Positions 1 to 64,000 of a stretch of DNA of 64,000 nt are shown piece after piece. The stretch's first letter is position 1, and the number at the start of each line of letters is the position of its first letter. A program made the translations under genes and the position numbers. This DNA is from an uncultured Selenomonadales bacterium. Lineage in GTDB: Bacteria; Bacillota; Negativicutes; Acidaminococcales; Acidaminococcaceae. The stretch covers positions 1 through 64,000 of the forward strand of contig ONAV01000009.1 of NCBI GenBank assembly GCA_900315925.1, in the 5' to 3' direction. Under the pieces are notes generated by a model. The model made no database searches. It was not told where the DNA came from and saw only the letters and a list, made by a program, of their open reading frames with translations.

Positions 1-115
1 CGCTGTATCACGTTATAAAATGTTTACAAATTTTCTCTAATGTTACATAAAATTATATAAAAAACAATATAAAAGTTACAGTGTTAAAAGACCACAAGGC
101 GCTGATTATAGATGG

Positions 116-156
116 CATTCAAGAGGTCAGGGGTTCGATCCCCCTCGTCTCCACCA
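116..156 (+). pseudogene. 3' fragment of a tRNA gene (tRNA-Ala-like), probable attachment-site remnant
   Basis: The segment holds a variable loop (AGGTC), a perfect T arm (AGGGG, TTCGATC, CCCCT), the 3' acceptor strand CGTCTCC and an encoded ACCA. This matches the 3' half of a class I tRNA, most like tRNA-Ala. No 5' acceptor strand (GGGGACG or similar), D arm or anticodon arm precedes it; the upstream 115 bases are very AT-rich and unlike tRNA. Integrases that target tRNA genes leave such 3' duplications at the far edge of an island, so this may be an att site with the element lying to the left. A tmRNA 3' end was considered, but the GAGGTC variable region is more tRNA-like. Confidence 0.6.
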
Positions 157-170
157 ACTTATAATCCAGT

Positions 171-205
171 AGCCATGCGGGTTTAAAGCCTGCATGGCTT
201 TCTTC
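171..205 (+). terminator. Rho-independent terminator after the tRNA fragment
   Basis: The 8-bp inverted repeat AGCCATGC (171-178) / GCATGGCT (192-199) is followed by TTTCTT. It is the natural terminator of the tRNA whose 3' end lies just upstream. Shortly downstream (225-246) is an exact 11-bp tandem duplication, AAATTCGAAAC twice. Confidence 0.7.
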
Positions 206-357
206 ATATTTATGCAAAAATGCCAAATTCGAAACAAATTCGAAACATTTTTCCAAAATTCTTGCTTAAATTTTGGTAACTTCGTGCAAACGCTGAAAAT
301 TGTTACCGCAAAAGAGCGGTTTCAGGATGCTGTATTTTTGAAAGAGGTGGAGTGGTT

Positions 358-756
358 ATGCAGGACGATGAAAGTAGGGTGCATGAGACGGTGAAGTCTG
401 TGTATCCGTATGAAACGGGCGAGGAAACGATTTGCGAATATGTGCGCGCAACGGTGAAAGCGGATCTGGCCGGAAAGTTTTCTTCCGGTCATACAGGCTG
501 CCTGTCTACAGCTGTGGTGGAAGCGATTGCCGCAAATATTTATTTCGACCGGAAAAAAGTATTTGAGAATGACCGTGCCGGCGCAGATGTGTATCTGCAG
601 AATCATGCAGGCAATTCTTCTTATGCGGTGGCATTTACGGAAAACGGAAAGAAGTTCTGGATGGTCCACAGCGGTTACGATGCCTTGCCATCCTGTATTT
701 CAGGTGTGAGCCTGACAGTCGAACGTCCGGACCATAAAGGCTGTTGCGGTGAATAG
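358..756 (+). CDS. Hypothetical protein, 132 aa
   Basis: I do not recognise a family. The ATG at 358 is preferred to an in-frame GTG at 352 because AAAGAGGTGG (341-350) sits about 7 nt before it. The protein is soluble-looking, with no signal peptide or membrane segment, and has a Cys pair near the C terminus (HKGCCGE). The N-terminal half is acidic and helical in character, and the C-terminal half looks beta-rich. Its last 27 codons overlap, tail to tail, the end of the GH3 gene on the other strand. It sits directly beside the tRNA fragment, so it could be ordinary chromosome or the first gene outside a mobile element. An antisense frame (322-669) has no comparable ribosome binding site. Confidence 0.55.
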   Translation: MQDDESRVHETVKSVYPYETGEETICEYVRATVKADLAGKFSSGHTGCLSTAVVEAIAANIYFDRKKVFENDRAGADVYLQNHAGNSSYAVAFTENGKKFWMVHSGYDALPSCISGVSLTVERPDHKGCCGE

Positions 757-1973
757 TGTTGTGAAACGTTTGCGTTTCCCGACAACCGGTTAAAACAGTT
801 TTTCCGTTGGTCGTTGTCCATTAATTTTTTTAACTTACAATACACGATGCGACGGACGGAGGCATCTATATCTTTTTGAGAAATCTTCCCGTCTTTCACG
901 GCCTGCAACGTGCTTCGGTAAATACGTTGCTGCACTTCCGGCTTGTGGCAGCTCAGCAGTATATCCGTTCCGGCCTGAACCGCAATGATGCCGATTTCTT
1001 CCGGCTGATATCCTTCACTGACGGCGCCCATATCCAGGTCGTCAGTGATGACGATACCCTGATATCCCAGTTGGTTCCGCAGCAGTTGTTTCAGGATGAC
1101 AGGCGAAAGGCTGGCGGGTTTTGTATCAAACGCAGGGTAGCGGATATGGCCAGCCATCACCATGAACTCGTGGTGCGGATACTGGTCGATGATGTTCCGG
1201 AAAGGCAGCAGGTCTTCCTGTAAAATGGTCTGCCGGGGTACATTCACTACAGACTGATCAGTATGAGGATCGGTTTCGCTGCGTCCCATGCCGGGGAAAT
1301 GTTTGACGGTAAACAGAACACCGCTGTCACGTAAACCGCGGCAGGCTTGTTCTCCGAAAGCTGTAACCTGCTGCGGTGTAGTTCCGTAGGAACGTCCGTG
1401 CATGCGGCTGCTGATGTCTAACACCGGAGCAAAATCAAGATTGAAGCCAAGTTCGTGAATATCCTTTCCGGTATTGTTTGCATGGTTGTATGCGTTTTCC
1501 GGTTTGCCTGTAGCACCGATTTCAGCAGCGGCAGGCGCCATATAGGCATGCTGCTTCATGCGGGTGACGAGGCCTCCTTCCTGATCTACCGAAAGGAAGA
1601 GGGGAAGGGCGTATTTGTTCAGAACGAGATTACGCAGAGAGGCGTTTAATGCTTTTACCTGTTCCCTGTTTTCCATGTTCCGGTCAAACAGGATGACGCC
1701 GCCTGCATGCATAGAGGAAAGTGTGTTTTTTGTGGTTTCCGTAAGTGTGGTTCCATGAATCCCCACAAACATCATCTGGCCGATTTTTTCTTCCAGCGTG
1801 AGTTTGTCTGTGACGGCAGAAGCCATCTGCCGGAGACCATGCTCCGTGGCCCAGGTTTCAACAGACGGTTGCGTATCGTTTGACTGAATGTTTCCTTTTT
1901 CTGCGGCGCTGCAGCCGCAAATCAGAAATAAAACAAGTAACAATATGTTTACTGCTGAAAATTTCTTTTTCAT
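675..1973 (-). CDS. nagZ: Glycoside hydrolase family 3 lipoprotein, beta-N-acetylhexosaminidase-like
   Basis: This 432-aa GH3 enzyme probably removes N-acetylglucosamine from muropeptides outside the membrane. Residues 1-21 form a lipoprotein signal peptide ending at Cys21 (LICGC), which fixes the start at 1973 rather than the upstream in-frame ATG at 2015. GH3 signatures are visible: DQEGGLVTRMK, the KHFPG loop followed by TDPH (the Asp/His dyad of NagZ-type enzymes), and VITDDLDMG containing the nucleophile Asp. The usual KHFPGHG reads KHFPGMG. About 30 residues follow the expected end of the barrel, and this tail overlaps the convergent gene. Lipid anchoring would depend on Lgt, encoded at 57138-57956. 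The symbol is by family; substrate is inferred. Confidence 0.82.
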   Translation of the reverse strand: MKKKFSAVNILLLVLFLICGCSAAEKGNIQSNDTQPSVETWATEHGLRQMASAVTDKLTLEEKIGQMMFVGIHGTTLTETTKNTLSSMHAGGVILFDRNMENREQVKALNASLRNLVLNKYALPLFLSVDQEGGLVTRMKQHAYMAPAAAEIGATGKPENAYNHANNTGKDIHELGFNLDFAPVLDISSRMHGRSYGTTPQQVTAFGEQACRGLRDSGVLFTVKHFPGMGRSETDPHTDQSVVNVPRQTILQEDLLPFRNIIDQYPHHEFMVMAGHIRYPAFDTKPASLSPVILKQLLRNQLGYQGIVITDDLDMGAVSEGYQPEEIGIIAVQAGTDILLSCHKPEVQQRIYRSTLQAVKDGKISQKDIDASVRRIVYCKLKKLMDNDQRKNCFNRLSGNANVSQHYSPQQPLWSGRSTVRLTPEIQDGKAS

Positions 1974-2093
1974 TATTACATACCTGCTCTCCAAATATAT
2001 TGCAATTACTCTCATTATATCATAATATTATAGCATAAGCTCCCGGGAATTACCGCCTGTAAAGATGGTATGTCAGTTTTGGAGGTAAGCGAT

Positions 2094-2432
2094 ATGAAAC
2101 TGTGGAAATATTATCTCCTGTCATGGGCAAGCGGATTATTGACACTTATGTTTTCTGTGGGCGGCGCTCTGGCGTTTGTAACGTATATTAGCAGTCCTTC
2201 TACTGTAGACGGAATTATGCGCAAGGGCCACATGAGCGTGATGGAATTTATCCTGCCCCTGTTTCTGATTGGTATCGTCTGTTTTATCCTCTATCTTTGC
2301 GTTTCACTTTTTTGCATCTTCCGTAAACTGCGGGCAGAAGAGCACCGTGTACTGCATTTTTTGCTGAATCTGATCCTGTATCTGGCAACGGCGGCGGGAA
2401 CTGTTCCTTTATTGATACTGTTGTTTAATTAG
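2094..2432 (+). CDS. Small integral membrane protein, 112 aa
   Basis: GGAGG (2080-2084) sits at good spacing before the ATG at 2094, so I use this start rather than the upstream ATG at 2070. Three hydrophobic segments are visible: about residues 8-32, 50-75 and 85-110. A short basic cytoplasmic-type stretch (FRKLRAEEHR) separates the second and third. No family is recognised. The gene stands alone, divergent from the GH3 lipoprotein gene, and is followed by a 35-codon ORF for another membrane peptide. Confidence 0.7.
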   Translation: MKLWKYYLLSWASGLLTLMFSVGGALAFVTYISSPSTVDGIMRKGHMSVMEFILPLFLIGIVCFILYLCVSLFCIFRKLRAEEHRVLHFLLNLILYLATAAGTVPLLILLFN

Positions 2433-2594
2433 GAAATTGACTTTTACATCGATTTTTACTATAATTTATTTAACAAAATAAATAGTGAAATTTTGGACTT
2501 ATGTAACTCTCTGTGATAATAATTGATGACAGAGACTCTTTCGTCAACGTTTTTTATCTGACTGGCTTCGACGATGCTAGAAAGGACGGGCGCC

Positions 2595-2702
2595 ATGGGC
2601 GAAAAGTTTAAAACTTTTATTTCCTGTACAAAAGAAGACAACATGAAGTTGCTTGCGTTTGTAATTGTGTTGCTTGCCATTATTGCATTCTTTGGCTGGT
2701 AA
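2595..2702 (+). CDS. Putative 35-aa single-pass membrane protein
   Basis: A short ORF starts at ATG 2595 with AAAGGA (2581-2586) eight bases upstream. The first 16 residues are polar and charged (GEKFKTF, CTKEDN). Residues 17-34 form one hydrophobic helix, and the protein ends FFGW before TAA. The charge pattern suggests the N terminus stays in the cytoplasm. It has no known family that I can name; bacterial membrane peptides of this size often bind larger membrane partners. The following 218 bases to the next gene hold only AT-rich sequence and a CAAAtCCGG / CCGGTTTG hairpin near 2834-2861. Confidence 0.5.
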   Translation: MGEKFKTFISCTKEDNMKLLAFVIVLLAIIAFFGW

Positions 2703-2920
2703 TTATAATGTGTTTTTTGTGAATTATGCAATTTAGCTATACAATATATTGTGGATTTGTGTTATAATGTTTAAGTAATGGTGTTTTGTCGGTTTTTGTT
2801 TTCGGTCTTTTTATAATTTGTAGATTGATTCTGCAAATCCGGACAAGCGTTTTCCGGTTTGCGGGGATTCTGTAAAATGGTTTTGAAAAATAACAATTTT
2901 GACTGCGAAGGTGTGATTTC

Positions 2921-3625
2921 ATGAAAAAATCAAAGCCTGGTATTTTTGTATATATGTTAGCCTATCTTGCGATTCTGATGCGCTGGATGCGCCAGAGCAC
3001 GCTGGGCAAAGTGGTGACGGCGGGCCTTTTGATTGTGCTCGTCAGCGGTACATACAATCATTTGAGTGCGGCTCCTTTTTTTGCGGATAATGCCCAGCCC
3101 AAACTGACAGAGACAGAGAAGATTGAGCAAAAGGGGCAGGAAGAGATTGCCAAAAAGGCAGAAGTGCAGAAACTGAAAGTGGAAGAGGCCAAGGCGCTGG
3201 CCCAGCCTGTAACGAGCCACACTTACAGTTTGGTTATCACGAAAAGCGCATACCGGATTTCCCTGTTGGATAACGGGACCCCGATTAAGGAATATAACTG
3301 TGCGGTAGGCCGTAATCCGGGACAGAAGACGAAAACGGGTGACGCAAGGACTCCCGTGGGGACCTTTAAAGTAGAATCCATCAATCCTTCTTCCGACTGG
3401 GTGTCTGATGAAGACGGCAAGGGAGCTTATGGACCCTGGTTCATTACCCTTGATACCCGTGAGCTGAGCAAGGGCGAGTGGAACGGTATTGGCATTTCCG
3501 GCACGAACAAACCGGAAGGACTGGGAAGAGCTTCTTCCGCTGGAAGTATCCGGGTACGGAACAGCGATATTGAAGAAATCAAAAAGTTCGTGAAGGTCGG
3601 CACGGTCGTTACGATCAAAGAGTGA
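2921..3625 (+). CDS. YkuD-type L,D-transpeptidase homologue lacking catalytic Cys and His (probable pseudoenzyme)
   Basis: A 234-aa membrane-anchored protein: TM helix about residues 30-50, a Lys/Glu-rich linker to about residue 98, then a YkuD domain (SLVITKSAYRISLLDNG, GRNPGQK, TPVGTF). In YkuD enzymes the active site is HGT followed by S-x-GC-x-R. Here the equivalent residues are Ser193 (ISGTNKP; codon TCC) and Ser209 (AGSIR; codon AGT), so both the conserved His and the nucleophile Cys are replaced. The rest of the fold is intact and the frame is open, so this looks like a maintained non-catalytic paralogue rather than a decaying gene. The next gene encodes a canonical copy. Possible roles are peptidoglycan binding or regulation of its partner (inference). 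Confidence 0.85.
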   Translation: MKKSKPGIFVYMLAYLAILMRWMRQSTLGKVVTAGLLIVLVSGTYNHLSAAPFFADNAQPKLTETEKIEQKGQEEIAKKAEVQKLKVEEAKALAQPVTSHTYSLVITKSAYRISLLDNGTPIKEYNCAVGRNPGQKTKTGDARTPVGTFKVESINPSSDWVSDEDGKGAYGPWFITLDTRELSKGEWNGIGISGTNKPEGLGRASSAGSIRVRNSDIEEIKKFVKVGTVVTIKE

Positions 3626-3634
3626 TGAGCAGGC

Positions 3635-3682
3635 AAAGAGTTATTCCACAAAGAGACACTTGCGGAGTAACTCTTTCTTTTT
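3635..3682 (+). terminator. Rho-independent terminator
   Basis: A perfect 9-bp stem, AAAGAGTTA (3635-3643) / TAACTCTTT (3668-3676), is followed by CTTTTT. It separates the two YkuD genes into independent transcription units. Confidence 0.75.
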
Positions 3683-3747
3683 ATAGCGCTGCGTTTTATG
3701 TTTAGGGTAACCGCAGGATTGCAGCGGACCCGGAAAGAGAGATTGCT

Positions 3748-4476
3748 GTGAAACAGAATCAGAAACTGGCTAAACTTACCGTGGTACTGATGGCGTTATT
3801 GATGCTGTTTTCTACTGTACTCATAGCGGGCTGCAAGGAAGAAGGTACGGGGAAAGAAAAACCGAACGTTACAGGGACGCAAAAATCACCGGAACAGATT
3901 GCCGCGGAAAAGAAAGCCAAAGAAGAGGCAGAGAAAAAAGCGAAGGAAGAAGCGGGAAAGAAGGCTAAAGAAGCGGCGGAACAGAAGAAAAAGGAAGCAG
4001 AAGAAAAAGCCAAACAAGAGAAAGAACTGATCAAACGGAATGCAGATCAGAAAAAGTATTGGGTGCATATTAAAAAGAGCGCTTTTACCCTGTATTTGCT
4101 GGATGATAAAAATACTGTGATCAAATCCTATGACTGCACCCTGGGAAAAAATCCGGGGCAGAAACAAAAACGTGGCGATATGAAGACGCCTACCGGCACC
4201 TTCTATGTAGATGAAATTGATGACGCGTCCGCCTGGACACACGATTTCGGCGATGGCAAGGGCGAAATCAAAGGAGCCTATGGTCCCTGGTTCATCAGTA
4301 TCAATACCGATGAAATGAGCAAGGGGGCCTGGGGTGGAATCGGTATCCATGGAACTCACAAGCCCCATGTGATGCGCGCCCGGGATTCGGAAGGATGTAT
4401 TCGTCTGCAGAATCAGAATGTAAACGAACTGAAACAGTACGTGCGTGTCGGGACAAAAGTTGTAATTGAAGAATAA
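3748..4476 (+). CDS. L,D-transpeptidase lipoprotein (YkuD domain)
   Basis: This 242-aa enzyme is predicted to form L,D (3-3) cross-links or attach proteins to peptidoglycan. It has a lipoprotein signal (LIAGC, Cys about residue 29), then a highly charged Lys/Glu/Ala helix (about 50-95) that should act as a rigid spacer from the membrane. The YkuD domain follows, with GKNPGQK, TPTGTF and the complete active site: His201 (IHGTHKP) and Cys217 (EGCIR). The start is GTG at 3748, chosen because the signal peptide begins there. The spacing between His and Cys is identical to that between the substituted serines in the upstream paralogue, so the pair arose by duplication. Confidence 0.88.
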   Translation: MKQNQKLAKLTVVLMALLMLFSTVLIAGCKEEGTGKEKPNVTGTQKSPEQIAAEKKAKEEAEKKAKEEAGKKAKEAAEQKKKEAEEKAKQEKELIKRNADQKKYWVHIKKSAFTLYLLDDKNTVIKSYDCTLGKNPGQKQKRGDMKTPTGTFYVDEIDDASAWTHDFGDGKGEIKGAYGPWFISINTDEMSKGAWGGIGIHGTHKPHVMRARDSEGCIRLQNQNVNELKQYVRVGTKVVIEE

Positions 4477-4568
4477 CGTTTTTCATGGAATCGCAGTTAT
4501 GGGTGCTTTATATAGAAATATAAAGCAAAAATGATTGCGTGGTATGGTGTTGTGGGGAATGAAGTAAA

Positions 4569-5732
4569 TTGAAAAAGATAGATCCCGCCGTGTACCTGTT
4601 CTCGTTGGGACATCTATCCGTAGACTGGTGTCAGGGAGCGATTCCGGCGTTGCTGCCCTATTTTATCCGCAATTATGATTTATCCTATCAGGCTGCAGGA
4701 ACGCTGATTTTTGCCAATGTGCTGGTTGCTTCCGTATTGCAGCCGCTGTTCGGGTATTATTCGGACCGTATTTCCCGCCCCTGGTTCATACCCTTGGGGA
4801 CGTTGTTTTGCGGGATTTCCGTTGCGTTGATGGGGCTTTGTACATCCTATTCTGCTATTTTTGCGGCAGCCATGCTGAGCGGTGTGGGCAGCGCGATATT
4901 CCATCCGGAAGCGGCGCTGATGGTCAATCGCATAGCGGCACAGGCTAAGGGGCAGGCGTTGGGAACGTTTTCGGTGGGCGGCAACGCAGGGTTTGCGGTT
5001 GGACCGATCGTAGCAGGCTTTTGTGCTTATAAAGCGGGGATTCATTCCCTGCTCATATTTTTTATCGTAAATGCTGTCCTGGCTGCAGCGCTTTGGACCA
5101 GGATGACTTGCATATTACGTCAGGCAGCTGTGCTTGACAGGCAGCAAACCGGGAAGCAGGAAACGAAAGTCCGGGAGAATGACTGGAAATCATTTGCGAT
5201 TCTGTCCATGCCGATATTTGCGCGTTCCGTCGGATTTACGTTAAGCAATACGTTTATTCCGATTTACTGGATGACAGTGCTGCACGCTTCGGCCACGCAG
5301 GGAACGACCGCGCTTTCCATCCTGTTTACAATCGGAGCCTGTATTACCTTTGGCGGCGGTTTGCTGGCTGACCGGCTCGGATATGTAAAAGTAATCCGGG
5401 CAGCATTTTTTTGTATGGTGCCAACGTATCTGTTTCTGACCCATACAACCGATATATGGGTTGCGACGGCGCTGCTGGTTCCGGCGGCGGTGTCGATCTT
5501 TATGCCTTACAGTCCCATCGTTGTGCTGGGGCAGACGTATCTGGCCAAAAATGCCGGTTTTGCTTCCGGCGTTACGCTGGGTCTGACCACAACGCTGGGG
5601 GGAATCTTTGCACCTCTGGTAGGCGGGGCGGCAGACCGGTGGGGGCTGGTACCGGCGTTGCAGATTTTCTGGATTGCCGGGTTGATTGGATTAATTGCGG
5701 CCTTTTTCCTTCCGGAACCGGAAAAGGAATAA
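4569..5732 (+). CDS. MFS exporter, fosmidomycin-resistance (Fsr) type
   Basis: A 387-aa major facilitator with about 12 hydrophobic segments. The N terminus (LFSLGHLSVDWCQGAIPALLPYF) and the first-half loop GYYSDRISRPWFIP, plus GSAIFHPEAAL, match the Fsr subgroup, which exports fosmidomycin in Escherichia coli. The start is TTG at 4569, with GGGGAATGAAG upstream. The physiological substrate here is unknown. It is followed by thioredoxin 72 bases later, so the two may be co-transcribed, but I see no functional link. Confidence 0.8.
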   Translation: MKKIDPAVYLFSLGHLSVDWCQGAIPALLPYFIRNYDLSYQAAGTLIFANVLVASVLQPLFGYYSDRISRPWFIPLGTLFCGISVALMGLCTSYSAIFAAAMLSGVGSAIFHPEAALMVNRIAAQAKGQALGTFSVGGNAGFAVGPIVAGFCAYKAGIHSLLIFFIVNAVLAAALWTRMTCILRQAAVLDRQQTGKQETKVRENDWKSFAILSMPIFARSVGFTLSNTFIPIYWMTVLHASATQGTTALSILFTIGACITFGGGLLADRLGYVKVIRAAFFCMVPTYLFLTHTTDIWVATALLVPAAVSIFMPYSPIVVLGQTYLAKNAGFASGVTLGLTTTLGGIFAPLVGGAADRWGLVPALQIFWIAGLIGLIAAFFLPEPEKE

Positions 5733-5804
5733 AAGGCCGGTTAAAAGTAAAAGAATTTTGTGAGCAAAAACAGTTTGTCAGTGTAAAGAAAAGAGGGAAT
5801 AAAA

Positions 5805-6113
5805 ATGGCAGTAACAGTACTTAACAAAGATAATTTTAAAAACGAAGTGTTAAAAGCGGATAAACCGGTGCTGGTTGATTTTTGGGCAACCTGGTGCGGT
5901 CCCTGCCGTATGATGGCTCCCGTAGTGGAAAAGATTGCGGAAGAACATCCGGAGATAAAAGTCTGCAAGGTGGACATTGACGAGAATCCGGAACTGGCGC
6001 AGATGTTCAATGTGATGAGCATTCCGACCCTGGCGGCGTTTAAGGACGGTCAGCTGACTGGTACGGCGGTAGGTTATCAGCCGAAAGAAAATGTGATGAG
6101 GCTGTTTGCGTGA
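5805..6113 (+). CDS. trxA: Thioredoxin
   Basis: A 102-aa cytoplasmic thiol-disulfide oxidoreductase with the canonical active site WCGPCR (about residues 30-35), the buried Asp in VDFWATWC, and the cis-proline in SIPTLAAF. The length is typical. AGAGGG lies upstream of the ATG. The adjacent downstream gene encodes a thioredoxin-reductase-like flavoprotein, so together they form an electron-transfer pair that supplies reductant to disulfide-forming enzymes and possibly to peroxide defence. Confidence 0.95.
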   Translation: MAVTVLNKDNFKNEVLKADKPVLVDFWATWCGPCRMMAPVVEKIAEEHPEIKVCKVDIDENPELAQMFNVMSIPTLAAFKDGQLTGTAVGYQPKENVMRLFA

Positions 6114-6203
6114 TATTTGTACAGGCATTTCAGAGCTGACATTTCGTACAGTAATTGACAGCCTGCCGTACATCCGGAGTGATGTGGCAGAGGAGAAAAC
6201 ACG

Positions 6204-7082
6204 ATGGATATTATTATTATCGGCAGCGGTCCGGCAGGTATTTCCGCTGCGTTGTACGCGAAACGCGCCGGCGCGGATGTAACGGTAATCTCCCGGGGCA
6301 GAGGGGCGCTGGAAAAAGCGGAAAAAATAGAGAACTATTATGGCCTGGCCGAGCCTGTGACAGGCGCGGAGCTGGAAGCAAACGGGATAGCCGGGGCCAA
6401 ACGGCTTGGCGTGAACTTTATTGAGGATGAAGTGGTCGGCGTTGCCATGAATGATGATTTTACCGGTCTTGTGGTACAGACGCCGAACCGGACCTGTGAC
6501 GCAAAAGCAGTCGTGCTGTCGGCGGGAAGCACCCGGTTGGCGCCGAAGATTCCGGGACTGAAAGAACTGGAAGGAAAAGGTGTAAGCTATTGTGCTATCT
6601 GCGATGCATTTTTCTATCGCCAGAAAATCGTGGCGGTTCTGGGCGAAGGGGAATACGCCTTGCATGAAGCGGAAATCTTGCTGCCTCATGCCAGTAAGGT
6701 TATGTTGTTTACCAATGGAAAAGAGCCGGTGGTGGAGATACCGGATACCATTGAGGTGCATAAAGAAAAAGTAATTGCGGTGGAAGCGGAAAATGAAAAC
6801 GGTATGGAACGGGTGTGCGGTCTTCGCGCCGAAGGCGGCGCCCTTACCCCGGTGAATGGACTGTTTATAGCTCTGGGTACCGCTGGCAGTGTGGACCTGG
6901 CCCGCAAAATCGGGGCCGGCACGGAAAACAACCGCGTGGTTGTGGACGGAGACATGGCGACCAATGTGCCCGGCTTGTACGCAGCCGGCGATTGCACCGG
7001 CGGCCTGCTGCAGGTGGTGAAGGCTGCCTATGAAGGCGCCGTGGCCGGACTTGCGGCCGCTAAATATGCAAGACGTTCTTGA
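6204..7082 (+). CDS. Thioredoxin-reductase-like flavoprotein without NADPH-binding motifs (candidate ferredoxin-dependent type)
   Basis: A 292-aa flavoenzyme next to trxA. FAD-binding GSGPAGISAALYAKRAG lies at the N terminus, the redox pair is Cys130-Ala-Ile-Cys133 (YCAICDAFFY), and the second FAD signature GLYAAGDCTGG is near the end. In NADPH thioredoxin reductases GGGNSAxEEA and HRRxxxR bind NADPH. Here the first is GEGEYALHEA and the second is replaced by FTNGKEP, and the protein is about 20 residues shorter than usual. Ferredoxin-dependent flavin thioredoxin reductases (FFTR) of clostridia lack the same motifs, so ferredoxin is a reasonable donor for this anaerobe. NADH use cannot be excluded. 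Confidence 0.75.
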   Translation: MDIIIIGSGPAGISAALYAKRAGADVTVISRGRGALEKAEKIENYYGLAEPVTGAELEANGIAGAKRLGVNFIEDEVVGVAMNDDFTGLVVQTPNRTCDAKAVVLSAGSTRLAPKIPGLKELEGKGVSYCAICDAFFYRQKIVAVLGEGEYALHEAEILLPHASKVMLFTNGKEPVVEIPDTIEVHKEKVIAVEAENENGMERVCGLRAEGGALTPVNGLFIALGTAGSVDLARKIGAGTENNRVVVDGDMATNVPGLYAAGDCTGGLLQVVKAAYEGAVAGLAAAKYARRS

Positions 7083-7117
7083 AATTCCTTGCCGGTGTGT
7101 GTGAAAAAGAAAATGAA

Positions 7118-7164
7118 AAAACGCGAATGTGAACTCCGGAAGAGCTTACGTTCGCGTTTTGATT
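7118..7164. terminator. Bidirectional terminator between convergent genes
   Basis: A perfect 10-bp stem, AAAACGCGAA (7118-7127) / TTCGCGTTTT (7151-7160). The stem carries A-rich and T-rich ends, so it can terminate both the thioredoxin operon and the converging htpX-like gene. Confidence 0.75.
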
Positions 7165-7200
7165 TATAAATGAAAAAAGGTTTAAAATGTTTGAAAACCG

Positions 7201-8109
7201 TTATGCCAGATAATTCGCATTTACGTATTTTTCGATTCGTTCCAACCGTTGTTTGGTAGCAGGGTGGCTGGACAGGATCCGGGCGGCAAAGCCCATCTGG
7301 GCTTCCCCCTGGGTGATATAGAGGAGACCGTTGTAAAGTTCTGCGCCTAAGCCGATTTTGCAGGCATACTGGTCTGCTTCAAACTCGTCCTGCCGGGAAC
7401 TGAACATGGTGATAAGATGCAGTGGCAGCTGCATCAGGAACTGGAACAGCCAGATCTGGATGACGAAGAACCAGGAAATAATAGAGGTAAACCAGCCGAT
7501 GATGGGGATAAAACTGATAAGCTGGAGAATCAGGGTGATGTAACTGTAAATGCGTATGACCAGATTCCCGAATGAGCCCATCGTACTGGTCAGTAAAGCG
7601 GTGTTGGTATCCCGGTTCTGGATGTGCCCCATTTCATGGGCCAGGATGCCGGCGATTTCATTCGTCCGCAAGTTGGTCAGCAGAGGAAGCGTGACGGCAA
7701 TGTTGTTGCTGCCAACGGCAAACGCATTTAAATCTTTTACATTACATACATATAAATTATAATCGTCCATATCCAGTCCCGCTTTCCGGCAGACAATGGA
7801 CATGGCCTGTTTCAACTGTTCTCCGGCGGCTCCCGCAGGGCGCTGGCAGTTCAGAGACCAGCACAGATAACGCTGCATGATCCAGGTCCGGTATAACAGG
7901 CAGGGAATCAGCAGAGTAAGAGCGGACAGGACGATGATGATGTTTGTTTCCGTAAGGGGAATCGTAAAATAATTCATCCCTTTCAGCAGCCATTGCCAGC
8001 GAATAGGCCGGAAGATTTCCACCAGTCCCCAAAAGGTAGATACAATCAGGAAATTGACAATGAATGTCAGGCTGAGGACGACGATATCACGAAACAGATT
8101 ATACAACAT
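7201..8109 (-). CDS. htpX: M48-family zinc metalloprotease, HtpX-like
   Basis: A 302-aa membrane protease that degrades damaged or misfolded membrane proteins. Two N-terminal hydrophobic segments (about 8-30 and 52-70) precede a cytoplasmic catalytic region with HEMGH (about residue 160), the two zinc-binding His and the catalytic Glu. The third zinc ligand is probably the Glu in EFEADQYA. Two further hydrophobic segments lie between them (about 180-240). The C terminus has the typical SSHPATKQRLERIEKY. AGGAG precedes the ATG at 8109. Confidence 0.88.
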   Translation of the reverse strand: MLYNLFRDIVVLSLTFIVNFLIVSTFWGLVEIFRPIRWQWLLKGMNYFTIPLTETNIIIVLSALTLLIPCLLYRTWIMQRYLCWSLNCQRPAGAAGEQLKQAMSIVCRKAGLDMDDYNLYVCNVKDLNAFAVGSNNIAVTLPLLTNLRTNEIAGILAHEMGHIQNRDTNTALLTSTMGSFGNLVIRIYSYITLILQLISFIPIIGWFTSIISWFFVIQIWLFQFLMQLPLHLITMFSSRQDEFEADQYACKIGLGAELYNGLLYITQGEAQMGFAARILSSHPATKQRLERIEKYVNANYLA

Positions 8110-8391
8110 GCGTACTCCTTATTTCTTTACCATATCCGTTCAACACAGAACATTTTTTAAATTATACTACAGAAAAATAACTTTTCCAACTAATTTAAAG
8201 ATAGACTTCATGGATAATCTGATATATAATGTAAGCATATTTGCTGACGATACCGAATGATTTGGGATTATTTGCCAAAGCAATGTGTTAACTGTTTCGT
8301 TAATCGTCACAAGAATACTTAGAGAAATATCGTTTACAATATGCCAAATACGGCGTGCTTTTTGTTGTAAATGAGAGGATGGAGAATTTTT

Positions 8392-8997
8392 ATGGAAGAA
8401 ATGCTGAAGGTACCGGAGCATGAAAAGGTGCAGGAACCGGTGCCGCCCCTGACGCATGTGGAAGCGAATCAGGAAGGGTACCGCTGGGTAGCGATCACGG
8501 CCATGCTGTTCGCTATCGGCATCATTTTACATACGGTAAGTCCCAACGTGGGCGGTGTTACACCCAACTGGACCATCGCCATGTATGCAATCGTCATCAA
8601 TTTGACCCGCCCGCCCCTGAAACGGGCCATCGGTATCGGCTTTGTGGCGGGACTGACGCTGATTCCATCATCCAAGTCGGCGTTTCCGCTGGGGAACATT
8701 GCCAGCGAGCTGAGCGGGGCTACTACCTGCTGCCTTCTGGTGAAAGCCTTTGTTGCCTGCCATATGGGAGATTGGCGTGTTACACCGTTTATTACCGGCT
8801 TTGCGTCTACCTTTGTGTCCGGCGGCGTGTTCACGTTCATTTTGAAGCTGGTGCTGGGCCTTCCGCTGAAAGTATGGATCTTTGCCATGCTGCCTGTGGT
8901 GGCGGTAGTCGGCGTGCTTAACGGCCTGATTACGTTCGGTCTGTTCCGTCCTGTGAAAAAACTGTTTTATGCGCAGGAAGGGGGCGAAGATAAGTGA
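8392..8997 (+). CDS. ECF transporter S component, TrpP-like
   Basis: This 201-aa protein with about five or six hydrophobic segments is the substrate-binding subunit of the energy-coupling-factor transporter encoded by the next three genes. The N-terminal 30 residues are polar; the membrane part begins at RWVAITAMLFAIGIILH. The arrangement of PNVGGVTPNW and SAFPLGNIASE recalls the tryptophan S protein TrpP, so tryptophan or a related compound is a guess. The start is ATG 8392, behind GAGAGGATGGAG. The stop overlaps the next start (GTGA). The 282 bases upstream show no T-box or riboswitch that I can recognise. Confidence 0.75.
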   Translation: MEEMLKVPEHEKVQEPVPPLTHVEANQEGYRWVAITAMLFAIGIILHTVSPNVGGVTPNWTIAMYAIVINLTRPPLKRAIGIGFVAGLTLIPSSKSAFPLGNIASELSGATTCCLLVKAFVACHMGDWRVTPFITGFASTFVSGGVFTFILKLVLGLPLKVWIFAMLPVVAVVGVLNGLITFGLFRPVKKLFYAQEGGEDK

Positions 8998-9857
8998 ATT
9001 CCGTGATTTCCGTTTCCGGTTTCTATTTTAATTATCTCCGCTCTGACCTGGTACTGAAAAATGTGAATATTGAAATTGAAAAAGGCTCTTTTACCGTAAT
9101 CATCGGCCCCAGCGGCGCGGGGAAAACTACGTTGTGTAAGGCCATGACGGGTATCGTTCCTTTTTATTCCGGCGGTGATTATGCCGGTGAAATCAAAGTG
9201 CTGGGCGAATCGACAAAAGGGAAAAAGGTTTCTGACCTGGCCATGAAGGTAGGCCTGATGCTGGAAGATTACGAAAGTCAGCTGGTTTCCCTGACGGCTG
9301 GGGAAGAAGTAGCATTCAGCCTGCTGAATCACGGTTTCCCTCCGGAAGAAGCGGAAGAGCGTACCCGACTGGCCTTGGAAGATGTAGGTCTGCCGGGGCG
9401 GGAAAGCTATCAGCTGGACGAACTGTCCGGCGGACAGCGGCAGCGCCTGGCACTGGCGTCGTTGCTGGCAGTGCATCCGGAAATTATCGTATTGGACGAA
9501 CCGGTCAGCGCTATGGACCCGGACGGAGGCGAGAGCCTGTATAAATTGTTGGATAAAATCCATAAAGAGCACGGCACCACATTTATTGTGGTGGAGCACC
9601 GGCTTGAATTTGTGCTGCCGTATATGACGGACCTGATTGCTGTAAAAAACGGAGCAATTGCGGCCCAGGGACACTGTGAGGACGTAGTGCCTCACATTTA
9701 CGAAGATGAAGAGCTGCGCCCTCTGCTGCCGGATTTGTGGCAAGTCAAATGCAATCTGGAAAAGAAGACGTTGCAACGGTTTAATCTGTGGCGATCTGCC
9801 GACGAAGCCGTGAAAGAGCTACAGGCCAAAGGATTTGGAAAAGGGGTGAGGGCATGA
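8994..9857 (+). CDS. ECF transporter ATPase subunit A
   Basis: A 287-aa ABC ATPase powering the ECF transporter. Walker A is GPSGAGKTT, the signature is LSGGQRQRLAL, Walker B is IIVLDEPVSAMD, and the H-loop follows in VVEHRLEF. The C-terminal region (about residues 230-287) is longer than a minimal ABC domain, as usual for EcfA. The start is GTG at 8994, overlapping the S-component stop by 4 bases. The A/A' pair forms a heterodimer below the T subunit. Confidence 0.9.
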   Translation: MNSVISVSGFYFNYLRSDLVLKNVNIEIEKGSFTVIIGPSGAGKTTLCKAMTGIVPFYSGGDYAGEIKVLGESTKGKKVSDLAMKVGLMLEDYESQLVSLTAGEEVAFSLLNHGFPPEEAEERTRLALEDVGLPGRESYQLDELSGGQRQRLALASLLAVHPEIIVLDEPVSAMDPDGGESLYKLLDKIHKEHGTTFIVVEHRLEFVLPYMTDLIAVKNGAIAAQGHCEDVVPHIYEDEELRPLLPDLWQVKCNLEKKTLQRFNLWRSADEAVKELQAKGFGKGVRA

Positions 9858-10660
9858 TTGAAGCAAAAGAGATCAACTTTGCCTATCGCCGCGGCATTCC
9901 GGTACTGTTCGATATCAACTGCAAAATCGAAGACGGGGAATTTGTAGCACTGCTGGGTCACAACGGCAGCGGCAAAACGACCCTGTCCCGTCTGTTCATG
10001 GCGCTGGACCATCCCCGCAGCGGGCAGATTCTGGTAGACGGGGAAGACATTGTCAATTATGAACCTGCCGATTTAGCAGACAAAGTGGGCTATGTGTTCC
10101 AAAATCCGGATTTACAGATTCTTGCGGATACGGTGTATGAAGAAGTTGCCTACGGACCCCATGTGAAAAAATTGCCGGAAGAAAATATCAAAACCAATGT
10201 GAAAGCAGCGTTGCAGGTCATGGGTCTGAAAGGACTGGAAGCAAAATATCCCCGTATTCTATCCTTCGGACAGAAACGGCGGCTGGGTGTGGCGGCGGCG
10301 CTGGCGCTGAATCCCCGCATGCTGATTCTGGACGAGATTACCAATGGGCAGGACGCGGCGGAACAGACTGCCATGATGGAATATCTGAAAGCATTGAATG
10401 AAGAAAAGGGAACGACCATCATCCTGATCACTCACGACATGAATGTCGTTCGGAAGTATGCCCGAAGGGCTATCGTCCTGACAGACGGACATCTGGTCTT
10501 CAGCGGCACGCCTCAGGAACTGTTTGAAGGAAATCAGCCTGTGGAACGCTGGGGCCTGCGCCGTCCTGTCGTTTCCGAACTGGCTTCCCGTCTGGGTATT
10601 TCCGCTGCAACCTGTGAAGATTTCTGCGAGGCAGTCGGGAAAGGAGGCGTTGCCTTATGA
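9854..10660 (+). CDS. ECF transporter ATPase subunit A'
   Basis: A 268-aa second ABC ATPase of the ECF module. Walker A is GHNGSGKTT, Walker B is MLILDEITNGQD and the H-loop is ITHDMNVV. The signature is LSFGQKRRLGVAAAL, where SFGQ replaces SGGQ; this second Gly-to-Phe change is common in one ECF ATPase of a pair. Walker B also has Glu-Ile-Thr in place of Glu-Pro-Thr. The start is ATG 9854, overlapping the previous stop (ATGA) with GGGGTGAGG upstream, so an upstream in-frame ATG at 9788 is rejected. Confidence 0.9.
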   Translation: MIEAKEINFAYRRGIPVLFDINCKIEDGEFVALLGHNGSGKTTLSRLFMALDHPRSGQILVDGEDIVNYEPADLADKVGYVFQNPDLQILADTVYEEVAYGPHVKKLPEENIKTNVKAALQVMGLKGLEAKYPRILSFGQKRRLGVAAALALNPRMLILDEITNGQDAAEQTAMMEYLKALNEEKGTTIILITHDMNVVRKYARRAIVLTDGHLVFSGTPQELFEGNQPVERWGLRRPVVSELASRLGISAATCEDFCEAVGKGGVAL

Positions 10661-11331
10661 AACTGAACGCCTTTACCTGGATTATCGTAACGCTGGCGGT
10701 TACCGCCTGGGTATTTATCCTGCCGCTGCAGGCGGTGGCGACGATTTTAGTATTGCAGCTTGTGCTGCTTTTGTACATCAAACGCAGTAAAACCATGCTG
10801 GCAGCCATTGGCGGGTTAGGTGTGTTTACCGGCATGATGGTGCTGTTGCAGCTGCTGTTCGGTTCGCCGTTGAACGTTTCCCTGTTCGGCGGTCTGCGCA
10901 TGCTGGTCATGACCCTTGCCTTTTTGTGCATGCTGGCGACCACTCGGATCCAGAGCATTGCCAAAGCGCTGGTGGATCGTTTCCATCTTCCGGTGGAATA
11001 TGCGTTCATGCTGACAGCGGCCCTGCGTTTTGTCCCGAACTTTCTGGAAGACAGTTCCATTACGCTGGACGCCCAGTCCTGCCGGGGCTATTCCAACCGG
11101 GGTAATGCGTTGAAACGCCTGCTGTCCTATGTGGTGGTGATTCGTCCGCTGGTCATGCGCGCCGTGGCCAAATCGGAAACCCTGGCCCTTTCCATGGAAC
11201 TGCGGGGCTTTGGTGCCAACACCTATAAAAATATGCCCAAAGAACCGTTGACAATGGTAGATTTTATCGTGCTGGTTATTGTGGTGGTACTGAGCACGTA
11301 TCCATTCTGGAAAAAAGTTTTGCCGGCGTAA
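10657..11331 (+). CDS. ecfT: ECF transporter transmembrane subunit T
   Basis: The 224-aa membrane scaffold of the ECF transporter couples ATP hydrolysis by A/A' to toppling of the S subunit. Hydrophobic segments occupy about residues 5-45, 50-90, 113-130 and 195-220. Two coupling motifs with the Ala-Arg-Gly pattern are visible: QSCRGYSNRG and SMELRGFGAN, which bind the grooves of the ATPases. It overlaps the A' gene by ATGA. A dedicated S gene in the operon indicates a group I ECF system, one serving a single substrate. Confidence 0.88.
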   Translation: MKLNAFTWIIVTLAVTAWVFILPLQAVATILVLQLVLLLYIKRSKTMLAAIGGLGVFTGMMVLLQLLFGSPLNVSLFGGLRMLVMTLAFLCMLATTRIQSIAKALVDRFHLPVEYAFMLTAALRFVPNFLEDSSITLDAQSCRGYSNRGNALKRLLSYVVVIRPLVMRAVAKSETLALSMELRGFGANTYKNMPKEPLTMVDFIVLVIVVVLSTYPFWKKVLPA

Positions 11332-11366
11332 AACAATCAAAACATAAAACAGTAACGCTTCAAAAG

Positions 11367-11413
11367 AAAAAGGCTTTGCAAAAACGTTCACAACGTTTTG
11401 CTTTAGCCTTTTT
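11367..11413 (+). terminator. Rho-independent terminator of the ECF operon
   Basis: A long near-perfect stem, AAAAAGGCTTTGCAAAAACGTT paired with AACGTTTTGC-TTTAGCCTTTTT around a CAC loop. A T-run closes it. It isolates the ECF operon from the nrdD control region just downstream. Confidence 0.8.
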
Positions 11414-11417
11414 ACAT

Positions 11418-11478
11418 TTATTCACAACAAAAACCACTTTATCCACAAAAAAACAGATTTATCCACATGTTATTCACA
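11418..11478 (+). promoter_or_regulatory. Cluster of four DnaA boxes upstream of nrdDG
   Basis: Four same-orientation boxes all fit the DnaA consensus TTWTNCACA: TTATTCACA (11418-11426), TTATCCACA (11439-11447), TTATCCACA (11459-11467) and TTATTCACA (11470-11478). Their starts are 21, 20 and 11 bases apart, that is two, two and one helical turns, so DnaA would bind one face of the DNA. The cluster ends about 70 bases before the nrdD promoter. DnaA control of ribonucleotide reductase is known in E. coli nrdAB; here it would tie anaerobic dNTP synthesis to replication. An origin is less likely because no dnaA, dnaN, rnpA or gidA is near. Confidence 0.8.
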
Positions 11479-11536
11479 GGCGGGTGTTTACAAACCACAA
11501 GATATTGAAAGAAAAAAAGAAAAATTTTGGCAAATA

Positions 11537-11578
11537 CAACAATATGTAGTTTACAAGATGAAAAGAACATGCTACAAT
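11537..11578 (+). promoter_or_regulatory. nrdD promoter with overlapping NrdR-like box
   Basis: The -35 element TTTACA (11550-11555) and -10 element TACAAT (11573-11578) are separated by exactly 17 bases. A 16-bp site at 11537-11552, with core CAATATGTAG, fits the NrdR box (core CWATATATWG) at 9 of 10 core positions and covers the -35 edge. NrdR is the ATP/dATP-sensing repressor of reductase genes. I do not see a convincing second box one three-turn step away, which NrdR sites usually have. Confidence 0.65.
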
Positions 11579-11595
11579 ACTTCTGAATATTTGGG

Positions 11596-11731
11596 CCGGG
11601 CGCCTGTTCTGTGCGACCCGGTTAAGACAATAGACAGATATATAAGTACAAGGGACCCGTTGATTATCCGTCAACCGTGCAAAAGTTGCGAATCGGCGCG
11701 TCCTAAAAAAATGCCGTTTTTACTGCGGCAT
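11596..11731 (+). ncRNA. Structured leader of nrdD with possible three-way junction
   Basis: The roughly 170-base leader contains hairpin CCGGGCGC (11596-11603) / GCG-A-CCCGG (11613-11621). A closing stem GGGAC (11652-11656) / GTCCT (11700-11704) encloses two hairpins: GTTGA/TCAAC (11659-11675) and GCAA/TTGC (11679-11689). A 6-bp hairpin ATGCCG (11711-11716) / CGGCAT (11726-11731) ends ten bases before the AGGAGGG ribosome binding site. The layout resembles a translational riboswitch, but I recognise no known class. Confidence 0.4.
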
Positions 11732-11754
11732 AATTTATGTAGGAGGGTTTTTGC

Positions 11755-13881
11755 ATGAAAGTAATTAAGCGCGACGGCACGACGGTTGATTTTGATCCCC
11801 AAAAAATAGTAGTGGCCATTGAGAAAGCCAATGCGGCTGTAGAAGAGCAATGCCGTATTTCCGAAAGCAAGATTAAAGAAATTGCAGCATATGTACAAGG
11901 GAAGAACCGTCCTCGCCTGCTGGTGGAGGATATTCAGGATATTGTGGAACGCCAGCTGCAGGAAGCCGGCAAGTTTGATCTGGCAAAAGCCTACATTATT
12001 TATCGTTACCGCCGGGCGCTGGTGCGTAAATCCAATACGACGGATGAATCCATCCTTACGCTGATCCGTAACAGCAACAAAGATGTTATGGAAGAAAACA
12101 GCAATAAAAATGCAATTATGGCTTCTACCCAGCGGGACCTGATCGCCGGTGAGGTTTCCAAGGATCTGACCCGCCGGGTGATTTTGCCGGAAAAAATTGC
12201 CAAAGCCCATGATGAAGGCGTAATCCATTTTCACGATATGGATTATTTTATCCAGCCGATTTTTAACTGCTGCCTGATTAATATCGGCGACATGCTGGAC
12301 AACGGTACGGTAATGAACGGCAAGATGATTGAATCGCCCAAGAGCTTCCAGGTAGCCTGTAACGTAATGACCCAGATCATCGCTTCCGTTGCTTCCTGCC
12401 AGTACGGCGGTCAGTCGGTTGACGTGCGGCATTTGGGCAAATATCTGCGGCGCAGCCGGGAAAAATTCATGGAACGGGCCAAACGCACCATGGGGAAAAA
12501 TGCAGACCCGAAAATGGTTGAAGCGGTTGTGGATGAACGTCTGCGGGAAGAACTGAACGCCGGTGTTCAGACTATCCAGTACCAGATTAATACCCTGATG
12601 ACCACCAACGGCCAGTCACCTTTCGTGACCCTGTTCCTGTATTTGCGGGAAGACGATCCGTATATTGCAGAAAACGCCATGATTATCGAAGAAATCCTCC
12701 GGCAGCGTCTGCAGGGGATTAAGAACGAAAAAGGCGTGTATGTAACGCCGGCTTTCCCTAAGCTGGTGTATGTGCTGGATGAGAATAACTGCCTGAAGGG
12801 CGGCAAGTACGATTACCTGACCCATCTGGCGGTCAAATGCAGTGCCAAGCGGATGTATCCCGATTATATTTCCGCGAAAAAGATGCGGGAAAATTATGAA
12901 GGAAACGTGTTCAGCCCCATGGGCTGCCGCAGTTTCCTGGCTCCCTGGAAAGATGAAAACGGTAAGTATAAATTTGAAGGCCGCTTCAACCAGGGTGTGG
13001 TTTCCATCAATCTGCCCCAAATCGGGATTCTGTCCGAAGGGGACGAAGACAAATTCTGGAAACTGCTGGATGAGCGTCTGGCCCTGTGCTTTGAAGCCAT
13101 CATGTGCCGTCACAACGCGCTGAAAGGTATCCATTCCGATGTAAGTCCCATCCACTGGCAGTACGGCGCCATTGCCCGTCTGGCCAAAGGCGAGACCATC
13201 GACAAGTATCTATTCGGCGGTTACTCTTCCATTTCCCTGGGCTATATCGGCCTGTATGAAATGACGAAAGCGGTGAAAGGATGCAGCCACACCACGCCGG
13301 AAGGAAAAGACTTCGCTCTTCGTGTCATGAAGCATCTGCGGGAGACCTGTAACCGCTGGCGTGCGGAAACCAATATCGGCTTTGCCCTGTATGGCACTCC
13401 GGCAGAATCCCTCTGCTATCGCTTTGCCCGCATTGACAAGGAACGTTTTGGCACCATCAAAGATATCACCGACAAAGGGTACTACACCAACTCCTACCAT
13501 GTAGATGTGCGGGAGCATATTGATGCCTTCTCCAAATTTGAATTTGAAAGTGAATTCCAGAAGCTGTCCTCCGGCGGCGCTATCAGCTATGTGGAAATTC
13601 CGGATATGCAGCGCAATCCGAAAGCCATGGAAGCTGCCGTGCAGTTCATTTACGATCACATCCAGTATGCGGAATTCAATACGAAATCCGATTACTGTAT
13701 GGTCTGCGGCTATGATGGAGAAATCATGATCAACGATGACAACGAGTGGGAATGCCCCCAGTGCCATAACAAAGATCATGCCAAGATGAACGTGACCCGC
13801 CGTACCTGCGGCTACCTGGGTGAAAATTTCTGGAACGTGGGCAAGACAAAGGAAATCAAAGCCCGCGTACTGCATCTGTAA
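11755..13881 (+). CDS. nrdD: Anaerobic ribonucleoside-triphosphate reductase, large subunit
   Basis: A 708-aa glycyl-radical enzyme that reduces NTPs to dNTPs without oxygen. An ATP-cone regulatory domain fills the first ~95 residues (MKVIKRDGTTVDFDPQKIV). The ten-stranded barrel follows. The C-terminal zinc site has CMVCGYDG and CPQCHNKD, and the radical loop is RTCGYLGENFW with Gly686 as the radical-bearing residue. AGGAGGG lies 7 bases before the ATG. The activase NrdG is encoded 12 bases downstream. Regulation probably combines DnaA boxes, an NrdR-like box and a structured leader, all visible upstream. Confidence 0.96.
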   Translation: MKVIKRDGTTVDFDPQKIVVAIEKANAAVEEQCRISESKIKEIAAYVQGKNRPRLLVEDIQDIVERQLQEAGKFDLAKAYIIYRYRRALVRKSNTTDESILTLIRNSNKDVMEENSNKNAIMASTQRDLIAGEVSKDLTRRVILPEKIAKAHDEGVIHFHDMDYFIQPIFNCCLINIGDMLDNGTVMNGKMIESPKSFQVACNVMTQIIASVASCQYGGQSVDVRHLGKYLRRSREKFMERAKRTMGKNADPKMVEAVVDERLREELNAGVQTIQYQINTLMTTNGQSPFVTLFLYLREDDPYIAENAMIIEEILRQRLQGIKNEKGVYVTPAFPKLVYVLDENNCLKGGKYDYLTHLAVKCSAKRMYPDYISAKKMRENYEGNVFSPMGCRSFLAPWKDENGKYKFEGRFNQGVVSINLPQIGILSEGDEDKFWKLLDERLALCFEAIMCRHNALKGIHSDVSPIHWQYGAIARLAKGETIDKYLFGGYSSISLGYIGLYEMTKAVKGCSHTTPEGKDFALRVMKHLRETCNRWRAETNIGFALYGTPAESLCYRFARIDKERFGTIKDITDKGYYTNSYHVDVREHIDAFSKFEFESEFQKLSSGGAISYVEIPDMQRNPKAMEAAVQFIYDHIQYAEFNTKSDYCMVCGYDGEIMINDDNEWECPQCHNKDHAKMNVTRRTCGYLGENFWNVGKTKEIKARVLHL

Positions 13882-13893
13882 GGAAGTGAACGT

Positions 13894-14445
13894 ATGAAAT
13901 ATGCTGCGCTGAAACGCCATGATATTGCTAACGGGCCCGGCGTTCGGGTATCGCTGTTTGTCAGCGGTTGCCGCCATCACTGCCGGGGCTGCTTCAACCC
14001 GGAAACCTGGGATTTCAATTATGGTAAACCTTTTACGGGAGAAGTGCTTGATACTCTATTAAGAGCCTGTAATCATGATTTTATCGAAGGTCTGTCCCTG
14101 CTGGGCGGCGAACCCTTCGAACCGGAGAACCAGCCGGAAGTATTGCATGTGGTACAGAAGTTTAAGGAAATTTATCCCCGTAAAACCGTGTGGTGTTACA
14201 CCGGTTACGATTTCGAAAAGGATATTCTGGCCGGCAAGTTAGGCCCCTGGGAAACCACGAAACAATTGCTGGAACTGATAGATATTCTGGTGGACGGTGA
14301 ATTCCATCTGGAAGAAAAAGATCTGAAGCTGCGTTTCCGGGGCAGCAGCAACCAACGCGTCATTGATGTAAAGAAATCGCTGGCTTCTGATGAAGTGGTG
14401 CTGTGGGATGACAACGACGGACTCTTTGAGCCGGACGTAAAGTGA
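13894..14445 (+). CDS. nrdG: Anaerobic ribonucleotide reductase activating protein (radical SAM)
   Basis: The 183-aa activase generates the glycyl radical on NrdD using S-adenosylmethionine and a [4Fe-4S] cluster. The cluster motif is CRHHCRGC (about residues 28-35), the NrdG variant of the radical SAM CxxxCxxC signature. LLGGEPFEPEN supplies the SAM-binding GGE motif. It follows nrdD in the same operon with GGAAGTG upstream. The length is slightly above the typical 155-175 residues. Confidence 0.95.
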   Translation: MKYAALKRHDIANGPGVRVSLFVSGCRHHCRGCFNPETWDFNYGKPFTGEVLDTLLRACNHDFIEGLSLLGGEPFEPENQPEVLHVVQKFKEIYPRKTVWCYTGYDFEKDILAGKLGPWETTKQLLELIDILVDGEFHLEEKDLKLRFRGSSNQRVIDVKKSLASDEVVLWDDNDGLFEPDVK

Positions 14446-14490
14446 GTTTTGCCTGAAATAGTTTTCTGTGTTATAATAATTTCACGACAG

Positions 14491-14522
14491 GGCAGTCGGT
14501 ACAGTGTATCGGCTGCCTTTTT
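14491..14522 (+). terminator. Rho-independent terminator of nrdDG
   Basis: The stem GGCAG (14491-14495) / CTGCC with added CG pairs is followed by TTTTT. It sits between nrdG and the AlaX gene, whose start must lie downstream of it. Confidence 0.75.
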
Positions 14523-14557
14523 GCACAAAAAAGTTAAATCAGAAAGACGTGAGCAAC

Positions 14558-15757
14558 ATGACTGAAAAATTATTTGAACGGGATTCAAACTTAAAAACCT
14601 GTGAGGCGACGGTGCTGGAATGCGAGCAGGCGCCACAGGGATTTGCCGTTGTGCTGGATCGGACGGTGCTGTTCCCAGAAGGGGGCGGGCAGCTCAGTGA
14701 TACGGGGACGATTAACGGTGCCGCGGTAAAACATGTGCGGGAAACGAAAGGAAAGATTATCCACGAGTGTGCGGCGGATTTTCCCGTGGGCAGCAAAGTC
14801 ACGGTGCAGGTGAACTGGACCGACCGGCTGGACCACATGCAGCAGCATTGCGGGGAACACATCCTTTCCTATGCGTTCTTTAAACTGTTTGGTGCGAACA
14901 ATGTGGGCTTTCACATGAACGAGCGCTTTGTGACCATTGATCTGGACAAAGAAGTCACGCTGGAGGAAGCCTTTCAGGCAGAAGATATGGCTAACCGGCA
15001 TATCTGGGAAGACCGTCCGGTTACGGTTTCTTATCTGCCTCATACCGAAGTGAACAAACTTCCCATGCGGAAGAAAAATGAGAAACTGACCGGCATCTTG
15101 CGGGTGGTGGCGGTGCAGGACGGAGATGTCTGCACCTGCTGCGGGACGCACCCGACGTCAACCGGTGTGGTAGGGTTGGTAAAAATTACGAAAATTGAAA
15201 AGCACAAGGGTGGTACCCGGGTAGAATTTCTCTGCGGTCGCTGGGCTTTGGAAGATGCCAGGAAGAAGATGCGGTACATCCAGGAAGCCGGGAACATGCT
15301 GAGCACGAAAGAAGAAAACGTCTGTGAAGGAATTGAACGGCTGGAAGATGAGATTGCGGAACTGAAGGAAAAGCTGCGGGCTGCCGTAAAGCAAATTCAG
15401 GAAACGGAAGTCGTAAAAATTCTGGAAGGAGCACCGGTCAATTCCGCCGGCTGCAAAATCGCGGCGGCAGTCAAGGACGAGTATGAGCCGAAAGACGCCA
15501 AGACCTTGTTTGGGAAGCTGACGGATGTTCCCAATGTGATTGCCGTTGTGATTTATCACAGCGGGGAGCGGGTCAATTATATGTTTGGCCTGGGCGCAGG
15601 TGCGGACGGTGACTGCAAGACCATGATTGCCAAAGCCAATGAGCTTTTCGGCGGAAGAGGCGGCGGCAAAAAAGAATCCGCACAGGGCGGGGCGCCTTAT
15701 GCGGATGACTGGAAAGAAAAAGCGGAAAAATTGATTGCTGCGCTGAAAGCAGAGTAA
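14558..15757 (+). CDS. alaX: Alanyl-tRNA editing protein, long AlaX type with DHHA1 domain
   Basis: A 399-aa freestanding trans-editing enzyme that hydrolyses Ser-tRNA(Ala) or Gly-tRNA(Ala). The N-terminal part resembles the second additional domain of AlaRS: FPEGGGQLSDTG, then the zinc ligands in HMQQHCGEH (about residue 90-98) and CCGTHPT (about 190). A coiled coil spans about 260-300. A C-terminal DHHA1 domain with Gly-rich FGGRGGGKKESAQGG follows. The start is ATG 14558; an upstream in-frame ATG at 14504 lies inside the preceding terminator and is rejected. Transcribed alone. Confidence 0.88.
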   Translation: MTEKLFERDSNLKTCEATVLECEQAPQGFAVVLDRTVLFPEGGGQLSDTGTINGAAVKHVRETKGKIIHECAADFPVGSKVTVQVNWTDRLDHMQQHCGEHILSYAFFKLFGANNVGFHMNERFVTIDLDKEVTLEEAFQAEDMANRHIWEDRPVTVSYLPHTEVNKLPMRKKNEKLTGILRVVAVQDGDVCTCCGTHPTSTGVVGLVKITKIEKHKGGTRVEFLCGRWALEDARKKMRYIQEAGNMLSTKEENVCEGIERLEDEIAELKEKLRAAVKQIQETEVVKILEGAPVNSAGCKIAAAVKDEYEPKDAKTLFGKLTDVPNVIAVVIYHSGERVNYMFGLGAGADGDCKTMIAKANELFGGRGGGKKESAQGGAPYADDWKEKAEKLIAALKAE

Positions 15758-15827
15758 AACACAGGATGATTATTCGTCTGCGTGACCAACCATCGTGCAA
15801 ATGCTGTAAAAAGTGTTTTTAAAATAA

Positions 15828-15877
15828 AAATCCCGGAACGTTTTCCTGTTATGGAAGGAAATCATTCCGGGGTTTTG
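15828..15877. terminator. Terminator between convergent alaX and dedA
   Basis: The stem CCCGGAA (15832-15838) / TTCCGGG (15865-15871) has a T-run on the + side (GGTTTTG) and A-runs on the left flank. It can serve both converging genes. Confidence 0.7.
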
Positions 15878-15887
15878 TATTACCGCT

Positions 15888-16538
15888 TTATTCTTTTTCT
15901 GTTTTCGCTTTGATAAATTCGTACACGATGGGCAGCACGGAAACAATGATGATGCCTAACGCTACATGGGAGAAATTTTCTTTCACAAAAGGAATATTGC
16001 CGAAGAAATAACCGGCTCCGGTGAACAGACCTACCCAGGTCAGGCCGCCGATTACATTATAGTGGAGGAACGTGCTGTAATGCATGGTGCCGATACCGGC
16101 CACAAAGGGGGCGAAGGTACGGACAATCGGTACGAAGCGGCAGAGGAAAATCGCTTTGGGGCCGTGCTTCTCATAAAACTTCTGCGCCTTTTCCACGTGA
16201 TCCGGTTTAATCAGGCGGTTGTGACTTTCCAGCAGTTTCTGACCGAACTTTTCCCCAATCCAGTAGTTACTGGTATCACCTAAAATCGCGGCTGCCAGGC
16301 ATATGGCAAACAGGGTTCCGAAATGCAGGCTGTTGGCAGTGGCGGACAGGGCGCCGCAGGCGAACAGCAGGGAGTCTCCCGGCAGGAAAGGCGTGACGAC
16401 CAATCCGGTCTCGCAGAAGATGATCATGAACAGGATAAAATAAATCAGGGAACCGTACGATGCCATCACCACGGGAATGTACTTGTCAAAGTGCATGATG
16501 TATTCGCTGAAATAAAAGGGAATCTGGCTGATGTCCAT
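15888..16538 (-). CDS. DedA-family membrane protein
   Basis: A 216-aa inner-membrane protein of the DedA/VTT family. Members are proposed to flip polyprenyl phosphate or phospholipids and affect envelope homeostasis. Family features seen: FCETGLVVTPFLPGDSLLF near residue 50, the RFVPIVRTFAPFVAG block (about 133-147), and GGLTWVGLFTGAGYFFG. GGAGG precedes the ATG. It is transcribed divergently from the methionine aminopeptidase gene, with a 257-base shared intergenic region. Confidence 0.88.
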   Translation of the reverse strand: MDISQIPFYFSEYIMHFDKYIPVVMASYGSLIYFILFMIIFCETGLVVTPFLPGDSLLFACGALSATANSLHFGTLFAICLAAAILGDTSNYWIGEKFGQKLLESHNRLIKPDHVEKAQKFYEKHGPKAIFLCRFVPIVRTFAPFVAGIGTMHYSTFLHYNVIGGLTWVGLFTGAGYFFGNIPFVKENFSHVALGIIIVSVLPIVYEFIKAKTEKE

Positions 16539-16607
16539 AAAAAGAAAAACCTCCGGTATTCATAATTATAAGGGATGCAAAATAATGTATCCGTCTGTAA
16601 AATTGGC

Positions 16608-16640
16608 AAATGCGTGGCCCTCCGGCCCGCATTTTTAATT
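16608..16640 (+). promoter_or_regulatory. GC-rich hairpin with T-tail in the dedA-map intergenic region
   Basis: The stem AAATGCG (16608-16614) plus GGCC (16616-16619) pairs with GGCC (16624-16627) plus CGCATTT (16628-16634), with one bulged T, followed by a T-rich tail. It is shaped like a + strand terminator but no + gene precedes it, so it could end a short untranslated RNA or act as a leader element. The remaining 150 bases before map are AT-rich with several -10-like TATAAT matches. Confidence 0.4.
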
Positions 16641-16795
16641 TATTTTTTGTACAACGCCAATGTATTGTATCATATTTTTAAAAAGAATGATATAATTATT
16701 TATTATTTATAATAATGAGTTCTGTTAAATTTTGGGTTTTGCGGGTTTTCTAAAAATGACTGAAGAAAACAAACGTTAAAATTTTGGAGGTAGCA

Positions 16796-17656
16796 ATGAG
16801 TGAAACAGTATGCTGGTGCGGCAGCGGTAAACCGTATGAAGATTGCCACAAAGAAATAGAAGACGAGATCCGGTTGCATCAGCTGGCAGGGGAGGAAGTA
16901 CCCACACGCCAGATGATCAAAACGCCGGAACAGATCACCGGGATCCGGGAAGCTTGCAAATTGAATACCGCCGTGCTGGATGAAGTGGCAAAACATATCA
17001 GAAAAGGAATGACGACGGAGGAAATTGACCGGATCGTGTATGATTTTACGGTGGCTCACGGGGGCATTCCGGCGCCGTTGAATTTTTGCGGCTTTCCCAA
17101 AAGCGTCTGCACGTCCATTAACGACGTGGTGTGTCACGGTATTCCTTCGGAAAAGGTGGTGCTGCGTTCCGGGGATATCGTGAATATTGATGCATCAACG
17201 ATTTTGAACAATTATTACGGAGATGCTTCCCGTATGTTTGAAATCGGCCGCGTGGATAAAAGGGCCAAAGATCTGGTGGCCATAACCAAAGAATGCCTGA
17301 AGCGGGGGCTGGCAGCGGTAAAGCCCTGGGGACACCTGGGGGATATCGGAGCGGCCGTTTCTCAGCTGGCCCATAAGCACGGGTACAGCGTGGTGGAAGA
17401 ATTCGGCGGTCACGGGGTTGGCGTGGAATTCCATGAGGATCCGTTTGTGGCCCATGTGGGCAAAAAAGGAACCGGTATGCTGCTGGTCCCCGGTATGATT
17501 TTTACCATCGAGCCCATGATCAATACCGGAAGAAAAAATGTTTTCATTGATGAAGCGGATGACTGGACGGTGTACACGGAAGATGGAGGCCTTTCCGCCC
17601 AGTGGGAATACACGGTGCTGGTGACGGAAACCGGCGCGGAAGTGTTATCCTGGTAA
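16796..17656 (+). CDS. map: Methionine aminopeptidase type I with N-terminal SEC-C zinc motif
   Basis: This 286-aa enzyme removes the initiator methionine from nascent proteins. Residues 5-20 are a SEC-C motif (CWCGSGKPYEDCH), a zinc-binding module that can contact the ribosome and occurs in clostridial MAPs. The pita-bread domain follows, with metal ligands in NIDASTILNNYYGDASR (Asp pair), EEFGGHGVGVEFHEDP (His), FTIEPMI (Glu) and SAQWEYTVL (Glu). GGAGG at 16786-16790 selects the ATG at 16796 over one at 16784. The gene is monocistronic. Confidence 0.94.
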   Translation: MSETVCWCGSGKPYEDCHKEIEDEIRLHQLAGEEVPTRQMIKTPEQITGIREACKLNTAVLDEVAKHIRKGMTTEEIDRIVYDFTVAHGGIPAPLNFCGFPKSVCTSINDVVCHGIPSEKVVLRSGDIVNIDASTILNNYYGDASRMFEIGRVDKRAKDLVAITKECLKRGLAAVKPWGHLGDIGAAVSQLAHKHGYSVVEEFGGHGVGVEFHEDPFVAHVGKKGTGMLLVPGMIFTIEPMINTGRKNVFIDEADDWTVYTEDGGLSAQWEYTVLVTETGAEVLSW

Positions 17657-17673
17657 TGTATACTTGTATACAT
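17656..17673. promoter_or_regulatory. 18-bp palindrome, possible operator
   Basis: ATGTATAC-TT-GTATACAT is a perfect palindrome that begins on the last base of the map stop codon. Sites of this TNGTATACNA kind are typical of GntR-family repressors, but the regulator is not identifiable here. Confidence 0.35.
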
Positions 17674-17696
17674 GAAGAAAACCTATTGATTTTTTT

Positions 17697-17720
17697 GAGA
17701 CAATTGTTTAAAATTGTCTC
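17697..17720. repeat. Inverted repeat between map and the glycine riboswitch
   Basis: GAGACAATT (17697-17705) / AATTGTCTC (17712-17720) forms a perfect 9-bp stem. Its T-run lies on the 5' side, so it is not a normal terminator on the + strand; it may be a terminator remnant or an operator. Confidence 0.4.
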
Positions 17721-17754
17721 ATATTAAGAAATATTAGAATAAAATAACGGGTGC

Positions 17755-17935
17755 ATGATGTATGCGGAAAAATGACCGGGCGGCGCCGTCCGGTATGCCG
17801 AAGGAGTAACACTATCAGGCGTTCTGGTGAACACGAAACCGCATGCGGACACAACTCTGGAGATACCCATTCAGTTGGGAGCCGAAGGTGCAAGGGTGAA
17901 AATCCTAATCTCTCAGGCAAAAGGACAGGGTCGGT
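17755..17935 (+). ncRNA. Tandem glycine riboswitch
   Basis: Two consecutive glycine aptamers. Aptamer I is closed by ATGCGG (17762-17767) / CCGCAT (17839-17844) and carries GCCGAAGGAG. Aptamer II is closed by ACTCTG (17854-17859) / CAGGGT (17926-17931) and carries the near-consensus GCCGAAGGTGCAA and CTCTCAGGCAAAAGGAC. The linker is about nine bases. The class binds glycine cooperatively. It precedes a sodium/amino-acid symporter, so glycine probably controls its own uptake or efflux. Confidence 0.93.
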
Positions 17936-17981
17936 TAAGATGGTAACTCCATCTTGTTGAAGCAACAGCTTGAATGCATTG

Positions 17982-18016
17982 CCGGCCCTGGGAATTTCCC
18001 GGAGGCCGGTTATTTT
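17982..18016 (+). terminator. Intrinsic terminator, candidate expression platform of the glycine riboswitch
   Basis: The stem CCGGCC (17982-17987) / GGCCGG (18004-18009) with an inner GGG/CCC is followed by TTATTTTAT. It lies 47 bases after aptamer II and 149 bases before the symporter start, where a glycine-responsive antiterminator switch would be expected. Confidence 0.6.
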
Positions 18017-18164
18017 ATGAAGGGTCCAGATTACAAATGAGGGGTGTCCGGGATGAAAGGGTTTCATGAACGGGATGACGGCGGGTAACAAAGGATATCT
18101 GCCTGTAAGGGTGTGCTGCGGAAAACGCTGTCGTAAAAAATGAAGGGAAAGGATTTGATCAATT

Positions 18165-19727
18165 ATGGATTGGAAAGCGATTAATGACATTGTTGGAGCG
18201 ATAGACAGCTTCGTGTGGGGTCCTGCCATGCTGGTTCTGTTGGTAGGCACCGGCATTTATCTGACCTTTAAATTAAATTTCCGCACCTGGCGGAACCTGC
18301 CCTATTCAATCAAGAGCGTAATCGGTAAAGACGCCCGTCAGAAAAAAGCCGGCGGTGAAGGCGACGTTTCTTCGTTTAACGCGTTGATGACTGCTCTTTC
18401 GGCGACCATCGGTACCGGTAATATCGTCGGCGTGGCCACGGCCATGTTTGCAGGCGGTCCCGGGGCGCTGGTGTGGATGTGGCTCTCTGCAGCGTTCGGT
18501 ATTACCACAAAGTACGCGGAATGTATGCTGGCCAGCAAATACCGCGAAGTGAACGAAAAGGGCGAAATGAAGGGCGGCCCCATGTTCACCATGAAGAACG
18601 CTTTTAAAAACAAACAGTTGGGCGCGATTTTAGGTTTCCTGTTTGCGCTGTTCACGGTATTGGCTTCTTTCGGTATCGGTAATATGACGCAGGCTAACTC
18701 CATTTCCACGGCGTTGGAAAAGACGTTTTCGGTTCCGGTGGCAGCGACCGGTGCAGCATTGGTGATTCTGTGCATGATCATTATCCTGGGCGGTATCCAG
18801 TCCATTTCCAAGGTCGCTGCAATTGTGGTTCCCGTAATGGCCGTATTCTATGTGGTATGCGGTCTGGCCGGTATTTTGGCCAATGCGAGTGAAATCCCCC
18901 ACGGTCTGTATCTGATCTTCACTATGGCGTTCAATCCGCAGGCGGTTGGTGGCGGCGTACTGGGCGCAATTACCGTAAGCGTAATGAATGCAATGCGGTA
19001 CGGCGTAGCCCGCGGTTGCTTCTCCAACGAAGCCGGTTTAGGTTCTGCGGCTATCGTAGCGGCTTCTGCCCATACGGACGACCCGGTTCGTCAGGGGTAC
19101 ATCAACTCCACCGGTACGTTCTTTGATACCATCGTCATCTGCTCCATCACCGGTCTGGTCATTGCATCTTCCGGTATGCTGGGCACTGTGGATGAAAAGG
19201 GCGTAGCTCTTTCTGGTCTGACCCTGACCATCGCAGCCTTTGAAAAATTTGTAGGCCCGGTAGGCAGATACATCGTATCCATCGGTATTGTCCTGTTTGC
19301 CTATTCCACCATTTTAGGCTGGGAATATCAGGGTGAAAAATGCTTTGAGTATCTGTTCGGCAGCGCGCAATTCAACGTAGTGTACCGTGTTCTTTTCTGT
19401 CTCATCACCTATATCGGCGCTACCCAGGCACTGGAACTGGTTTGGAACCTGGCGGATATTTTCAACGCGCTGATGGCGATTCCGAACTTGATTTCCCTGC
19501 TGGTACTGGCAGATATAATCAAAGAGGAAACGGAACGGTATCAGCCGATCCTGGAAGCCGAAAAAGCCGGTCGTGGCGTACAGCATGCTACGAAAGGCGA
19601 AGTAGAGGAACTGCGTGATATGACACTTGCCATGGAAGAAAAGATTGAAAAGACGCAGAAACGATTAGATAATCTGGAAAAGAAGATGAACAAGGTGGAA
19701 GCGGCCGTTAATAAGACGAGAAAATAA
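18165..19727 (+). CDS. Sodium:alanine/glycine symporter (AGCS family)
   Basis: A 520-aa membrane carrier with about 11 hydrophobic segments. AGCS signatures seen: LSATIGTGNIVGVATAMFAGGPGALVWMW (residues about 80-108), then GLGSAAIVAASAHTDDPVRQG, and GWEYQGEKCFEYLFG. It imports alanine or glycine with sodium; the tandem glycine riboswitch upstream makes glycine the likely physiological ligand. After residue about 465 an extra cytoplasmic tail follows, with a predicted coiled coil (MEEKIEKTQKRLDNLEKKMN), which typical AGCS carriers of about 450-480 residues lack. GGAAAGGA precedes the ATG. Confidence 0.93.
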   Translation: MDWKAINDIVGAIDSFVWGPAMLVLLVGTGIYLTFKLNFRTWRNLPYSIKSVIGKDARQKKAGGEGDVSSFNALMTALSATIGTGNIVGVATAMFAGGPGALVWMWLSAAFGITTKYAECMLASKYREVNEKGEMKGGPMFTMKNAFKNKQLGAILGFLFALFTVLASFGIGNMTQANSISTALEKTFSVPVAATGAALVILCMIIILGGIQSISKVAAIVVPVMAVFYVVCGLAGILANASEIPHGLYLIFTMAFNPQAVGGGVLGAITVSVMNAMRYGVARGCFSNEAGLGSAAIVAASAHTDDPVRQGYINSTGTFFDTIVICSITGLVIASSGMLGTVDEKGVALSGLTLTIAAFEKFVGPVGRYIVSIGIVLFAYSTILGWEYQGEKCFEYLFGSAQFNVVYRVLFCLITYIGATQALELVWNLADIFNALMAIPNLISLLVLADIIKEETERYQPILEAEKAGRGVQHATKGEVEELRDMTLAMEEKIEKTQKRLDNLEKKMNKVEAAVNKTRK

Positions 19728-19822
19728 TTTTTCTGAAATTCCTTTGCAGTAATGAAAAAGAATGCCGGGAAGATTGAAACGGAACCATTCCCCGTTAAGA
19801 GAACAATGAAATAAAGTTTTGA

Positions 19823-19856
19823 GGCGCTGGCGACTGGTGTTGTCAGCGCCGTTTTG
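19823..19856 (+). terminator. Rho-independent terminator after the symporter gene
   Basis: GGCGCTG (19823-19829) / CAGCGCC (19844-19850) is followed by GTTTTG. The rest of the 273-base gap before pcrA is AT-rich and holds nothing else I recognise. Confidence 0.75.
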
Positions 19857-20000
19857 TTGGTTTCTTTCCCATAAGAAACGTAATTAATCGACGTTTCGTA
19901 TTCTGTTTACGGTAAGTTTGTGGTAAAATAATGAAGCGGTTCACTGTAAAAAGAAATCATTTTACAAACGTTTGGTTTTTACATAGATTTTGGAGGACTG

Positions 20001-25193
<5,193 letters not shown>

Positions 25194-25343
25194 GTCTGCC
25201 GGTTTATGAACAGGTAAAAGATAACATCTGAAATAAATCTGTGAAAAAGAAGACTTATCTTTCCTCTTATATACAAATTGTGATATAATAACATGTATGT
25301 TTTTTCAGGCGTAACGCTTAATGAATAGTAGGATGGTGAAAAC

Positions 25344-25631
25344 ATGAAAGTAACGGAAAAAGATGTGAAATACATCGCTGCTCTTTCCCGACTGGAAATT
25401 TCAGATGAGGAAATGCCCAAGTTTACAGAACAGTTCAATCAGATTCTGAACTATGCGGATATTTTGGAAAAAGTTGATACAACCGGTATCGAACCGACTT
25501 TCAGTATCCTGCCCCTGTACAATGTGCTTCGGGAAGATGTGCCGCAGGAAGGCGTGGCCCACGAAGACGCGCTGAAAAATGCACCGGCGGTACATAATGA
25601 CGGGTTTAAAGTTCCGCGTGTGATCGAGTAA
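25344..25631 (+). CDS. gatC: Aspartyl/glutamyl-tRNA amidotransferase subunit C
   Basis: The 95-aa belt-like subunit stabilises the GatA-GatB interface in the enzyme that turns Glu-tRNA(Gln) and Asp-tRNA(Asn) into the amidated forms. Family features: [41 protein letters not shown] and the terminal [18 protein letters not shown] precedes the ATG. It is first in a gatCAB operon with 14 bases to gatA. Confidence 0.95.
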
Positions 25632-25645
25632 GGGAGGCAAGGACT

Positions 25646-27112
25646 GTGAAGTTATACGAAAGCACCGTTCATGAGTTGCATGAACAACTGCAAAATAAAC
25701 AGCTCAGCTCGGTAGAGCTGACCAAAGCGGTTTATGACCGCATTGAGGAAGTGGAAGACAAAGTCGGCGCCTATGTGACGCTGGACAAAGAAAACGCACT
25801 GGCCCAGGCAGCCAAAGTGGACGCCATGATTGCCGCCGGCGAAACCATCAAACCATTGGCCGGCATTCCGGGCGCCATCAAAGACAACATTAGTACCAAG
25901 GGACTGCGCACTACCTGCTCGTCCCATATTCTGGATAATTTTATCCCGGTGTATGACGCTCATGTTATTGCTAACCTGCGTAAAGATGAAACTATTTTCC
26001 TGGGCAAGACCAACATGGACGAATTCGCCATGGGTTCCACTACGGAAACCTCTTATATGAAAAAGACCCATAACGCATGGAATCTGGACTGCGTACCCGG
26101 CGGTTCCTCCGGTGGCAGCGCGACGGCTATTGCGGCTGGTGAAGCCATCTGGTCCCTGGGTTCCGATACCGGCGGATCCATCCGCCAGCCGGCTTCTTTC
26201 AACGGCGTGGTTGGCATTAAACCGACCTACGGCCGTGTGTCCCGTTACGGCTGTGTTGCGTTTGCGTCTTCTTTGGACCAGATTGGGCCTATCACCCGTG
26301 ACGTAACCGACGCGGCCATTGTACTGAACACCATTTGCGGCGTGGATGCCCATGACTCCACTTCACTGCCGGTGGATGTGCCTGATTTCACAAAAGCCCT
26401 GCGGCAGGATGTAAAAGGCCTGCGCATCGGACTGCCGAAAGAATACTTTGGCGAAGGCATTAATGCCAAAGTCAAAGAGCAGATTATGCTGGCCGTGGAA
26501 AAATACAAAGAGCTGGGCGCGGAAATCGTGGAAGTTTCTCTGCCCCATACGGAATATGCTGTAATCACGTATTACATCATTGCCCCGGCAGAAGCATCCG
26601 CCAATCTGGCACGCTATGACGGTGTGCGTTACGGCTATCGCAACAAAGAGGCCAAGAGCGCGCCGGAAATGACAAAACTGAGCCGTACGGAAGGGTTTGG
26701 CAGCGAGGTAAAACGCCGCATCATGCTGGGTACTTATGTATTGAGTTCCGGTTATTACGATGCGTATTATAAGAAAGCAATGCAGGTTCGTACCCTGATT
26801 CGCAAAGACTTTGACGAAGTGTTCCGGAACGTGGATGTGCTGCTGACTCCTACTTCGCCTGTTACCGCTTATCCGCTGGATGGTAAGATGGATCCGCTGG
26901 CAATTTACATGCTGGACGTAACCACCATTCCTGTTAACATGGCAGGTCTGCCCGGTATCTCCATTCCCTGCGGCTTTGCGGACGGCATGCCGGTAGGCCT
27001 GCAGCTGATCGGCAAGGCGCTGGATGAAGAAACCCTGCTGCGGGCTGCTTACACCTTTGAGCAGGCGACGGAATTTCATAAAGCGGTAGCGCCGTTGGGA
27101 GGTAACAAATAA
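25646..27112 (+). CDS. gatA: Glutamyl-tRNA(Gln) amidotransferase subunit A
   Basis: The 488-aa amidase releases ammonia from glutamine for the GatCAB complex. The Ser-cisSer-Lys triad is visible: Lys in GAIKDNIS (about residue 78), and the serine-rich loops [14 protein letters not shown] and [11 protein letters not shown]. It starts at GTG 25646, with GGGAGG upstream. Its TAA shares one base with the gatB ATG. Presence of GatCAB indicates that glutaminyl-tRNA, and perhaps asparaginyl-tRNA, is made by the indirect route. Confidence 0.97.
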
Positions 27113-28557
27113 TGAAAAATTATATTACTGTCATCGGTCTGGAAGTCCATGCCGAATTAAAAACAAAAACCAAAGCGTTCTGCTCCTGCTCCACTGAATT
27201 CGGTGCGGAACCAAACACCCATGTGTGTCCGGTCTGCCTGGGCATGCCCGGCGCCCTGCCTGTGCTGAACAAGCGGGTGGTTGAATTCGCAATCCGTGCC
27301 GGTCTGGCCCTGAACTGCAACATTCAGAAGTTCAATAAGATGGACCGTAAGAATTACTTCTATCCCGACCTGGCGAAGAATTACCAGATTTCCCAGTGGG
27401 ATGAACCCATCTGCCTGGGCGGGCATATTGATATCCGGGTCAACGGTGAGAAAAAACGCATCGGCATCACCCGCATCCATATGGAAGAAGATGCCGGCAA
27501 GCTGGTGCACAGCGGCCTGACCATCAGCACTTCCGATTCTTCTGCAGTTGACTATAACCGCGCCGGCGTACCTCTGATTGAGATTGTATCCGAACCGGAT
27601 ATGCGCAGCGCCGCGGAAGCCCGCGCGTATATGGAACAACTGAAGGCGATTCTGGAATACACGGATGTCTGCGACTGCAAAATGCAGGAAGGCAGTCTCC
27701 GCTGCGATGCCAATATTTCCGTTATGCCGGAAGGCGCAACGGAATTCGGTACCCGCGCCGAAATCAAAAACCTGAACTCTTTCCGTGCGCTGGAGCGGGC
27801 CATCGAGTATGAAGTGGAACGCCAGATCGAAATCGTGGAAGACGGAGGTCATGTAGTGCAGGAGACCCGCACCTGGGACGATGCTAACGGCGTGACTCTG
27901 TCTATGCGTTCCAAGGAAGAAGCCCACGATTACCGTTACTTCCCGGAACCTGATCTGGTACCGATTAATCTGGATCAGGCCTGGATCGACGAAATCAAAG
28001 CGACTCTGCCGGAACTGCCTTCAGCCCGTAAGGAACGACTGCTGGCGGAAGATGTTCCGGAAGACAATGCGGATATCATTGTGGCCAGCAAAAAGGTAGC
28101 GGATTATTTTGATGAAGGTACCAAAGCCACGAAGAACCTGAAAGCCCTTTCCAACTGGCTGATCGGAGATGTTGCCGGCTACCTGAACGCGGAAGGTATT
28201 GAGATCGACGATCCGGAATTCAAGATTACACCGGATCATCTGGGCGAGCTGGTGAACCTGATTGATAAAGGCGTGCTGTCCAGCAAACTGGCCAAGCAGA
28301 TCTTTGCGGAGATGCTGAAAGAGAATGAGGCGCCGGAAGCACTGGTGAAGAAGCTGGGTCTGGAACAGGTCAGCGACGCGGGCGAACTGGGTAAACTGGT
28401 AGACGAAGTAATTGCTGCCAATCCTCAGTCCATTGCGGACTTCAAGGCCGGAAAGAAGAAGGCCCTCGGCTTCCTGGTGGGGCAGATTATGAAAGCTACC
28501 CACGGAAAAGCAAATCCGGGTATGGTCAACAAGATGTTAATGGAAAAATTGCAATAA
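27112..28557 (+). CDS. gatB: Aspartyl/glutamyl-tRNA(Asn/Gln) amidotransferase subunit B
   Basis: The 481-aa kinase/transamidase subunit phosphorylates the misacylated aminoacyl-tRNA and channels ammonia to it. The N-terminal cradle domain has GLEVHAELKTKTKAFC, zinc-type CSCS and CPVCLGMPG, DRKNYFYPDLAKNYQISQ and PLIEIVSEPD. The C-terminal YqeY-like tail binds tRNA and ends PGMVNKMLMEKL. The length is normal. Confidence 0.97.
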   Translation: MKNYITVIGLEVHAELKTKTKAFCSCSTEFGAEPNTHVCPVCLGMPGALPVLNKRVVEFAIRAGLALNCNIQKFNKMDRKNYFYPDLAKNYQISQWDEPICLGGHIDIRVNGEKKRIGITRIHMEEDAGKLVHSGLTISTSDSSAVDYNRAGVPLIEIVSEPDMRSAAEARAYMEQLKAILEYTDVCDCKMQEGSLRCDANISVMPEGATEFGTRAEIKNLNSFRALERAIEYEVERQIEIVEDGGHVVQETRTWDDANGVTLSMRSKEEAHDYRYFPEPDLVPINLDQAWIDEIKATLPELPSARKERLLAEDVPEDNADIIVASKKVADYFDEGTKATKNLKALSNWLIGDVAGYLNAEGIEIDDPEFKITPDHLGELVNLIDKGVLSSKLAKQIFAEMLKENEAPEALVKKLGLEQVSDAGELGKLVDEVIAANPQSIADFKAGKKKALGFLVGQIMKATHGKANPGMVNKMLMEKLQ

Positions 28558-28578
28558 GATTTAGCAAACATAAAGAAG

Positions 28579-28608
28579 CTGCTGGCAGTTTTTGTCAGCA
28601 GTTTTTTT
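28579..28608 (+). terminator. Rho-independent terminator of gatCAB
   Basis: The stem CTGCTG (28579-28584) with further pairs closes against CAGCAG (28596-28601), followed by a seven-T run. Confidence 0.85.
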
Positions 28609-28752
28609 ATTGGGTCCGTGTGTGTTTGGCGTAGTATATTCTTTGCTTCATTTCCATGCACGAATTTGTTATAATTATAATCAAGGTTAAAACATGCCGG
28701 GACAATAACTTTGTTGAAAATAGAAAAATCCTTTTGGGAAGAGGGTATCAGC

Positions 28753-29694
28753 ATGAAAAAAACACTGAAAGGCTTGCGGAATCTGGAAGAACTGTTCACA
28801 GAACAGGGAATGGCTGGGATTGATTATCTCAGCATGAGTATCGGTTATGACGGGAAGGCTTATTTCCTTTTCTCATCCAAAATTCCGGACCGAATTGACG
28901 GGATGTTCGTAAACACTGTCGCAAATGCGGAATACAAGGCAGTGGTCGTTACCCCGTCCTGGGAGAGCGGCGAACTGAAGAAGGTGGAAAGGATCAATTT
29001 CGGGAGGCATGTGATGAACTTCCGTTTCCTCCGTCCCGTTCCCGACGGCTCTTTCCTTCTGTTGGGTTCAAGATGTATGTATTCGAAGAAAAACGGTCCC
29101 GAAAAGAACGCAGTATTTCTTGACAGGGAGGGAAATGTATTACGTACATTCACCTTTGGAGACGGTATCGCAGACTGTATTGTCAGGGATGACGGGCTCA
29201 TTATCACAAGTTATTTCGATGAGGGCGTGCTTGGAAACTACGGCTGGGACGACCCCATCGGCAGCTGCGGCCTGTGTGGGTGGACAATGGACGGCAGGAA
29301 CATCTGGCGTTGCGAAAGAGATATATTGGACTGCTATGCCATGAATATCGATGCAGACGGAAATCTGTGGTATTACTACTACACTGATTTTCAGCTTGTC
29401 CGCACAGATTTCAGAACCGAAACAGAGTATGACCCGATGGTGGAAGGCGCAAGCTGCTTCACAGTGGCAGGACAGGGCAGGTTTCTGATCATGGACGGTG
29501 GGTATGATGACCCGGATTCGTTCTATGTGAGCAAGATAAACGGAGGTCAGATTGAAGATACGGAACCGCTGGAATTTGTCAGGGAGGACGGAACTGCTGT
29601 CCCGGCAATCCCTCAGGTCTTTAACGGTGCGAAAGCTATCGTGCTGGCTGGGGATGGGAGCATCGGTTTCGCGGACTTTTCGGAAATGGGATGA
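28753..29694 (+). CDS. Uncharacterised protein, possible beta-propeller, 313 aa
   Basis: I do not recognise the family by name. The protein has recurrent strand-turn units such as GYDGKAYFLFS, VPDGSFLLLG, DREGNVLRTFTFG, DADGNLWYYYYTD and GDGSIGFAD, the kind seen in beta-propellers. There is no signal peptide or membrane segment, so it should be cytoplasmic. The start is ATG 28753 with GAAGAGGG upstream. Ten of its 17 or so arginines use AGG or AGA, whereas gatB next door uses almost only CGN codons. This suggests the gene has a different origin. It is followed 46 bases later by another unknown gene. Confidence 0.65.
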   Translation: MKKTLKGLRNLEELFTEQGMAGIDYLSMSIGYDGKAYFLFSSKIPDRIDGMFVNTVANAEYKAVVVTPSWESGELKKVERINFGRHVMNFRFLRPVPDGSFLLLGSRCMYSKKNGPEKNAVFLDREGNVLRTFTFGDGIADCIVRDDGLIITSYFDEGVLGNYGWDDPIGSCGLCGWTMDGRNIWRCERDILDCYAMNIDADGNLWYYYYTDFQLVRTDFRTETEYDPMVEGASCFTVAGQGRFLIMDGGYDDPDSFYVSKINGGQIEDTEPLEFVREDGTAVPAIPQVFNGAKAIVLAGDGSIGFADFSEMG

Positions 29695-29740
29695 CCAGAA
29701 AGCGGACAGCAATAATACATTATAGCAAAGGGGAATGAAT

Positions 29741-30517
29741 ATGAGAGATATTGACGATCAGGAATGGAAAGCATATGTAACGAAATGTACAACCGGGGAA
29801 TGGCCTGTTCCCCCGGGCTTTGTCAGTGACAAGAACAACTGGCTGTGCCGCGCCATTGTAGGTCGGGTGCTGTACTTCATTAAGGATGTGGAAGGCGCTC
29901 TGACGGTGTTAAGCACCTTCATCAATGATGTGGAACCGGACATGGAAGATCATCCGGATCAGGGTATGTGTGAAGCGGAGCATTTTGTACTGAGCCTGCG
30001 GGATATTTCGGAAATCATCTGGAAGCTGACAAAAAACGGCGACGCGGCGTTGCAGTATCTGGACAAAGCATTTAAAATCTGCCGGAAATTTCCCTACCGG
30101 TTTCACACGGAAGCCCGGGGAGATATCTGGTACCGGCGGCTGAACATTCTGGCGGAAAGCGGCAGACTGGAACAGGCTGTCACAGAAGCGGAAGAGATGG
30201 TGAAAAATGAAAAACAGGAATCCCATACGCCAAAGCCCATTATTCCCGACCCCTTATATGAAAAGGTGAACCCGTATATTTTTTACAGCCTGCGCTTTTT
30301 GGCGGAACAGAAACACAAGAAGGGTGAAACCGCAAAAGCCTGTATGATATTTGCGGAAGCCTACCGGTATTTCCCTTTGTCGGCAGCAGGTGTAAGGGAT
30401 GTAACCAAGGCGATGGAAACGAAAGACTGGGATGAGCAGTACAAGGCCTGGATCTTCTGTACGACCTATCAGTATCTGCCCTGGGAAAAACAGCCGGTTG
30501 TTAGCCTGAGAGACTGA
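29741..30517 (+). CDS. Uncharacterised helical (TPR-like) protein, 258 aa
   Basis: No family name can be given. The sequence is rich in amphipathic helices with spaced Ala/Tyr/Leu (AALQYLDKAFKICRKFPYRF, RLEQAVTEAEEMVKNEK, KACMIFAEAYRYFP), which suggests tetratricopeptide-like repeats. The protein is Trp-rich at both ends. AAAGGGG is better spaced to the ATG at 29741 than to the one at 29735. Probably co-transcribed with the putative propeller gene upstream. TPR folds usually mediate protein contacts, so a two-protein complex is possible but unproven. Confidence 0.65.
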   Translation: MRDIDDQEWKAYVTKCTTGEWPVPPGFVSDKNNWLCRAIVGRVLYFIKDVEGALTVLSTFINDVEPDMEDHPDQGMCEAEHFVLSLRDISEIIWKLTKNGDAALQYLDKAFKICRKFPYRFHTEARGDIWYRRLNILAESGRLEQAVTEAEEMVKNEKQESHTPKPIIPDPLYEKVNPYIFYSLRFLAEQKHKKGETAKACMIFAEAYRYFPLSAAGVRDVTKAMETKDWDEQYKAWIFCTTYQYLPWEKQPVVSLRD

Positions 30518-30600
30518 AACGGTGATTTATTGCTGTTTTGTTTAAACCGGGTTCCGTTGTGAAGAAACACATGGGAGATAGAAACGTTGAGATTTCAATT

Positions 30601-32364
30601 ATGGAAAAACAAATTACCGATATCCTGCGAAATCTGATGGCCTGCGCCAGTGTGACCAATACGGAAAAGGAAATTGCCGCGGAAACATGGATGCTGGATT
30701 TTTTTAGAAAACAGTCATACTTTCAAACGTATCCGGAACGGTGTGGGCTGTTCCCCATACCGGGCGACCCGCTGCGCCGGAATACCGTATGGGCGCTGGT
30801 AAAGTGTGATGGAGCGGATAATGAAGAGCATGATGGCAAAGCAGCGGAGAATGATATAACAGCAGCGGAAGATAAAAATGCAGCGCTGACAGCAGTGCCG
30901 GCGCCTACAGTAGTTTTTATGGGACACCATGACGTAGTCCCGGCAGATGTGTATGGTTATGCTGCCCCCTGGGCTTTTGACCTGGATACCATTGCAGCGC
31001 ATTTGAATAGGGAAACCCTTTCTACGGAAGCCTATACGGACCTGCTGTCCGGGGAGTGGCTGTTCGGCAGGGGCTGCTGCGATATGCTGGGTGGCACGGC
31101 TGTCCAGATGGCATTGCTTGCAGAGCAGGCAGAAAAAGTTTTGCAAAAGGATGACAAAAGCAAAAAGACGCAAAACGGAAAAAATGTGCTGGTGGAGAAA
31201 CCGGTGAAAACGTTGCGGCCCGGCCCGGATGAAGCCGTTGTGGACGACGGGGATGAAGAAGAGTTGTTTGGCCCGGGTAAAGCAGACACATCCGGCGCTC
31301 TTCTGTTCCTCTCTGTACCGGATGAAGAATCTTTTTCCGTTGGCATGCGGGGCTCGCTGTCCTTGCTGGAAGGATTGGAAGAACAATTTAATTTGGACTA
31401 TCGTCTGGCCATCTGTGCGGAACCTAATCAGCGGTTGGCCGACGGAAAGACCCAGGTGGTTTATTCCGGCAGTATCGGCAAACTGCTGCCGGTTGTGCTG
31501 GTGCAGGGCAAACTGGTGCAGGTAGGCAGTTACCGGGAAGGGCTCAACCCGCTTGGCATTCTGTCACGAGTTGTGGCAGCCACAGAAGGCGATAAAACGT
31601 TTACGGAAAGGTACGGGGATGAAGTCTCCGTTCCTCCGGTGTGGATGTACGTCCGGGATTTGAAAGAGGGCTATGATTTTTCCCTGCCGAAGCGTGCGGC
31701 AGGCTATTGTAACGTGCTCACGTTTCAGAAGACACCGGCCCAGGTGATGGCCTACTTTTTGGGAAAAATCAAAGGGGTATTGGAAGAGGTAAGCCATCCG
31801 GTTACGGTGATGACATGGGTGACCTTATGGCAACAGGCTAAACAGCACAGCGGGTTTGAAAAATTCTGGCAGGAGACAGAACGGAAGAAAAGGGAACTGC
31901 TGCAGGAGGAACACAAAACGTTTCCGGAAGTTACCCTGTGGCTGATGCAGCGCACGTTGGATTTTTTGAATTTTGACCAACCGGCAGTAGTCTTTGGCTT
32001 TGCACCGCCCTATTATCCGGCAGTGCGCAGCGAAGAAATGAAAGACGCCAGATTTGCAGTATATAAAAAAGCGTTGTCTGCTTTGCAGGAGGTTGAGATA
32101 AAAACGTATTTCCCGGGTGTGTCTGACTGCAGCTACTGCGGAATTCCGGAGGGAACACAGAATCCGATGTATCAGGTCAATACGCCCTTATGGGGAAATG
32201 AGTATCATTTTGCCGTGGATGCGCTGGCACGGTTGCAGATACCGTTCTTTTTGTTCGGCCCCTGGGGCAGGGATCTGCACCAGGCCGGGGAACGTGTCAA
32301 CCGGTACAGCCTGACGGAAGAATATCCTGCGGTTTTGCGGAAACTGCTCCATTGTGTATGGTAG
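30601..32364 (+). CDS. M20-family metallopeptidase, RocB-like
   Basis: A 587-aa enzyme of the M20 fold resembling RocB, a protein linked to arginine utilisation in Bacillus. Metal-site elements: MGHHDVVP (His and the catalytic Asp), GRGCCDMLGGTA (bridging Asp), then SVPDEESFSVGMRG. Two charged, low-complexity insertions (about residues 73-108 and 180-225, Asp/Glu/Lys-rich) are unlike typical RocB and probably form loops. The start is uncertain: ATG 30601 has only a weak ribosome site, and longer in-frame starts exist upstream to 30538. Substrate unknown; I expect a cytoplasmic peptidase or deacylase. Confidence 0.72.
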   Translation: MEKQITDILRNLMACASVTNTEKEIAAETWMLDFFRKQSYFQTYPERCGLFPIPGDPLRRNTVWALVKCDGADNEEHDGKAAENDITAAEDKNAALTAVPAPTVVFMGHHDVVPADVYGYAAPWAFDLDTIAAHLNRETLSTEAYTDLLSGEWLFGRGCCDMLGGTAVQMALLAEQAEKVLQKDDKSKKTQNGKNVLVEKPVKTLRPGPDEAVVDDGDEEELFGPGKADTSGALLFLSVPDEESFSVGMRGSLSLLEGLEEQFNLDYRLAICAEPNQRLADGKTQVVYSGSIGKLLPVVLVQGKLVQVGSYREGLNPLGILSRVVAATEGDKTFTERYGDEVSVPPVWMYVRDLKEGYDFSLPKRAAGYCNVLTFQKTPAQVMAYFLGKIKGVLEEVSHPVTVMTWVTLWQQAKQHSGFEKFWQETERKKRELLQEEHKTFPEVTLWLMQRTLDFLNFDQPAVVFGFAPPYYPAVRSEEMKDARFAVYKKALSALQEVEIKTYFPGVSDCSYCGIPEGTQNPMYQVNTPLWGNEYHFAVDALARLQIPFFLFGPWGRDLHQAGERVNRYSLTEEYPAVLRKLLHCVW

Positions 32365-32504
32365 TCGCTGCACAAAAATAAATTGGACATCTTGCTGGTC
32401 TGAATTTTCCTGTGCCATATTACGCAAATTAGTTCTTCGCAGTTCCTAACAAAATAAAAAAGTGTTATAATTTATAATATAGAAAAATTTTGAGGGGGAA
32501 ACTG

Positions 32505-33896
32505 ATGTATAACAAAGTTGATGAAAAATTTCTTGCAGGCCTGCAGGCTATTGTGGGAAAAGAACACGTGTATGCGGATCCGGACACGCTGGATCAGTAC
32601 AAAACAGATGAAGAGACAGATCCGTCCAAGTTCCATACGCCGGAAGCGGTAGTGGCTCCCGGTTCTACAGAGGAAGTAGCGGCCATTGTAAAGCTGGCCA
32701 ACGAAGCCAATATCCCGATTACCGTGCGCAGTGCCGGCACCAGCCTGTCAGACGGGGCGATTGCAGTCTGTGGCGGCATTGTTTTGCTGATGGGACGGAT
32801 GAACCGGATTTTGGAAGTGAATACGGAAGGGTTGTATATGGTTGCGGAAGCCGGCGCCCTGGTGAAGGATTGCCAGACTGCCGCAAAAAAACATGACCTT
32901 GTGTATGCCGGTGATCCCAGCAGTGCGGAGACCTGCCAGATTGGCGGGAACCTGGCCACCAATGCCGGCGGCATCAAGGCGATCCGTTACGGTGTGACCC
33001 GGGATCAGGTGTACGGTATGACCGTTGTATCTCCTATGGGTGAAATTCTGCATGTGGGCGCCTGCCTGAAAAAGAAAACTACGGGCTATGCGCTGGAACA
33101 GCTGATCATGGGTTCGGAAGGCACGCTGGGCATCATTACGGAGGTTACCCTGAAGCTGCAGCCCCTGCCGCCGTACCGGTTTGATGTGCTGGCCATGTTT
33201 GACACGGTGGAAAAGGCTGCCCGTCTGGTTCCCACTGTAATTAAAGCGGGATTGAATCCTACCAGCATTGAGTTTATGGACAACAGCTTTGTGCGCAGTA
33301 CTACGACTTTCTGCGAAACGGATGTTCCGCACCGGGACATTGCAAACTTTGTCTATGTAACGGTGGAAACCTTTGATGAAAACCAGCTTGACACCGGACT
33401 GGAAAAATTAACCGAGCTGTGCGAAGAGGCCGGAGCACTGGAAGTGCTGGAAGCGGACGACCGTCTGTGGGCCCTGCGCCGCAGCTGCCAGGAATCCCTG
33501 CGGATCCTGTCTGACGTGACCATTACAGACGATTTTGTGGTTCCGGTCCATAAAGTGGCGGAGACGATTGAACATGTGAAAGCGATGGGGGATCATTATC
33601 CCTTTGAAGTCATGGTGCTGGGCCACGCCGGGGACGGCAATCTGCACGTCTGCATGTGCCGTAAGGATCTGACAGAAGAAGAGTGGAATGAGAATGTGGA
33701 AAAATTCCATAAAGAAGCGTATCCATACGTTTACAGTCTGGGCGGCCGCTTATCCGGCGAACACGGCATCGGCGCCAAGAAACTTCATTACATGGAAGAG
33801 TACACGGAACCGTCCGAACTGGAATATATGCGTATGATTAAGCGGGCGGTGGATCCGAATAATATCCTGAATCCCGGGAAAATTTTTAACGTATAA
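32505..33896 (+). CDS. FAD-linked 2-hydroxyacid dehydrogenase (GlcD / D-lactate dehydrogenase type), copy 1
   Basis: This 463-aa flavoprotein oxidises a D-2-hydroxyacid such as D-lactate, glycolate or D-2-hydroxyglutarate. The FAD_binding_4 domain shows TVRSAGTSLSDGAI and the pyrophosphate loop GDPSSAETCQIGGNLATNAGG. The C-terminal FAD-oxidase domain has VMVLGHAGDGNLHVCMC and GRLSGEHGIGAKK (putative metal/substrate His residues). GAGGGGG precedes the ATG. A close paralogue lies 87 bases downstream. No EtfAB or lactate permease gene is adjacent, so the electron acceptor cannot be read from context. Confidence 0.88.
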   Translation: MYNKVDEKFLAGLQAIVGKEHVYADPDTLDQYKTDEETDPSKFHTPEAVVAPGSTEEVAAIVKLANEANIPITVRSAGTSLSDGAIAVCGGIVLLMGRMNRILEVNTEGLYMVAEAGALVKDCQTAAKKHDLVYAGDPSSAETCQIGGNLATNAGGIKAIRYGVTRDQVYGMTVVSPMGEILHVGACLKKKTTGYALEQLIMGSEGTLGIITEVTLKLQPLPPYRFDVLAMFDTVEKAARLVPTVIKAGLNPTSIEFMDNSFVRSTTTFCETDVPHRDIANFVYVTVETFDENQLDTGLEKLTELCEEAGALEVLEADDRLWALRRSCQESLRILSDVTITDDFVVPVHKVAETIEHVKAMGDHYPFEVMVLGHAGDGNLHVCMCRKDLTEEEWNENVEKFHKEAYPYVYSLGGRLSGEHGIGAKKLHYMEEYTEPSELEYMRMIKRAVDPNNILNPGKIFNV

Positions 33897-33983
33897 ATTT
33901 AGCTATATAAAAATATTTTAAGATATTGGCGTCCTGCTTGTGATACAAGGAGAAAAACAGAACGCCGGCAAAGGAGAATTTGT

Positions 33984-35387
33984 ATGGCAAAGTATAATCC
34001 TGTTACCCCGGAATTGCTGGAAGAACTGAAAAAGGTTGTAGGCGGGGCAAATGTAAAAACGGATGCAGAAACCCTGGACCGTTTTAAAACGGACGAAGAA
34101 ACGGATTCCCGCCTGATGCACCTGCCTGAAGTTGTGGTCTGGGTCAACAGCACGGAAGAAGTTGCAGCAGTCATGAAACTGGCCAACCAATTTGTGGTTC
34201 CGGTAACGCCCCGCAGCGCAGGCACCAGCGTTTCCGACGGCGCGATTCCCGTATTGGGCGGTATCGTGCTGAACATGGAAAAAATGAATAAGATTATTGA
34301 AATCAACGAAGACGCCATGTATGCTGTAGCCGAAGCCGGTGCGCGTACCATCGATATCCAGATGGCCGCCAAAGCAAAAGGTCTGCTGTACGCAGGCGAC
34401 CCCTGCAGTGCGGAAAGCTGCCTCATCGGCGGCAACATTGCAACCAATGCCGGCGGCAACAAGGCGGTACGCTACGGCACCACCCGGCATCAGGTGTATT
34501 CCGTAGAAGTGGTAACGCCTACCGGAGAGATTACGACCCTGGGTTCCCGTCTGAAAAAGTGCAGCACCGGGTACTGCCTGGAACAGCTGATCATGGGTTC
34601 GGAAGGAACATTGGGCATCATATGTAAAGCAACCCTGAAGCTGTTGCCGCTGCCTCCGTACAAAGTGGACGTAGCCGCGGTATATGACGATCTGGATAAG
34701 GCCGTAACCCTGGTACCGAATCTGGTAAAGGCCGGACTGGAGCCTACCAGTGTGGAATTCATGGACAGCAACTTCCTGAAGAGCTCCTGTGAATACAGTG
34801 AGATCAAGCTGCCTCATTGTGATGAGGGCGTGTGCTACCTTATCGTCAGCATGGAAACATTCAATGAAGACGAGGTAGATGCCAAAATGGAAAAACTGGC
34901 GGAAATCTGTGAAGAATCCGGCGCCATTGATGTGCTGGAAGCAGATGAGCGTGTCTGGACCGTTCGCCGCAACTGCCTGGAATCTACCCGTTCCTTAAGC
35001 AAGATTGCCCAGTCCGATGATTTGGTAGTGCCTGTTGACCAGATTGCCAATTGCATCAAACGCCTGACGGAAGAAGCAAAGAAATACGATTTCACCATGT
35101 TCTGTCTGGCTCACGCCGGCGACGGAAACCTGCACTTTCAGCATATGAAAGGTGATATGAGCGATGAGGCCTGGGAACAACAGCAACACGCCTTCCATGA
35201 AACCGCTTATTCCTACGTGTACAGCCTGGGCGGCCGTATTTCCGGCGAGCACGGCATCGGCGCGAAGAAAGTTTATGCAATGGAAAAATACACCGACCCC
35301 GTGGAGCTGGCGATGATGAAAGCCATAAAAAAAGCCCTGGATCCGCTGGATATACTGAATCCGGGCAAAGTGATGAATGTATATTGA
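33984..35387 (+). CDS. FAD-linked 2-hydroxyacid dehydrogenase (GlcD / D-lactate dehydrogenase type), copy 2
   Basis: The 467-aa paralogue of the preceding protein, colinear throughout: TPRSAGTSVSDGAIPV, GDPCSAESCLIGGNIATNAGGNKA, FCLAHAGDGNLHFQHM and GRISGEHGIGAKKVYAME. Both proteins also share the N-terminal RFKTDEETDS / QYKTDEETDP block and the NPGK ending. The pair arose by tandem duplication. Side-chain differences around the C-terminal site (FCLAH versus MVLGH) leave room for different substrates. AAAGGAG lies 8 bases before the ATG. Confidence 0.88.
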   Translation: MAKYNPVTPELLEELKKVVGGANVKTDAETLDRFKTDEETDSRLMHLPEVVVWVNSTEEVAAVMKLANQFVVPVTPRSAGTSVSDGAIPVLGGIVLNMEKMNKIIEINEDAMYAVAEAGARTIDIQMAAKAKGLLYAGDPCSAESCLIGGNIATNAGGNKAVRYGTTRHQVYSVEVVTPTGEITTLGSRLKKCSTGYCLEQLIMGSEGTLGIICKATLKLLPLPPYKVDVAAVYDDLDKAVTLVPNLVKAGLEPTSVEFMDSNFLKSSCEYSEIKLPHCDEGVCYLIVSMETFNEDEVDAKMEKLAEICEESGAIDVLEADERVWTVRRNCLESTRSLSKIAQSDDLVVPVDQIANCIKRLTEEAKKYDFTMFCLAHAGDGNLHFQHMKGDMSDEAWEQQQHAFHETAYSYVYSLGGRISGEHGIGAKKVYAMEKYTDPVELAMMKAIKKALDPLDILNPGKVMNVY

Positions 35388-35491
35388 TATAGTGTTGCAA
35401 TCGTCATAATTGCAGGGACAGGTAACTGCAAGACGGTGCTGCCCCTGCTTAAACAGAGAAGCAGTGAGTGATTTTAAAGGAGAATCTGCAA

Positions 35492-36331
35492 ATGTTTTCC
35501 AGAGTAATGCTGGCCTTAGACCTTTCGGAACTTACCTCCCGTATGCTGGATGTGTTTTACAGCATCTGTCTCAGTCCGGAAACGGAAGTGCATCTGCTTC
35601 ACGTTGTCAAAAAACCTGAGGATTATGCCAAAACCTCTCCCTATTATAAAAAGACATACAGTCGTTTAAACGGCCTGGCGCAAGATATAAAGAACGCCGG
35701 GTATGATAAAGTAGAAATTTTGTGGGAGAGCAATCCGGATGTGCTGAACGGCATTCAGAAAGCAGTTGACCAGTACGATATCAACCTGCTGATCATGGCG
35801 TCCCATGGCAAGGGCCTTTGGGCCAGTACGTTCCGGGGCAGCAGCACCTTCAACGCAGTGCGTGCCATTGATATCCCCACTCTTGTAGTAAAAGGGGATT
35901 ACAAGTGCAGCGATTATCTGCAACGTATCCTGTTACCAACGGATTTCTCCCGGAAGTCCCTGATTGCCCTGAATTTTATCCGCAACCTGCGGGAAAATGT
36001 GGGGGAAGTTATCTTCGTGCATGTGATTGAAGGAGTCCGGGGCGACGACGAGCTGCTGGAAAACAAAGAAATGGCCGAGGATATGCTGGTGGAGCTTTGC
36101 AATGAAATGCAGAACTTCGGTATAAAATCCCGCTATGTCATTGCCGACGGCGGCGCCGCTTCCAAGGAAATCTGCAAACTGGCCGAAGAGGAGAACTGCA
36201 GTCTTGTCATCACCGGAAAAACCGGGGCAGGTCCCATCAAGGGACTGCTGATGGGAAGCACAGCCCAGAATATTTTGCTGAATTCCGGACGTACTCTCTG
36301 GGTAATGCCGGACGAAGAGAGTGACGAGTAA
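35492..36331 (+). CDS. Tandem universal stress protein (two Usp domains)
   Basis: A 279-aa cytoplasmic protein with two Usp folds. Domain 1 (about residues 1-140) starts MFSRVMLALDLSELTSRM and has INLLIMASHGKG. Domain 2 (about 148-275) starts LQRILLPTDFSRKSLIALNF and carries the ATP-binding signature ITGKTGAGPIKGLLMGSTAQNIL, the G-2x-G-9x-G(S/T) pattern. Domain 1 lacks a clean version of the signature. AAAGGAG selects the ATG at 35492. Such tandem Usp proteins respond to stress or energy state; partners are unknown. Confidence 0.88.
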   Translation: MFSRVMLALDLSELTSRMLDVFYSICLSPETEVHLLHVVKKPEDYAKTSPYYKKTYSRLNGLAQDIKNAGYDKVEILWESNPDVLNGIQKAVDQYDINLLIMASHGKGLWASTFRGSSTFNAVRAIDIPTLVVKGDYKCSDYLQRILLPTDFSRKSLIALNFIRNLRENVGEVIFVHVIEGVRGDDELLENKEMAEDMLVELCNEMQNFGIKSRYVIADGGAASKEICKLAEEENCSLVITGKTGAGPIKGLLMGSTAQNILLNSGRTLWVMPDEESDE

Positions 36332-36414
36332 GCAGTGTGGCTGCGCACACAGGAAAACAACCGATTATCTTTTCCTTTGGAACCGGCTTCTTGGACGGTT
36401 ATTGTAAAAAACGC

Positions 36415-36443
36415 TTGACAGAACAGGGAAATATCCGTATAAT
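36415..36443 (+). promoter_or_regulatory. Perfect consensus sigma-A promoter for the tRNA-Ser locus
   Basis: TTGACA (36415-36420), a 17-base spacer and TATAAT (36438-36443) match the housekeeping consensus at every position. This is the strongest promoter in the window, and it faces the defective tRNA-Ser gene. Confidence 0.9.
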
Positions 36444-36448
36444 GTTTT

Positions 36449-36471
36449 ACGTGGCTGACATTCAGCCACGT
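36449..36471 (+). repeat. Perfect 10-bp inverted repeat at the transcription start
   Basis: ACGTGGCTGA (36449-36458), loop CAT, TCAGCCACGT (36462-36471). It begins 6 bases after the -10 element, so the transcript would start with this hairpin, or a protein dimer could bind the DNA here. It lacks a T-run, so it is not a standard terminator. Confidence 0.7.
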
Positions 36472-36504
36472 ATTTATAATTTAAAAGCTTTATTTCCTAC
36501 AACC

Positions 36505-36583
36505 GGAGAGATGACCGAGCGGTTGAAGGTGCACGCCTGGAAAGCGTGTGTACGGGAAACCGTACCGAGGGTTCGAATCCCTT
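36505..36583 (+). pseudogene. tRNA-Ser(GGA) gene missing its 3' acceptor strand
   Basis: The 5' acceptor strand GGAGAGA, D arm, anticodon arm CACGC-CTGGAAA-GCGTG (anticodon GGA), the long class II variable arm and the T arm GAGGG-TTCGAAT-CCCTT are all present. The sequence then reads AGAAAACAAG instead of TCTCTCC plus discriminator and CCA, so no acceptor stem can form. The last T-stem pair is also a G-T. A functional serine tRNA cannot be made from this copy as read. Its position before the SRP RNA and dnaX is the normal Firmicute site for tRNA-Ser. Confidence 0.8.
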
Positions 36584-36594
36584 AGAAAACAAGT

Positions 36595-36613
36595 GCCGCA
36601 CAGCGGCTTTTTT
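36595..36613 (+). terminator. Rho-independent terminator after the tRNA-Ser remnant
   Basis: GCCGC (36595-36599), loop ACA, GCGGC (36603-36607), then six T. It should stop transcription before the SRP RNA gene. Confidence 0.85.
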
Positions 36614-36660
36614 CTTCTAATATAGATATCGGGAAAAAGGTTTTTCTGTACGACTGTAGT

Positions 36661-36755
36661 GGCAGGTCCTGCGCGATGGAGGCCTGTGAACCGTGTCAGG
36701 TCCGGAAGGAAGCAGCACTAAGCGGATCCCTTCATGCGCCGCGGGGGTGCCTGCC
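36661..36755 (+). ncRNA. ffs: Signal recognition particle RNA (4.5S-type)
   Basis: The small bacterial SRP RNA binds Ffh and targets membrane proteins. The universally conserved domain IV core GTCAGGTCCGGAAGGAAGCA followed by GCACTAAG is present, with the GGAA tetraloop. The ends pair (GGCAGG with CCTGCC), giving about 95 nt, the short 4.5S-type without an Alu domain. It lies in the typical position between tRNA-Ser and dnaX. Exact ends are estimated from the closing stem. Confidence 0.93.
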
Positions 36756-36783
36756 CTGCGGTCTTACAGGAAAACCGGCAGGA

Positions 36784-36808
36784 AGCAGTCCGTGAAGGAC
36801 TGCTTTTT
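36784..36808 (+). terminator. Rho-independent terminator of the SRP RNA gene
   Basis: AGCAGTCC (36784-36791) / GGACTGCT (36797-36804) is followed by TTTTG. The perfect 8-bp stem separates ffs from dnaX. Confidence 0.85.
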
Positions 36809-36905
36809 GTATTTCACGATAAATTCATTGTTATTTGCGCAGTTTTTTACTATAATGTTAGAATAGAATAGGAAACGGATTCCGTAAGAAGAAAGGATGT
36901 GCGAC

Positions 36906-38912
36906 ATGGCTTACCAAACCCTATATCTCCGCTGGCGTCCGTCCAGCTTTGATACGCTGGTGGGACAGGCGCCTGTCAAACAGGCGTTGATGAATGCATT
37001 GTCCAGCGGCCGTATTGCACATGCTTATCTGTTTACCGGACCCCGCGGTACGGGCAAGACTACTACGGCGCGTATTTTTGCGAAAGCACTGAACTGTCAG
37101 AACGGGCCTACCAATCATCCCTGCGGCGAATGTTTAAATTGCAGGCAGATTACCGATGGCAGCGCACTGGACGTACAGGAACTGGACGCCGCTTCCAACC
37201 GTGGCGTGGACGATATTAAAAACCTGAACAAGAACGCAGACTTTGCACCGGTCAATTGCCGGTATAAAGTGTATATCATCGACGAAGCCCATATGCTGAC
37301 CACGGAGGCCTGCAACGCGCTGCTGAAAACCCTGGAAGAACCTCCCGAACATGTGGTGTTTATTCTGGCGACGACGGAGCCCCAGAAGATTTTACCGACC
37401 ATTCATTCCCGCTGCCAGCGATTTGATTTCCATCCGATCACCCAGGAAGAAATCGTAGCGCATCTGCAAAAAGTAGCGGAAGGCAGCGACATTAAAGCGG
37501 AAAAGGAAGCACTGGAGCTGATCGCGGCGGCTTCTGAAGGCGGCATGCGCGACGCGTTGAGCCTGCTGGAGCAGTGCGGCGTCATGGCGGAAACGGTTAC
37601 GGCGGAAACGGTTCGTTCCGTCCGCGGTATCATTGGCCGGGAAATTTTGCGGGAGCTGGTTGGTGCGGTGGGGCAGCGTGAGGTTGCTTCTGCCCTGACG
37701 ATTTTTGACCGGCTGCTGATGCAGGGCAAGGACATCAGCCAGATTTTGATCGAGCTGTCCGGTTATATGCGGGCGTTGCTGTTGTACAGGGCAACACCGG
37801 AATATCAGCCCATTTACGTGACCGATACGGCGGAAGAACTGGCGAAGCTGGCAAAGCTGTATACCGGGGAACGGATCCTGGCAGCCCAGGAGATTATTCA
37901 TCAGGCTATGAATGAGCTGCGTTTTACAGCCCGTGGCAGGGTTACTGCCGAGATGTGCCTGTATGATTTATGCCGTGAGGATAACCGGACGCTGAAAACA
38001 CTGGCGGCCCGGGTCAATCAGCTGGAACGGGAGCTAGCTGCCCTGAAAGCCGGCGGACTTACGGCGGCGGTTCCGCAGGAACCGGCCGGCATTACTGCGC
38101 CGGCAGAAACAAGGATGGAAAAACCAGCAGATGCTACAAAAGCAAAACCGGCAGAAGTTATAAATATAAAACCGGCGGAAGCTACAAAGGTAAAACCTAC
38201 AGATATTACAAGTACAAAATCAGCTGAGGCTTCGAAGGTAAAAGCGGTGGAGCCGGTTGAGAAACCGGTTCAGCAAAAACCGAAAGAAGAGGCGCCGGTT
38301 GTTCCGGTGAAAACACCGCAACCGCAGCCTGTTACAACTGCAGCTAAAAAAGAAAAGGCCAAAACGACGGTTCCCGAAGAAACGAAAGTCACGGCATCTC
38401 CTGCCGGCAATAATCCATCGGCAATACCTCCGCTTGTTCCGGGGAATAGAGATGTGCCGGGCGCCGGTAACGGCTCTTCTGACCAAGGTTATACTCCTTA
38501 CGCTGGCGATTGGGCAACGGGAGATGAATATTGGACCCGGACCATGGAAATATTGAAAGCGGAACGAAAGCAATCCATTGCAGCCTGTGCTTCCCATGGG
38601 TATGTGATGGCCTATGAGAATCAAACGCTTATCGTTGGCTTTAAGATGAAATATTTATGCGAACGTCTGCAGAAACCCGATTACCGGGAAGTAGTCGAAG
38701 ATGTTTTGCTGCGGGTGGCGCGGGTGCCTGTCCGGCTGCAGTGTGTGGAGGATACAGGCGGGAAGCCTGCTGGAAAGAGTTCTGTAAAAAACACAACGGG
38801 TGCACCTGCCGGAAAAAGCAACACCCCGGCAAAAGGAGAAGCGCAGCCGAACGTATCCGAAAGTACAAAAAAGGCTATGGAAATGTTCAATGCAACGCTG
38901 CATAAAGTATAG
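36906..38912 (+). CDS. dnaX: DNA polymerase III subunit gamma/tau
   Basis: The 668-aa clamp-loader ATPase. YQTLYLRWRPSSFDTLVGQ opens the AAA+ module; Walker A is GPRGTGKTT, four Cys zinc ligands lie in CQNGPTNHPCGECLNC, Walker B is VYIIDEAHML, and the sensor region has ATTEPQKI. After about residue 395 comes a Lys/Pro/Ala/Glu-rich linker with imperfect repeats of the type KPAEATKVKP, then a C-terminal domain V-like block (about 535-615) that should bind the polymerase alpha subunit. AGAAAGGATG selects ATG 36906. ybaB and recR follow, the usual operon. Confidence 0.95.
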   Translation: MAYQTLYLRWRPSSFDTLVGQAPVKQALMNALSSGRIAHAYLFTGPRGTGKTTTARIFAKALNCQNGPTNHPCGECLNCRQITDGSALDVQELDAASNRGVDDIKNLNKNADFAPVNCRYKVYIIDEAHMLTTEACNALLKTLEEPPEHVVFILATTEPQKILPTIHSRCQRFDFHPITQEEIVAHLQKVAEGSDIKAEKEALELIAAASEGGMRDALSLLEQCGVMAETVTAETVRSVRGIIGREILRELVGAVGQREVASALTIFDRLLMQGKDISQILIELSGYMRALLLYRATPEYQPIYVTDTAEELAKLAKLYTGERILAAQEIIHQAMNELRFTARGRVTAEMCLYDLCREDNRTLKTLAARVNQLERELAALKAGGLTAAVPQEPAGITAPAETRMEKPADATKAKPAEVINIKPAEATKVKPTDITSTKSAEASKVKAVEPVEKPVQQKPKEEAPVVPVKTPQPQPVTTAAKKEKAKTTVPEETKVTASPAGNNPSAIPPLVPGNRDVPGAGNGSSDQGYTPYAGDWATGDEYWTRTMEILKAERKQSIAACASHGYVMAYENQTLIVGFKMKYLCERLQKPDYREVVEDVLLRVARVPVRLQCVEDTGGKPAGKSSVKNTTGAPAGKSNTPAKGEAQPNVSESTKKAMEMFNATLHKV

Positions 38913-39021
38913 TTACAGATTTTAGAGAAGCGCGAATAAATGAAAAAATTTGATGGCGCTTCGCAGTATCATAGAAAAAACATAAATACGATTTATAGTA
39001 AATTGACAGGAGGACGACAAG

Positions 39022-39363
39022 ATGAAAGGTATGAAATTCCCCGGTATGGGCGGTATGGGTAATATGCAGGGCATGTTGCAGAGAGTACAGAAGATGCAGG
39101 CTGATATGCAGAAGGTGCAGGCAGATCTGCAGGCCCGTACCTTTGAAAGTACGGCAGGCGGCGGTGCGGTAAAAGTTACCGTAACGGGCAAAAAAGAACT
39201 GACAAGCGTTGTATTGGATCCCCAGGTGGTAGATCCGGAAGATGTGGAGATGTTACAGGATTTAATTCTGGCTGCGGTAAATGAAGCCATGCATCAGGTA
39301 GATACTGTTTCGGAAGAAGAAATGAACAAGGTGACCGGCGGCCTCAAGATTCCGGGAATGTAA
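39022..39363 (+). CDS. ybaB: YbaB/EbfC-family nucleoid-associated protein
   Basis: The 113-aa DNA-binding dimer has tweezer-like form. The N terminus is Met/Gly-rich (MKGMKFPGMGGMGNMQGML), followed by the long helix (QRVQKMQADMQKVQADLQ) and the core strands (GGGAVKVTVTGKKELTSVVLDPQVV). AGGAGG precedes the ATG. It lies between dnaX and recR, as in most bacteria, and ends 1 base before recR begins, so the two are translationally coupled. Confidence 0.93.
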   Translation: MKGMKFPGMGGMGNMQGMLQRVQKMQADMQKVQADLQARTFESTAGGGAVKVTVTGKKELTSVVLDPQVVDPEDVEMLQDLILAAVNEAMHQVDTVSEEEMNKVTGGLKIPGM

Positions 39364-39364
39364 A

Positions 39365-39970
39365 ATGGCAGGACTGATAAAACCGCTGAACAGTGTGTAT
39401 GATCAGTTCCGGCGTCTGCCGGGGGTGGGAAACAAATCAGCGCTGCGACTGGCCTATCATATTATTGATATGCCGGAAGAAGAGTTACGTCGGCTGGCGG
39501 AAACACTGCTGCAGGCGAAACGGGAGATCCGGTTCTGTAAAGAATGTTTTAATTTGACTGACAGCGATGTATGTGAGATCTGTGCAGATACAGAACGCGA
39601 TCACAGCATGATCTGTGTGGTGGAACAGCCTCAGGATGCTATGGCCATGGAACGAAGCCACGGTTATACAGGCGTTTATCACGTACTGCACGGATGCCTG
39701 TCGCCGCTGGATGGCATCGGACCGGAAAATCTGCGGATTAAAGAGCTGCTGTTCCGGCTTGAAAAAGAGGACGTGAAAGAAGTCATTCTTGCTACCAACA
39801 GCAATGTGGAAGGAGAGGCAACCGCGTCCTATCTGGTACAGTTGCTGCGGTATCAGCCTGTGATGGTCAGCCGTATTGCCCGGGGACTGCCCATGGGCGG
39901 CGACCTGGAATATGCAGACGAGGTCACACTGGCCAAAGCGCTGGAAAACCGTACCCCGATTAAAGAATAA
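39365..39970 (+). CDS. recR: Recombination mediator RecR
   Basis: The 201-aa RecFOR component loads RecA at gaps. It has an HhH motif (FRRLPGVGNKSALRLAYH), a C4 zinc finger (CKECFNLTDSDVCEIC), a TOPRIM domain (ICVVEQPQDAMAMERSHGYTGVYHVLHG) and a C-terminal Walker-like region (RGLPMGGDLEYADEVTLAKAL). It is a complete protein of typical length, in the dnaX-ybaB-recR operon. Confidence 0.96.
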   Translation: MAGLIKPLNSVYDQFRRLPGVGNKSALRLAYHIIDMPEEELRRLAETLLQAKREIRFCKECFNLTDSDVCEICADTERDHSMICVVEQPQDAMAMERSHGYTGVYHVLHGCLSPLDGIGPENLRIKELLFRLEKEDVKEVILATNSNVEGEATASYLVQLLRYQPVMVSRIARGLPMGGDLEYADEVTLAKALENRTPIKE

Positions 39971-40067
39971 GGGGAATACAATTTATCCTGGGAAACGACA
40001 GTTTTATGAGTATGGATTGCCGAACCTGTTGATCAACGGGTTTGGCCCGGAAGAAAAGGAGGCAGTC

Positions 40068-40325
40068 ATGGAAATTATCGCTTCGCTTGGTTCACTGGCA
40101 ATAGGTGTAGTGATACTGTATATCATCGTTAAACTGCTGGCATTGCCGTTCAAGCTGGTCTGGAACGGAATCATCGGCGCTGTTATGCTGTGGCTGGCAA
40201 ATCTGCTGGGCGGCGCGCTCTTTAACGTGACGATCCATATTACCATTATCAAGGCGCTGATAGCCGGTTTCTTTGGAATACCCGGTGCTGCGGCAGTAAT
40301 TTTATGGGATTTGTTTGTTAAATAA
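40068..40325 (+). CDS. bofA: BofA-family membrane protein (pro-sigma-K processing inhibitor homologue)
   Basis: An 85-aa protein of two or three hydrophobic segments, starting at ATG 40068 with AAAGGAGG about 5 bases upstream; the longer in-frame ORF from 39876 overlaps recR and is rejected. The C-terminal block (NVTIHITIIKALIAGFFGIPGAAAVI) matches the BofA family. In Bacillus, BofA restrains the sigma-K protease SpoIVFB during sporulation, and bofA lies downstream of recR as here. No other sporulation gene is visible, so its role may differ. Confidence 0.82.
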   Translation: MEIIASLGSLAIGVVILYIIVKLLALPFKLVWNGIIGAVMLWLANLLGGALFNVTIHITIIKALIAGFFGIPGAAAVILWDLFVK

Positions 40326-40389
40326 AAAAACAGGTTTATCGATTCTGATTATTCCGCAAAGGAAAGAAGAGCGGAATGGAGGATGAGTC

Positions 40390-41073
40390 ATGAGCGGTTT
40401 ACATGCAATGGCTGCATGGATTCAACAGGAGACCAGTGCCCGCCGTCCCGGTCTGGATCAGACAGGCGTGGTGATGCGGACAGCCTCGGTTCTCCTGTTG
40501 TTGCTTCCGGGAAAAAACGGGCCGGAGCTGTTGTTTGAAGTCCGTTCCGGAAAATTGGGCTGGCAGCCCGGAGATATCTGCTTCCCAGGCGGACGCAGGG
40601 AGAGCAGCGATCGTAATTATGCGGCAGCGGCGGTGCGGGAAGCTTCCGAGGAACTGGGCGTTCCGTATAAGGATATACAACTCTGCGGCACCCTTGATTT
40701 TTTTGCGGCCCATAACGGATTTATGGTCTATCCGTTTGTCGGAATCTGGAATCCGGAGAAGATTTCGGAAGCGACGGATACGGGTTACAGACAATGGAAT
40801 TTTAACCGGGATGAAGTTGCGGAACTGTTTGCCGTTCCGCTCTCCTGGTTTTTAAACCATGAGCCCCGGATCGGGACCGCCCACATACAGGTTACCCGGA
40901 AAGACGATTTTCCGTTTGAACTGGTGCCCCATCTGGACCCCCATAAAGATTTCCATCAGGAGTATCCGATTTACTTTTACCAGTACGGGGATAAGGTTAT
41001 CTGGGGCATGACAGCCGCAATTTTACACAGTTTTCTTGAACGCTTCGGAAAGGGGTTAGCAGACTTTGCGTAA
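40390..41073 (+). CDS. Nudix hydrolase, coenzyme A pyrophosphatase type
   Basis: A 227-aa Nudix protein, probably cleaving CoA or related nucleotide diphosphates. The Nudix helix is GGRRESSDRNYAAAAVREASEELG (REASEELG gives the metal-binding Glu residues), preceded by the CoA-subfamily element GWQPGDICFPGG. The C-terminal part has FPIYFYQYGDKVIWGMTAAIL-like content typical of NudL (YgdU) homologues. GGAGGATGAG precedes the ATG. It overlaps the following LCP gene by 8 bases. Confidence 0.86.
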   Translation: MSGLHAMAAWIQQETSARRPGLDQTGVVMRTASVLLLLLPGKNGPELLFEVRSGKLGWQPGDICFPGGRRESSDRNYAAAAVREASEELGVPYKDIQLCGTLDFFAAHNGFMVYPFVGIWNPEKISEATDTGYRQWNFNRDEVAELFAVPLSWFLNHEPRIGTAHIQVTRKDDFPFELVPHLDPHKDFHQEYPIYFYQYGDKVIWGMTAAILHSFLERFGKGLADFA

Positions 41074-41965
41074 GATTTTTTTTCTGATTGTGGCGGCGAT
41101 TGCCGCTTTTATGTGGGGCGATTTTTCACTTGACAAAATTTCGGACCTGGAATTTTTATCCGGAAAGAGGAATATTGTTGTGATGGGCTGCGATATCCGT
41201 AAAGACGATGCAGGGCGCAGCGATACCCTGTTTGTCGTAATGATGGATAAAAGCGATAAAAAAGCAGCCCTGCTCTCTGTTCCCCGGGACACCCGGGTGA
41301 ATATCAAAGGACATGGCTGGGATAAAATTAATTCGGCCTTTGCCTATGGAGGACATAAACTGACGCAGGAAACCGTGCAGGATTTTCTGGGCATCAAACT
41401 CCATAATTATGTAGTTGTAGATTTCCAGGGGTTTAAAGGTCTGGTAGACGCGGTAGGCGGCGTGGATATCAACGTGGAAAAGCGTATGTATTATTACGAT
41501 CCGTATGCCGATTTCGAAATAGACCTGCGGCCCGGCAACCAGCATATGGACGGAAAAACTGCCATGCAGTACGTCCGTTACCGCGACGAAGAAGGGGATA
41601 TCGGGCGGATCCGCAGGCAGCAGAAATTTATTATGGCATTATACAAACAGATTGCATCGAAGAACATCCTTGCCAAAATGCCCGGTGTCTCCAAACAGAT
41701 CATGTCAATGATCAAGACAGACCTTTCCTTAAAAGAAATGGTCGAGCTGGGTAAAGTGATGCACGATATGATGGAAACGGACGGGCTGAAAATGGCCATG
41801 GTGCCGGGGACTCCGAAATATATCGACGGCATCAGTTACTGGATTCCTGACATTCCCAAAATGCGCCAGCAGATGGCGGAAATGCAGGGTGTCAAAATGT
41901 CAGAAAAATTCAGAGAGAATACAAAAAAGTTGGAAGAGGATTACAAAAAATCCGCTAAAAAATAA
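41066..41965 (+). CDS. LytR-CpsA-Psr (LCP) family protein
   Basis: A 299-aa extracellular enzyme with one N-terminal membrane anchor (about residues 4-18). LCP proteins transfer undecaprenyl-linked glycopolymers to peptidoglycan. Conserved residues: GRSDTLFVVMMD (metal-binding Asp), LLSVPRDTRVNI (catalytic Arg and Asp), DKINSAFAYGG, VDAVGGVDINV and YVRYRDEEGDIGRIRRQQ. The C-terminal tail is a charged helix. It starts at TTG 41066, with AAGGGG upstream, inside the end of the Nudix gene. Confidence 0.88.
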   Translation: MRKIFFLIVAAIAAFMWGDFSLDKISDLEFLSGKRNIVVMGCDIRKDDAGRSDTLFVVMMDKSDKKAALLSVPRDTRVNIKGHGWDKINSAFAYGGHKLTQETVQDFLGIKLHNYVVVDFQGFKGLVDAVGGVDINVEKRMYYYDPYADFEIDLRPGNQHMDGKTAMQYVRYRDEEGDIGRIRRQQKFIMALYKQIASKNILAKMPGVSKQIMSMIKTDLSLKEMVELGKVMHDMMETDGLKMAMVPGTPKYIDGISYWIPDIPKMRQQMAEMQGVKMSEKFRENTKKLEEDYKKSAKK

Positions 41966-42033
41966 GAAAACAGTATTGAAGTTTTCAATGATTTATGATA
42001 TATTATAAATACAATAAAACAGCCCCTCATTTG

Positions 42034-42058
42034 GCCCTTCTAGCAAGGGCTTTTTTTT
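42034..42058. terminator. Terminator between convergent LCP gene and tex
   Basis: GCCCTT (42034-42039), loop CTAGC, AAGGGC (42045-42050), then eight T. Confidence 0.85.
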
Positions 42059-42078
42059 ATACTAATTTTATACTTTTT

Positions 42079-44247
42079 CTATCGGCTTTTCGCTTCCGGA
42101 ACCCGTTTTAACGAGAGCCCGATCCGCCCCCGGGCCTCATCAATGCTGATAATCATCACGTCCACGATGTCCCCGGTGGAAACAATATCCAGCGGGTGTT
42201 TGAAACGCCGGTTGGACAGTTCGGAGCGGTGGATCAGTCCGTTGACTTTCAGGCCGATATCCACGAAGCAGCCAAAGTCCACAACATTGCGGATCGTTCC
42301 TTTCACGATGGAACCAATCTGCAGCTCGCTGAGCTTTGTAACATTTTTACGGCTCAGGGGAGCCGGCGAATCTTCCCGGGGATCCCGGCCCGGTTTTGCC
42401 AGGGCCTGCAGGATATCGGTAACGGTAGGCAGACCGGCCTGCAGGTGTTCCGCAATTCGTTTCGGATCGGCTTTGGCGGCGGCTAATTGTACGGCAGGGC
42501 TGCCGCTGTTTTCTTTTTTGCAGCCTAATTCTGCCAGAATTTTTTCCGTCAGTTCATAGCTTTCCGGATGGACCGGCGTATTGTCCAGCGGATTGGTTCC
42601 GTTGGCAATGCGCAGGAAGCCGGCGCACTGGGTAAAAGCTGCCGGTCCTAAACGGGGCACTTTCAGCAGTTCTTTGCGGTTGTGGAAGCGCCCGTTTTCG
42701 TTACGGTAGGCTATAATATTTTTGGCTACGGCGCTGCTGACGCCTGCTACATAGCTTAATAATGCAGGGGAGGCGGTGTTCAGTTCCACACCCACATGGT
42801 TTACGCAGCTTTCTACTACGTCGCCTAACGCGTTGCCCAGTTCCTTCTGGTTCACATCGTGCTGGTACTGGCCTACGCCGATGGCTTTCGGCTCGATTTT
42901 GACCAGCTCGGCCAGGGGATCCTGGATGCGCCGGGCGATGGAAACGGCCCCCCGGAGAGAAACGTTCAGATCCGGAAGTTCTTCTTTGGCCAGCGGGGAG
43001 GCGGAGTACACGGATGCCCCCGCTTCGCTGACGATTAAATACGACAAGTTCAGTTTATGCTTTTCAATCATTTTGGCGGTGAACTCTTCCGTCTCGAACG
43101 AAGCGGTTCCGTTGCCGATGGTAACCAGGGTAACGCCAAACTCTCTCACCAGTTTGACAAAATGAGCTTCCGCTTCATCCTGCTGGCGCTGGCTTCCGAT
43201 GATGTACAGGGTGTCGGTGGCCAGCACTTTGCCCTGGGGATCGATGACCGCAGTCTTGCAGCCGGTACGGTACCCGGGATCCAGACCGATGACGGTATGG
43301 CCTGCGATAGGCTGTTGCAACAGCAGCTGCCGCAGGTTGACAGAGAATACGTTGATGGCCTGTTTTTCCGCTTTTTCAGTCAGCTCATTGCGGATTTCGC
43401 GCTCAATGGAAGGGAAGATCAGGCGTTTATACGCATCGGCACAGGCTTCCGCATACATGGCGGAAAAGGCGGTGCCCTCTTTGATCTTCAGGAAGCGGTG
43501 CAGTTCTGCCAGCATGCTTTCTTCCGGATAATTCAGCGCCAGCTTCAGGTATTTCAGCTTTTCGCCGCGGTTTAGGGCCAGCGTGCGGTGGGGCGGCAGT
43601 TGTTTCACAGGTTCGCTGTACTCTTTGTACATAAGGAAATCCTTGCCGGTGACCTCATCGGTTGCAAGGACTGAGGAAATCTGTGCGTTCTGCCATAAAA
43701 TGCGGCGGATCAGGGCCCGGACATCGGCCCGGTCGGAAATATTTTCCGCTACAATATCCTGGGCGCCCTTCCAGGCATCGCTTTCCGTTTCCACGCCTTT
43801 TTCCGCATTGATAAAAGGCGCTGCCAGTTCAGCTAAGCTTTTCGGCGTATCTGCCTGCAGCACAATATAACTGGCCAGCGGTTCCAGTCCTTTTTCCCGG
43901 GCAATCTGCGCCCGGGTCCTCTTTTTGGGCCGGTAAGGAAGATACAGATCTTCCAGAACCTGCATTTTTTCCGCGGCCATGATCTGCTGTTCCAGTTCCG
44001 GCGTCAGCTTTTCCTGTTCCCGGATAGAGTTTAAAATTTCCTCCCGGCGTGCGTCCAGATTGCGCAGGTACTGGGCCCGGGTTTCCACATTGCGGATCTG
44101 TTCTTCATCTAATGAGCCGGTGGCTTCTTTACGATACCGGGCGATAAAGGGGACCGTGTTGCCGTCGTCCAGTAATTGCAGCGCGGCTTCCGCCTGCGCC
44201 GGTTTAATGTTTAATTCTTTTGCCAGTAATAATACGATTTTCTCCAT
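42079..44247 (-). CDS. tex: Tex-family RNA-binding transcription accessory protein
   Basis: A 722-aa nucleic-acid-binding protein homologous to Spt6. Order: N-terminal helical Tex domain (about 1-190; TVPFIARYRKEATGSLDEEQ), YqgF/RNase H-like domain with GLDPGYRTGCKTAVID (about 325-345), tandem HhH region (VSSAVAKNIIAYRNENGRF and LLKVPRLGPAAFTQCAGFLRI), and a C-terminal S1 domain (GSIVKGTIRNVVDFGCFVDIG). The start at 44247 (MEKIVLLLAKEL) is chosen because AGAAAGG precedes it; an in-frame extension to 44331 has no support. Monocistronic. Confidence 0.94.
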   Translation of the reverse strand: MEKIVLLLAKELNIKPAQAEAALQLLDDGNTVPFIARYRKEATGSLDEEQIRNVETRAQYLRNLDARREEILNSIREQEKLTPELEQQIMAAEKMQVLEDLYLPYRPKKRTRAQIAREKGLEPLASYIVLQADTPKSLAELAAPFINAEKGVETESDAWKGAQDIVAENISDRADVRALIRRILWQNAQISSVLATDEVTGKDFLMYKEYSEPVKQLPPHRTLALNRGEKLKYLKLALNYPEESMLAELHRFLKIKEGTAFSAMYAEACADAYKRLIFPSIEREIRNELTEKAEKQAINVFSVNLRQLLLQQPIAGHTVIGLDPGYRTGCKTAVIDPQGKVLATDTLYIIGSQRQQDEAEAHFVKLVREFGVTLVTIGNGTASFETEEFTAKMIEKHKLNLSYLIVSEAGASVYSASPLAKEELPDLNVSLRGAVSIARRIQDPLAELVKIEPKAIGVGQYQHDVNQKELGNALGDVVESCVNHVGVELNTASPALLSYVAGVSSAVAKNIIAYRNENGRFHNRKELLKVPRLGPAAFTQCAGFLRIANGTNPLDNTPVHPESYELTEKILAELGCKKENSGSPAVQLAAAKADPKRIAEHLQAGLPTVTDILQALAKPGRDPREDSPAPLSRKNVTKLSELQIGSIVKGTIRNVVDFGCFVDIGLKVNGLIHRSELSNRRFKHPLDIVSTGDIVDVMIISIDEARGRIGLSLKRVPEAKSR

Positions 44248-44452
44248 TAGTAAACATACCTTTCTGTAAAAATGAAGGGATGAAAGAGGTTTGTGAATTT
44301 GCTCTTTCTTCACCATTATATCACTTGTCAAAGGGAAAAAGATACGATAAAATAATTTTATAATTTATATATTAGTAGAGCGCATCTTTGAAAGCAGTAT
44401 TTTACAGTTGTGACGTGTCATTTTGGCAATTTTCAGGAGATATCAGACCGTT

Positions 44453-45106
44453 ATGATTGAAAAATATATTGAACACACATTATTGAAACCGGAAGCGACC
44501 ACGGCAGATATAATCAAACTGTGCCAGGAAGCCCGTGAACATAACTTCCTGGGCGTTTGTATCAATCCCTGTTTCGTGCCGCTGGCAAAACATCTGCTGG
44601 CAGGAACGGCGGTGAAAGTCGTGACCGTCGTAGGATTCCCTTTAGGCTGCGATGAGCCGGAGGTGAAAGCGGAGGCGACTCGTCGCGCGGTGCAGAACGG
44701 CGCTGACGAAATCGATATGGTCATCAACGTGGGCGCGTTGAAGGGCCGGGACAACGCCTATGTGGTGGAAGATATCCGCCAGGTAGTCGCTGCGGCAGGG
44801 GAAGCCCCTGTTAAAGTTATTATTGAGGCGTGCCTGTTAAATGAAGAAGAAAAAATCCGTGCCTGCCGGATGATTGCCCAGGCGGGGGCTGCGTTTGTAA
44901 AAACGAGCACCGGTTTTAACAAAGGCGGCGCGACGGTGGAAGACGTGGCTCTGTTGTCCGGGGAAGCAAAAAATCTCGGACTGCGGGTAAAAGCTGCGGG
45001 AGGAATCCGGGATTACGCAACGGCAAAGGCCATGCTGAAAGCCGGGGCGGAACGGTTAGGCTGCAGCGCCGGAGTCAGGCTGGCGGAAGAAGAGGCCCGG
45101 GCATGA
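44453..45106 (+). CDS. deoC: Deoxyribose-phosphate aldolase
   Basis: The 217-aa TIM-barrel enzyme cleaves 2-deoxyribose 5-phosphate to glyceraldehyde 3-phosphate and acetaldehyde in deoxynucleoside breakdown. [13 protein letters not shown] opens the barrel, the relay Asp lies in [14 protein letters not shown], and the Schiff-base lysine is in FVKTSTGF with a second essential lysine in [18 protein letters not shown] lies 11 bases before ATG 44453. It overlaps walJ by ATGA, an unusual partner; a nucleoside hydrolase is encoded 3 kb away and could supply related sugars. Confidence 0.95.
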
Positions 45107-45927
45107 GCTGTTTCCAAGTGGCAGTACTGGCCAGCGGCAGCAAAGGCAATGCGACCGTGATGCGCTGCGAAGCCGGAATGGTGCTGGTAGACGCGGGCAT
45201 ATCCTGCCGCCGTATCGTGCAGGGAATGCAGAAACTGGGGCTCCGTCCCGAAAATCTGGACGGGGTGTTTATCACCCATGAACACATCGACCATGTGAAA
45301 GGGCTGGAGACGTTTACCAAAAAGTACCCTGTTCCCATCTATGCCAGTGCCGGAACCTGGCGGGGCATTAAGCAGACCTTGCCGCGGATTGACCTGCAGT
45401 TATGCAACCGGCATATCTTTGCACCCCAGACGGAACTCACGCTGGGCGGTCTGCAGGTACGCAGTTTTTCCACGTCGCACGATGCGCAGGAACCGGCCGG
45501 GTATTCGTTCCGGTGCAAGGGCCATACCTTCAGTTACGTAACGGATACCGGGTATGTCAGCGATATCGTAAAACGCGAGTTGGACGGAGCCGAAGTGCTG
45601 GTAATTGAAACCAATCACGACCCCATCCTGCTGAAAAACGGAAGCTATCCGCCAGTGCTTCAGAAGCGAATTTTAGGAACCCGGGGACACCTGGCCAACG
45701 AGACGGCCGGCCGACTGCTGACAACGATGAAAGTTTTGCCCCGGCAGGTTTTTCTGGCACACCTGAGTCAGGAAAACAATACGCCGGAACTGGCCTTGTC
45801 CACAGTCCAGGGTATTGTGACACAGCAATACCCGAACGCAATGATTCAGTTCTATGTCACTTCGCAGGACGAAGTAGTAAAAAATAGAGAATGGGAGGAT
45901 TACCATGAGCAAAACATTTTTGAATAA
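45103..45927 (+). CDS. walJ: Metallo-beta-lactamase fold protein WalJ/YycJ
   Basis: A 274-aa MBL-fold phosphodiesterase-like protein, suggested to act as a 5'-3' exonuclease coordinating cell division and replication. It shows [14 protein letters not shown] at the N terminus, [15 protein letters not shown] (HxHxDH metal motif), [15 protein letters not shown] and VIETNHDP. In Firmicutes it belongs to the walRK-yycHI-walJ-htrA cluster; here walJ and htrA remain but walRK is absent from the window, and deoC precedes it. It overlaps the htrA-like gene by 23 bases. Confidence 0.9.
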
Positions 45928-47050
45928 GGCAGGTAAATTAACCTTCAGCTTATTGCTGGCGATGAGTATGCTGTTTAGCGGTTGCGGCGGCGACAGCGGT
46001 AAGGCTGCTGCTCCGGATGCCAACAAGAAACCGGCGGCTCCGGCTACGGAACAGGCGGCGCAGAAGAACGCTGAAAAGAAAGCGGAAGAAATTGATAAGA
46101 AGATGTCCGGCGCACGGAATACGCCTATCGTGCAGGCTGCTAAAAAGGTTGGGCCTACGGTCGTGGGTATTACCAACAAGGCGTATGTACGGGACTTTTT
46201 CAACCGGGTGCAGCTGGCGGAACGTGGCTATGGTTCCGGTGTTATCTATGATAAATCCGGTCTGATCGTGACCAATAACCACGTGGTGGACGGAGCGTCC
46301 GAAATCATCGTGAGCCTGGCGGACGGACGCAGTGCCCAGGGTAAGGTACTGGGTACTGATGCAGCCACGGACCTGGCTGTAGTCAAGATCGATCTGGATA
46401 ATCTGCCGGTTGCGGAGTTCGGTGATTCTTCCACGGTTCAGGTTGGCGAACCGGCCATTGCCATCGGCAACCCGCTGGGTATGGAATTCCGGGGCAGCGT
46501 AACGGTGGGCATCATCTCCGCCCTGAACCGCTCCGTGGAAATCGGGGAAAAGAAGTTCACCCTGTTCCAGACCGACGCAGCTATCAACCCGGGTAACTCC
46601 GGCGGCGCACTGGTGAACGCGGACGGTGAAATCATCGGTATCAACAGCGCCAAGATTGGCGTATCCAATGTAGAGGGCATGGGCTTTGCCATTCCTATCA
46701 ATAATGTAAAACCCATCATCAAAGAACTGGCGGCCAAAGGCCGGGTAGCTCACCCGTATGTAGGCGCGTCCCTTATTGACAAGGACATTGCCAAACATTA
46801 CGGCTTCGATATGGACCTGCATGACGGCCTGTTCATCATGAAGCTGTCCAAGGGCGGCCCGCTGGCCCGTTCCGGCGCACGCACCGGCGATATCATCACG
46901 GAGTTTAACGGGGTGAAAGTTCATACCGTTGCCGCATTGCGGGACGAAATTGCGAAACACCAGGTGGGAGACCAGGTGAATATCACCATTCTGCGAAACG
47001 AGACCCAGATGACGCTGGCCGTTACCCTGCAGGAATATCCGAGAAGCTGA
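45905..47050 (+). CDS. htrA: HtrA/DegP-type serine protease, lipoprotein
   Basis: A 381-aa trypsin-fold protease for envelope quality control. The signal peptide ends at a lipobox (LFSGC, Cys about 24), followed by an Ala/Lys-rich linker to about 65. The catalytic triad is His in VTNNHVVDGA, Asp in AATDLAVVKID and Ser in NPGNSGGALV. One PDZ domain (about 280-375; PYVGASLIDKDIAKHYGF, GARTGDIITEFNGVKV) follows. A lipid anchor instead of a TM helix is unusual relative to Bacillus HtrA, which has a membrane-spanning N terminus. GGGAGG precedes the ATG. Confidence 0.93.
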   Translation: MSKTFLNKAGKLTFSLLLAMSMLFSGCGGDSGKAAAPDANKKPAAPATEQAAQKNAEKKAEEIDKKMSGARNTPIVQAAKKVGPTVVGITNKAYVRDFFNRVQLAERGYGSGVIYDKSGLIVTNNHVVDGASEIIVSLADGRSAQGKVLGTDAATDLAVVKIDLDNLPVAEFGDSSTVQVGEPAIAIGNPLGMEFRGSVTVGIISALNRSVEIGEKKFTLFQTDAAINPGNSGGALVNADGEIIGINSAKIGVSNVEGMGFAIPINNVKPIIKELAAKGRVAHPYVGASLIDKDIAKHYGFDMDLHDGLFIMKLSKGGPLARSGARTGDIITEFNGVKVHTVAALRDEIAKHQVGDQVNITILRNETQMTLAVTLQEYPRS

Positions 47051-47134
47051 TTGACTCGAAAGGGAAGTTTTGCATCAGAAACCTGCTTTTGCAATGAAGA
47101 AGTTTCAGGCCTATGTGGCTGTTAAAAATTGAAG

Positions 47135-47162
47135 AGCCGCCCGTACCTGGGCGGCTTTTTTC
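47135..47162 (+). terminator. Rho-independent terminator of the deoC-walJ-htrA operon
   Basis: AGCCGCCC (47135-47142) / GGGCGGCT (47149-47156) is followed by six T. Confidence 0.9.
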
Positions 47163-47269
47163 AACACCAGTCAGATTGTTAATTGTTTGCAACAAAAAGT
47201 TGCAATGCATGTTTCATTGCCGGAACACGAATTTGATTGATGGTTCAAAAAATTTAACGGTGAACACCT

Positions 47270-47749
47270 ATGAAAATTACCATTGCCTGCGTAGGCAAAC
47301 TGAAAGAAAAATATCTGACGGCAGCCATGGACGAATATGTGAAACGGCTGCAGCCTTTCTGCAAACTGGAGATTATCGGTATTAACGAAGAAAAAATGCC
47401 GCAGGAGCCTTCGGAAGCAGAACGGGAGCAGGTGCTGGAAAAAGAAACACAACGGCTGCTGTCCATAATCCCGGAGCATTCCTATGTAATTCTGTTGGAC
47501 TTGCAGGGAAAACAGATTACCAGTCCGGAACTGGCGGAAAAAATGGACGCGCTGGCAGTACAGGGCGTCAGCCATATTACGTTTGTCATCGGCGGCGCTT
47601 TCGGCTATACGGATGCGTTGCGGAAAAAAGCGGACTTCCGCTGGTCCTTTTCCAAACTGACTTTTACCCACCAGATGATCCGCGTGCTACTGGCGGAACA
47701 GATTTACAGGGCGTTTAAGATCAGTAAGGGGGAAAAGTATCATTGGTAA
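47270..47749 (+). CDS. rlmH: 23S rRNA pseudouridine(1915) N3-methyltransferase
   Basis: The 159-aa SPOUT methyltransferase modifies 23S rRNA helix 69. MKITIACVGKLKEKYLTAAMDEYVKRL opens it, FVIGGAFGYTD is the SAM-binding knot loop, and SKLTFTHQMIRVLLAEQIYRAF with the invariant KGEKYHW end is complete. Its place after htrA is the conserved Firmicute order (yycJ-yyxA-yydA). A structured repeat begins 32 bases after the stop. Confidence 0.96.
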   Translation: MKITIACVGKLKEKYLTAAMDEYVKRLQPFCKLEIIGINEEKMPQEPSEAEREQVLEKETQRLLSIIPEHSYVILLDLQGKQITSPELAEKMDALAVQGVSHITFVIGGAFGYTDALRKKADFRWSFSKLTFTHQMIRVLLAEQIYRAFKISKGEKYHW

Positions 47750-47780
47750 ACGAATAGGAATTTGTATGACGGCGTGATGC

Positions 47781-47951
47781 GGCAGGGAAAAGACATTGCA
47801 AAACGCTCACGGCTTGCTATTCCATGGACTCATTTGCCTGTGGCTTCGGAACTAGCGACTTCGTCCCTCAGACAGCCTTGCCACGACGGCAAATTTCATC
47901 TCATGGGATGACGCAACCCGTTCGAAGTTTTGCCCATGCCTTTTCCCTGCC
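47781..47951. repeat. Structured intergenic element, copy A
   Basis: A 171-base imperfect palindrome. The outer stem is GGCAGGGAAAAG (47781-47792) / CTTTTCCCTGCC (47940-47951). The next stem is GCAAAAC / GTTTTGC, then ACGG-TTGC / GCAA-CCGT. A 102-base core (47815-47916) contains ATTCCATG / CATGGGAT and ATTTGCC / GGCAAAT. The core differs at about 10 positions from copy B (52312-52413), while the arms differ widely yet still pair. It fills most of the 343-base gap between rlmH and the nucleoside hydrolase gene. It is either a structured RNA or a palindromic mobile repeat; no target duplication or transposase is seen. Confidence 0.8.
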
Positions 47952-48092
47952 GGAATCACATTACCGCTGCTTCCCCTTTTTTATAAAATGGTAATGCACC
48001 ATACTCAATTTTAGTGTATAATGATTTTAGAAAGACTAGCTTTTTTTAAAAGTCTGAAAATAAATTCTTGACACCCGGAGGGAGGAGATCCG

Positions 48093-49211
48093 ATGAAAAC
48101 CTGGAAATGTTTGTTGCAGACGACTTGTGTTGCGGCTCTGGTAGGCGCCACGGCGATGACCATGACGGCTTCTGCCGCAAAGGCACCTTTGGCGAAAGCA
48201 CCGGAAAAAATCCCCGTCATTCTGGACGCGGACATGGTGGATTTGTTTGATGACGGCGTAGCCTTACTGATACTGGCCCAGTCTCCCAAAGTAGACTTAA
48301 AGGGCGTAACGGTGGTAATCGGCAACAGCTGGGTAGAAGACGGCGTAGCCAGCACGATTCGCCATCTGGAAGGCATCGGCAGGACCGATATACCGGTTTT
48401 TGCCGGCAATAACAAACCGACCCGGCCCGGCCGTATTGAAAATATTAAGGCAGAAAAGAAACTGTGGGGCCGCGGCCACGACTCTCACTTGGGCGCAGCG
48501 GGGTATCCTAAGCCTGCTTCCTGGCAGGAAACTTACCGGGAACGGTATAAGAGCGAGCCTACCATTGGGCCGAAGGCGGAAGACGCCAGCGATTTTATCA
48601 TCCGTACCATTAAAGAAAATCCTCATAAAGTGACGATTGTAGGGATCGGCACCGGCGGCAATATTGCCAAAGCGTTGGAAAAAGATCCGTCCATCGCCCC
48701 GCTGGCGAAGGAAATCGTATACATGGCAGGCGCGTTCCTGCACGCGGGTAATGTAATGCCTACCGCGGAGTTTAATGTGTGGCTGGATCCGGAATCTGCG
48801 AAAAAGGAATATCGCGGAGCCTGGCCCAAACAGACCTTCTTCCCGCTGGATGTATGTGAAAACGAAAGAATCAATTACAAGAATTTCCTGGATCTGGAAA
48901 AGCGGGTAAAAAATCCCGTTTTCAAACATATGTGGGAAAATCATTACCAGACCCCGCTGTTCCGGAATAATCAAAAATTCGAGAACTATATCTGGGATGT
49001 ACTGGCCGCGTCTTATGTGCTTGATCCGTCCATCGTTACCGAAGAAGTGTTCATGCCGGTTGACGTAAACGATACCTACTCCCTGTCTTACGGCGAGACG
49101 CTGGCTTTTGCGGGACCGGGACCGGAAGGTTCCCAGAAGGCCCACATCGTACAGAAGATTGACCGCAAGAAAGTTTGGAAAATCGTAACGGATACCTTTG
49201 ATAAATTATAA
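48093..49211 (+). CDS. Secreted nucleoside hydrolase (IUNH family)
   Basis: A 372-aa ribonucleoside hydrolase with a cleavable signal peptide (about residues 1-28, ending ASA-AKAP), so it acts outside the cytoplasmic membrane. The calcium-binding Asp cluster is ILDADMVDLFDDGVALL, a variant of the usual DTDxGxDD. VVIGNSWVEDG, IVGIGTGGNIAKAL, VYMAGAFLHAGNV and AEFNVWLDPESAK follow family order. Extracellular hydrolases release base and ribose for scavenging. GGAGGGAGGAG precedes the ATG. Transcribed alone, with a -10-like TATAAT at 48017-48022. Confidence 0.85.
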   Translation: MKTWKCLLQTTCVAALVGATAMTMTASAAKAPLAKAPEKIPVILDADMVDLFDDGVALLILAQSPKVDLKGVTVVIGNSWVEDGVASTIRHLEGIGRTDIPVFAGNNKPTRPGRIENIKAEKKLWGRGHDSHLGAAGYPKPASWQETYRERYKSEPTIGPKAEDASDFIIRTIKENPHKVTIVGIGTGGNIAKALEKDPSIAPLAKEIVYMAGAFLHAGNVMPTAEFNVWLDPESAKKEYRGAWPKQTFFPLDVCENERINYKNFLDLEKRVKNPVFKHMWENHYQTPLFRNNQKFENYIWDVLAASYVLDPSIVTEEVFMPVDVNDTYSLSYGETLAFAGPGPEGSQKAHIVQKIDRKKVWKIVTDTFDKL

Positions 49212-49312
49212 GGAACTGTTGAACCTGTGCCGTTCGCATGGTCGATGACAAACACTCCTGCGAATGGACCGGCGGTTCCAAAGTTATGTTGTAAACGTAG
49301 AGGAACTTATTT

Positions 49313-50125
49313 ATGAATCTCTTTACCCCTGCTGAATTTACGGAGAATTATGCCCAGGCCGGCGTGAAAAAAGCGTCATTGCCAGTGGGTAAAATGCTTT
49401 TGCTGGGTATGCTGGCCGGCTTCCTGATTGCCATGGGCGGCGCCACGGCCAGTACCGCGTCCCATGCCATCCCTAATGCGGGGCTGGCAAAGATGGTCAG
49501 CGGTCTGCTGTTCCCCTTTGGTCTGGCCATGGTCATTCTTACGGGCGCAGAATTATTTACCGGAAACGTGTTAATCAATATTTCCGTTTTTGAAGGAAAA
49601 ACAGGATTCGGTTCCATGCTGCGCAACTGGGTGTGGGTGTATATCGGTAATTTCTGCGGCGCCATTCTGGTAGCAGCGGGAATGGCGTTTTTAGGCTGCC
49701 TGAATTTGTCCGGCGGAGGCTTCGCCGTGTCGGCAATCAAGGTGGCGGCAGCCAAAAATTCGATTCCATTTCTGACGGCGGTGGGGCTGGGCTTTTTCTG
49801 TAATGTGCTGGTAACCATTGGCGTGCTGATCAGTCTGGGCTCTAAAGATACCATCGGACGTTTTATCGGCGCCTATATGCCGGTAGCTTTCTTCGTCATC
49901 TGCGGCTTTGAGCACAGCATTGCCAACATGTATTATGTGCCCACCGGTATTTTTGCCGCGTCGAACCCGGCGTACCAGGCGCTGGCTGTGAAAGCCGGAG
50001 TCAATCTTGCCAATGTCAGCTGGGGAAGTTTCTTTATGGGAAATCTCCTGCCCGTGACGCTGGGCAATATATTAGGCGGACTTGCCATCAGCTTTATCTT
50101 CTGGTATTGTTACGGGAAAAAATAA
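49313..50125 (+). CDS. Formate/nitrite transporter (FNT family)
   Basis: A 270-aa pentameric channel subunit with six membrane segments. It has FNT features: KMLLLGMLAGFLIAMGG, FPFGLAMVILTGAELFTGN (the omega-loop region) and the central His in FEHSIANMYYVP that gates formate. It probably exports formate from mixed-acid or pyruvate formate-lyase fermentation. No formate lyase gene is adjacent. The 101 bases upstream contain a hairpin (CCGTTCGCA with TGCGAATGG) of unknown role. Confidence 0.9.
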   Translation: MNLFTPAEFTENYAQAGVKKASLPVGKMLLLGMLAGFLIAMGGATASTASHAIPNAGLAKMVSGLLFPFGLAMVILTGAELFTGNVLINISVFEGKTGFGSMLRNWVWVYIGNFCGAILVAAGMAFLGCLNLSGGGFAVSAIKVAAAKNSIPFLTAVGLGFFCNVLVTIGVLISLGSKDTIGRFIGAYMPVAFFVICGFEHSIANMYYVPTGIFAASNPAYQALAVKAGVNLANVSWGSFFMGNLLPVTLGNILGGLAISFIFWYCYGKK

Positions 50126-50184
50126 AAAACAAACTGGTTTATGTCAGAAACTTTATATCATACCGTCTGATCATAACCGAGCTA

Positions 50185-50216
50185 AAGCCTGCTTGCAATA
50201 CAGCAGGCTTCTTTTA
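50185..50216 (+). terminator. Rho-independent terminator after the FNT gene
   Basis: AAGCCTGCT (50185-50193) / AGCAGGCTT (50202-50210) is a perfect 9-bp stem followed by CTTTTA. Confidence 0.85.
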
Positions 50217-50230
50217 TAAAAGGTGGATCT

Positions 50231-52234
50231 ATGTTACTTCTTTCGATTGAGAATCTGGCCCACAGTTATGGGGAACGGACGCTTTTTAAAAATGTAAATT
50301 TCAATATTGAAACCGGAAATAAAATCGGCCTCATCGGCATCAACGGCACAGGGAAATCCACATTGCTGCGGCATATTGCGGAACTGGACGGGGGCAAGGA
50401 CCCGGAAACGGGCGAGCCGGGAAAGATTATTCCGAACGGTACCTGCGTCATGGAATATCTGCCGCAGGACCCTCCTTTTGAACCGGATGCCACGGTGATC
50501 GGGCAGATTTTCCGGGGCGATTCCCCCATGATGAAACTGCTGCGGAGCTATGAAACCGTGTTAGATGAAACGGCGCTGCAACCGGATGATGCGGCGGTGC
50601 AGCGGAAACTGCTGGAAGTGCAGCAGCAGATGGACCAGCATTTTGCCTGGCAGCTGGAAAGCGAGGCAAAGGCGGTATTAAGCCGTTTGGGGATTACGGA
50701 TTTCAATCAGAAGATGAAGACCCTGTCCGGCGGGCAGCGCAAGCGGGTGGCCCTGGCCGGCGTGCTGGTGCGTCCCTCCGATCTGCTGATCCTGGATGAG
50801 CCGACGAACCACATGGACAATGAAACCGTTGCCTGGCTGGAGGGACAGTTACAGAAGCGCAAGGGCGCGCTTCTGATGGTGACCCATGACCGGTATTTCT
50901 TTGACCGCGTCATCAACCGCACGCTGGAACTGGATAACGGTACTGCCTATCTGTACACCGCCAACTACAGCGGCTTCCTGCAAAAACGAGCGGAGCGGAG
51001 GGAACTGGAAAGCGCGGCGGCCCGTAAGCTGCAGAATATTTACCGGCGAGAACTCGCCTGGATCAGCAGGGGTGCGGAAGCCCGCCGTACAAAGAAGAAG
51101 GACCGGGTAGAACGGTTTGCAGAAATCGAAGCGGCCGCCAAAGAAAAGGTGAACCGGCAGGAACTGGAAATCACTTCCGCGGCGACCCGCCTTGGCAAGA
51201 CGGTGGTGGAACTGGAACACGTATCCTGCTTTTATGAAGGGATTGAATACATCCACGATTTCAGTTATATCCTGCTGCGGGATGACCGGGTGGGGATCAT
51301 CGGTCCCAACGGCGTGGGGAAGACCACCCTGATGGATATCATTGCAGGACGGCTGCAACCGGACAGCGGCACGGTAACCATTGGGCAGACGGTAAAGATT
51401 GGCTATTTTTCCCAGCACAGTGAATTTCCCGACACCCGGGAACGTGTGCTGGAATACATACGGGACGCAGGCAATTATGTGCTGGCGGCAGACGGGACCT
51501 ATATCAGCGCGGCCATGATGCTGGAACGGTTCCTGTTCCCACCGGAACTGCAGTGGGTGCCCATCAGCAAACTCAGCGGCGGGGAACAGCGGAGGCTGTA
51601 CCTGCTGCGCATTCTGATGGAAGCGCCGAACGTGCTGCTGCTGGACGAACCTACCAACGACCTGGATATCCCTACGCTGTCGGTACTGGAAGAGTATCTG
51701 GATACCTTTGCGGGGGCTGTGATCGCCGTGTCCCATGACCGGTATTTCCTGGACCGCTTTGCCAGACGAATCTTTGCCGTTGAGGCAGGCGGTATGCTGC
51801 GGCAGTACCCCGGCGGTTACAGCGATTATGAAAGGAGCAGGCAGCTGGAGGCGATGGAGCAGGAAGAAATGAAAGGCCCCGGCGAAGTGCTGCAGAAAAA
51901 TTCGCAAAACAAAAAGAAACCGGCTGAGAAGAACCAGACTGCCGGTTCCGGTGACGATGCAAAAAGAGAACAGGCTGAAGCGGATGGAGCGGGCAAAGAA
52001 GAAATCGAAAACAAATCTGCCGGCCTTACGTTCAGTGAAAAAATTGAACTGGAAAAGCTGGAAGAAACCATAGCGGGAAAAGAAGCGGAAAGCAAAATGA
52101 TTTCCCGGGAAATAACCCTGGCCGGTAACGACTATGAAAAAATAGCGCAATTATCAGACGACTTAAACCGGGTGGAAAAGGAACTGGAAACGCTGACGGA
52201 ACACTGGCTGGAACTCAGTGATAAAGAAGGATAG
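50231..52234 (+). CDS. uup: ABC-F family ATPase, Uup-like
   Basis: A 667-aa cytoplasmic protein with two ABC domains and no membrane part. Domain 1 has GINGTGKST, LSGGQRKRVALAGVL and LLILDEPTNHMD; domain 2 has GPNGVGKTT, LSGGEQRRLYLLRIL and VLLLDEPTNDLD. The linker carries the helical arm. A C-terminal extension (about 530-667) has an Asn/Lys/Glu-rich segment and a final coiled coil (EKIELEKLEETIAGKEAES), as in Uup, which binds branched DNA and ribosomes. AAAGGTGG precedes the ATG. Confidence 0.88.
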   Translation: MLLLSIENLAHSYGERTLFKNVNFNIETGNKIGLIGINGTGKSTLLRHIAELDGGKDPETGEPGKIIPNGTCVMEYLPQDPPFEPDATVIGQIFRGDSPMMKLLRSYETVLDETALQPDDAAVQRKLLEVQQQMDQHFAWQLESEAKAVLSRLGITDFNQKMKTLSGGQRKRVALAGVLVRPSDLLILDEPTNHMDNETVAWLEGQLQKRKGALLMVTHDRYFFDRVINRTLELDNGTAYLYTANYSGFLQKRAERRELESAAARKLQNIYRRELAWISRGAEARRTKKKDRVERFAEIEAAAKEKVNRQELEITSAATRLGKTVVELEHVSCFYEGIEYIHDFSYILLRDDRVGIIGPNGVGKTTLMDIIAGRLQPDSGTVTIGQTVKIGYFSQHSEFPDTRERVLEYIRDAGNYVLAADGTYISAAMMLERFLFPPELQWVPISKLSGGEQRRLYLLRILMEAPNVLLLDEPTNDLDIPTLSVLEEYLDTFAGAVIAVSHDRYFLDRFARRIFAVEAGGMLRQYPGGYSDYERSRQLEAMEQEEMKGPGEVLQKNSQNKKKPAEKNQTAGSGDDAKREQAEADGAGKEEIENKSAGLTFSEKIELEKLEETIAGKEAESKMISREITLAGNDYEKIAQLSDDLNRVEKELETLTEHWLELSDKEG

Positions 52235-52275
52235 ATAAGATATATAAAAAGGAATTTAGCAAGCTATAAAATATT

Positions 52276-52451
52276 CCGGCAAGGACAAGGCAACACAAAC
52301 CCGTCAATGACTGCTATTCCATGGATTTATTCGCCTGTGGCTTCGGAACTCGGGACTTCGTCCCTCAAACAGCCTCGCCACGACGGCTCATTTCATCTCA
52401 TGGAATGACGCAATCGTTGCCGATGGTTTGCTTATGCCTTGCCCTTGCGGC
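52276..52451. repeat. Structured intergenic element, copy B
   Basis: A 176-base relative of the element at 47781-47951. The outer arms CCGGCAAGGACAAGGCA (52276-52292) and TGCCTTGCCCTTGCGG pair with two mismatches. The second stem CAAACC / GGTTTG replaces GCAAAAC / GTTTTGC of copy A by paired changes, and the third stem (CAATGACTGC / GCAATCGTTG) also differs while still pairing. The core 52312-52413 is 102 bases, as in copy A, and includes the hairpin GGGAC-TTC-GTCCC. It fills the gap between uup and the amino acid ABC operon. Confidence 0.8.
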
Positions 52452-52484
52452 ATAATCTTATGCTTGCAGATCCTGTTTTAGCCC

Positions 52485-52513
52485 TTTACAAATTTAGCAA
52501 GATAAAGTATAAT
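52485..52513 (+). promoter_or_regulatory. Sigma-A promoter for the amino acid ABC operon
   Basis: TTTACA (52485-52490), a 17-base spacer and TATAAT (52508-52513). It begins 34 bases after the structured repeat and 37 bases before the coding start. Confidence 0.8.
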
Positions 52514-52549
52514 TAACATACCATAAATATGAGGAAGGGGTTTTCCATC

Positions 52550-53329
52550 GTGAAAAAGATTTGTCTGGTATTATTTTCCATAATGATGATGCTTATGGTT
52601 GTGGGCTGCGGCAACAGCGGTCCGAAAAAGATGGTTATCGGCCTGGACGATAACTTTGCTCCTATGGGGTTCCGCAACGAGAAAAATGAAATTGTCGGCT
52701 TCGACATCGATCTGGCAAGGGAAGCCTGCAAACGCGCGGGCATGGAAGTTACGTTCAAACCCATTGACTGGAGCGCCAAGGAAGCCGAGCTGAACGGCAA
52801 GCGTATCGACGCCATCTGGAACTGCTTCACCATCAACCCGGAGCGTGAAAAAGTGATCCAGTTCTCCAAACCCTACATCAACAACTGCCAGGTTGTGGCT
52901 GTGCCCGTCGATTCCAAAGTCGAGACGCTGGCTGATTTGAAAGGCAAAACCGTCGGCGTGCAGGACGATTCCACCGGCAGCTATCTGCTGGACGGCAAGT
53001 ACGCTGATCTGCGCAAAGGCCTGAAAGAATACAAAAAATATCCTGACTTCGCTGCAGCATTCCTGGACATTGACTCCAAACGTCTGGATGCGGTTGTTGT
53101 GGACGAAATCCTGGTCCGTTACTACATGAAGAAGGCGCCCGGCAAATACAAAGTGCTGAAAGAAGACCTGGGCAAAGAAGTTGTAGGCGTTGGTTTCCGC
53201 AAGGACGACAAGGAATTTGCGGCTCGCATCGACAAAATTCTGGACGAAATGAAGAAAGACGGTACCTGCAAGAAGATCTCCATGCAGTGGTTCGGTACGG
53301 ACATCACCCGCTACGAGGATAAAAAATAA
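52550..53329 (+). CDS. Polar amino acid ABC transporter, substrate-binding lipoprotein
   Basis: A 259-aa solute-binding protein of the SBP_bac_3 family. The signal peptide ends at VVGCG (Cys about 20). MVIGLDDNFAPMGFRNEKNEIVGFDIDLAREAC is the family entry, and DSTGSYLLDGK supplies a ligand-contact loop. The substrate is a polar amino acid (for example cystine, glutamine or histidine) and cannot be narrowed by eye. GTG 52550 is chosen because it starts the signal peptide and AGGAAGGGG lies upstream. Permease and ATPase genes follow. Confidence 0.92.
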   Translation: MKKICLVLFSIMMMLMVVGCGNSGPKKMVIGLDDNFAPMGFRNEKNEIVGFDIDLAREACKRAGMEVTFKPIDWSAKEAELNGKRIDAIWNCFTINPEREKVIQFSKPYINNCQVVAVPVDSKVETLADLKGKTVGVQDDSTGSYLLDGKYADLRKGLKEYKKYPDFAAAFLDIDSKRLDAVVVDEILVRYYMKKAPGKYKVLKEDLGKEVVGVGFRKDDKEFAARIDKILDEMKKDGTCKKISMQWFGTDITRYEDKK

Positions 53330-53424
53330 TCCGTCGGCAACGGAAGGCTGCGCAAACCTGTGAATCGGACCGGTTCATGCAGGCAACTGACGTTGTTGTT
53401 ACATCTATCTTAAAGAAAATAGCA

Positions 53425-53457
53425 GCAAGGCCGATGGTTTGTACCACCGGCCTTTGC
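53425..53457 (+). promoter_or_regulatory. Hairpin between binding-protein and permease genes
   Basis: GCAAGGCCG with ATGG (53425-53437) can pair with CCA and CGGCCTTTGC (53444-53457). It has only a weak T-run. Such intra-operon hairpins often give partial termination or RNA stability, so that the binding protein is made in excess over the permease. Confidence 0.5.
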
Positions 53458-53539
53458 GTGCGTTAAGGAGCCGCTGATTTTCTCTTCTGCTGTTATGCAG
53501 GCTGAAGCAGCAGCCGTTCCTGAAATAACGGAGCATTTT

Positions 53540-54190
53540 ATGGACTATATCATTTCAATTATTCCCCAGATGCTGCTGGGGACCGTAGACACCTTACGGC
53601 TTTTCTTTATTACAATTGTGCTGGCGATTCCCCTGGGCATCCTTCTTGCGTTCTGCAGGGTTTCGTCTTTTAAGATACTGCGCAACGTGGTGGCGGCCTA
53701 TGTGTATGTGCTGCGCGGCACGCCCCTGATGCTGCAGCTTCTGTTTGTGTATTTCGGCCTGCCCTTTATCCCGGTCATCGGCATCCGCCTGGATGATTTC
53801 CCGGCGGCGGTGCTGGCCTTTGTGCTGAACTACGGCGCTTATTTCTGTGAAATTTTCCGCGCCGGTATCCAGGCAATCCCCAAAGGACAGTATGAAGCGG
53901 CCAAAACCCTGGGCATGAATTATGTGCAGACCATGAAGCGGATCATTCTGCCCCAGGTCTTTAAAATTATTCTGCCTCCGGTCAGCAACGAAACCATTAC
54001 CCTGGTAAAAGATACGTCATTAATCTACGTGCTGGCCATGAACGATCTGCTGCGTACCACACGGAACCTGGTGCAGCGTGATTTTAACATTATGCCGTTC
54101 GTGGTGGCCGCCGTGTTTTATCTGGTGATGACGTTAATTCTTACTTTTGGGTTCAACAAACTGGAAAAGCATTTCGCAAGATGGGACTGA
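53540..54190 (+). CDS. Polar amino acid ABC transporter, permease
   Basis: A 216-aa membrane subunit of the HisMQ/GlnP type with about five hydrophobic segments. The coupling loop has EAAKTLGMNYVQTMKRIILPQ, the EAA motif that contacts the ATPase. VYVLRGTPLMLQLLFVYFGLP is typical of this family. The start at ATG 53540 is supported by CGGAG; an in-frame ATG at 53495 would add a polar 15-residue extension without a ribosome site. It ends 6 bases before the ATPase gene. Confidence 0.9.
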   Translation: MDYIISIIPQMLLGTVDTLRLFFITIVLAIPLGILLAFCRVSSFKILRNVVAAYVYVLRGTPLMLQLLFVYFGLPFIPVIGIRLDDFPAAVLAFVLNYGAYFCEIFRAGIQAIPKGQYEAAKTLGMNYVQTMKRIILPQVFKIILPPVSNETITLVKDTSLIYVLAMNDLLRTTRNLVQRDFNIMPFVVAAVFYLVMTLILTFGFNKLEKHFARWD

Positions 54191-54196
54191 GAGATT

Positions 54197-54952
54197 ATGC
54201 GTAAGATAGAAGTAAGGAACGTTTGTAAAAAATTTGATGAGCTGGAAGTGCTGAAAGGCATTGACATGACCGTGGACGAAGGGGAAGTCGTTGCCATCAT
54301 CGGGCCTTCCGGCGGCGGCAAGAGCACCTTTCTCCGCTGTCTGAACAAACTGGAAACCATCAACGGGGGAACCATTTTAGTCGATGGGGAAACGCTGGTG
54401 AGCACGGACGAAAAGGGAAATGTGAATTATGCCGGGAATTCCTCTCAGATTGCCTGCAAAATGGGCATGGTGTTCCAGCAGTTTAACCTGTTTCCTCACA
54501 TGACGGTGCTGGAAAACCTGATGGAAGCACCGGTGCATGTGCAGAAACGGAATCCGGCGGAGGTACAACAAGAAGCGGAAGCCCTGCTGGAAAAGGTTGG
54601 CCTGCTGGATAAACGGGATCAGTATCCCCTGCGGCTGTCCGGCGGGCAGCAACAACGTGTGGCTATAGCCCGAGCTCTTTGCATGAATCCGGATATCATG
54701 CTGTTTGACGAACCCACATCTTCCCTGGATCCGGAACTGACGGGGGAAGTGCTGCGGACCATGCGCAGCCTGGCAGAAGAGCATATGACCATGGTTGTGG
54801 TGACCCACGAGATGGGGTTTGCCCGGGAAGTGGCGACAAAAGTGCTCTTTATGGCCGACGGATACATCCAGGAGCAGGGGGCGCCGGAAGAAATATTCGG
54901 ACATCCGAAAAATGAACGGCTCAAGAGTTTTCTGAAGAGTATCTTGAAATGA
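54197..54952 (+). CDS. Polar amino acid ABC transporter, ATPase
   Basis: A 251-aa GlnQ/HisP-type ATPase. Walker A is GPSGGGKST, the Q-loop is [18 protein letters not shown], the signature is [15 protein letters not shown], Walker B is [15 protein letters not shown], and the H-loop is [12 protein letters not shown]. An insertion with [16 protein letters not shown] after strand 3 is a little longer than usual. It completes the three-gene uptake operon. Confidence 0.94.
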
Positions 54953-55046
54953 GTGGCAGATAAATTACCATGATCTGGTTTCCGAATCAAACAATTTGTT
55001 ATGACTTGGTAAAAAAATATGCTGTTGTAATTCGGGAGGTTTCCTG

Positions 55047-55874
55047 ATGAATGAACTGGAAAACAAACGAAAAAAACTGGAAAATATATTAGAAGAGATG
55101 GGCAACGTGGCGGTTGCGTTCAGCGGCGGCGTCGACTCCGCCCTGCTGCTGGCCGTGGCGGCGCGGATGTATCACGTAAAGCTGATTGCGGTGACGGCGA
55201 CCTCCATAAGCTATGCAGAGCATGAAAAGGACGATGCCCAGCGCTTTGCCCAGCGTATGGGCGTGAAGCACCGCTATCTGGATTTTGACCAGATGAGCAT
55301 TCCTGAATTTGTGGCTAACGGACCGGAACGTTGCTATTATTGTAAAAAGGCTATCTTCAGCGCGATTCAGGCGTATGTGGCAGAAGACGGATTTACCAAT
55401 GTGGTGGACGGCAGCAATGCGGATGACGTGAAAGAATACCGCCCGGGGTCAAAGGCGCTGGCTGAATTAGGCATCCGGAGCCCGTTGAGGGAGGCCGGTC
55501 TCAGTAAAGACGAGATTCGTAAACTGAGCCGGGACATGGGACTCTTTACGGCGTCCAAACCGTCGTATGCCTGCCTTGCGACCCGTATCCAGTACGGAGA
55601 GCCCATTACGCCGGAAAAGCTGGCCCGGGTCGAACAGGCAGAAGATTTCCTGGCGAAGCTGGGCTTTACCCATATCCGGGTACGCAGTTACGGAACCCTG
55701 GTGCGCATTGAAGTGGAACCATCCCAGATCACCCTGATGGCACAGGTGAATACCCGCAACAAAATTATCGCCCGCTTCAGGGAACTGGGCTACAATTACA
55801 TTACGCTGGACCTGGCCGGATTCCGCAGCGGCAGCATGGATGCAGGATTACCAAAACCGCAGCAGAATTGTTAA
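55047..55874 (+). CDS. larE: ATP-dependent sacrificial sulfur transferase LarE-like protein
   Basis: A 275-aa PP-loop ATP pyrophosphatase related to LarE, which makes the nickel-pincer cofactor of lactate racemase by donating sulfur. The PP loop is AFSGGVDSALLL (about residue 25-36). ERCYYCKKAIF and KPSYACLATRI hold the conserved Cys residues, the latter being the sacrificial cysteine position. No larA, larB or larC is in the window, so the pathway may be elsewhere or the protein may serve another sulfur transfer. GGGAGG precedes the ATG. A palindromic repeat begins directly after the stop. Confidence 0.85.
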   Translation: MNELENKRKKLENILEEMGNVAVAFSGGVDSALLLAVAARMYHVKLIAVTATSISYAEHEKDDAQRFAQRMGVKHRYLDFDQMSIPEFVANGPERCYYCKKAIFSAIQAYVAEDGFTNVVDGSNADDVKEYRPGSKALAELGIRSPLREAGLSKDEIRKLSRDMGLFTASKPSYACLATRIQYGEPITPEKLARVEQAEDFLAKLGFTHIRVRSYGTLVRIEVEPSQITLMAQVNTRNKIIARFRELGYNYITLDLAGFRSGSMDAGLPKPQQNC

Positions 55875-55941
55875 GGAGACGCTGACGCAGTCAGCCAAAT
55901 AATATGCAGGCCGGCGTGTATGCGAATGAATCTAAATTTCC
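55875..55941 (+). repeat. Short palindromic repeat family, member 1
   Basis: It starts GGAGACGCTGACGCAGTCAG (with an internal GCTGAC-GCA-GTCAGC hairpin) and ends GCGAATGAATC...TTTCC. It aligns with the member at 56941-57012 and shares its ends with members at 56201, 57066, 62440 and 63567. It begins one base after the larE stop. Confidence 0.65.
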
Positions 55942-55960
55942 GCAAGTTCATAAAGTAAAA

Positions 55961-55996
55961 AACTCCGTTACCTTTTCAGATAACGGAGTTATTTTT
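55961..55996. terminator. Bidirectional terminator between larE and tRNA-Glu
   Basis: A perfect 10-bp stem, AACTCCGTTA (55961-55970) / TAACGGAGTT (55981-55990), with T6 on the right and A6 on the left. It can end larE on the + strand and tRNA-Glu on the - strand. Confidence 0.88.
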
Positions 55997-55998
55997 TG

Positions 55999-56073
55999 TG
56001 GCAGCGCCAATGGGAATTGAACCCATGATTTCGCCTTGAGAGGGCGACGTCTTGACCTCTTGACCATGGCGCC
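55999..56073 (-). tRNA. tRNA-Glu (anticodon CTC)
   Basis: Read on the - strand: acceptor GGCGCCA / TGGCGCT (G1 pairs with U72), D arm with GGTCAAGAGGTCAAGAC, anticodon arm TCGCC-CTCTCAA-GGCGA giving CTC, T arm ATGGG-TTCAATT-CCCAT, and encoded G-CCA. The cloverleaf is complete at 75 nt. Half of another tRNA lies directly upstream on the same strand. Confidence 0.9.
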
Positions 56074-56095
56074 GTGAGATTACGTAACTATTATA

Positions 56096-56125
56096 CTTCC
56101 TGTGCTACCATTACACCATCCCGGA
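56096..56125 (-). pseudogene. 5' half of a tRNA (tRNA-Gln-like), truncated
   Basis: On the - strand the sequence TCCGGGATGGTGTAATGG followed by TAGCACAGGA has a 7-base acceptor strand, T8/G9 and a D arm (GTGT / GCAC). It resembles the start of tRNA-Gln. After the first bases of the anticodon stem it turns into AGTATAATAGTTACG and then runs into tRNA-Glu 22 bases later. No matching 3' half (TCCCGGA) exists nearby, so the gene is broken. Confidence 0.7.
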
Positions 56126-56200
56126 GTGAGTACTTGTTTATGATAGCGCAATAGTAAGAAAATGTCAATAGTTTTTTTACATTTTCATAAAAGTTTTTTT

Positions 56201-56215
56201 AATCAGCGTCTCCTT
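56201..56215 (-). repeat. Short palindromic repeat family, solo end (member 2)
   Basis: AATCAGCGTCTCCTT is one terminus of the GGAGACGCTGATT family, in the opposite orientation to member 1. Members 1 and 2 bracket the tRNA-Glu / broken tRNA-Gln region as an inverted pair. The remaining 220 bases to the next gene hold only AT-rich sequence. Confidence 0.6.
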
Positions 56216-56436
56216 ACGCACGGCGGTATGGTTCAATTTTTCTTTCGGGAACTTGAATGAGACGGGAACGAATGGAAAGTTTTTTGTTCTGTTCGCTTTT
56301 CATTTATAAAAAACGTGCTATAATAAAAACGAACAACTGTTTCAAAAATGATAAGCGCCGGTTTCAAAACGATAAACGCTGCCGCTGGGGCAGGGTCCTG
56401 AACGGATTAACCGGAAAGAACGGAAAGGAAAACACA

Positions 56437-56889
56437 GTGACCGGAGTATCGCACAGCATTGTTACCTTTGCCACGCTGTATGTGGCGACTCATAACGTAT
56501 TCATCGCCGGCAGCGCCATGCTCGGCAGCCTGTTTCCGGACAAGTCGGAAGGCTTGTTCTGGCAGTCCGCGCATCGTTCCTGTTCCCACTGGTTTGTACT
56601 GTATGTAGCGGCGCTGGCCTTTTTCTGGACGCCGGACGTGTTGTCTGTGACCGGGGTACAGATGTGGCAGGCGGGCCTCATACCGATGATGCGGCGGTTT
56701 CTTTTCTGGTTCGCCGCCGGGGGGCTGTTCCATATACTGGAAGACGCCATCTGCGGACCGGTACCGGTGCTGTATCCCACCAAACGGATGACGGTGCTGC
56801 CCCGCCTGTTCAAAGTGGGCTCGGTGGGGGAGTGCCTTTTTGTTATAGCGTATTGCGCGGTTCTGTATCTGATTGCGGTAAAACTGTAG
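56437..56889 (+). CDS. YdjM-like DUF457 membrane protein
   Basis: A 150-aa protein of the DUF457 (metal-dependent hydrolase-like, YdjM) family with about four membrane segments. Visible features: TGVSHSIVTFAT with an early His, AMLGSLFPDKSEG, HRSCSHWFVLYV (the HRGxTHS-type motif) and HILEDAICGPVPVLYPTKR. In E. coli, YdjM is an SOS-induced membrane protein; its reaction is not established. The start is GTG 56437, with GGAAAGGA upstream; a longer in-frame ORF from 56257 lacks family similarity in its first 60 residues. Confidence 0.72.
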   Translation: MTGVSHSIVTFATLYVATHNVFIAGSAMLGSLFPDKSEGLFWQSAHRSCSHWFVLYVAALAFFWTPDVLSVTGVQMWQAGLIPMMRRFLFWFAAGGLFHILEDAICGPVPVLYPTKRMTVLPRLFKVGSVGECLFVIAYCAVLYLIAVKL

Positions 56890-56940
56890 GAGGGTTTCGC
56901 CGTTTCCCGATTCTGACAGGCGGGGGAACAGGCGTAACTG

Positions 56941-57012
56941 CGTCGAGGGACATTGACGCAGTCAGTCACAAAAAGCGCCGGTCAGCGTGCAGACGAATTA
57001 TTCAGTGTTTCC
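56941..57012 (+). repeat. Short palindromic repeat family, member 3
   Basis: It contains TTGACGCAGTCAGTCA and GCAGACGAATTATTCAGTG, then TTTCC, colinear with member 1 (GCTGACGCAGTCAGCCA ... GCGAATGAATC). The copy is diverged and begins about 50 bases after the DUF457 gene. Confidence 0.6.
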
Positions 57013-57065
57013 TTTATAATTCGCTGTAAAATGATCCGGCGGAATGATATAATAGGAATGTGTTA

Positions 57066-57090
57066 GGGAGACGAATGAATCAGCGTCTCC
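57066..57090. repeat. Short palindromic repeat family, member 4 (compact)
   Basis: GGGAGACG-AATGAATCA-GCGTCTCC is a 25-base hairpin made only of the two ends of the family. A -10-like TATAAT lies about 20 bases before it, so it may sit in the leader of lgt. Confidence 0.65.
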
Positions 57091-57137
57091 TTAATTCAAA
57101 TCATATGCATAGTAACCTATAGAACGGAGATAACACG

Positions 57138-57956
57138 ATGCACCAGTATTTATTTCATATAGGCGATTTCCCCATACGCATGTACGGGCTGATGCTCACC
57201 CTTGCGATTTTTCTGGCCACCGGCACGGCATATTTTCTGGCGCGGCAGGACGGCCGCTGGCATGAGCACGTGCTGGATATCGGCATTTACGGCGGCTTTG
57301 CCGGACTGATCGGCGCCCGCCTCTGGGATGTTTTTTTCTTTGACTGGAGTTATTACCAGAATCACCTGCTGGAGATACCTTTTGTCTGGCAGGGGGGAAT
57401 GGCGGTCCAGGGAGGCATGCTGGGCGGTTTGCTTACCGGTATTGTGTATTGCAAGCTGCACAAGATCGACTGGCTGGCGCTGGCGGATATCGTCTGTCCG
57501 GCCATGGTTTTGGGACAGGCGGTAGGCCGTATGGCCAATCTGCTGAACGGGGATGCCTTCGGCGCGCCTACCGGCGGCGACTTTGGTATTATTTACCCCG
57601 AGGGGACCCTGGCCCGTGCCACGTACGGAACCCAGCCTTTATGGCCTGCGGAAGTGTGGGAGGGCCAGCTTGATGTGGTAGTGTTTGCGCTGCTGCTGGT
57701 GTTCCGCGCGTTTCCCCATGCCAAAGGGCAGGCGTTATGTCTCTACGGTTTCCTGTATTCGCTGGAACGTTTCTGTCTGGAATTTCTGCGGGGCGATTAC
57801 GCGGAACCCTGGCTCTTCGGATTTACCAGCGCCCAGGCAACCAGCGCCGGGTTCATGCTGGTGTGCCTCGGTTTCTTCCTGTACTTTGGGTATTTGGCGA
57901 AGCACGATCCGGAACGGATGATGGCGCCGCCGGATCACCACTTAGGCGGGAAATAA
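57138..57956 (+). CDS. lgt: Prolipoprotein diacylglyceryl transferase
   Basis: The 272-aa membrane enzyme attaches diacylglycerol to the lipobox cysteine of prolipoproteins, such as the NagZ-like, YkuD, HtrA and amino-acid-binding lipoproteins in this window. It has about seven membrane segments, RMYGLMLTLAIFLA (start region), FVWQGGMAVQGGMLGGLL and the Lgt signature GRMANLLNGDAFGAPT. The C-terminal ~20 residues (DPERMMAPPDHHLGGK) overlap the convergent gene by 22 bases. CGGAG precedes the ATG. Confidence 0.94.
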   Translation: MHQYLFHIGDFPIRMYGLMLTLAIFLATGTAYFLARQDGRWHEHVLDIGIYGGFAGLIGARLWDVFFFDWSYYQNHLLEIPFVWQGGMAVQGGMLGGLLTGIVYCKLHKIDWLALADIVCPAMVLGQAVGRMANLLNGDAFGAPTGGDFGIIYPEGTLARATYGTQPLWPAEVWEGQLDVVVFALLLVFRAFPHAKGQALCLYGFLYSLERFCLEFLRGDYAEPWLFGFTSAQATSAGFMLVCLGFFLYFGYLAKHDPERMMAPPDHHLGGK

Positions 57957-58759
57957 CGGCTTTCCAGTTTGTTTTCGGCAGAGAAGATGATCCAGCCGCG
58001 GCCCGGCACGACTTCCAGATTCGCCGTACCTTTAAAAATCTGGACAACATTGGATTCCGGCGTTGCGTCTTTTGCCGTCAGCGTGTATTGGATGGTGAGC
58101 ATATCAGGACCGTCGGCCACGTTCACCGTATCGCTGATCACGCTGCTTACCGTTGTGGTGAATCCGTTACAGAATGCGGAAAAATTGCCAAAGGATTTTT
58201 TGTAGCCATCACCTAAAAAACTCCAGGCCCGTCGAAATTCTTTGTTGGTGATACATTCATGGTAATCCATCAGGACGGCCCGGGCCGTTTCACGGGAATT
58301 CAGTACAACGCGGCTTAACCGTTTTCCGGTTCCGCTGTCGATCTTCCAGGAACCGTACACCCGTTTCATAACGGCAGAGCATTCAAAGGTCTGCACAACG
58401 ATCTGCCTGTCGTTTTCGCGGTCTTCCGCCTTCAGCAGGTAGAATACTTCCATGGTATCGGCATCCCGCTGCAATTGACGGATATTGCTGGGCCGGCTGG
58501 AGAGGGTTGTCCGGTAACCTTCTGTAAAATTTCCATAGCTTCGGAACGCGTTCTTATAATCTTCGGTAAGTATGTCCCAGGCCAGCCCCGGCTCACCGTC
58601 GGTAATTTTATGGTGGAAATACTCCAGGGTTTCGGCCGGCGTCATGCCCGCAGGGAACGTGTGGGCGATGGGCACGCCGCCATAGGGGTTGGCGGACGCC
58701 GACAGGGCGCAGGTAAACGCAAAAACCATTGTCAGTACCAGTAAAAGAATTTTTTTCAT
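57935..58759 (-). CDS. Secreted protein with two NTF2-like repeats
   Basis: A 274-aa exported protein. The signal peptide ends near ASA-NPYGG (about residue 23). The mature protein is an internal duplication: repeat 1 (about 38-145) and repeat 2 (about 155-265) share AWDILTEDYKNAFRSYGNF / AWSFLGDGYKKSFGNFSAF, then GYRTTLSS / GFTTTVSS, then YLLKAED / YTLTAKD, then FECSAVMKRVYGSWKI / FKGTANLEVVPGRGWII. Size and layout suggest NTF2-like or DUF4878-like folds, but I do not assign a function. AAAGGAGAG supports the start at 58759. Confidence 0.72.
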   Translation of the reverse strand: MKKILLLVLTMVFAFTCALSASANPYGGVPIAHTFPAGMTPAETLEYFHHKITDGEPGLAWDILTEDYKNAFRSYGNFTEGYRTTLSSRPSNIRQLQRDADTMEVFYLLKAEDRENDRQIVVQTFECSAVMKRVYGSWKIDSGTGKRLSRVVLNSRETARAVLMDYHECITNKEFRRAWSFLGDGYKKSFGNFSAFCNGFTTTVSSVISDTVNVADGPDMLTIQYTLTAKDATPESNVVQIFKGTANLEVVPGRGWIIFSAENKLESRYFPPKW

Positions 58760-58874
58760 AGGGAACTCTCCTTTCAAAATGAATTCTTTTATATTATTCC
58801 ACTGTTCAATAGAATTATATCACGGGTACCATATTTAAAACAGAATCTGTTCCACAATTTTTACAGAATATAAA

Positions 58875-58937
58875 AAGCCGTTACGTTCATCACAGTGTTC
58901 CGAAGCGAATCGGAAACGTGATGACAGGTAACGGCTT
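58875..58937 (-). terminator. Terminator of the dcuC-peptidase operon
   Basis: AAGCCGTTAC (58875-58884) / GTAACGGCTT (58928-58937), with a second inner stem (CATCAC / GTGATG). On the - strand it is followed by TTTTTATATT. Confidence 0.85.
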
Positions 58938-58964
58938 ATATATTATTTTGTTACTGCTTTGAAA

Positions 58965-60338
58965 TTATCCGCGATAGTAATAGAAGAAGGTCATGCCAAT
59001 GTTGACGATCATGGCGCCGCACATGGGGATGAAGGTACGCTTAATCAGGTCAAAGGGAGAAACGTTGCCCATGCCGGAAGCGACTACGATAACCGCGGTG
59101 ATGGGGGAGCAGGTACGGGCGATGGAGGCCGCGAAATGCATCGGCAGCAGGAACAGCACCGGCGCGATGCCGCTGGCTTTGGCTACCGCCGGAGTCAGGG
59201 CTGCAAAAGCAAAGAAGGGCGCGTTGCCGGAACCCATTACGATAGAAGAAACGGCGATAATGGCTACCATGACCACCATCATCATCATGGGGGAGAAGCC
59301 TGCGCTCTGGCTGCCTTTGATCAGGGTGTTGATGACGCCCATGCTCATTAAGCCCTGGGCAAAGACCTGACCGGCTACGATCAGGGTTACCACGTTGGCC
59401 ATCTGCATGCCCATGCCGTCGAAGAATGCCTGCACGCCGTCAAATACGGTTTTCAGGTTGCGGGTGCGGATGAATTCCGCAATCATGCCCACGGCCAGGC
59501 CGATCATCATGGCGTTGATGATGTTGACTTTGATCCAGGTGATCCACAGGGGGCTGAAACTTAAAATCAGGGCCAGCGGCACGATAGGGAGCAGGGCGTA
59601 AATGGCCGGCGCGTTGTCGGAGGGGTCGTCGGATTTGGAATGATCCACATCTATGGGAACGACTACGTGGCCGTCTCGTTTATCCAGATATTTTTGTGAG
59701 AAGAAGAACAAAGTGCCGACTACGAAGAAAGCGACAATAACGATGGGAACCTGATAATTGGTCCAGTAGATAACGGGATCCAGGCCGGCGTGTTCCGCGG
59801 ACAGGATGGTGCCGGTATCGCTGGGGCTCCAGTCAAAGCAGAGGGTGGAAGCTACGGCTGCGGTGGCGGCCAGACGGCTTACGCCCAGACCAATGAGGAT
59901 GGGGAATACCGTAACCATCAGCAGCATGGCCAGACCGGAGGCGGAGTTGATGCACAGGCCGATGCACAGGCCCAGCACCCAGCTCAGGGACAGTACCAGG
60001 TAGGGAGATTTCAGTTTCAATAACGGTTTGATGGTCATGCGAACCAGGGCGCGGGAGGCGCCGATCTTATCCATGTACTTGGCGAAAGCGCCTACGCACA
60101 TGATGTTCAGGCCCAGTTTGGCGGCCCGGGACGATAAGGTCTGGCTCATGAACTGGAACGTATCAAACAAGATGGATCCGGTGCTGGCTTTAGGCGCCAG
60201 GATCTGTCCGTATCCGAAGATGACGGCGGTGTACATAAGGATGAAACCGCCCACTACCAAAACCGGCTGGGGTTTGTACTTTTTGTAAATCAGGTACGCA
60301 ACCCAGAATGTAACAAGAAATGAAATAACTAAAGCCAT
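58965..60338 (-). CDS. C4-dicarboxylate transporter, DcuC family
   Basis: A 457-aa carrier with about 12 hydrophobic segments, related to DcuC, which exchanges or exports C4-dicarboxylates such as succinate under anaerobic conditions. KLGLNIMCVGAFAKYMDKIGAS (N-terminal third), TLCFDWSPSDTGT and ASIARTCSPITAVIVVASGMG near the C terminus fit the family. GAGGTATT lies before the ATG. It is downstream of an M20 peptidase gene, separated by 19 bases, so a link between peptide or amino acid breakdown and acid export is possible. Confidence 0.85.
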   Translation of the reverse strand: MALVISFLVTFWVAYLIYKKYKPQPVLVVGGFILMYTAVIFGYGQILAPKASTGSILFDTFQFMSQTLSSRAAKLGLNIMCVGAFAKYMDKIGASRALVRMTIKPLLKLKSPYLVLSLSWVLGLCIGLCINSASGLAMLLMVTVFPILIGLGVSRLAATAAVASTLCFDWSPSDTGTILSAEHAGLDPVIYWTNYQVPIVIVAFFVVGTLFFFSQKYLDKRDGHVVVPIDVDHSKSDDPSDNAPAIYALLPIVPLALILSFSPLWITWIKVNIINAMMIGLAVGMIAEFIRTRNLKTVFDGVQAFFDGMGMQMANVVTLIVAGQVFAQGLMSMGVINTLIKGSQSAGFSPMMMMVVMVAIIAVSSIVMGSGNAPFFAFAALTPAVAKASGIAPVLFLLPMHFAASIARTCSPITAVIVVASGMGNVSPFDLIKRTFIPMCGAMIVNIGMTFFYYYRG

Positions 60339-60357
60339 AAATAATACCTCCTGACTC

Positions 60358-61491
60358 TTACTCTTTTGCTGCCAGGCAGAGGATGTCCAGCGCCCACTGG
60401 CAGGTCATGTACAGATCTTCTTCCAGCAAAATTTCGTCTACGGTATGCACATTGGTCATACCGGTACCCAGCACGGTGCAGGGGATACCGAAGCCGTTGA
60501 AGTGGCTGCTGTCGCTGCCGCCGCCGGTGGCGGTGATGTCTACGGTTAAACCCAGATTTTCTGCTGCTTTGGCTGCCAGCTGGATGACCTTGCTGTCTTT
60601 GGCAAGGCAGTAGGGTTTGTAGGAAGGTTTCACTTCCACGTCAACCGGCACGCCGGCTTTTTCGCCGCCCTTTTTGTAGGCTGCCACAATATCGGCCGTG
60701 AGTTTTTCCAGCTTTTCCGGATTACGGCTGCGGCAGTCCATGGCAATCTCTACCAGATCCGGCACGATGTTGGTAGCGGAACCGCCGTGGATGATGCCGA
60801 TATTGCAGGTGGTCTCTTCATCGATGCGGCTGGTAGGCACGTCCATTAAAATCTCCGCCGCTTTCTTAATGGCGTTGATTCCTTTTTCCGGCGCTACGCC
60901 GCCATGAGCGGTTTTGCCGTGGACTTTGGCAAAAATTTTGTTCTGGCCGGGAGCCGCAAAAATGATTTTGCCGGGGCGTCCGCTGGAGTCCAGCGCGTAC
61001 CCGATATCGGAATGCAGCAGGCTGGTGTCCAGATTTTTCGCGCCGGCGCAGCCCTGTTCCTCGCTGACGGAGAAGACTACCTGGATATCGCCGTGGGGCA
61101 GGTTCTGTTCTTTCAGGCAGCGCAGGGCTTCCAGAATGGCTACCACGCCGCCCTTGTCGTCGCCACCTAAAATGGTGGTACCGTCGGATTTGATGACGCC
61201 GTCTTCGATGTGGGGTTTAATACCGGCACAGGGATTGACGCAGTCCATGTGGGCATTCAGCAAAATGCGGGGCGCGCCCGCCACAGTGCCCTTAAAATCT
61301 GCCACAAGATTGCCTGCCGTGCCGTTCAGGGCTTTGGCAGCCTGCATGTCTTCCGTCACCTTGCCGCCTAATTCTTCCAGCCGTTTTTTCAGCAAATCGG
61401 CTACTTCCCGTTCGCCCAGAGAAGGGCAGGGAATTTGAATCAGTTCATAAAACTCGTCCAGTACACGTTGTTTGTTGATGTTCAATGTCAT
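60358..61491 (-). CDS. M20-family peptidase, PepT-like
   Basis: A 377-aa zinc metallopeptidase, probably cytoplasmic. Metal and catalytic elements: LNAHMDCVNP (His, catalytic Asp), ILGGDDKGGVVAILEAL (bridging Asp), VVFSVSEEQGCAGAKN (catalytic Glu pair), GYALDSSGRPG, and the C-terminal His in GMTNVHTVDE. The inserted dimerisation domain (about 180-290, KVHGKTAHGGVAPEKGINAI) is typical. The sequence is nearest to the PepT-like group of tripeptidases; exact substrate unknown. GGAGGA precedes the ATG. Confidence 0.88.
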   Translation of the reverse strand: MTLNINKQRVLDEFYELIQIPCPSLGEREVADLLKKRLEELGGKVTEDMQAAKALNGTAGNLVADFKGTVAGAPRILLNAHMDCVNPCAGIKPHIEDGVIKSDGTTILGGDDKGGVVAILEALRCLKEQNLPHGDIQVVFSVSEEQGCAGAKNLDTSLLHSDIGYALDSSGRPGKIIFAAPGQNKIFAKVHGKTAHGGVAPEKGINAIKKAAEILMDVPTSRIDEETTCNIGIIHGGSATNIVPDLVEIAMDCRSRNPEKLEKLTADIVAAYKKGGEKAGVPVDVEVKPSYKPYCLAKDSKVIQLAAKAAENLGLTVDITATGGGSDSSHFNGFGIPCTVLGTGMTNVHTVDEILLEEDLYMTCQWALDILCLAAKE

Positions 61492-61649
61492 ATTCCTCCT
61501 ACGTTAATTTGTAAGAAAGCACTGAGGAAGACGCCGCAAAAATGATAAGCGGGCATGCCTGTAAATCCATCAGCGGTTTCTCAGATTCCCCTCATAAAAT
61601 ACTGTTTTGTCTGAAAAAATATATTATTTGCTGCCGAATTCCGGTTGCG

Positions 61650-62423
61650 TCAGAACTCCGCATGCTCTTTAAACGCTGTACCCCAGACCGTATTTTTCAG
61701 GACGGCGCCTTTCAGATTTGCCTTGTCCAGCATGGCGTTTTCAAACACGGCTTCCGTAAAATCCCCGTTGGCCAGCCGGGCCTTTCCCATCTTGGCGCTG
61801 GAAAAGTTTGCGCGCTGCGCCTTGAGACCGGTTCCGTTGATTTCATACAGATTGGCTCCGGTCAGGATGCTGTCCGACAGATCGCTTTGGAAAAACCATC
61901 CGTATGCCAGATTGGCAAAGGTGAAATCCGTCCTGCGCAGATCGGCTTTGTCGAAGGTGGCCTCCTGGAAGTTTCCGGAAAAAGCTGTCAGACCGGTCAG
62001 CGTGGCGCCGCGGAAGTCGGCGCGGAAAAAATTGCCGCCGGACAGGTCCGCGTTTTTCATGACGGCATGGCCGAAATAGGCATAGGGCGCGTCCACTTTT
62101 TGCAAATCGGCATCGGTCAACTGGGCCTCGGAAAAAACGGCCCGTTTCAGGTTGCAGCCCTGCAAGCTGGCCTGGTTCAGAATGGCCCGCTCCAGTCTGG
62201 CTCCCGTCAGGTTGGCGTTTTGCAGATTGGCGGCGGTTAAATCCAGTCCCGTCAGGTCTGCGCCGCTGAGGTCTGCGCCGCGTAAATCCGCATTGGGACA
62301 GTTCTGTCCCCCGGTCACAGCTGCCACATCAGAAGCGCTGTAAGCTTCCGTTGCAGGCTGGAATGCGAACCCTGCCAACAGAGGGAACGCCATGGCAGAA
62401 AGCATAAAATTTAAGTATTTCAT
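61650..62423 (-). CDS. Exported pentapeptide-repeat protein
   Basis: A 257-aa protein with a signal peptide (about 1-28, ending near AYSA). It then has roughly 35 pentapeptide units of the A(D/N)LxG type (NADLRGADLSGADLTGLDL), forming a right-handed quadrilateral beta-helix to the C terminus. Repeats in the middle (about 105-180) are less regular and aromatic-rich (YAYFGH, YGWFFQS). Exported pentapeptide proteins are usually structural or protein-binding; no function is assigned. GAGG supports the start. Confidence 0.82.
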   Translation of the reverse strand: MKYLNFMLSAMAFPLLAGFAFQPATEAYSASDVAAVTGGQNCPNADLRGADLSGADLTGLDLTAANLQNANLTGARLERAILNQASLQGCNLKRAVFSEAQLTDADLQKVDAPYAYFGHAVMKNADLSGGNFFRADFRGATLTGLTAFSGNFQEATFDKADLRRTDFTFANLAYGWFFQSDLSDSILTGANLYEINGTGLKAQRANFSSAKMGKARLANGDFTEAVFENAMLDKANLKGAVLKNTVWGTAFKEHAEF

Positions 62424-62439
62424 AGTTGCCTCGTATTAT

Positions 62440-62464
62440 GGAAACTCATTTAATCAGCGTCTCC
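62440..62464 (-). repeat. Short palindromic repeat family, member 5 (single end)
   Basis: AAACTCATTTAATCAGCGTC followed by TCC closely matches the right end of member 6 (AAACTCATGTAATCAGCGTC). It lies immediately upstream of the pentapeptide-repeat gene start, in its leader or promoter region. Confidence 0.6.
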
Positions 62465-62580
62465 TTATAAAACATGTAATTCAGGCCCGGCAATCCACTT
62501 TTGGAAACTGCCTTTGCTGAATAAAATAATATAAAACAATGATGTGAGTCGGGAACGTTTCATCTAACATACAGGCCCGG

Positions 62581-63282
62581 TTACGCTTCGCTGATTTCTT
62601 TGACAAAATCAGCCGGGTCGTCGGGCAGTTTGTCCCACATTTTCCACGGGGGACAGTCGTTGAAATCTTCCTTTTTAAATTCGCTGCCGGCCAGCACGAT
62701 GACACACCGGGCGCCAATGGCCGCCGCGCATCTGGTGTCATTGGGCGTGTCGCCGATAACGATGATCGAATCGGTTTCGCCGGCCTTTACCAGTCCGTCA
62801 GCCAACAGACGCGTATATAAAATCTTTGCTACCTCGTCCCGTTCTTCCGCCAGGTCGCCGTAGGAACTGTGACGGAAATCAAAATACCGGGCAATACCAT
62901 ACTCCGCTACTTTGTCCCGGGCGCCGTTGGCCGTGTTGCCTGTCAGCAGCAGGTTCGTGATCTCCGGCGCGTTTTCACTGAGATACCGGAGCGTTTTTTC
63001 CACATTGGGCATCAGATATCCCTTGTGCGCTTTCAGGTTGCGCTTCAGGTACATCTCGTATTTCAGCATCAGCGACGCGGCCCAGCCGCTGGTACAACGG
63101 CCCTTGATATCCGTAACGATTTCCTTGATGATGGACGAATCGGTACAGCCTGCCAGCGTATGCTTGAATTCATAGGGCTCTTTTCTGAAGAAATAATCAC
63201 AGATCGCTTCCTGCAGCGCGTCGTAACCGGCGCGGTTGGTCAGTAATAACGTGCCGTCAATATCCCAGGCCAGGTATAACAT
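62581..63282 (-). CDS. HAD-superfamily phosphatase
   Basis: A 233-aa cytoplasmic hydrolase. Motif I is LAWDIDGTLL (nucleophile and acid Asp), motif II LLLTGNTANGARDKV, motif III the Lys near VAEYGIAR/RDEVAKIL, and motif IV VIGDTPNDTRCAAAIGAR. A helical cap (about 25-95) places it near phosphoglycolate-phosphatase-like enzymes. The start at 63282 is supported by GGAGGA; an in-frame extension to 63393 runs through promoter-like sequence. The substrate is not predictable. Confidence 0.87.
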   Translation of the reverse strand: MLYLAWDIDGTLLLTNRAGYDALQEAICDYFFRKEPYEFKHTLAGCTDSSIIKEIVTDIKGRCTSGWAASLMLKYEMYLKRNLKAHKGYLMPNVEKTLRYLSENAPEITNLLLTGNTANGARDKVAEYGIARYFDFRHSSYGDLAEERDEVAKILYTRLLADGLVKAGETDSIIVIGDTPNDTRCAAAIGARCVIVLAGSEFKKEDFNDCPPWKMWDKLPDDPADFVKEISEA

Positions 63283-63485
63283 ACGTGTTCCTCCGCTTGT
63301 GCGCAGTTGCGTTACGGGAAGACGGCAGGGAAACAGAAACAGGGTTCCCCTGGGAACGGCTTCCGGTTCGCAGCGTGCTGAACGAAATAACAACTACCTT
63401 TTTGAACGTAATAGTAACTACCATTATTATTAAGAAGTTACCATATAATTTTACTCTATCTGCCGATATTATGCAAATAAATTAC

Positions 63486-63514
63486 TTACATGCCGGCGGA
63501 TAACATGCTATAAT
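63486..63514 (+). promoter_or_regulatory. Sigma-A promoter upstream of the DUF190 gene
   Basis: TTACAT (63486-63491), a 17-base spacer and TATAAT (63509-63514). The rest of the 361-base gap between the divergent HAD and DUF190 genes has an inverted AATAGTAACT (about 63411) / AGTTACTAT (about 63525) pair flanking the promoter, and a palindromic repeat. I see no fluoride riboswitch. Confidence 0.65.
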
Positions 63515-63566
63515 GAATTATAAAGTTACTATGGTGATGTCGTTTTTTATTCTGTTTTACATATAA

Positions 63567-63616
63567 GGAAACGCTGATTCATTTGTCTGCGCACAAACTC
63601 ATGTAATCAGCGTCTC
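63567..63616. repeat. Short palindromic repeat family, member 6 (complete)
   Basis: GGAAACGCTGATT (63567-63579) and AATCAGCGTCTC (63605-63616) form a 9-bp-plus stem around a 25-base loop. It is the best preserved full palindrome of the family and ends 28 bases before the DUF190 coding start, so it lies in the transcript leader. Confidence 0.7.
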
Positions 63617-63644
63617 TATAACGGGATCGAAAGAGGTGACGCGT

Positions 63645-64000
63645 ATGAAATTTGTCAAGTTGTATGAATTGAAAATTTTTACTGCGGAAGATGTACAGTG
63701 CGGCGACGAACCGTTTTTCAAGGCGGTGTTTAAAGAGGCGCGCCGTCTCGGTCTGGGGGGCGGTACCATGGTCCGGGCCGATGCAGGCTACGGAAGGCAG
63801 GTTCGGGGGAATGACGGCCGTGCGGTTCCCATTTTTTTCAGCGGGAGTTACAATCTGCCGCTTATCATTGAAATTGTGGATACAATGGAAAACCTGGAGC
63901 TTCTCTATCCTTTCCTGGAAAAAAACGGGGAGAAACATTTTTTAGCTGTGATTGTGCCCCTGACGGCATTGTATACAAAGTATCTTGAGGGCAGCGGCGT
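63645..64000 (+). CDS. DUF190 protein, partial (runs off the window end)
   Basis: The first 118 residues of a PII-like DUF190 protein. KLYELKIFTAEDVQCGDEPFF aligns with the family opening, LGLGGGTMVRADAGYG with the conserved glycine loop, and LPLIIEIVDTMENLELLYPFL with the core strands. DUF190 genes often sit beside crcB fluoride channels, which may follow beyond the window. The part after about residue 100 (HFLAVIVPLTALYTKYLEG) suggests a longer form than the usual ~110 residues, possibly two repeats. AAAGAGGTGAC precedes the ATG. Confidence 0.75.
   Translation, partial: MKFVKLYELKIFTAEDVQCGDEPFFKAVFKEARRLGLGGGTMVRADAGYGRQVRGNDGRAVPIFFSGSYNLPLIIEIVDTMENLELLYPFLEKNGEKHFLAVIVPLTALYTKYLEGSG

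Follow-up and report, generated by a model that had tools for sequence, protein, structure and literature searches.

The control of ribonucleotide reductase (RNR) genes by DnaA and NrdR has been described in Escherichia coli. DnaA ChIP-seq in this organism gives peaks at nrdA and in the nrdD upstream region, and the protein prefers boxes that lie 2 or 3 bp apart (PMC11317965). At nrdAB, which is repressed by abundant DnaA-ATP (PMC8203912), a direct close DnaA pair (TTATCCACA-aag-TTATGCACT) lies upstream of a NrdR pair, while the class III operon nrdDG combines a 2-bp-gapped DnaA pair (PMC11317965, PMC12176259) with a NrdR box pair that is bound by NrdR (PMC12176259). In vitro, NrdR binds box pairs with spacers of 14-17 bp or 24-27 bp, equal to centre-to-centre distances of three or four turns (PMC12051234). 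The pairs of S. pneumoniae and L. monocytogenes have spacers of 25-26 bp between 16-bp boxes, and DnaA boxes are not mentioned for these promoters in the passages cited (PMC12051234).

Here we analyzed a 64,000-nucleotide stretch of DNA from an uncultured member of the Acidaminococcaceae, called the window below, in which a class III reductase operon is preceded by both kinds of site. A preliminary description of this DNA had singled out DnaA plus NrdR on an oxygen-independent reductase as a combination worth testing; it has a precedent, as E. coli nrdD has both (PMC11317965, PMC12176259). With a DnaA peak at E. coli nrdD and binding of NrdR at nrdDG, the pairing of the two on a class III operon is in principle already known. 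The layout differs, however. The DnaA boxes of E. coli nrdDG are inverted and follow the NrdR boxes, immediately ahead of the nrdD start codon (L156, about 702-711 and 780-800), whereas those of the window are direct and lie upstream (about -163 to -111), an order nearer to E. coli nrdA than to E. coli nrdD; we see no sign of common descent between the window and E. coli nrdDG arrangements. The nrdAB operon differs in turn by encoding a class Ia aerobic enzyme, by having one 3-bp-gapped pair instead of four phased boxes, and in its distance from DnaA to NrdR boxes.

All features of the locus are on the forward strand. The gene nrdD (11755..13881) encodes a class III (anaerobic) ribonucleoside-triphosphate reductase of 708 aa with an ATP-cone (PRK09263, 956 bits; TIGR02487, 493 bits), and nrdG (13894..14445) its activating radical-SAM protein (TIGR02491, 183 bits), all of these profile matches exceeding the curated cut-offs. 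The upstream neighbor is an ECF-transporter permease gene (10657..11331), which we read as ecfT-like from the adjacent ECF ATPase genes and which is conserved in the genus (tblastn in relatives). A terminator-like hairpin with a T-run, read in the sequence at 11367..11413, follows ecfT and separates it from the DnaA array. Downstream lies an alaX-like gene (14504..15757), by our reading of the alanyl-tRNA editing type, which directly follows ecfT in genomes without nrdDG.

The array consists of four perfect matches to TTATNCACA on the plus strand, 5' of nrdDG: box 1 (TTATTCACA, 11418..11426), box 2 (TTATCCACA, 11439..11447), box 3 (TTATCCACA, 11459..11467) and box 4 (TTATTCACA, 11470..11478). 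All four were read in the sequence; box 1 has an aligned counterpart in L004, L005, L008 and L022, and boxes 2 to 4 align across congeners. Their starts are stepped by 21, 20 and 11 bp, exactly as the preliminary description had placed them. Boxes 3 and 4 form a tandem pair with a 2-bp gap (TG), the close spacing (2-3 bp) that E. coli DnaA prefers in vivo, and the array as a whole adjoins the promoter of an RNR operon with consensus-matching boxes, as expected of a DnaA-controlled reductase promoter.

Counting both strands, exact TTATNCACA occurs five times in the window, four of these inside the 61-bp array. One could suppose that TTATNCACA words arose by chance and were neutrally inherited in A+T-rich intergenic DNA, and the broader pattern TTWTNCACA is indeed only mildly, about twofold, enriched in the window (13 observed, 6 expected); the signal is therefore the clustering and not the number of sites. 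Under a first-order Markov model, about 2e-10 four-box clusters are expected per window at the composition of the window and about 1e-7 at local intergenic composition, both below 1e-6. This estimate and the conservation of the box columns given below refute a chance origin of the array, the probability of which we regard as negligible.

About 70 bp downstream of the end of the array lies the -35 hexamer of a promoter composed of TTTACA (11550..11555) and TACAAT (11573..11578) at 17-bp spacing. The NrdR box consensus is ACACWATATATWGTGT, and scoring against it identified two NrdR-like 16-mers. NrdR box 1 (CCACAAGATATTGAAA, 11495..11510, plus strand, 11/16 matches) begins 16 bp after the end of DnaA box 4, and NrdR box 2 (CAACAATATGTAGTTT, 11537..11552, plus strand, 12/16 matches) overlaps the -35 and holds the NrdR-like core CAATATGTAG (11540-11549). 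Both the promoter (11550-11578) and the NrdR-like site on its -35 (11537-11552) were thus correctly recognized in the preliminary description; the site had been taken for a single box, but it is one half of an in-phase pair of which box 1 had been missed. The two boxes start 42 bp apart, or four helical turns, with a spacer of 26 bp, so that the locus has the two boxes, integral turns apart and near the promoter, of a NrdR-regulated promoter. In 10 of 10 nrdDG-bearing genomes of the genus the pair is 41 or 42 bp apart with its second box over the -35, and box 1 sits at -54 or -55 from the -35. The genus pairs match the four-turn type (spacer 26 bp in the window, 25 in some congeners), and the genome encodes nrdR (G000:C54:18920-19357, 204 bits, above the cut-off).

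Further elements surround this pair. A near-palindromic GTTTACAAAC (11486-11500 of the window), placed between the last DnaA box and NrdR box 1, is identical in L004, L006, L007, L008 and L022 and explained by neither consensus. In some congeners the leader contains a third NrdR-like box past the promoter, at about -109 from the nrdD start in L004, about -83 in L007 and about -132 in L022; it is not clear in the window. A structured RNA leader was considered and rejected, as Rfam matches were sub-threshold only and the length and sequence of the leader vary among congeners.

To place the array in its genus, upstream regions were compared in ten genomes with nrdDG, those of the window and of nine other species. 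The 21-20-11 spacing is exact in five species, the window and four of the nine others (L004, L005, L008, L022). Among these five, the eight fixed box columns are 97.5% identical in pairwise comparison, against 57.5% for the free fifth box base and 37% for the spacers. At fourfold-degenerate sites, intact nrdD genes show 56-71% identity; the L022 copy is broken in its assembly, which makes the fourfold-site comparisons with L022 invalid. Judged by these columns, only the DnaA-specificity positions are conserved at the array, with the free base left to vary, a pattern that speaks against neutral inheritance.

The same comparison reveals a helical register. With the -35 as reference, the boxes begin at -132/-111/-91/-80 in L001, L004 and L022, at -131/-110/-90/-79 in L008 and at -129/-108/-88/-77 in L005, while L006 shows a 22-11-11 spacing (-124/-102/-91/-80) and a second clade has a pair of boxes at an 11-bp step (-80/-69 in L009, -81/-70 in L011). 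These starts describe a lattice at about -132, -111, -102, -91, -80 and -69, in steps of about 10.5 bp. Most boxes keep one register to the -35 and nearly all steps are near whole turns. L005 shows a 3-bp shift, and L006 has a first box (-124) that matches imperfectly and falls off the lattice. By comparison, the promoter lies 86 to 208 bp from the ATG and the array 48 to 244 bp from ecfT, depending on the congener. Turnover of the upstream gene was discarded as a line of evidence in favor of these distances, as ecfT lies 5' of nrdD in all eight nrdDG-bearing loci that are long enough. The array is degenerate in L007 (one exact box, with weaker partners partly off-register) and in L010 (one exact box, with imperfect partners); these two aside, boxes and spacing upstream of nrdD are strongly conserved in relatives, the check that the preliminary description had proposed.

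Within the genus the arrangement is confined to nrdDG. In the 14 genomes of the genus, no exact TTATNCACA-NN-TTATNCACA pair lies anywhere but at an nrdD promoter, and the reversed control pattern gave no matches in the same genomes. In three genomes that are 93-99% complete and without nrdDG (G004, G010 and G012), ecfT is joined to alaX within about 25 bp, and neither array nor promoter is present at the junction. This direct joining indicates that nrdDG is gained or lost as a unit with its array, NrdR pair and promoter.

These observations bear on the possibility that the array is a DnaA reservoir, similar to datA or the B. subtilis clusters, which titrates DnaA or changes its nucleotide state for the timing of initiation, nrdDG being incidental. 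The array does resemble datA, DARS and the B. subtilis clusters in having several strong boxes in a short stretch, and four clustered high-affinity boxes in a genome with few comparable clusters (parA-noc, C46, C24) could each matter for titration; such a role would also be compatible with local regulation. Unlike those clusters, however, the array is bound to the register of one promoter, that of nrdDG and not of the upstream gene, and is inherited with its operon, and genomes without nrdDG are also without the array. The other conserved clusters of the genus (parA-noc, the convergent C46 type and C24) use gaps other than 2 bp and lack the close pair. A reservoir seems to us improbable as the main function; very likely the array serves nrdDG as a DnaA site.

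Some of these other clusters deserve description in their own right. At G000:C46:2960-3127 (L123 2960-3127), eight DnaA-box-like sites, six of them exact, form convergent sets about 90 bp apart beside an uncharacterized ORF of 459 aa without a match in NCBIfam. Most congeners have clusters of this kind, and one other genus of the family has a 2-bp-gapped pair next to an ORF of similar appearance (L157). The C46 cluster is a possible origin or DARS/datA-type locus. Adjacent DnaA boxes (TTATACACATTATACACAGGGTTATCCACA) are also found between noc-like and parA genes (G000:C75:76618-76660; L124 4619-4660), with similar strings in many congeners.

A further possibility is that the repeats are bound by a protein different from DnaA or act as an auxiliary replication origin. 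The palindrome-like GTTTACAAAC beside NrdR box 1, also conserved and unexplained, would leave room for another factor. The repeats nevertheless fit the DnaA 9-mer down to its free fifth base. Clusters of the same words are also found at the dnaA/parA region of this organism; the genome encodes dnaA on C75, and the array is not beside it. Both forms of this reading seem to us highly improbable.

Outside the genus the picture differs. The exact 2-bp-gapped pair was found in 34 of 250 genomes drawn from the class, and among 23 non-genus pair loci, examined with about 1.5 kb of flank, nrdD was present at none and dnaA at nine. The sampled nrdD promoters of other Acidaminococcaceae genera and of Clostridia have no such cluster; a few of them contain isolated boxes or, at most, one pair with wide spacing, and many of these array-less promoters keep NrdR-like boxes. 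The array is therefore dispensable for nrdD control in general. As the layout differs from that of E. coli nrdD and is absent from the sampled nrdD promoters of the other genera of the family, we regard it as lineage-specific and, with respect to the open-licence literature, as a new variant. A single inverted consensus DnaA box was seen in a comparable position upstream of nrdD in several Clostridia MAGs (L064 at -173, L067 at -169, L076 at -185 and L121 at -175 from the start), possibly another independent link between DnaA and nrdD.

The genus carries a second class III reductase, of the PRK08270 type with a glutaredoxin-like C-terminal domain (G000:C33:6226-8718; L002 1030-3522, minus strand), which is also present in three congeners without the nrdDG operon. 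From our reading of the flank, an NrdG-like gene precedes it in several congeners. A strong NrdR-like box lies about 0.7-0.9 kb upstream (ACACAATATCTTGTGT in L138 and L141), and the upstream regions of this operon contain no exact DnaA box.

Based on these comparisons, it seems probable that the array at 11418-11478 is a DnaA platform of the nrdDG promoter that modulates transcription together with NrdR, most likely as an activator. The boxes are conserved in relatives and the genome encodes both DnaA and NrdR, so a DnaA site serving nrdDG is well supported by sequence. We infer that DnaA would occupy all four boxes, which their helical phasing places on one face of the DNA, binding most likely cooperatively with nucleation at the 2-bp-gapped boxes 3 and 4. 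Bound there, at about -163 to -111 from the expected start site, DnaA may then modulate transcription, and with NrdR it could couple the output of the class III reductase to DnaA status (the initiation state) and to the dNTP level. The earlier proposal that DnaA level or nucleotide state controls nrdDG accordingly survives in part: a conserved DnaA array that by its sequence serves nrdDG stands, while control by nucleotide state is a supposition.

The sign of the effect is a guess. We favor activation because the array lies upstream of a NrdR pair that already covers the -35. A variant of the platform reading is that array-bound DnaA represses nrdDG or aids repression by NrdR, for example through DnaA-ATP oligomerizing towards the promoter. 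Such an arrangement would recall E. coli, where high DnaA-ATP represses nrdAB and dnaA (PMC8203912), and would suit boxes that are co-oriented, the last of them only 16 bp before NrdR box 1; yet an array about 70 bp upstream of the -35 is past the usual range of steric block, and NrdR is already in the blocking position. Repression is thus possible but rather unlikely in our view.

The platform reading can be extended, tentatively and with the odds somewhat against it, to a DnaA-NrdR switch that an obligate-anaerobe lineage evolved independently of enterobacteria: the phased upstream DnaA array would activate nrdDG at initiation, the four-turn NrdR pair would stop it when dATP rises, and the cassette would move with the operon. 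Both inputs of such a switch sense adenine nucleotides, DnaA through ATP/ADP and NrdR through dATP/ATP. The layout is unlike that of E. coli nrdD, which suggests more than one origin for the link between DnaA and anaerobic reductases, and the fixed helical register offers a clean way to ask whether DnaA regulates in a phase-dependent manner. Most work on how dNTP supply is matched to replication initiation concerns aerobic or facultative models. In the lineage of Acidaminococcaceae described here, a class III reductase carries a strongly conserved DnaA array, and its position beside NrdR sites suggests that dNTP supply may be tied to replication initiation in gut-type anaerobes.
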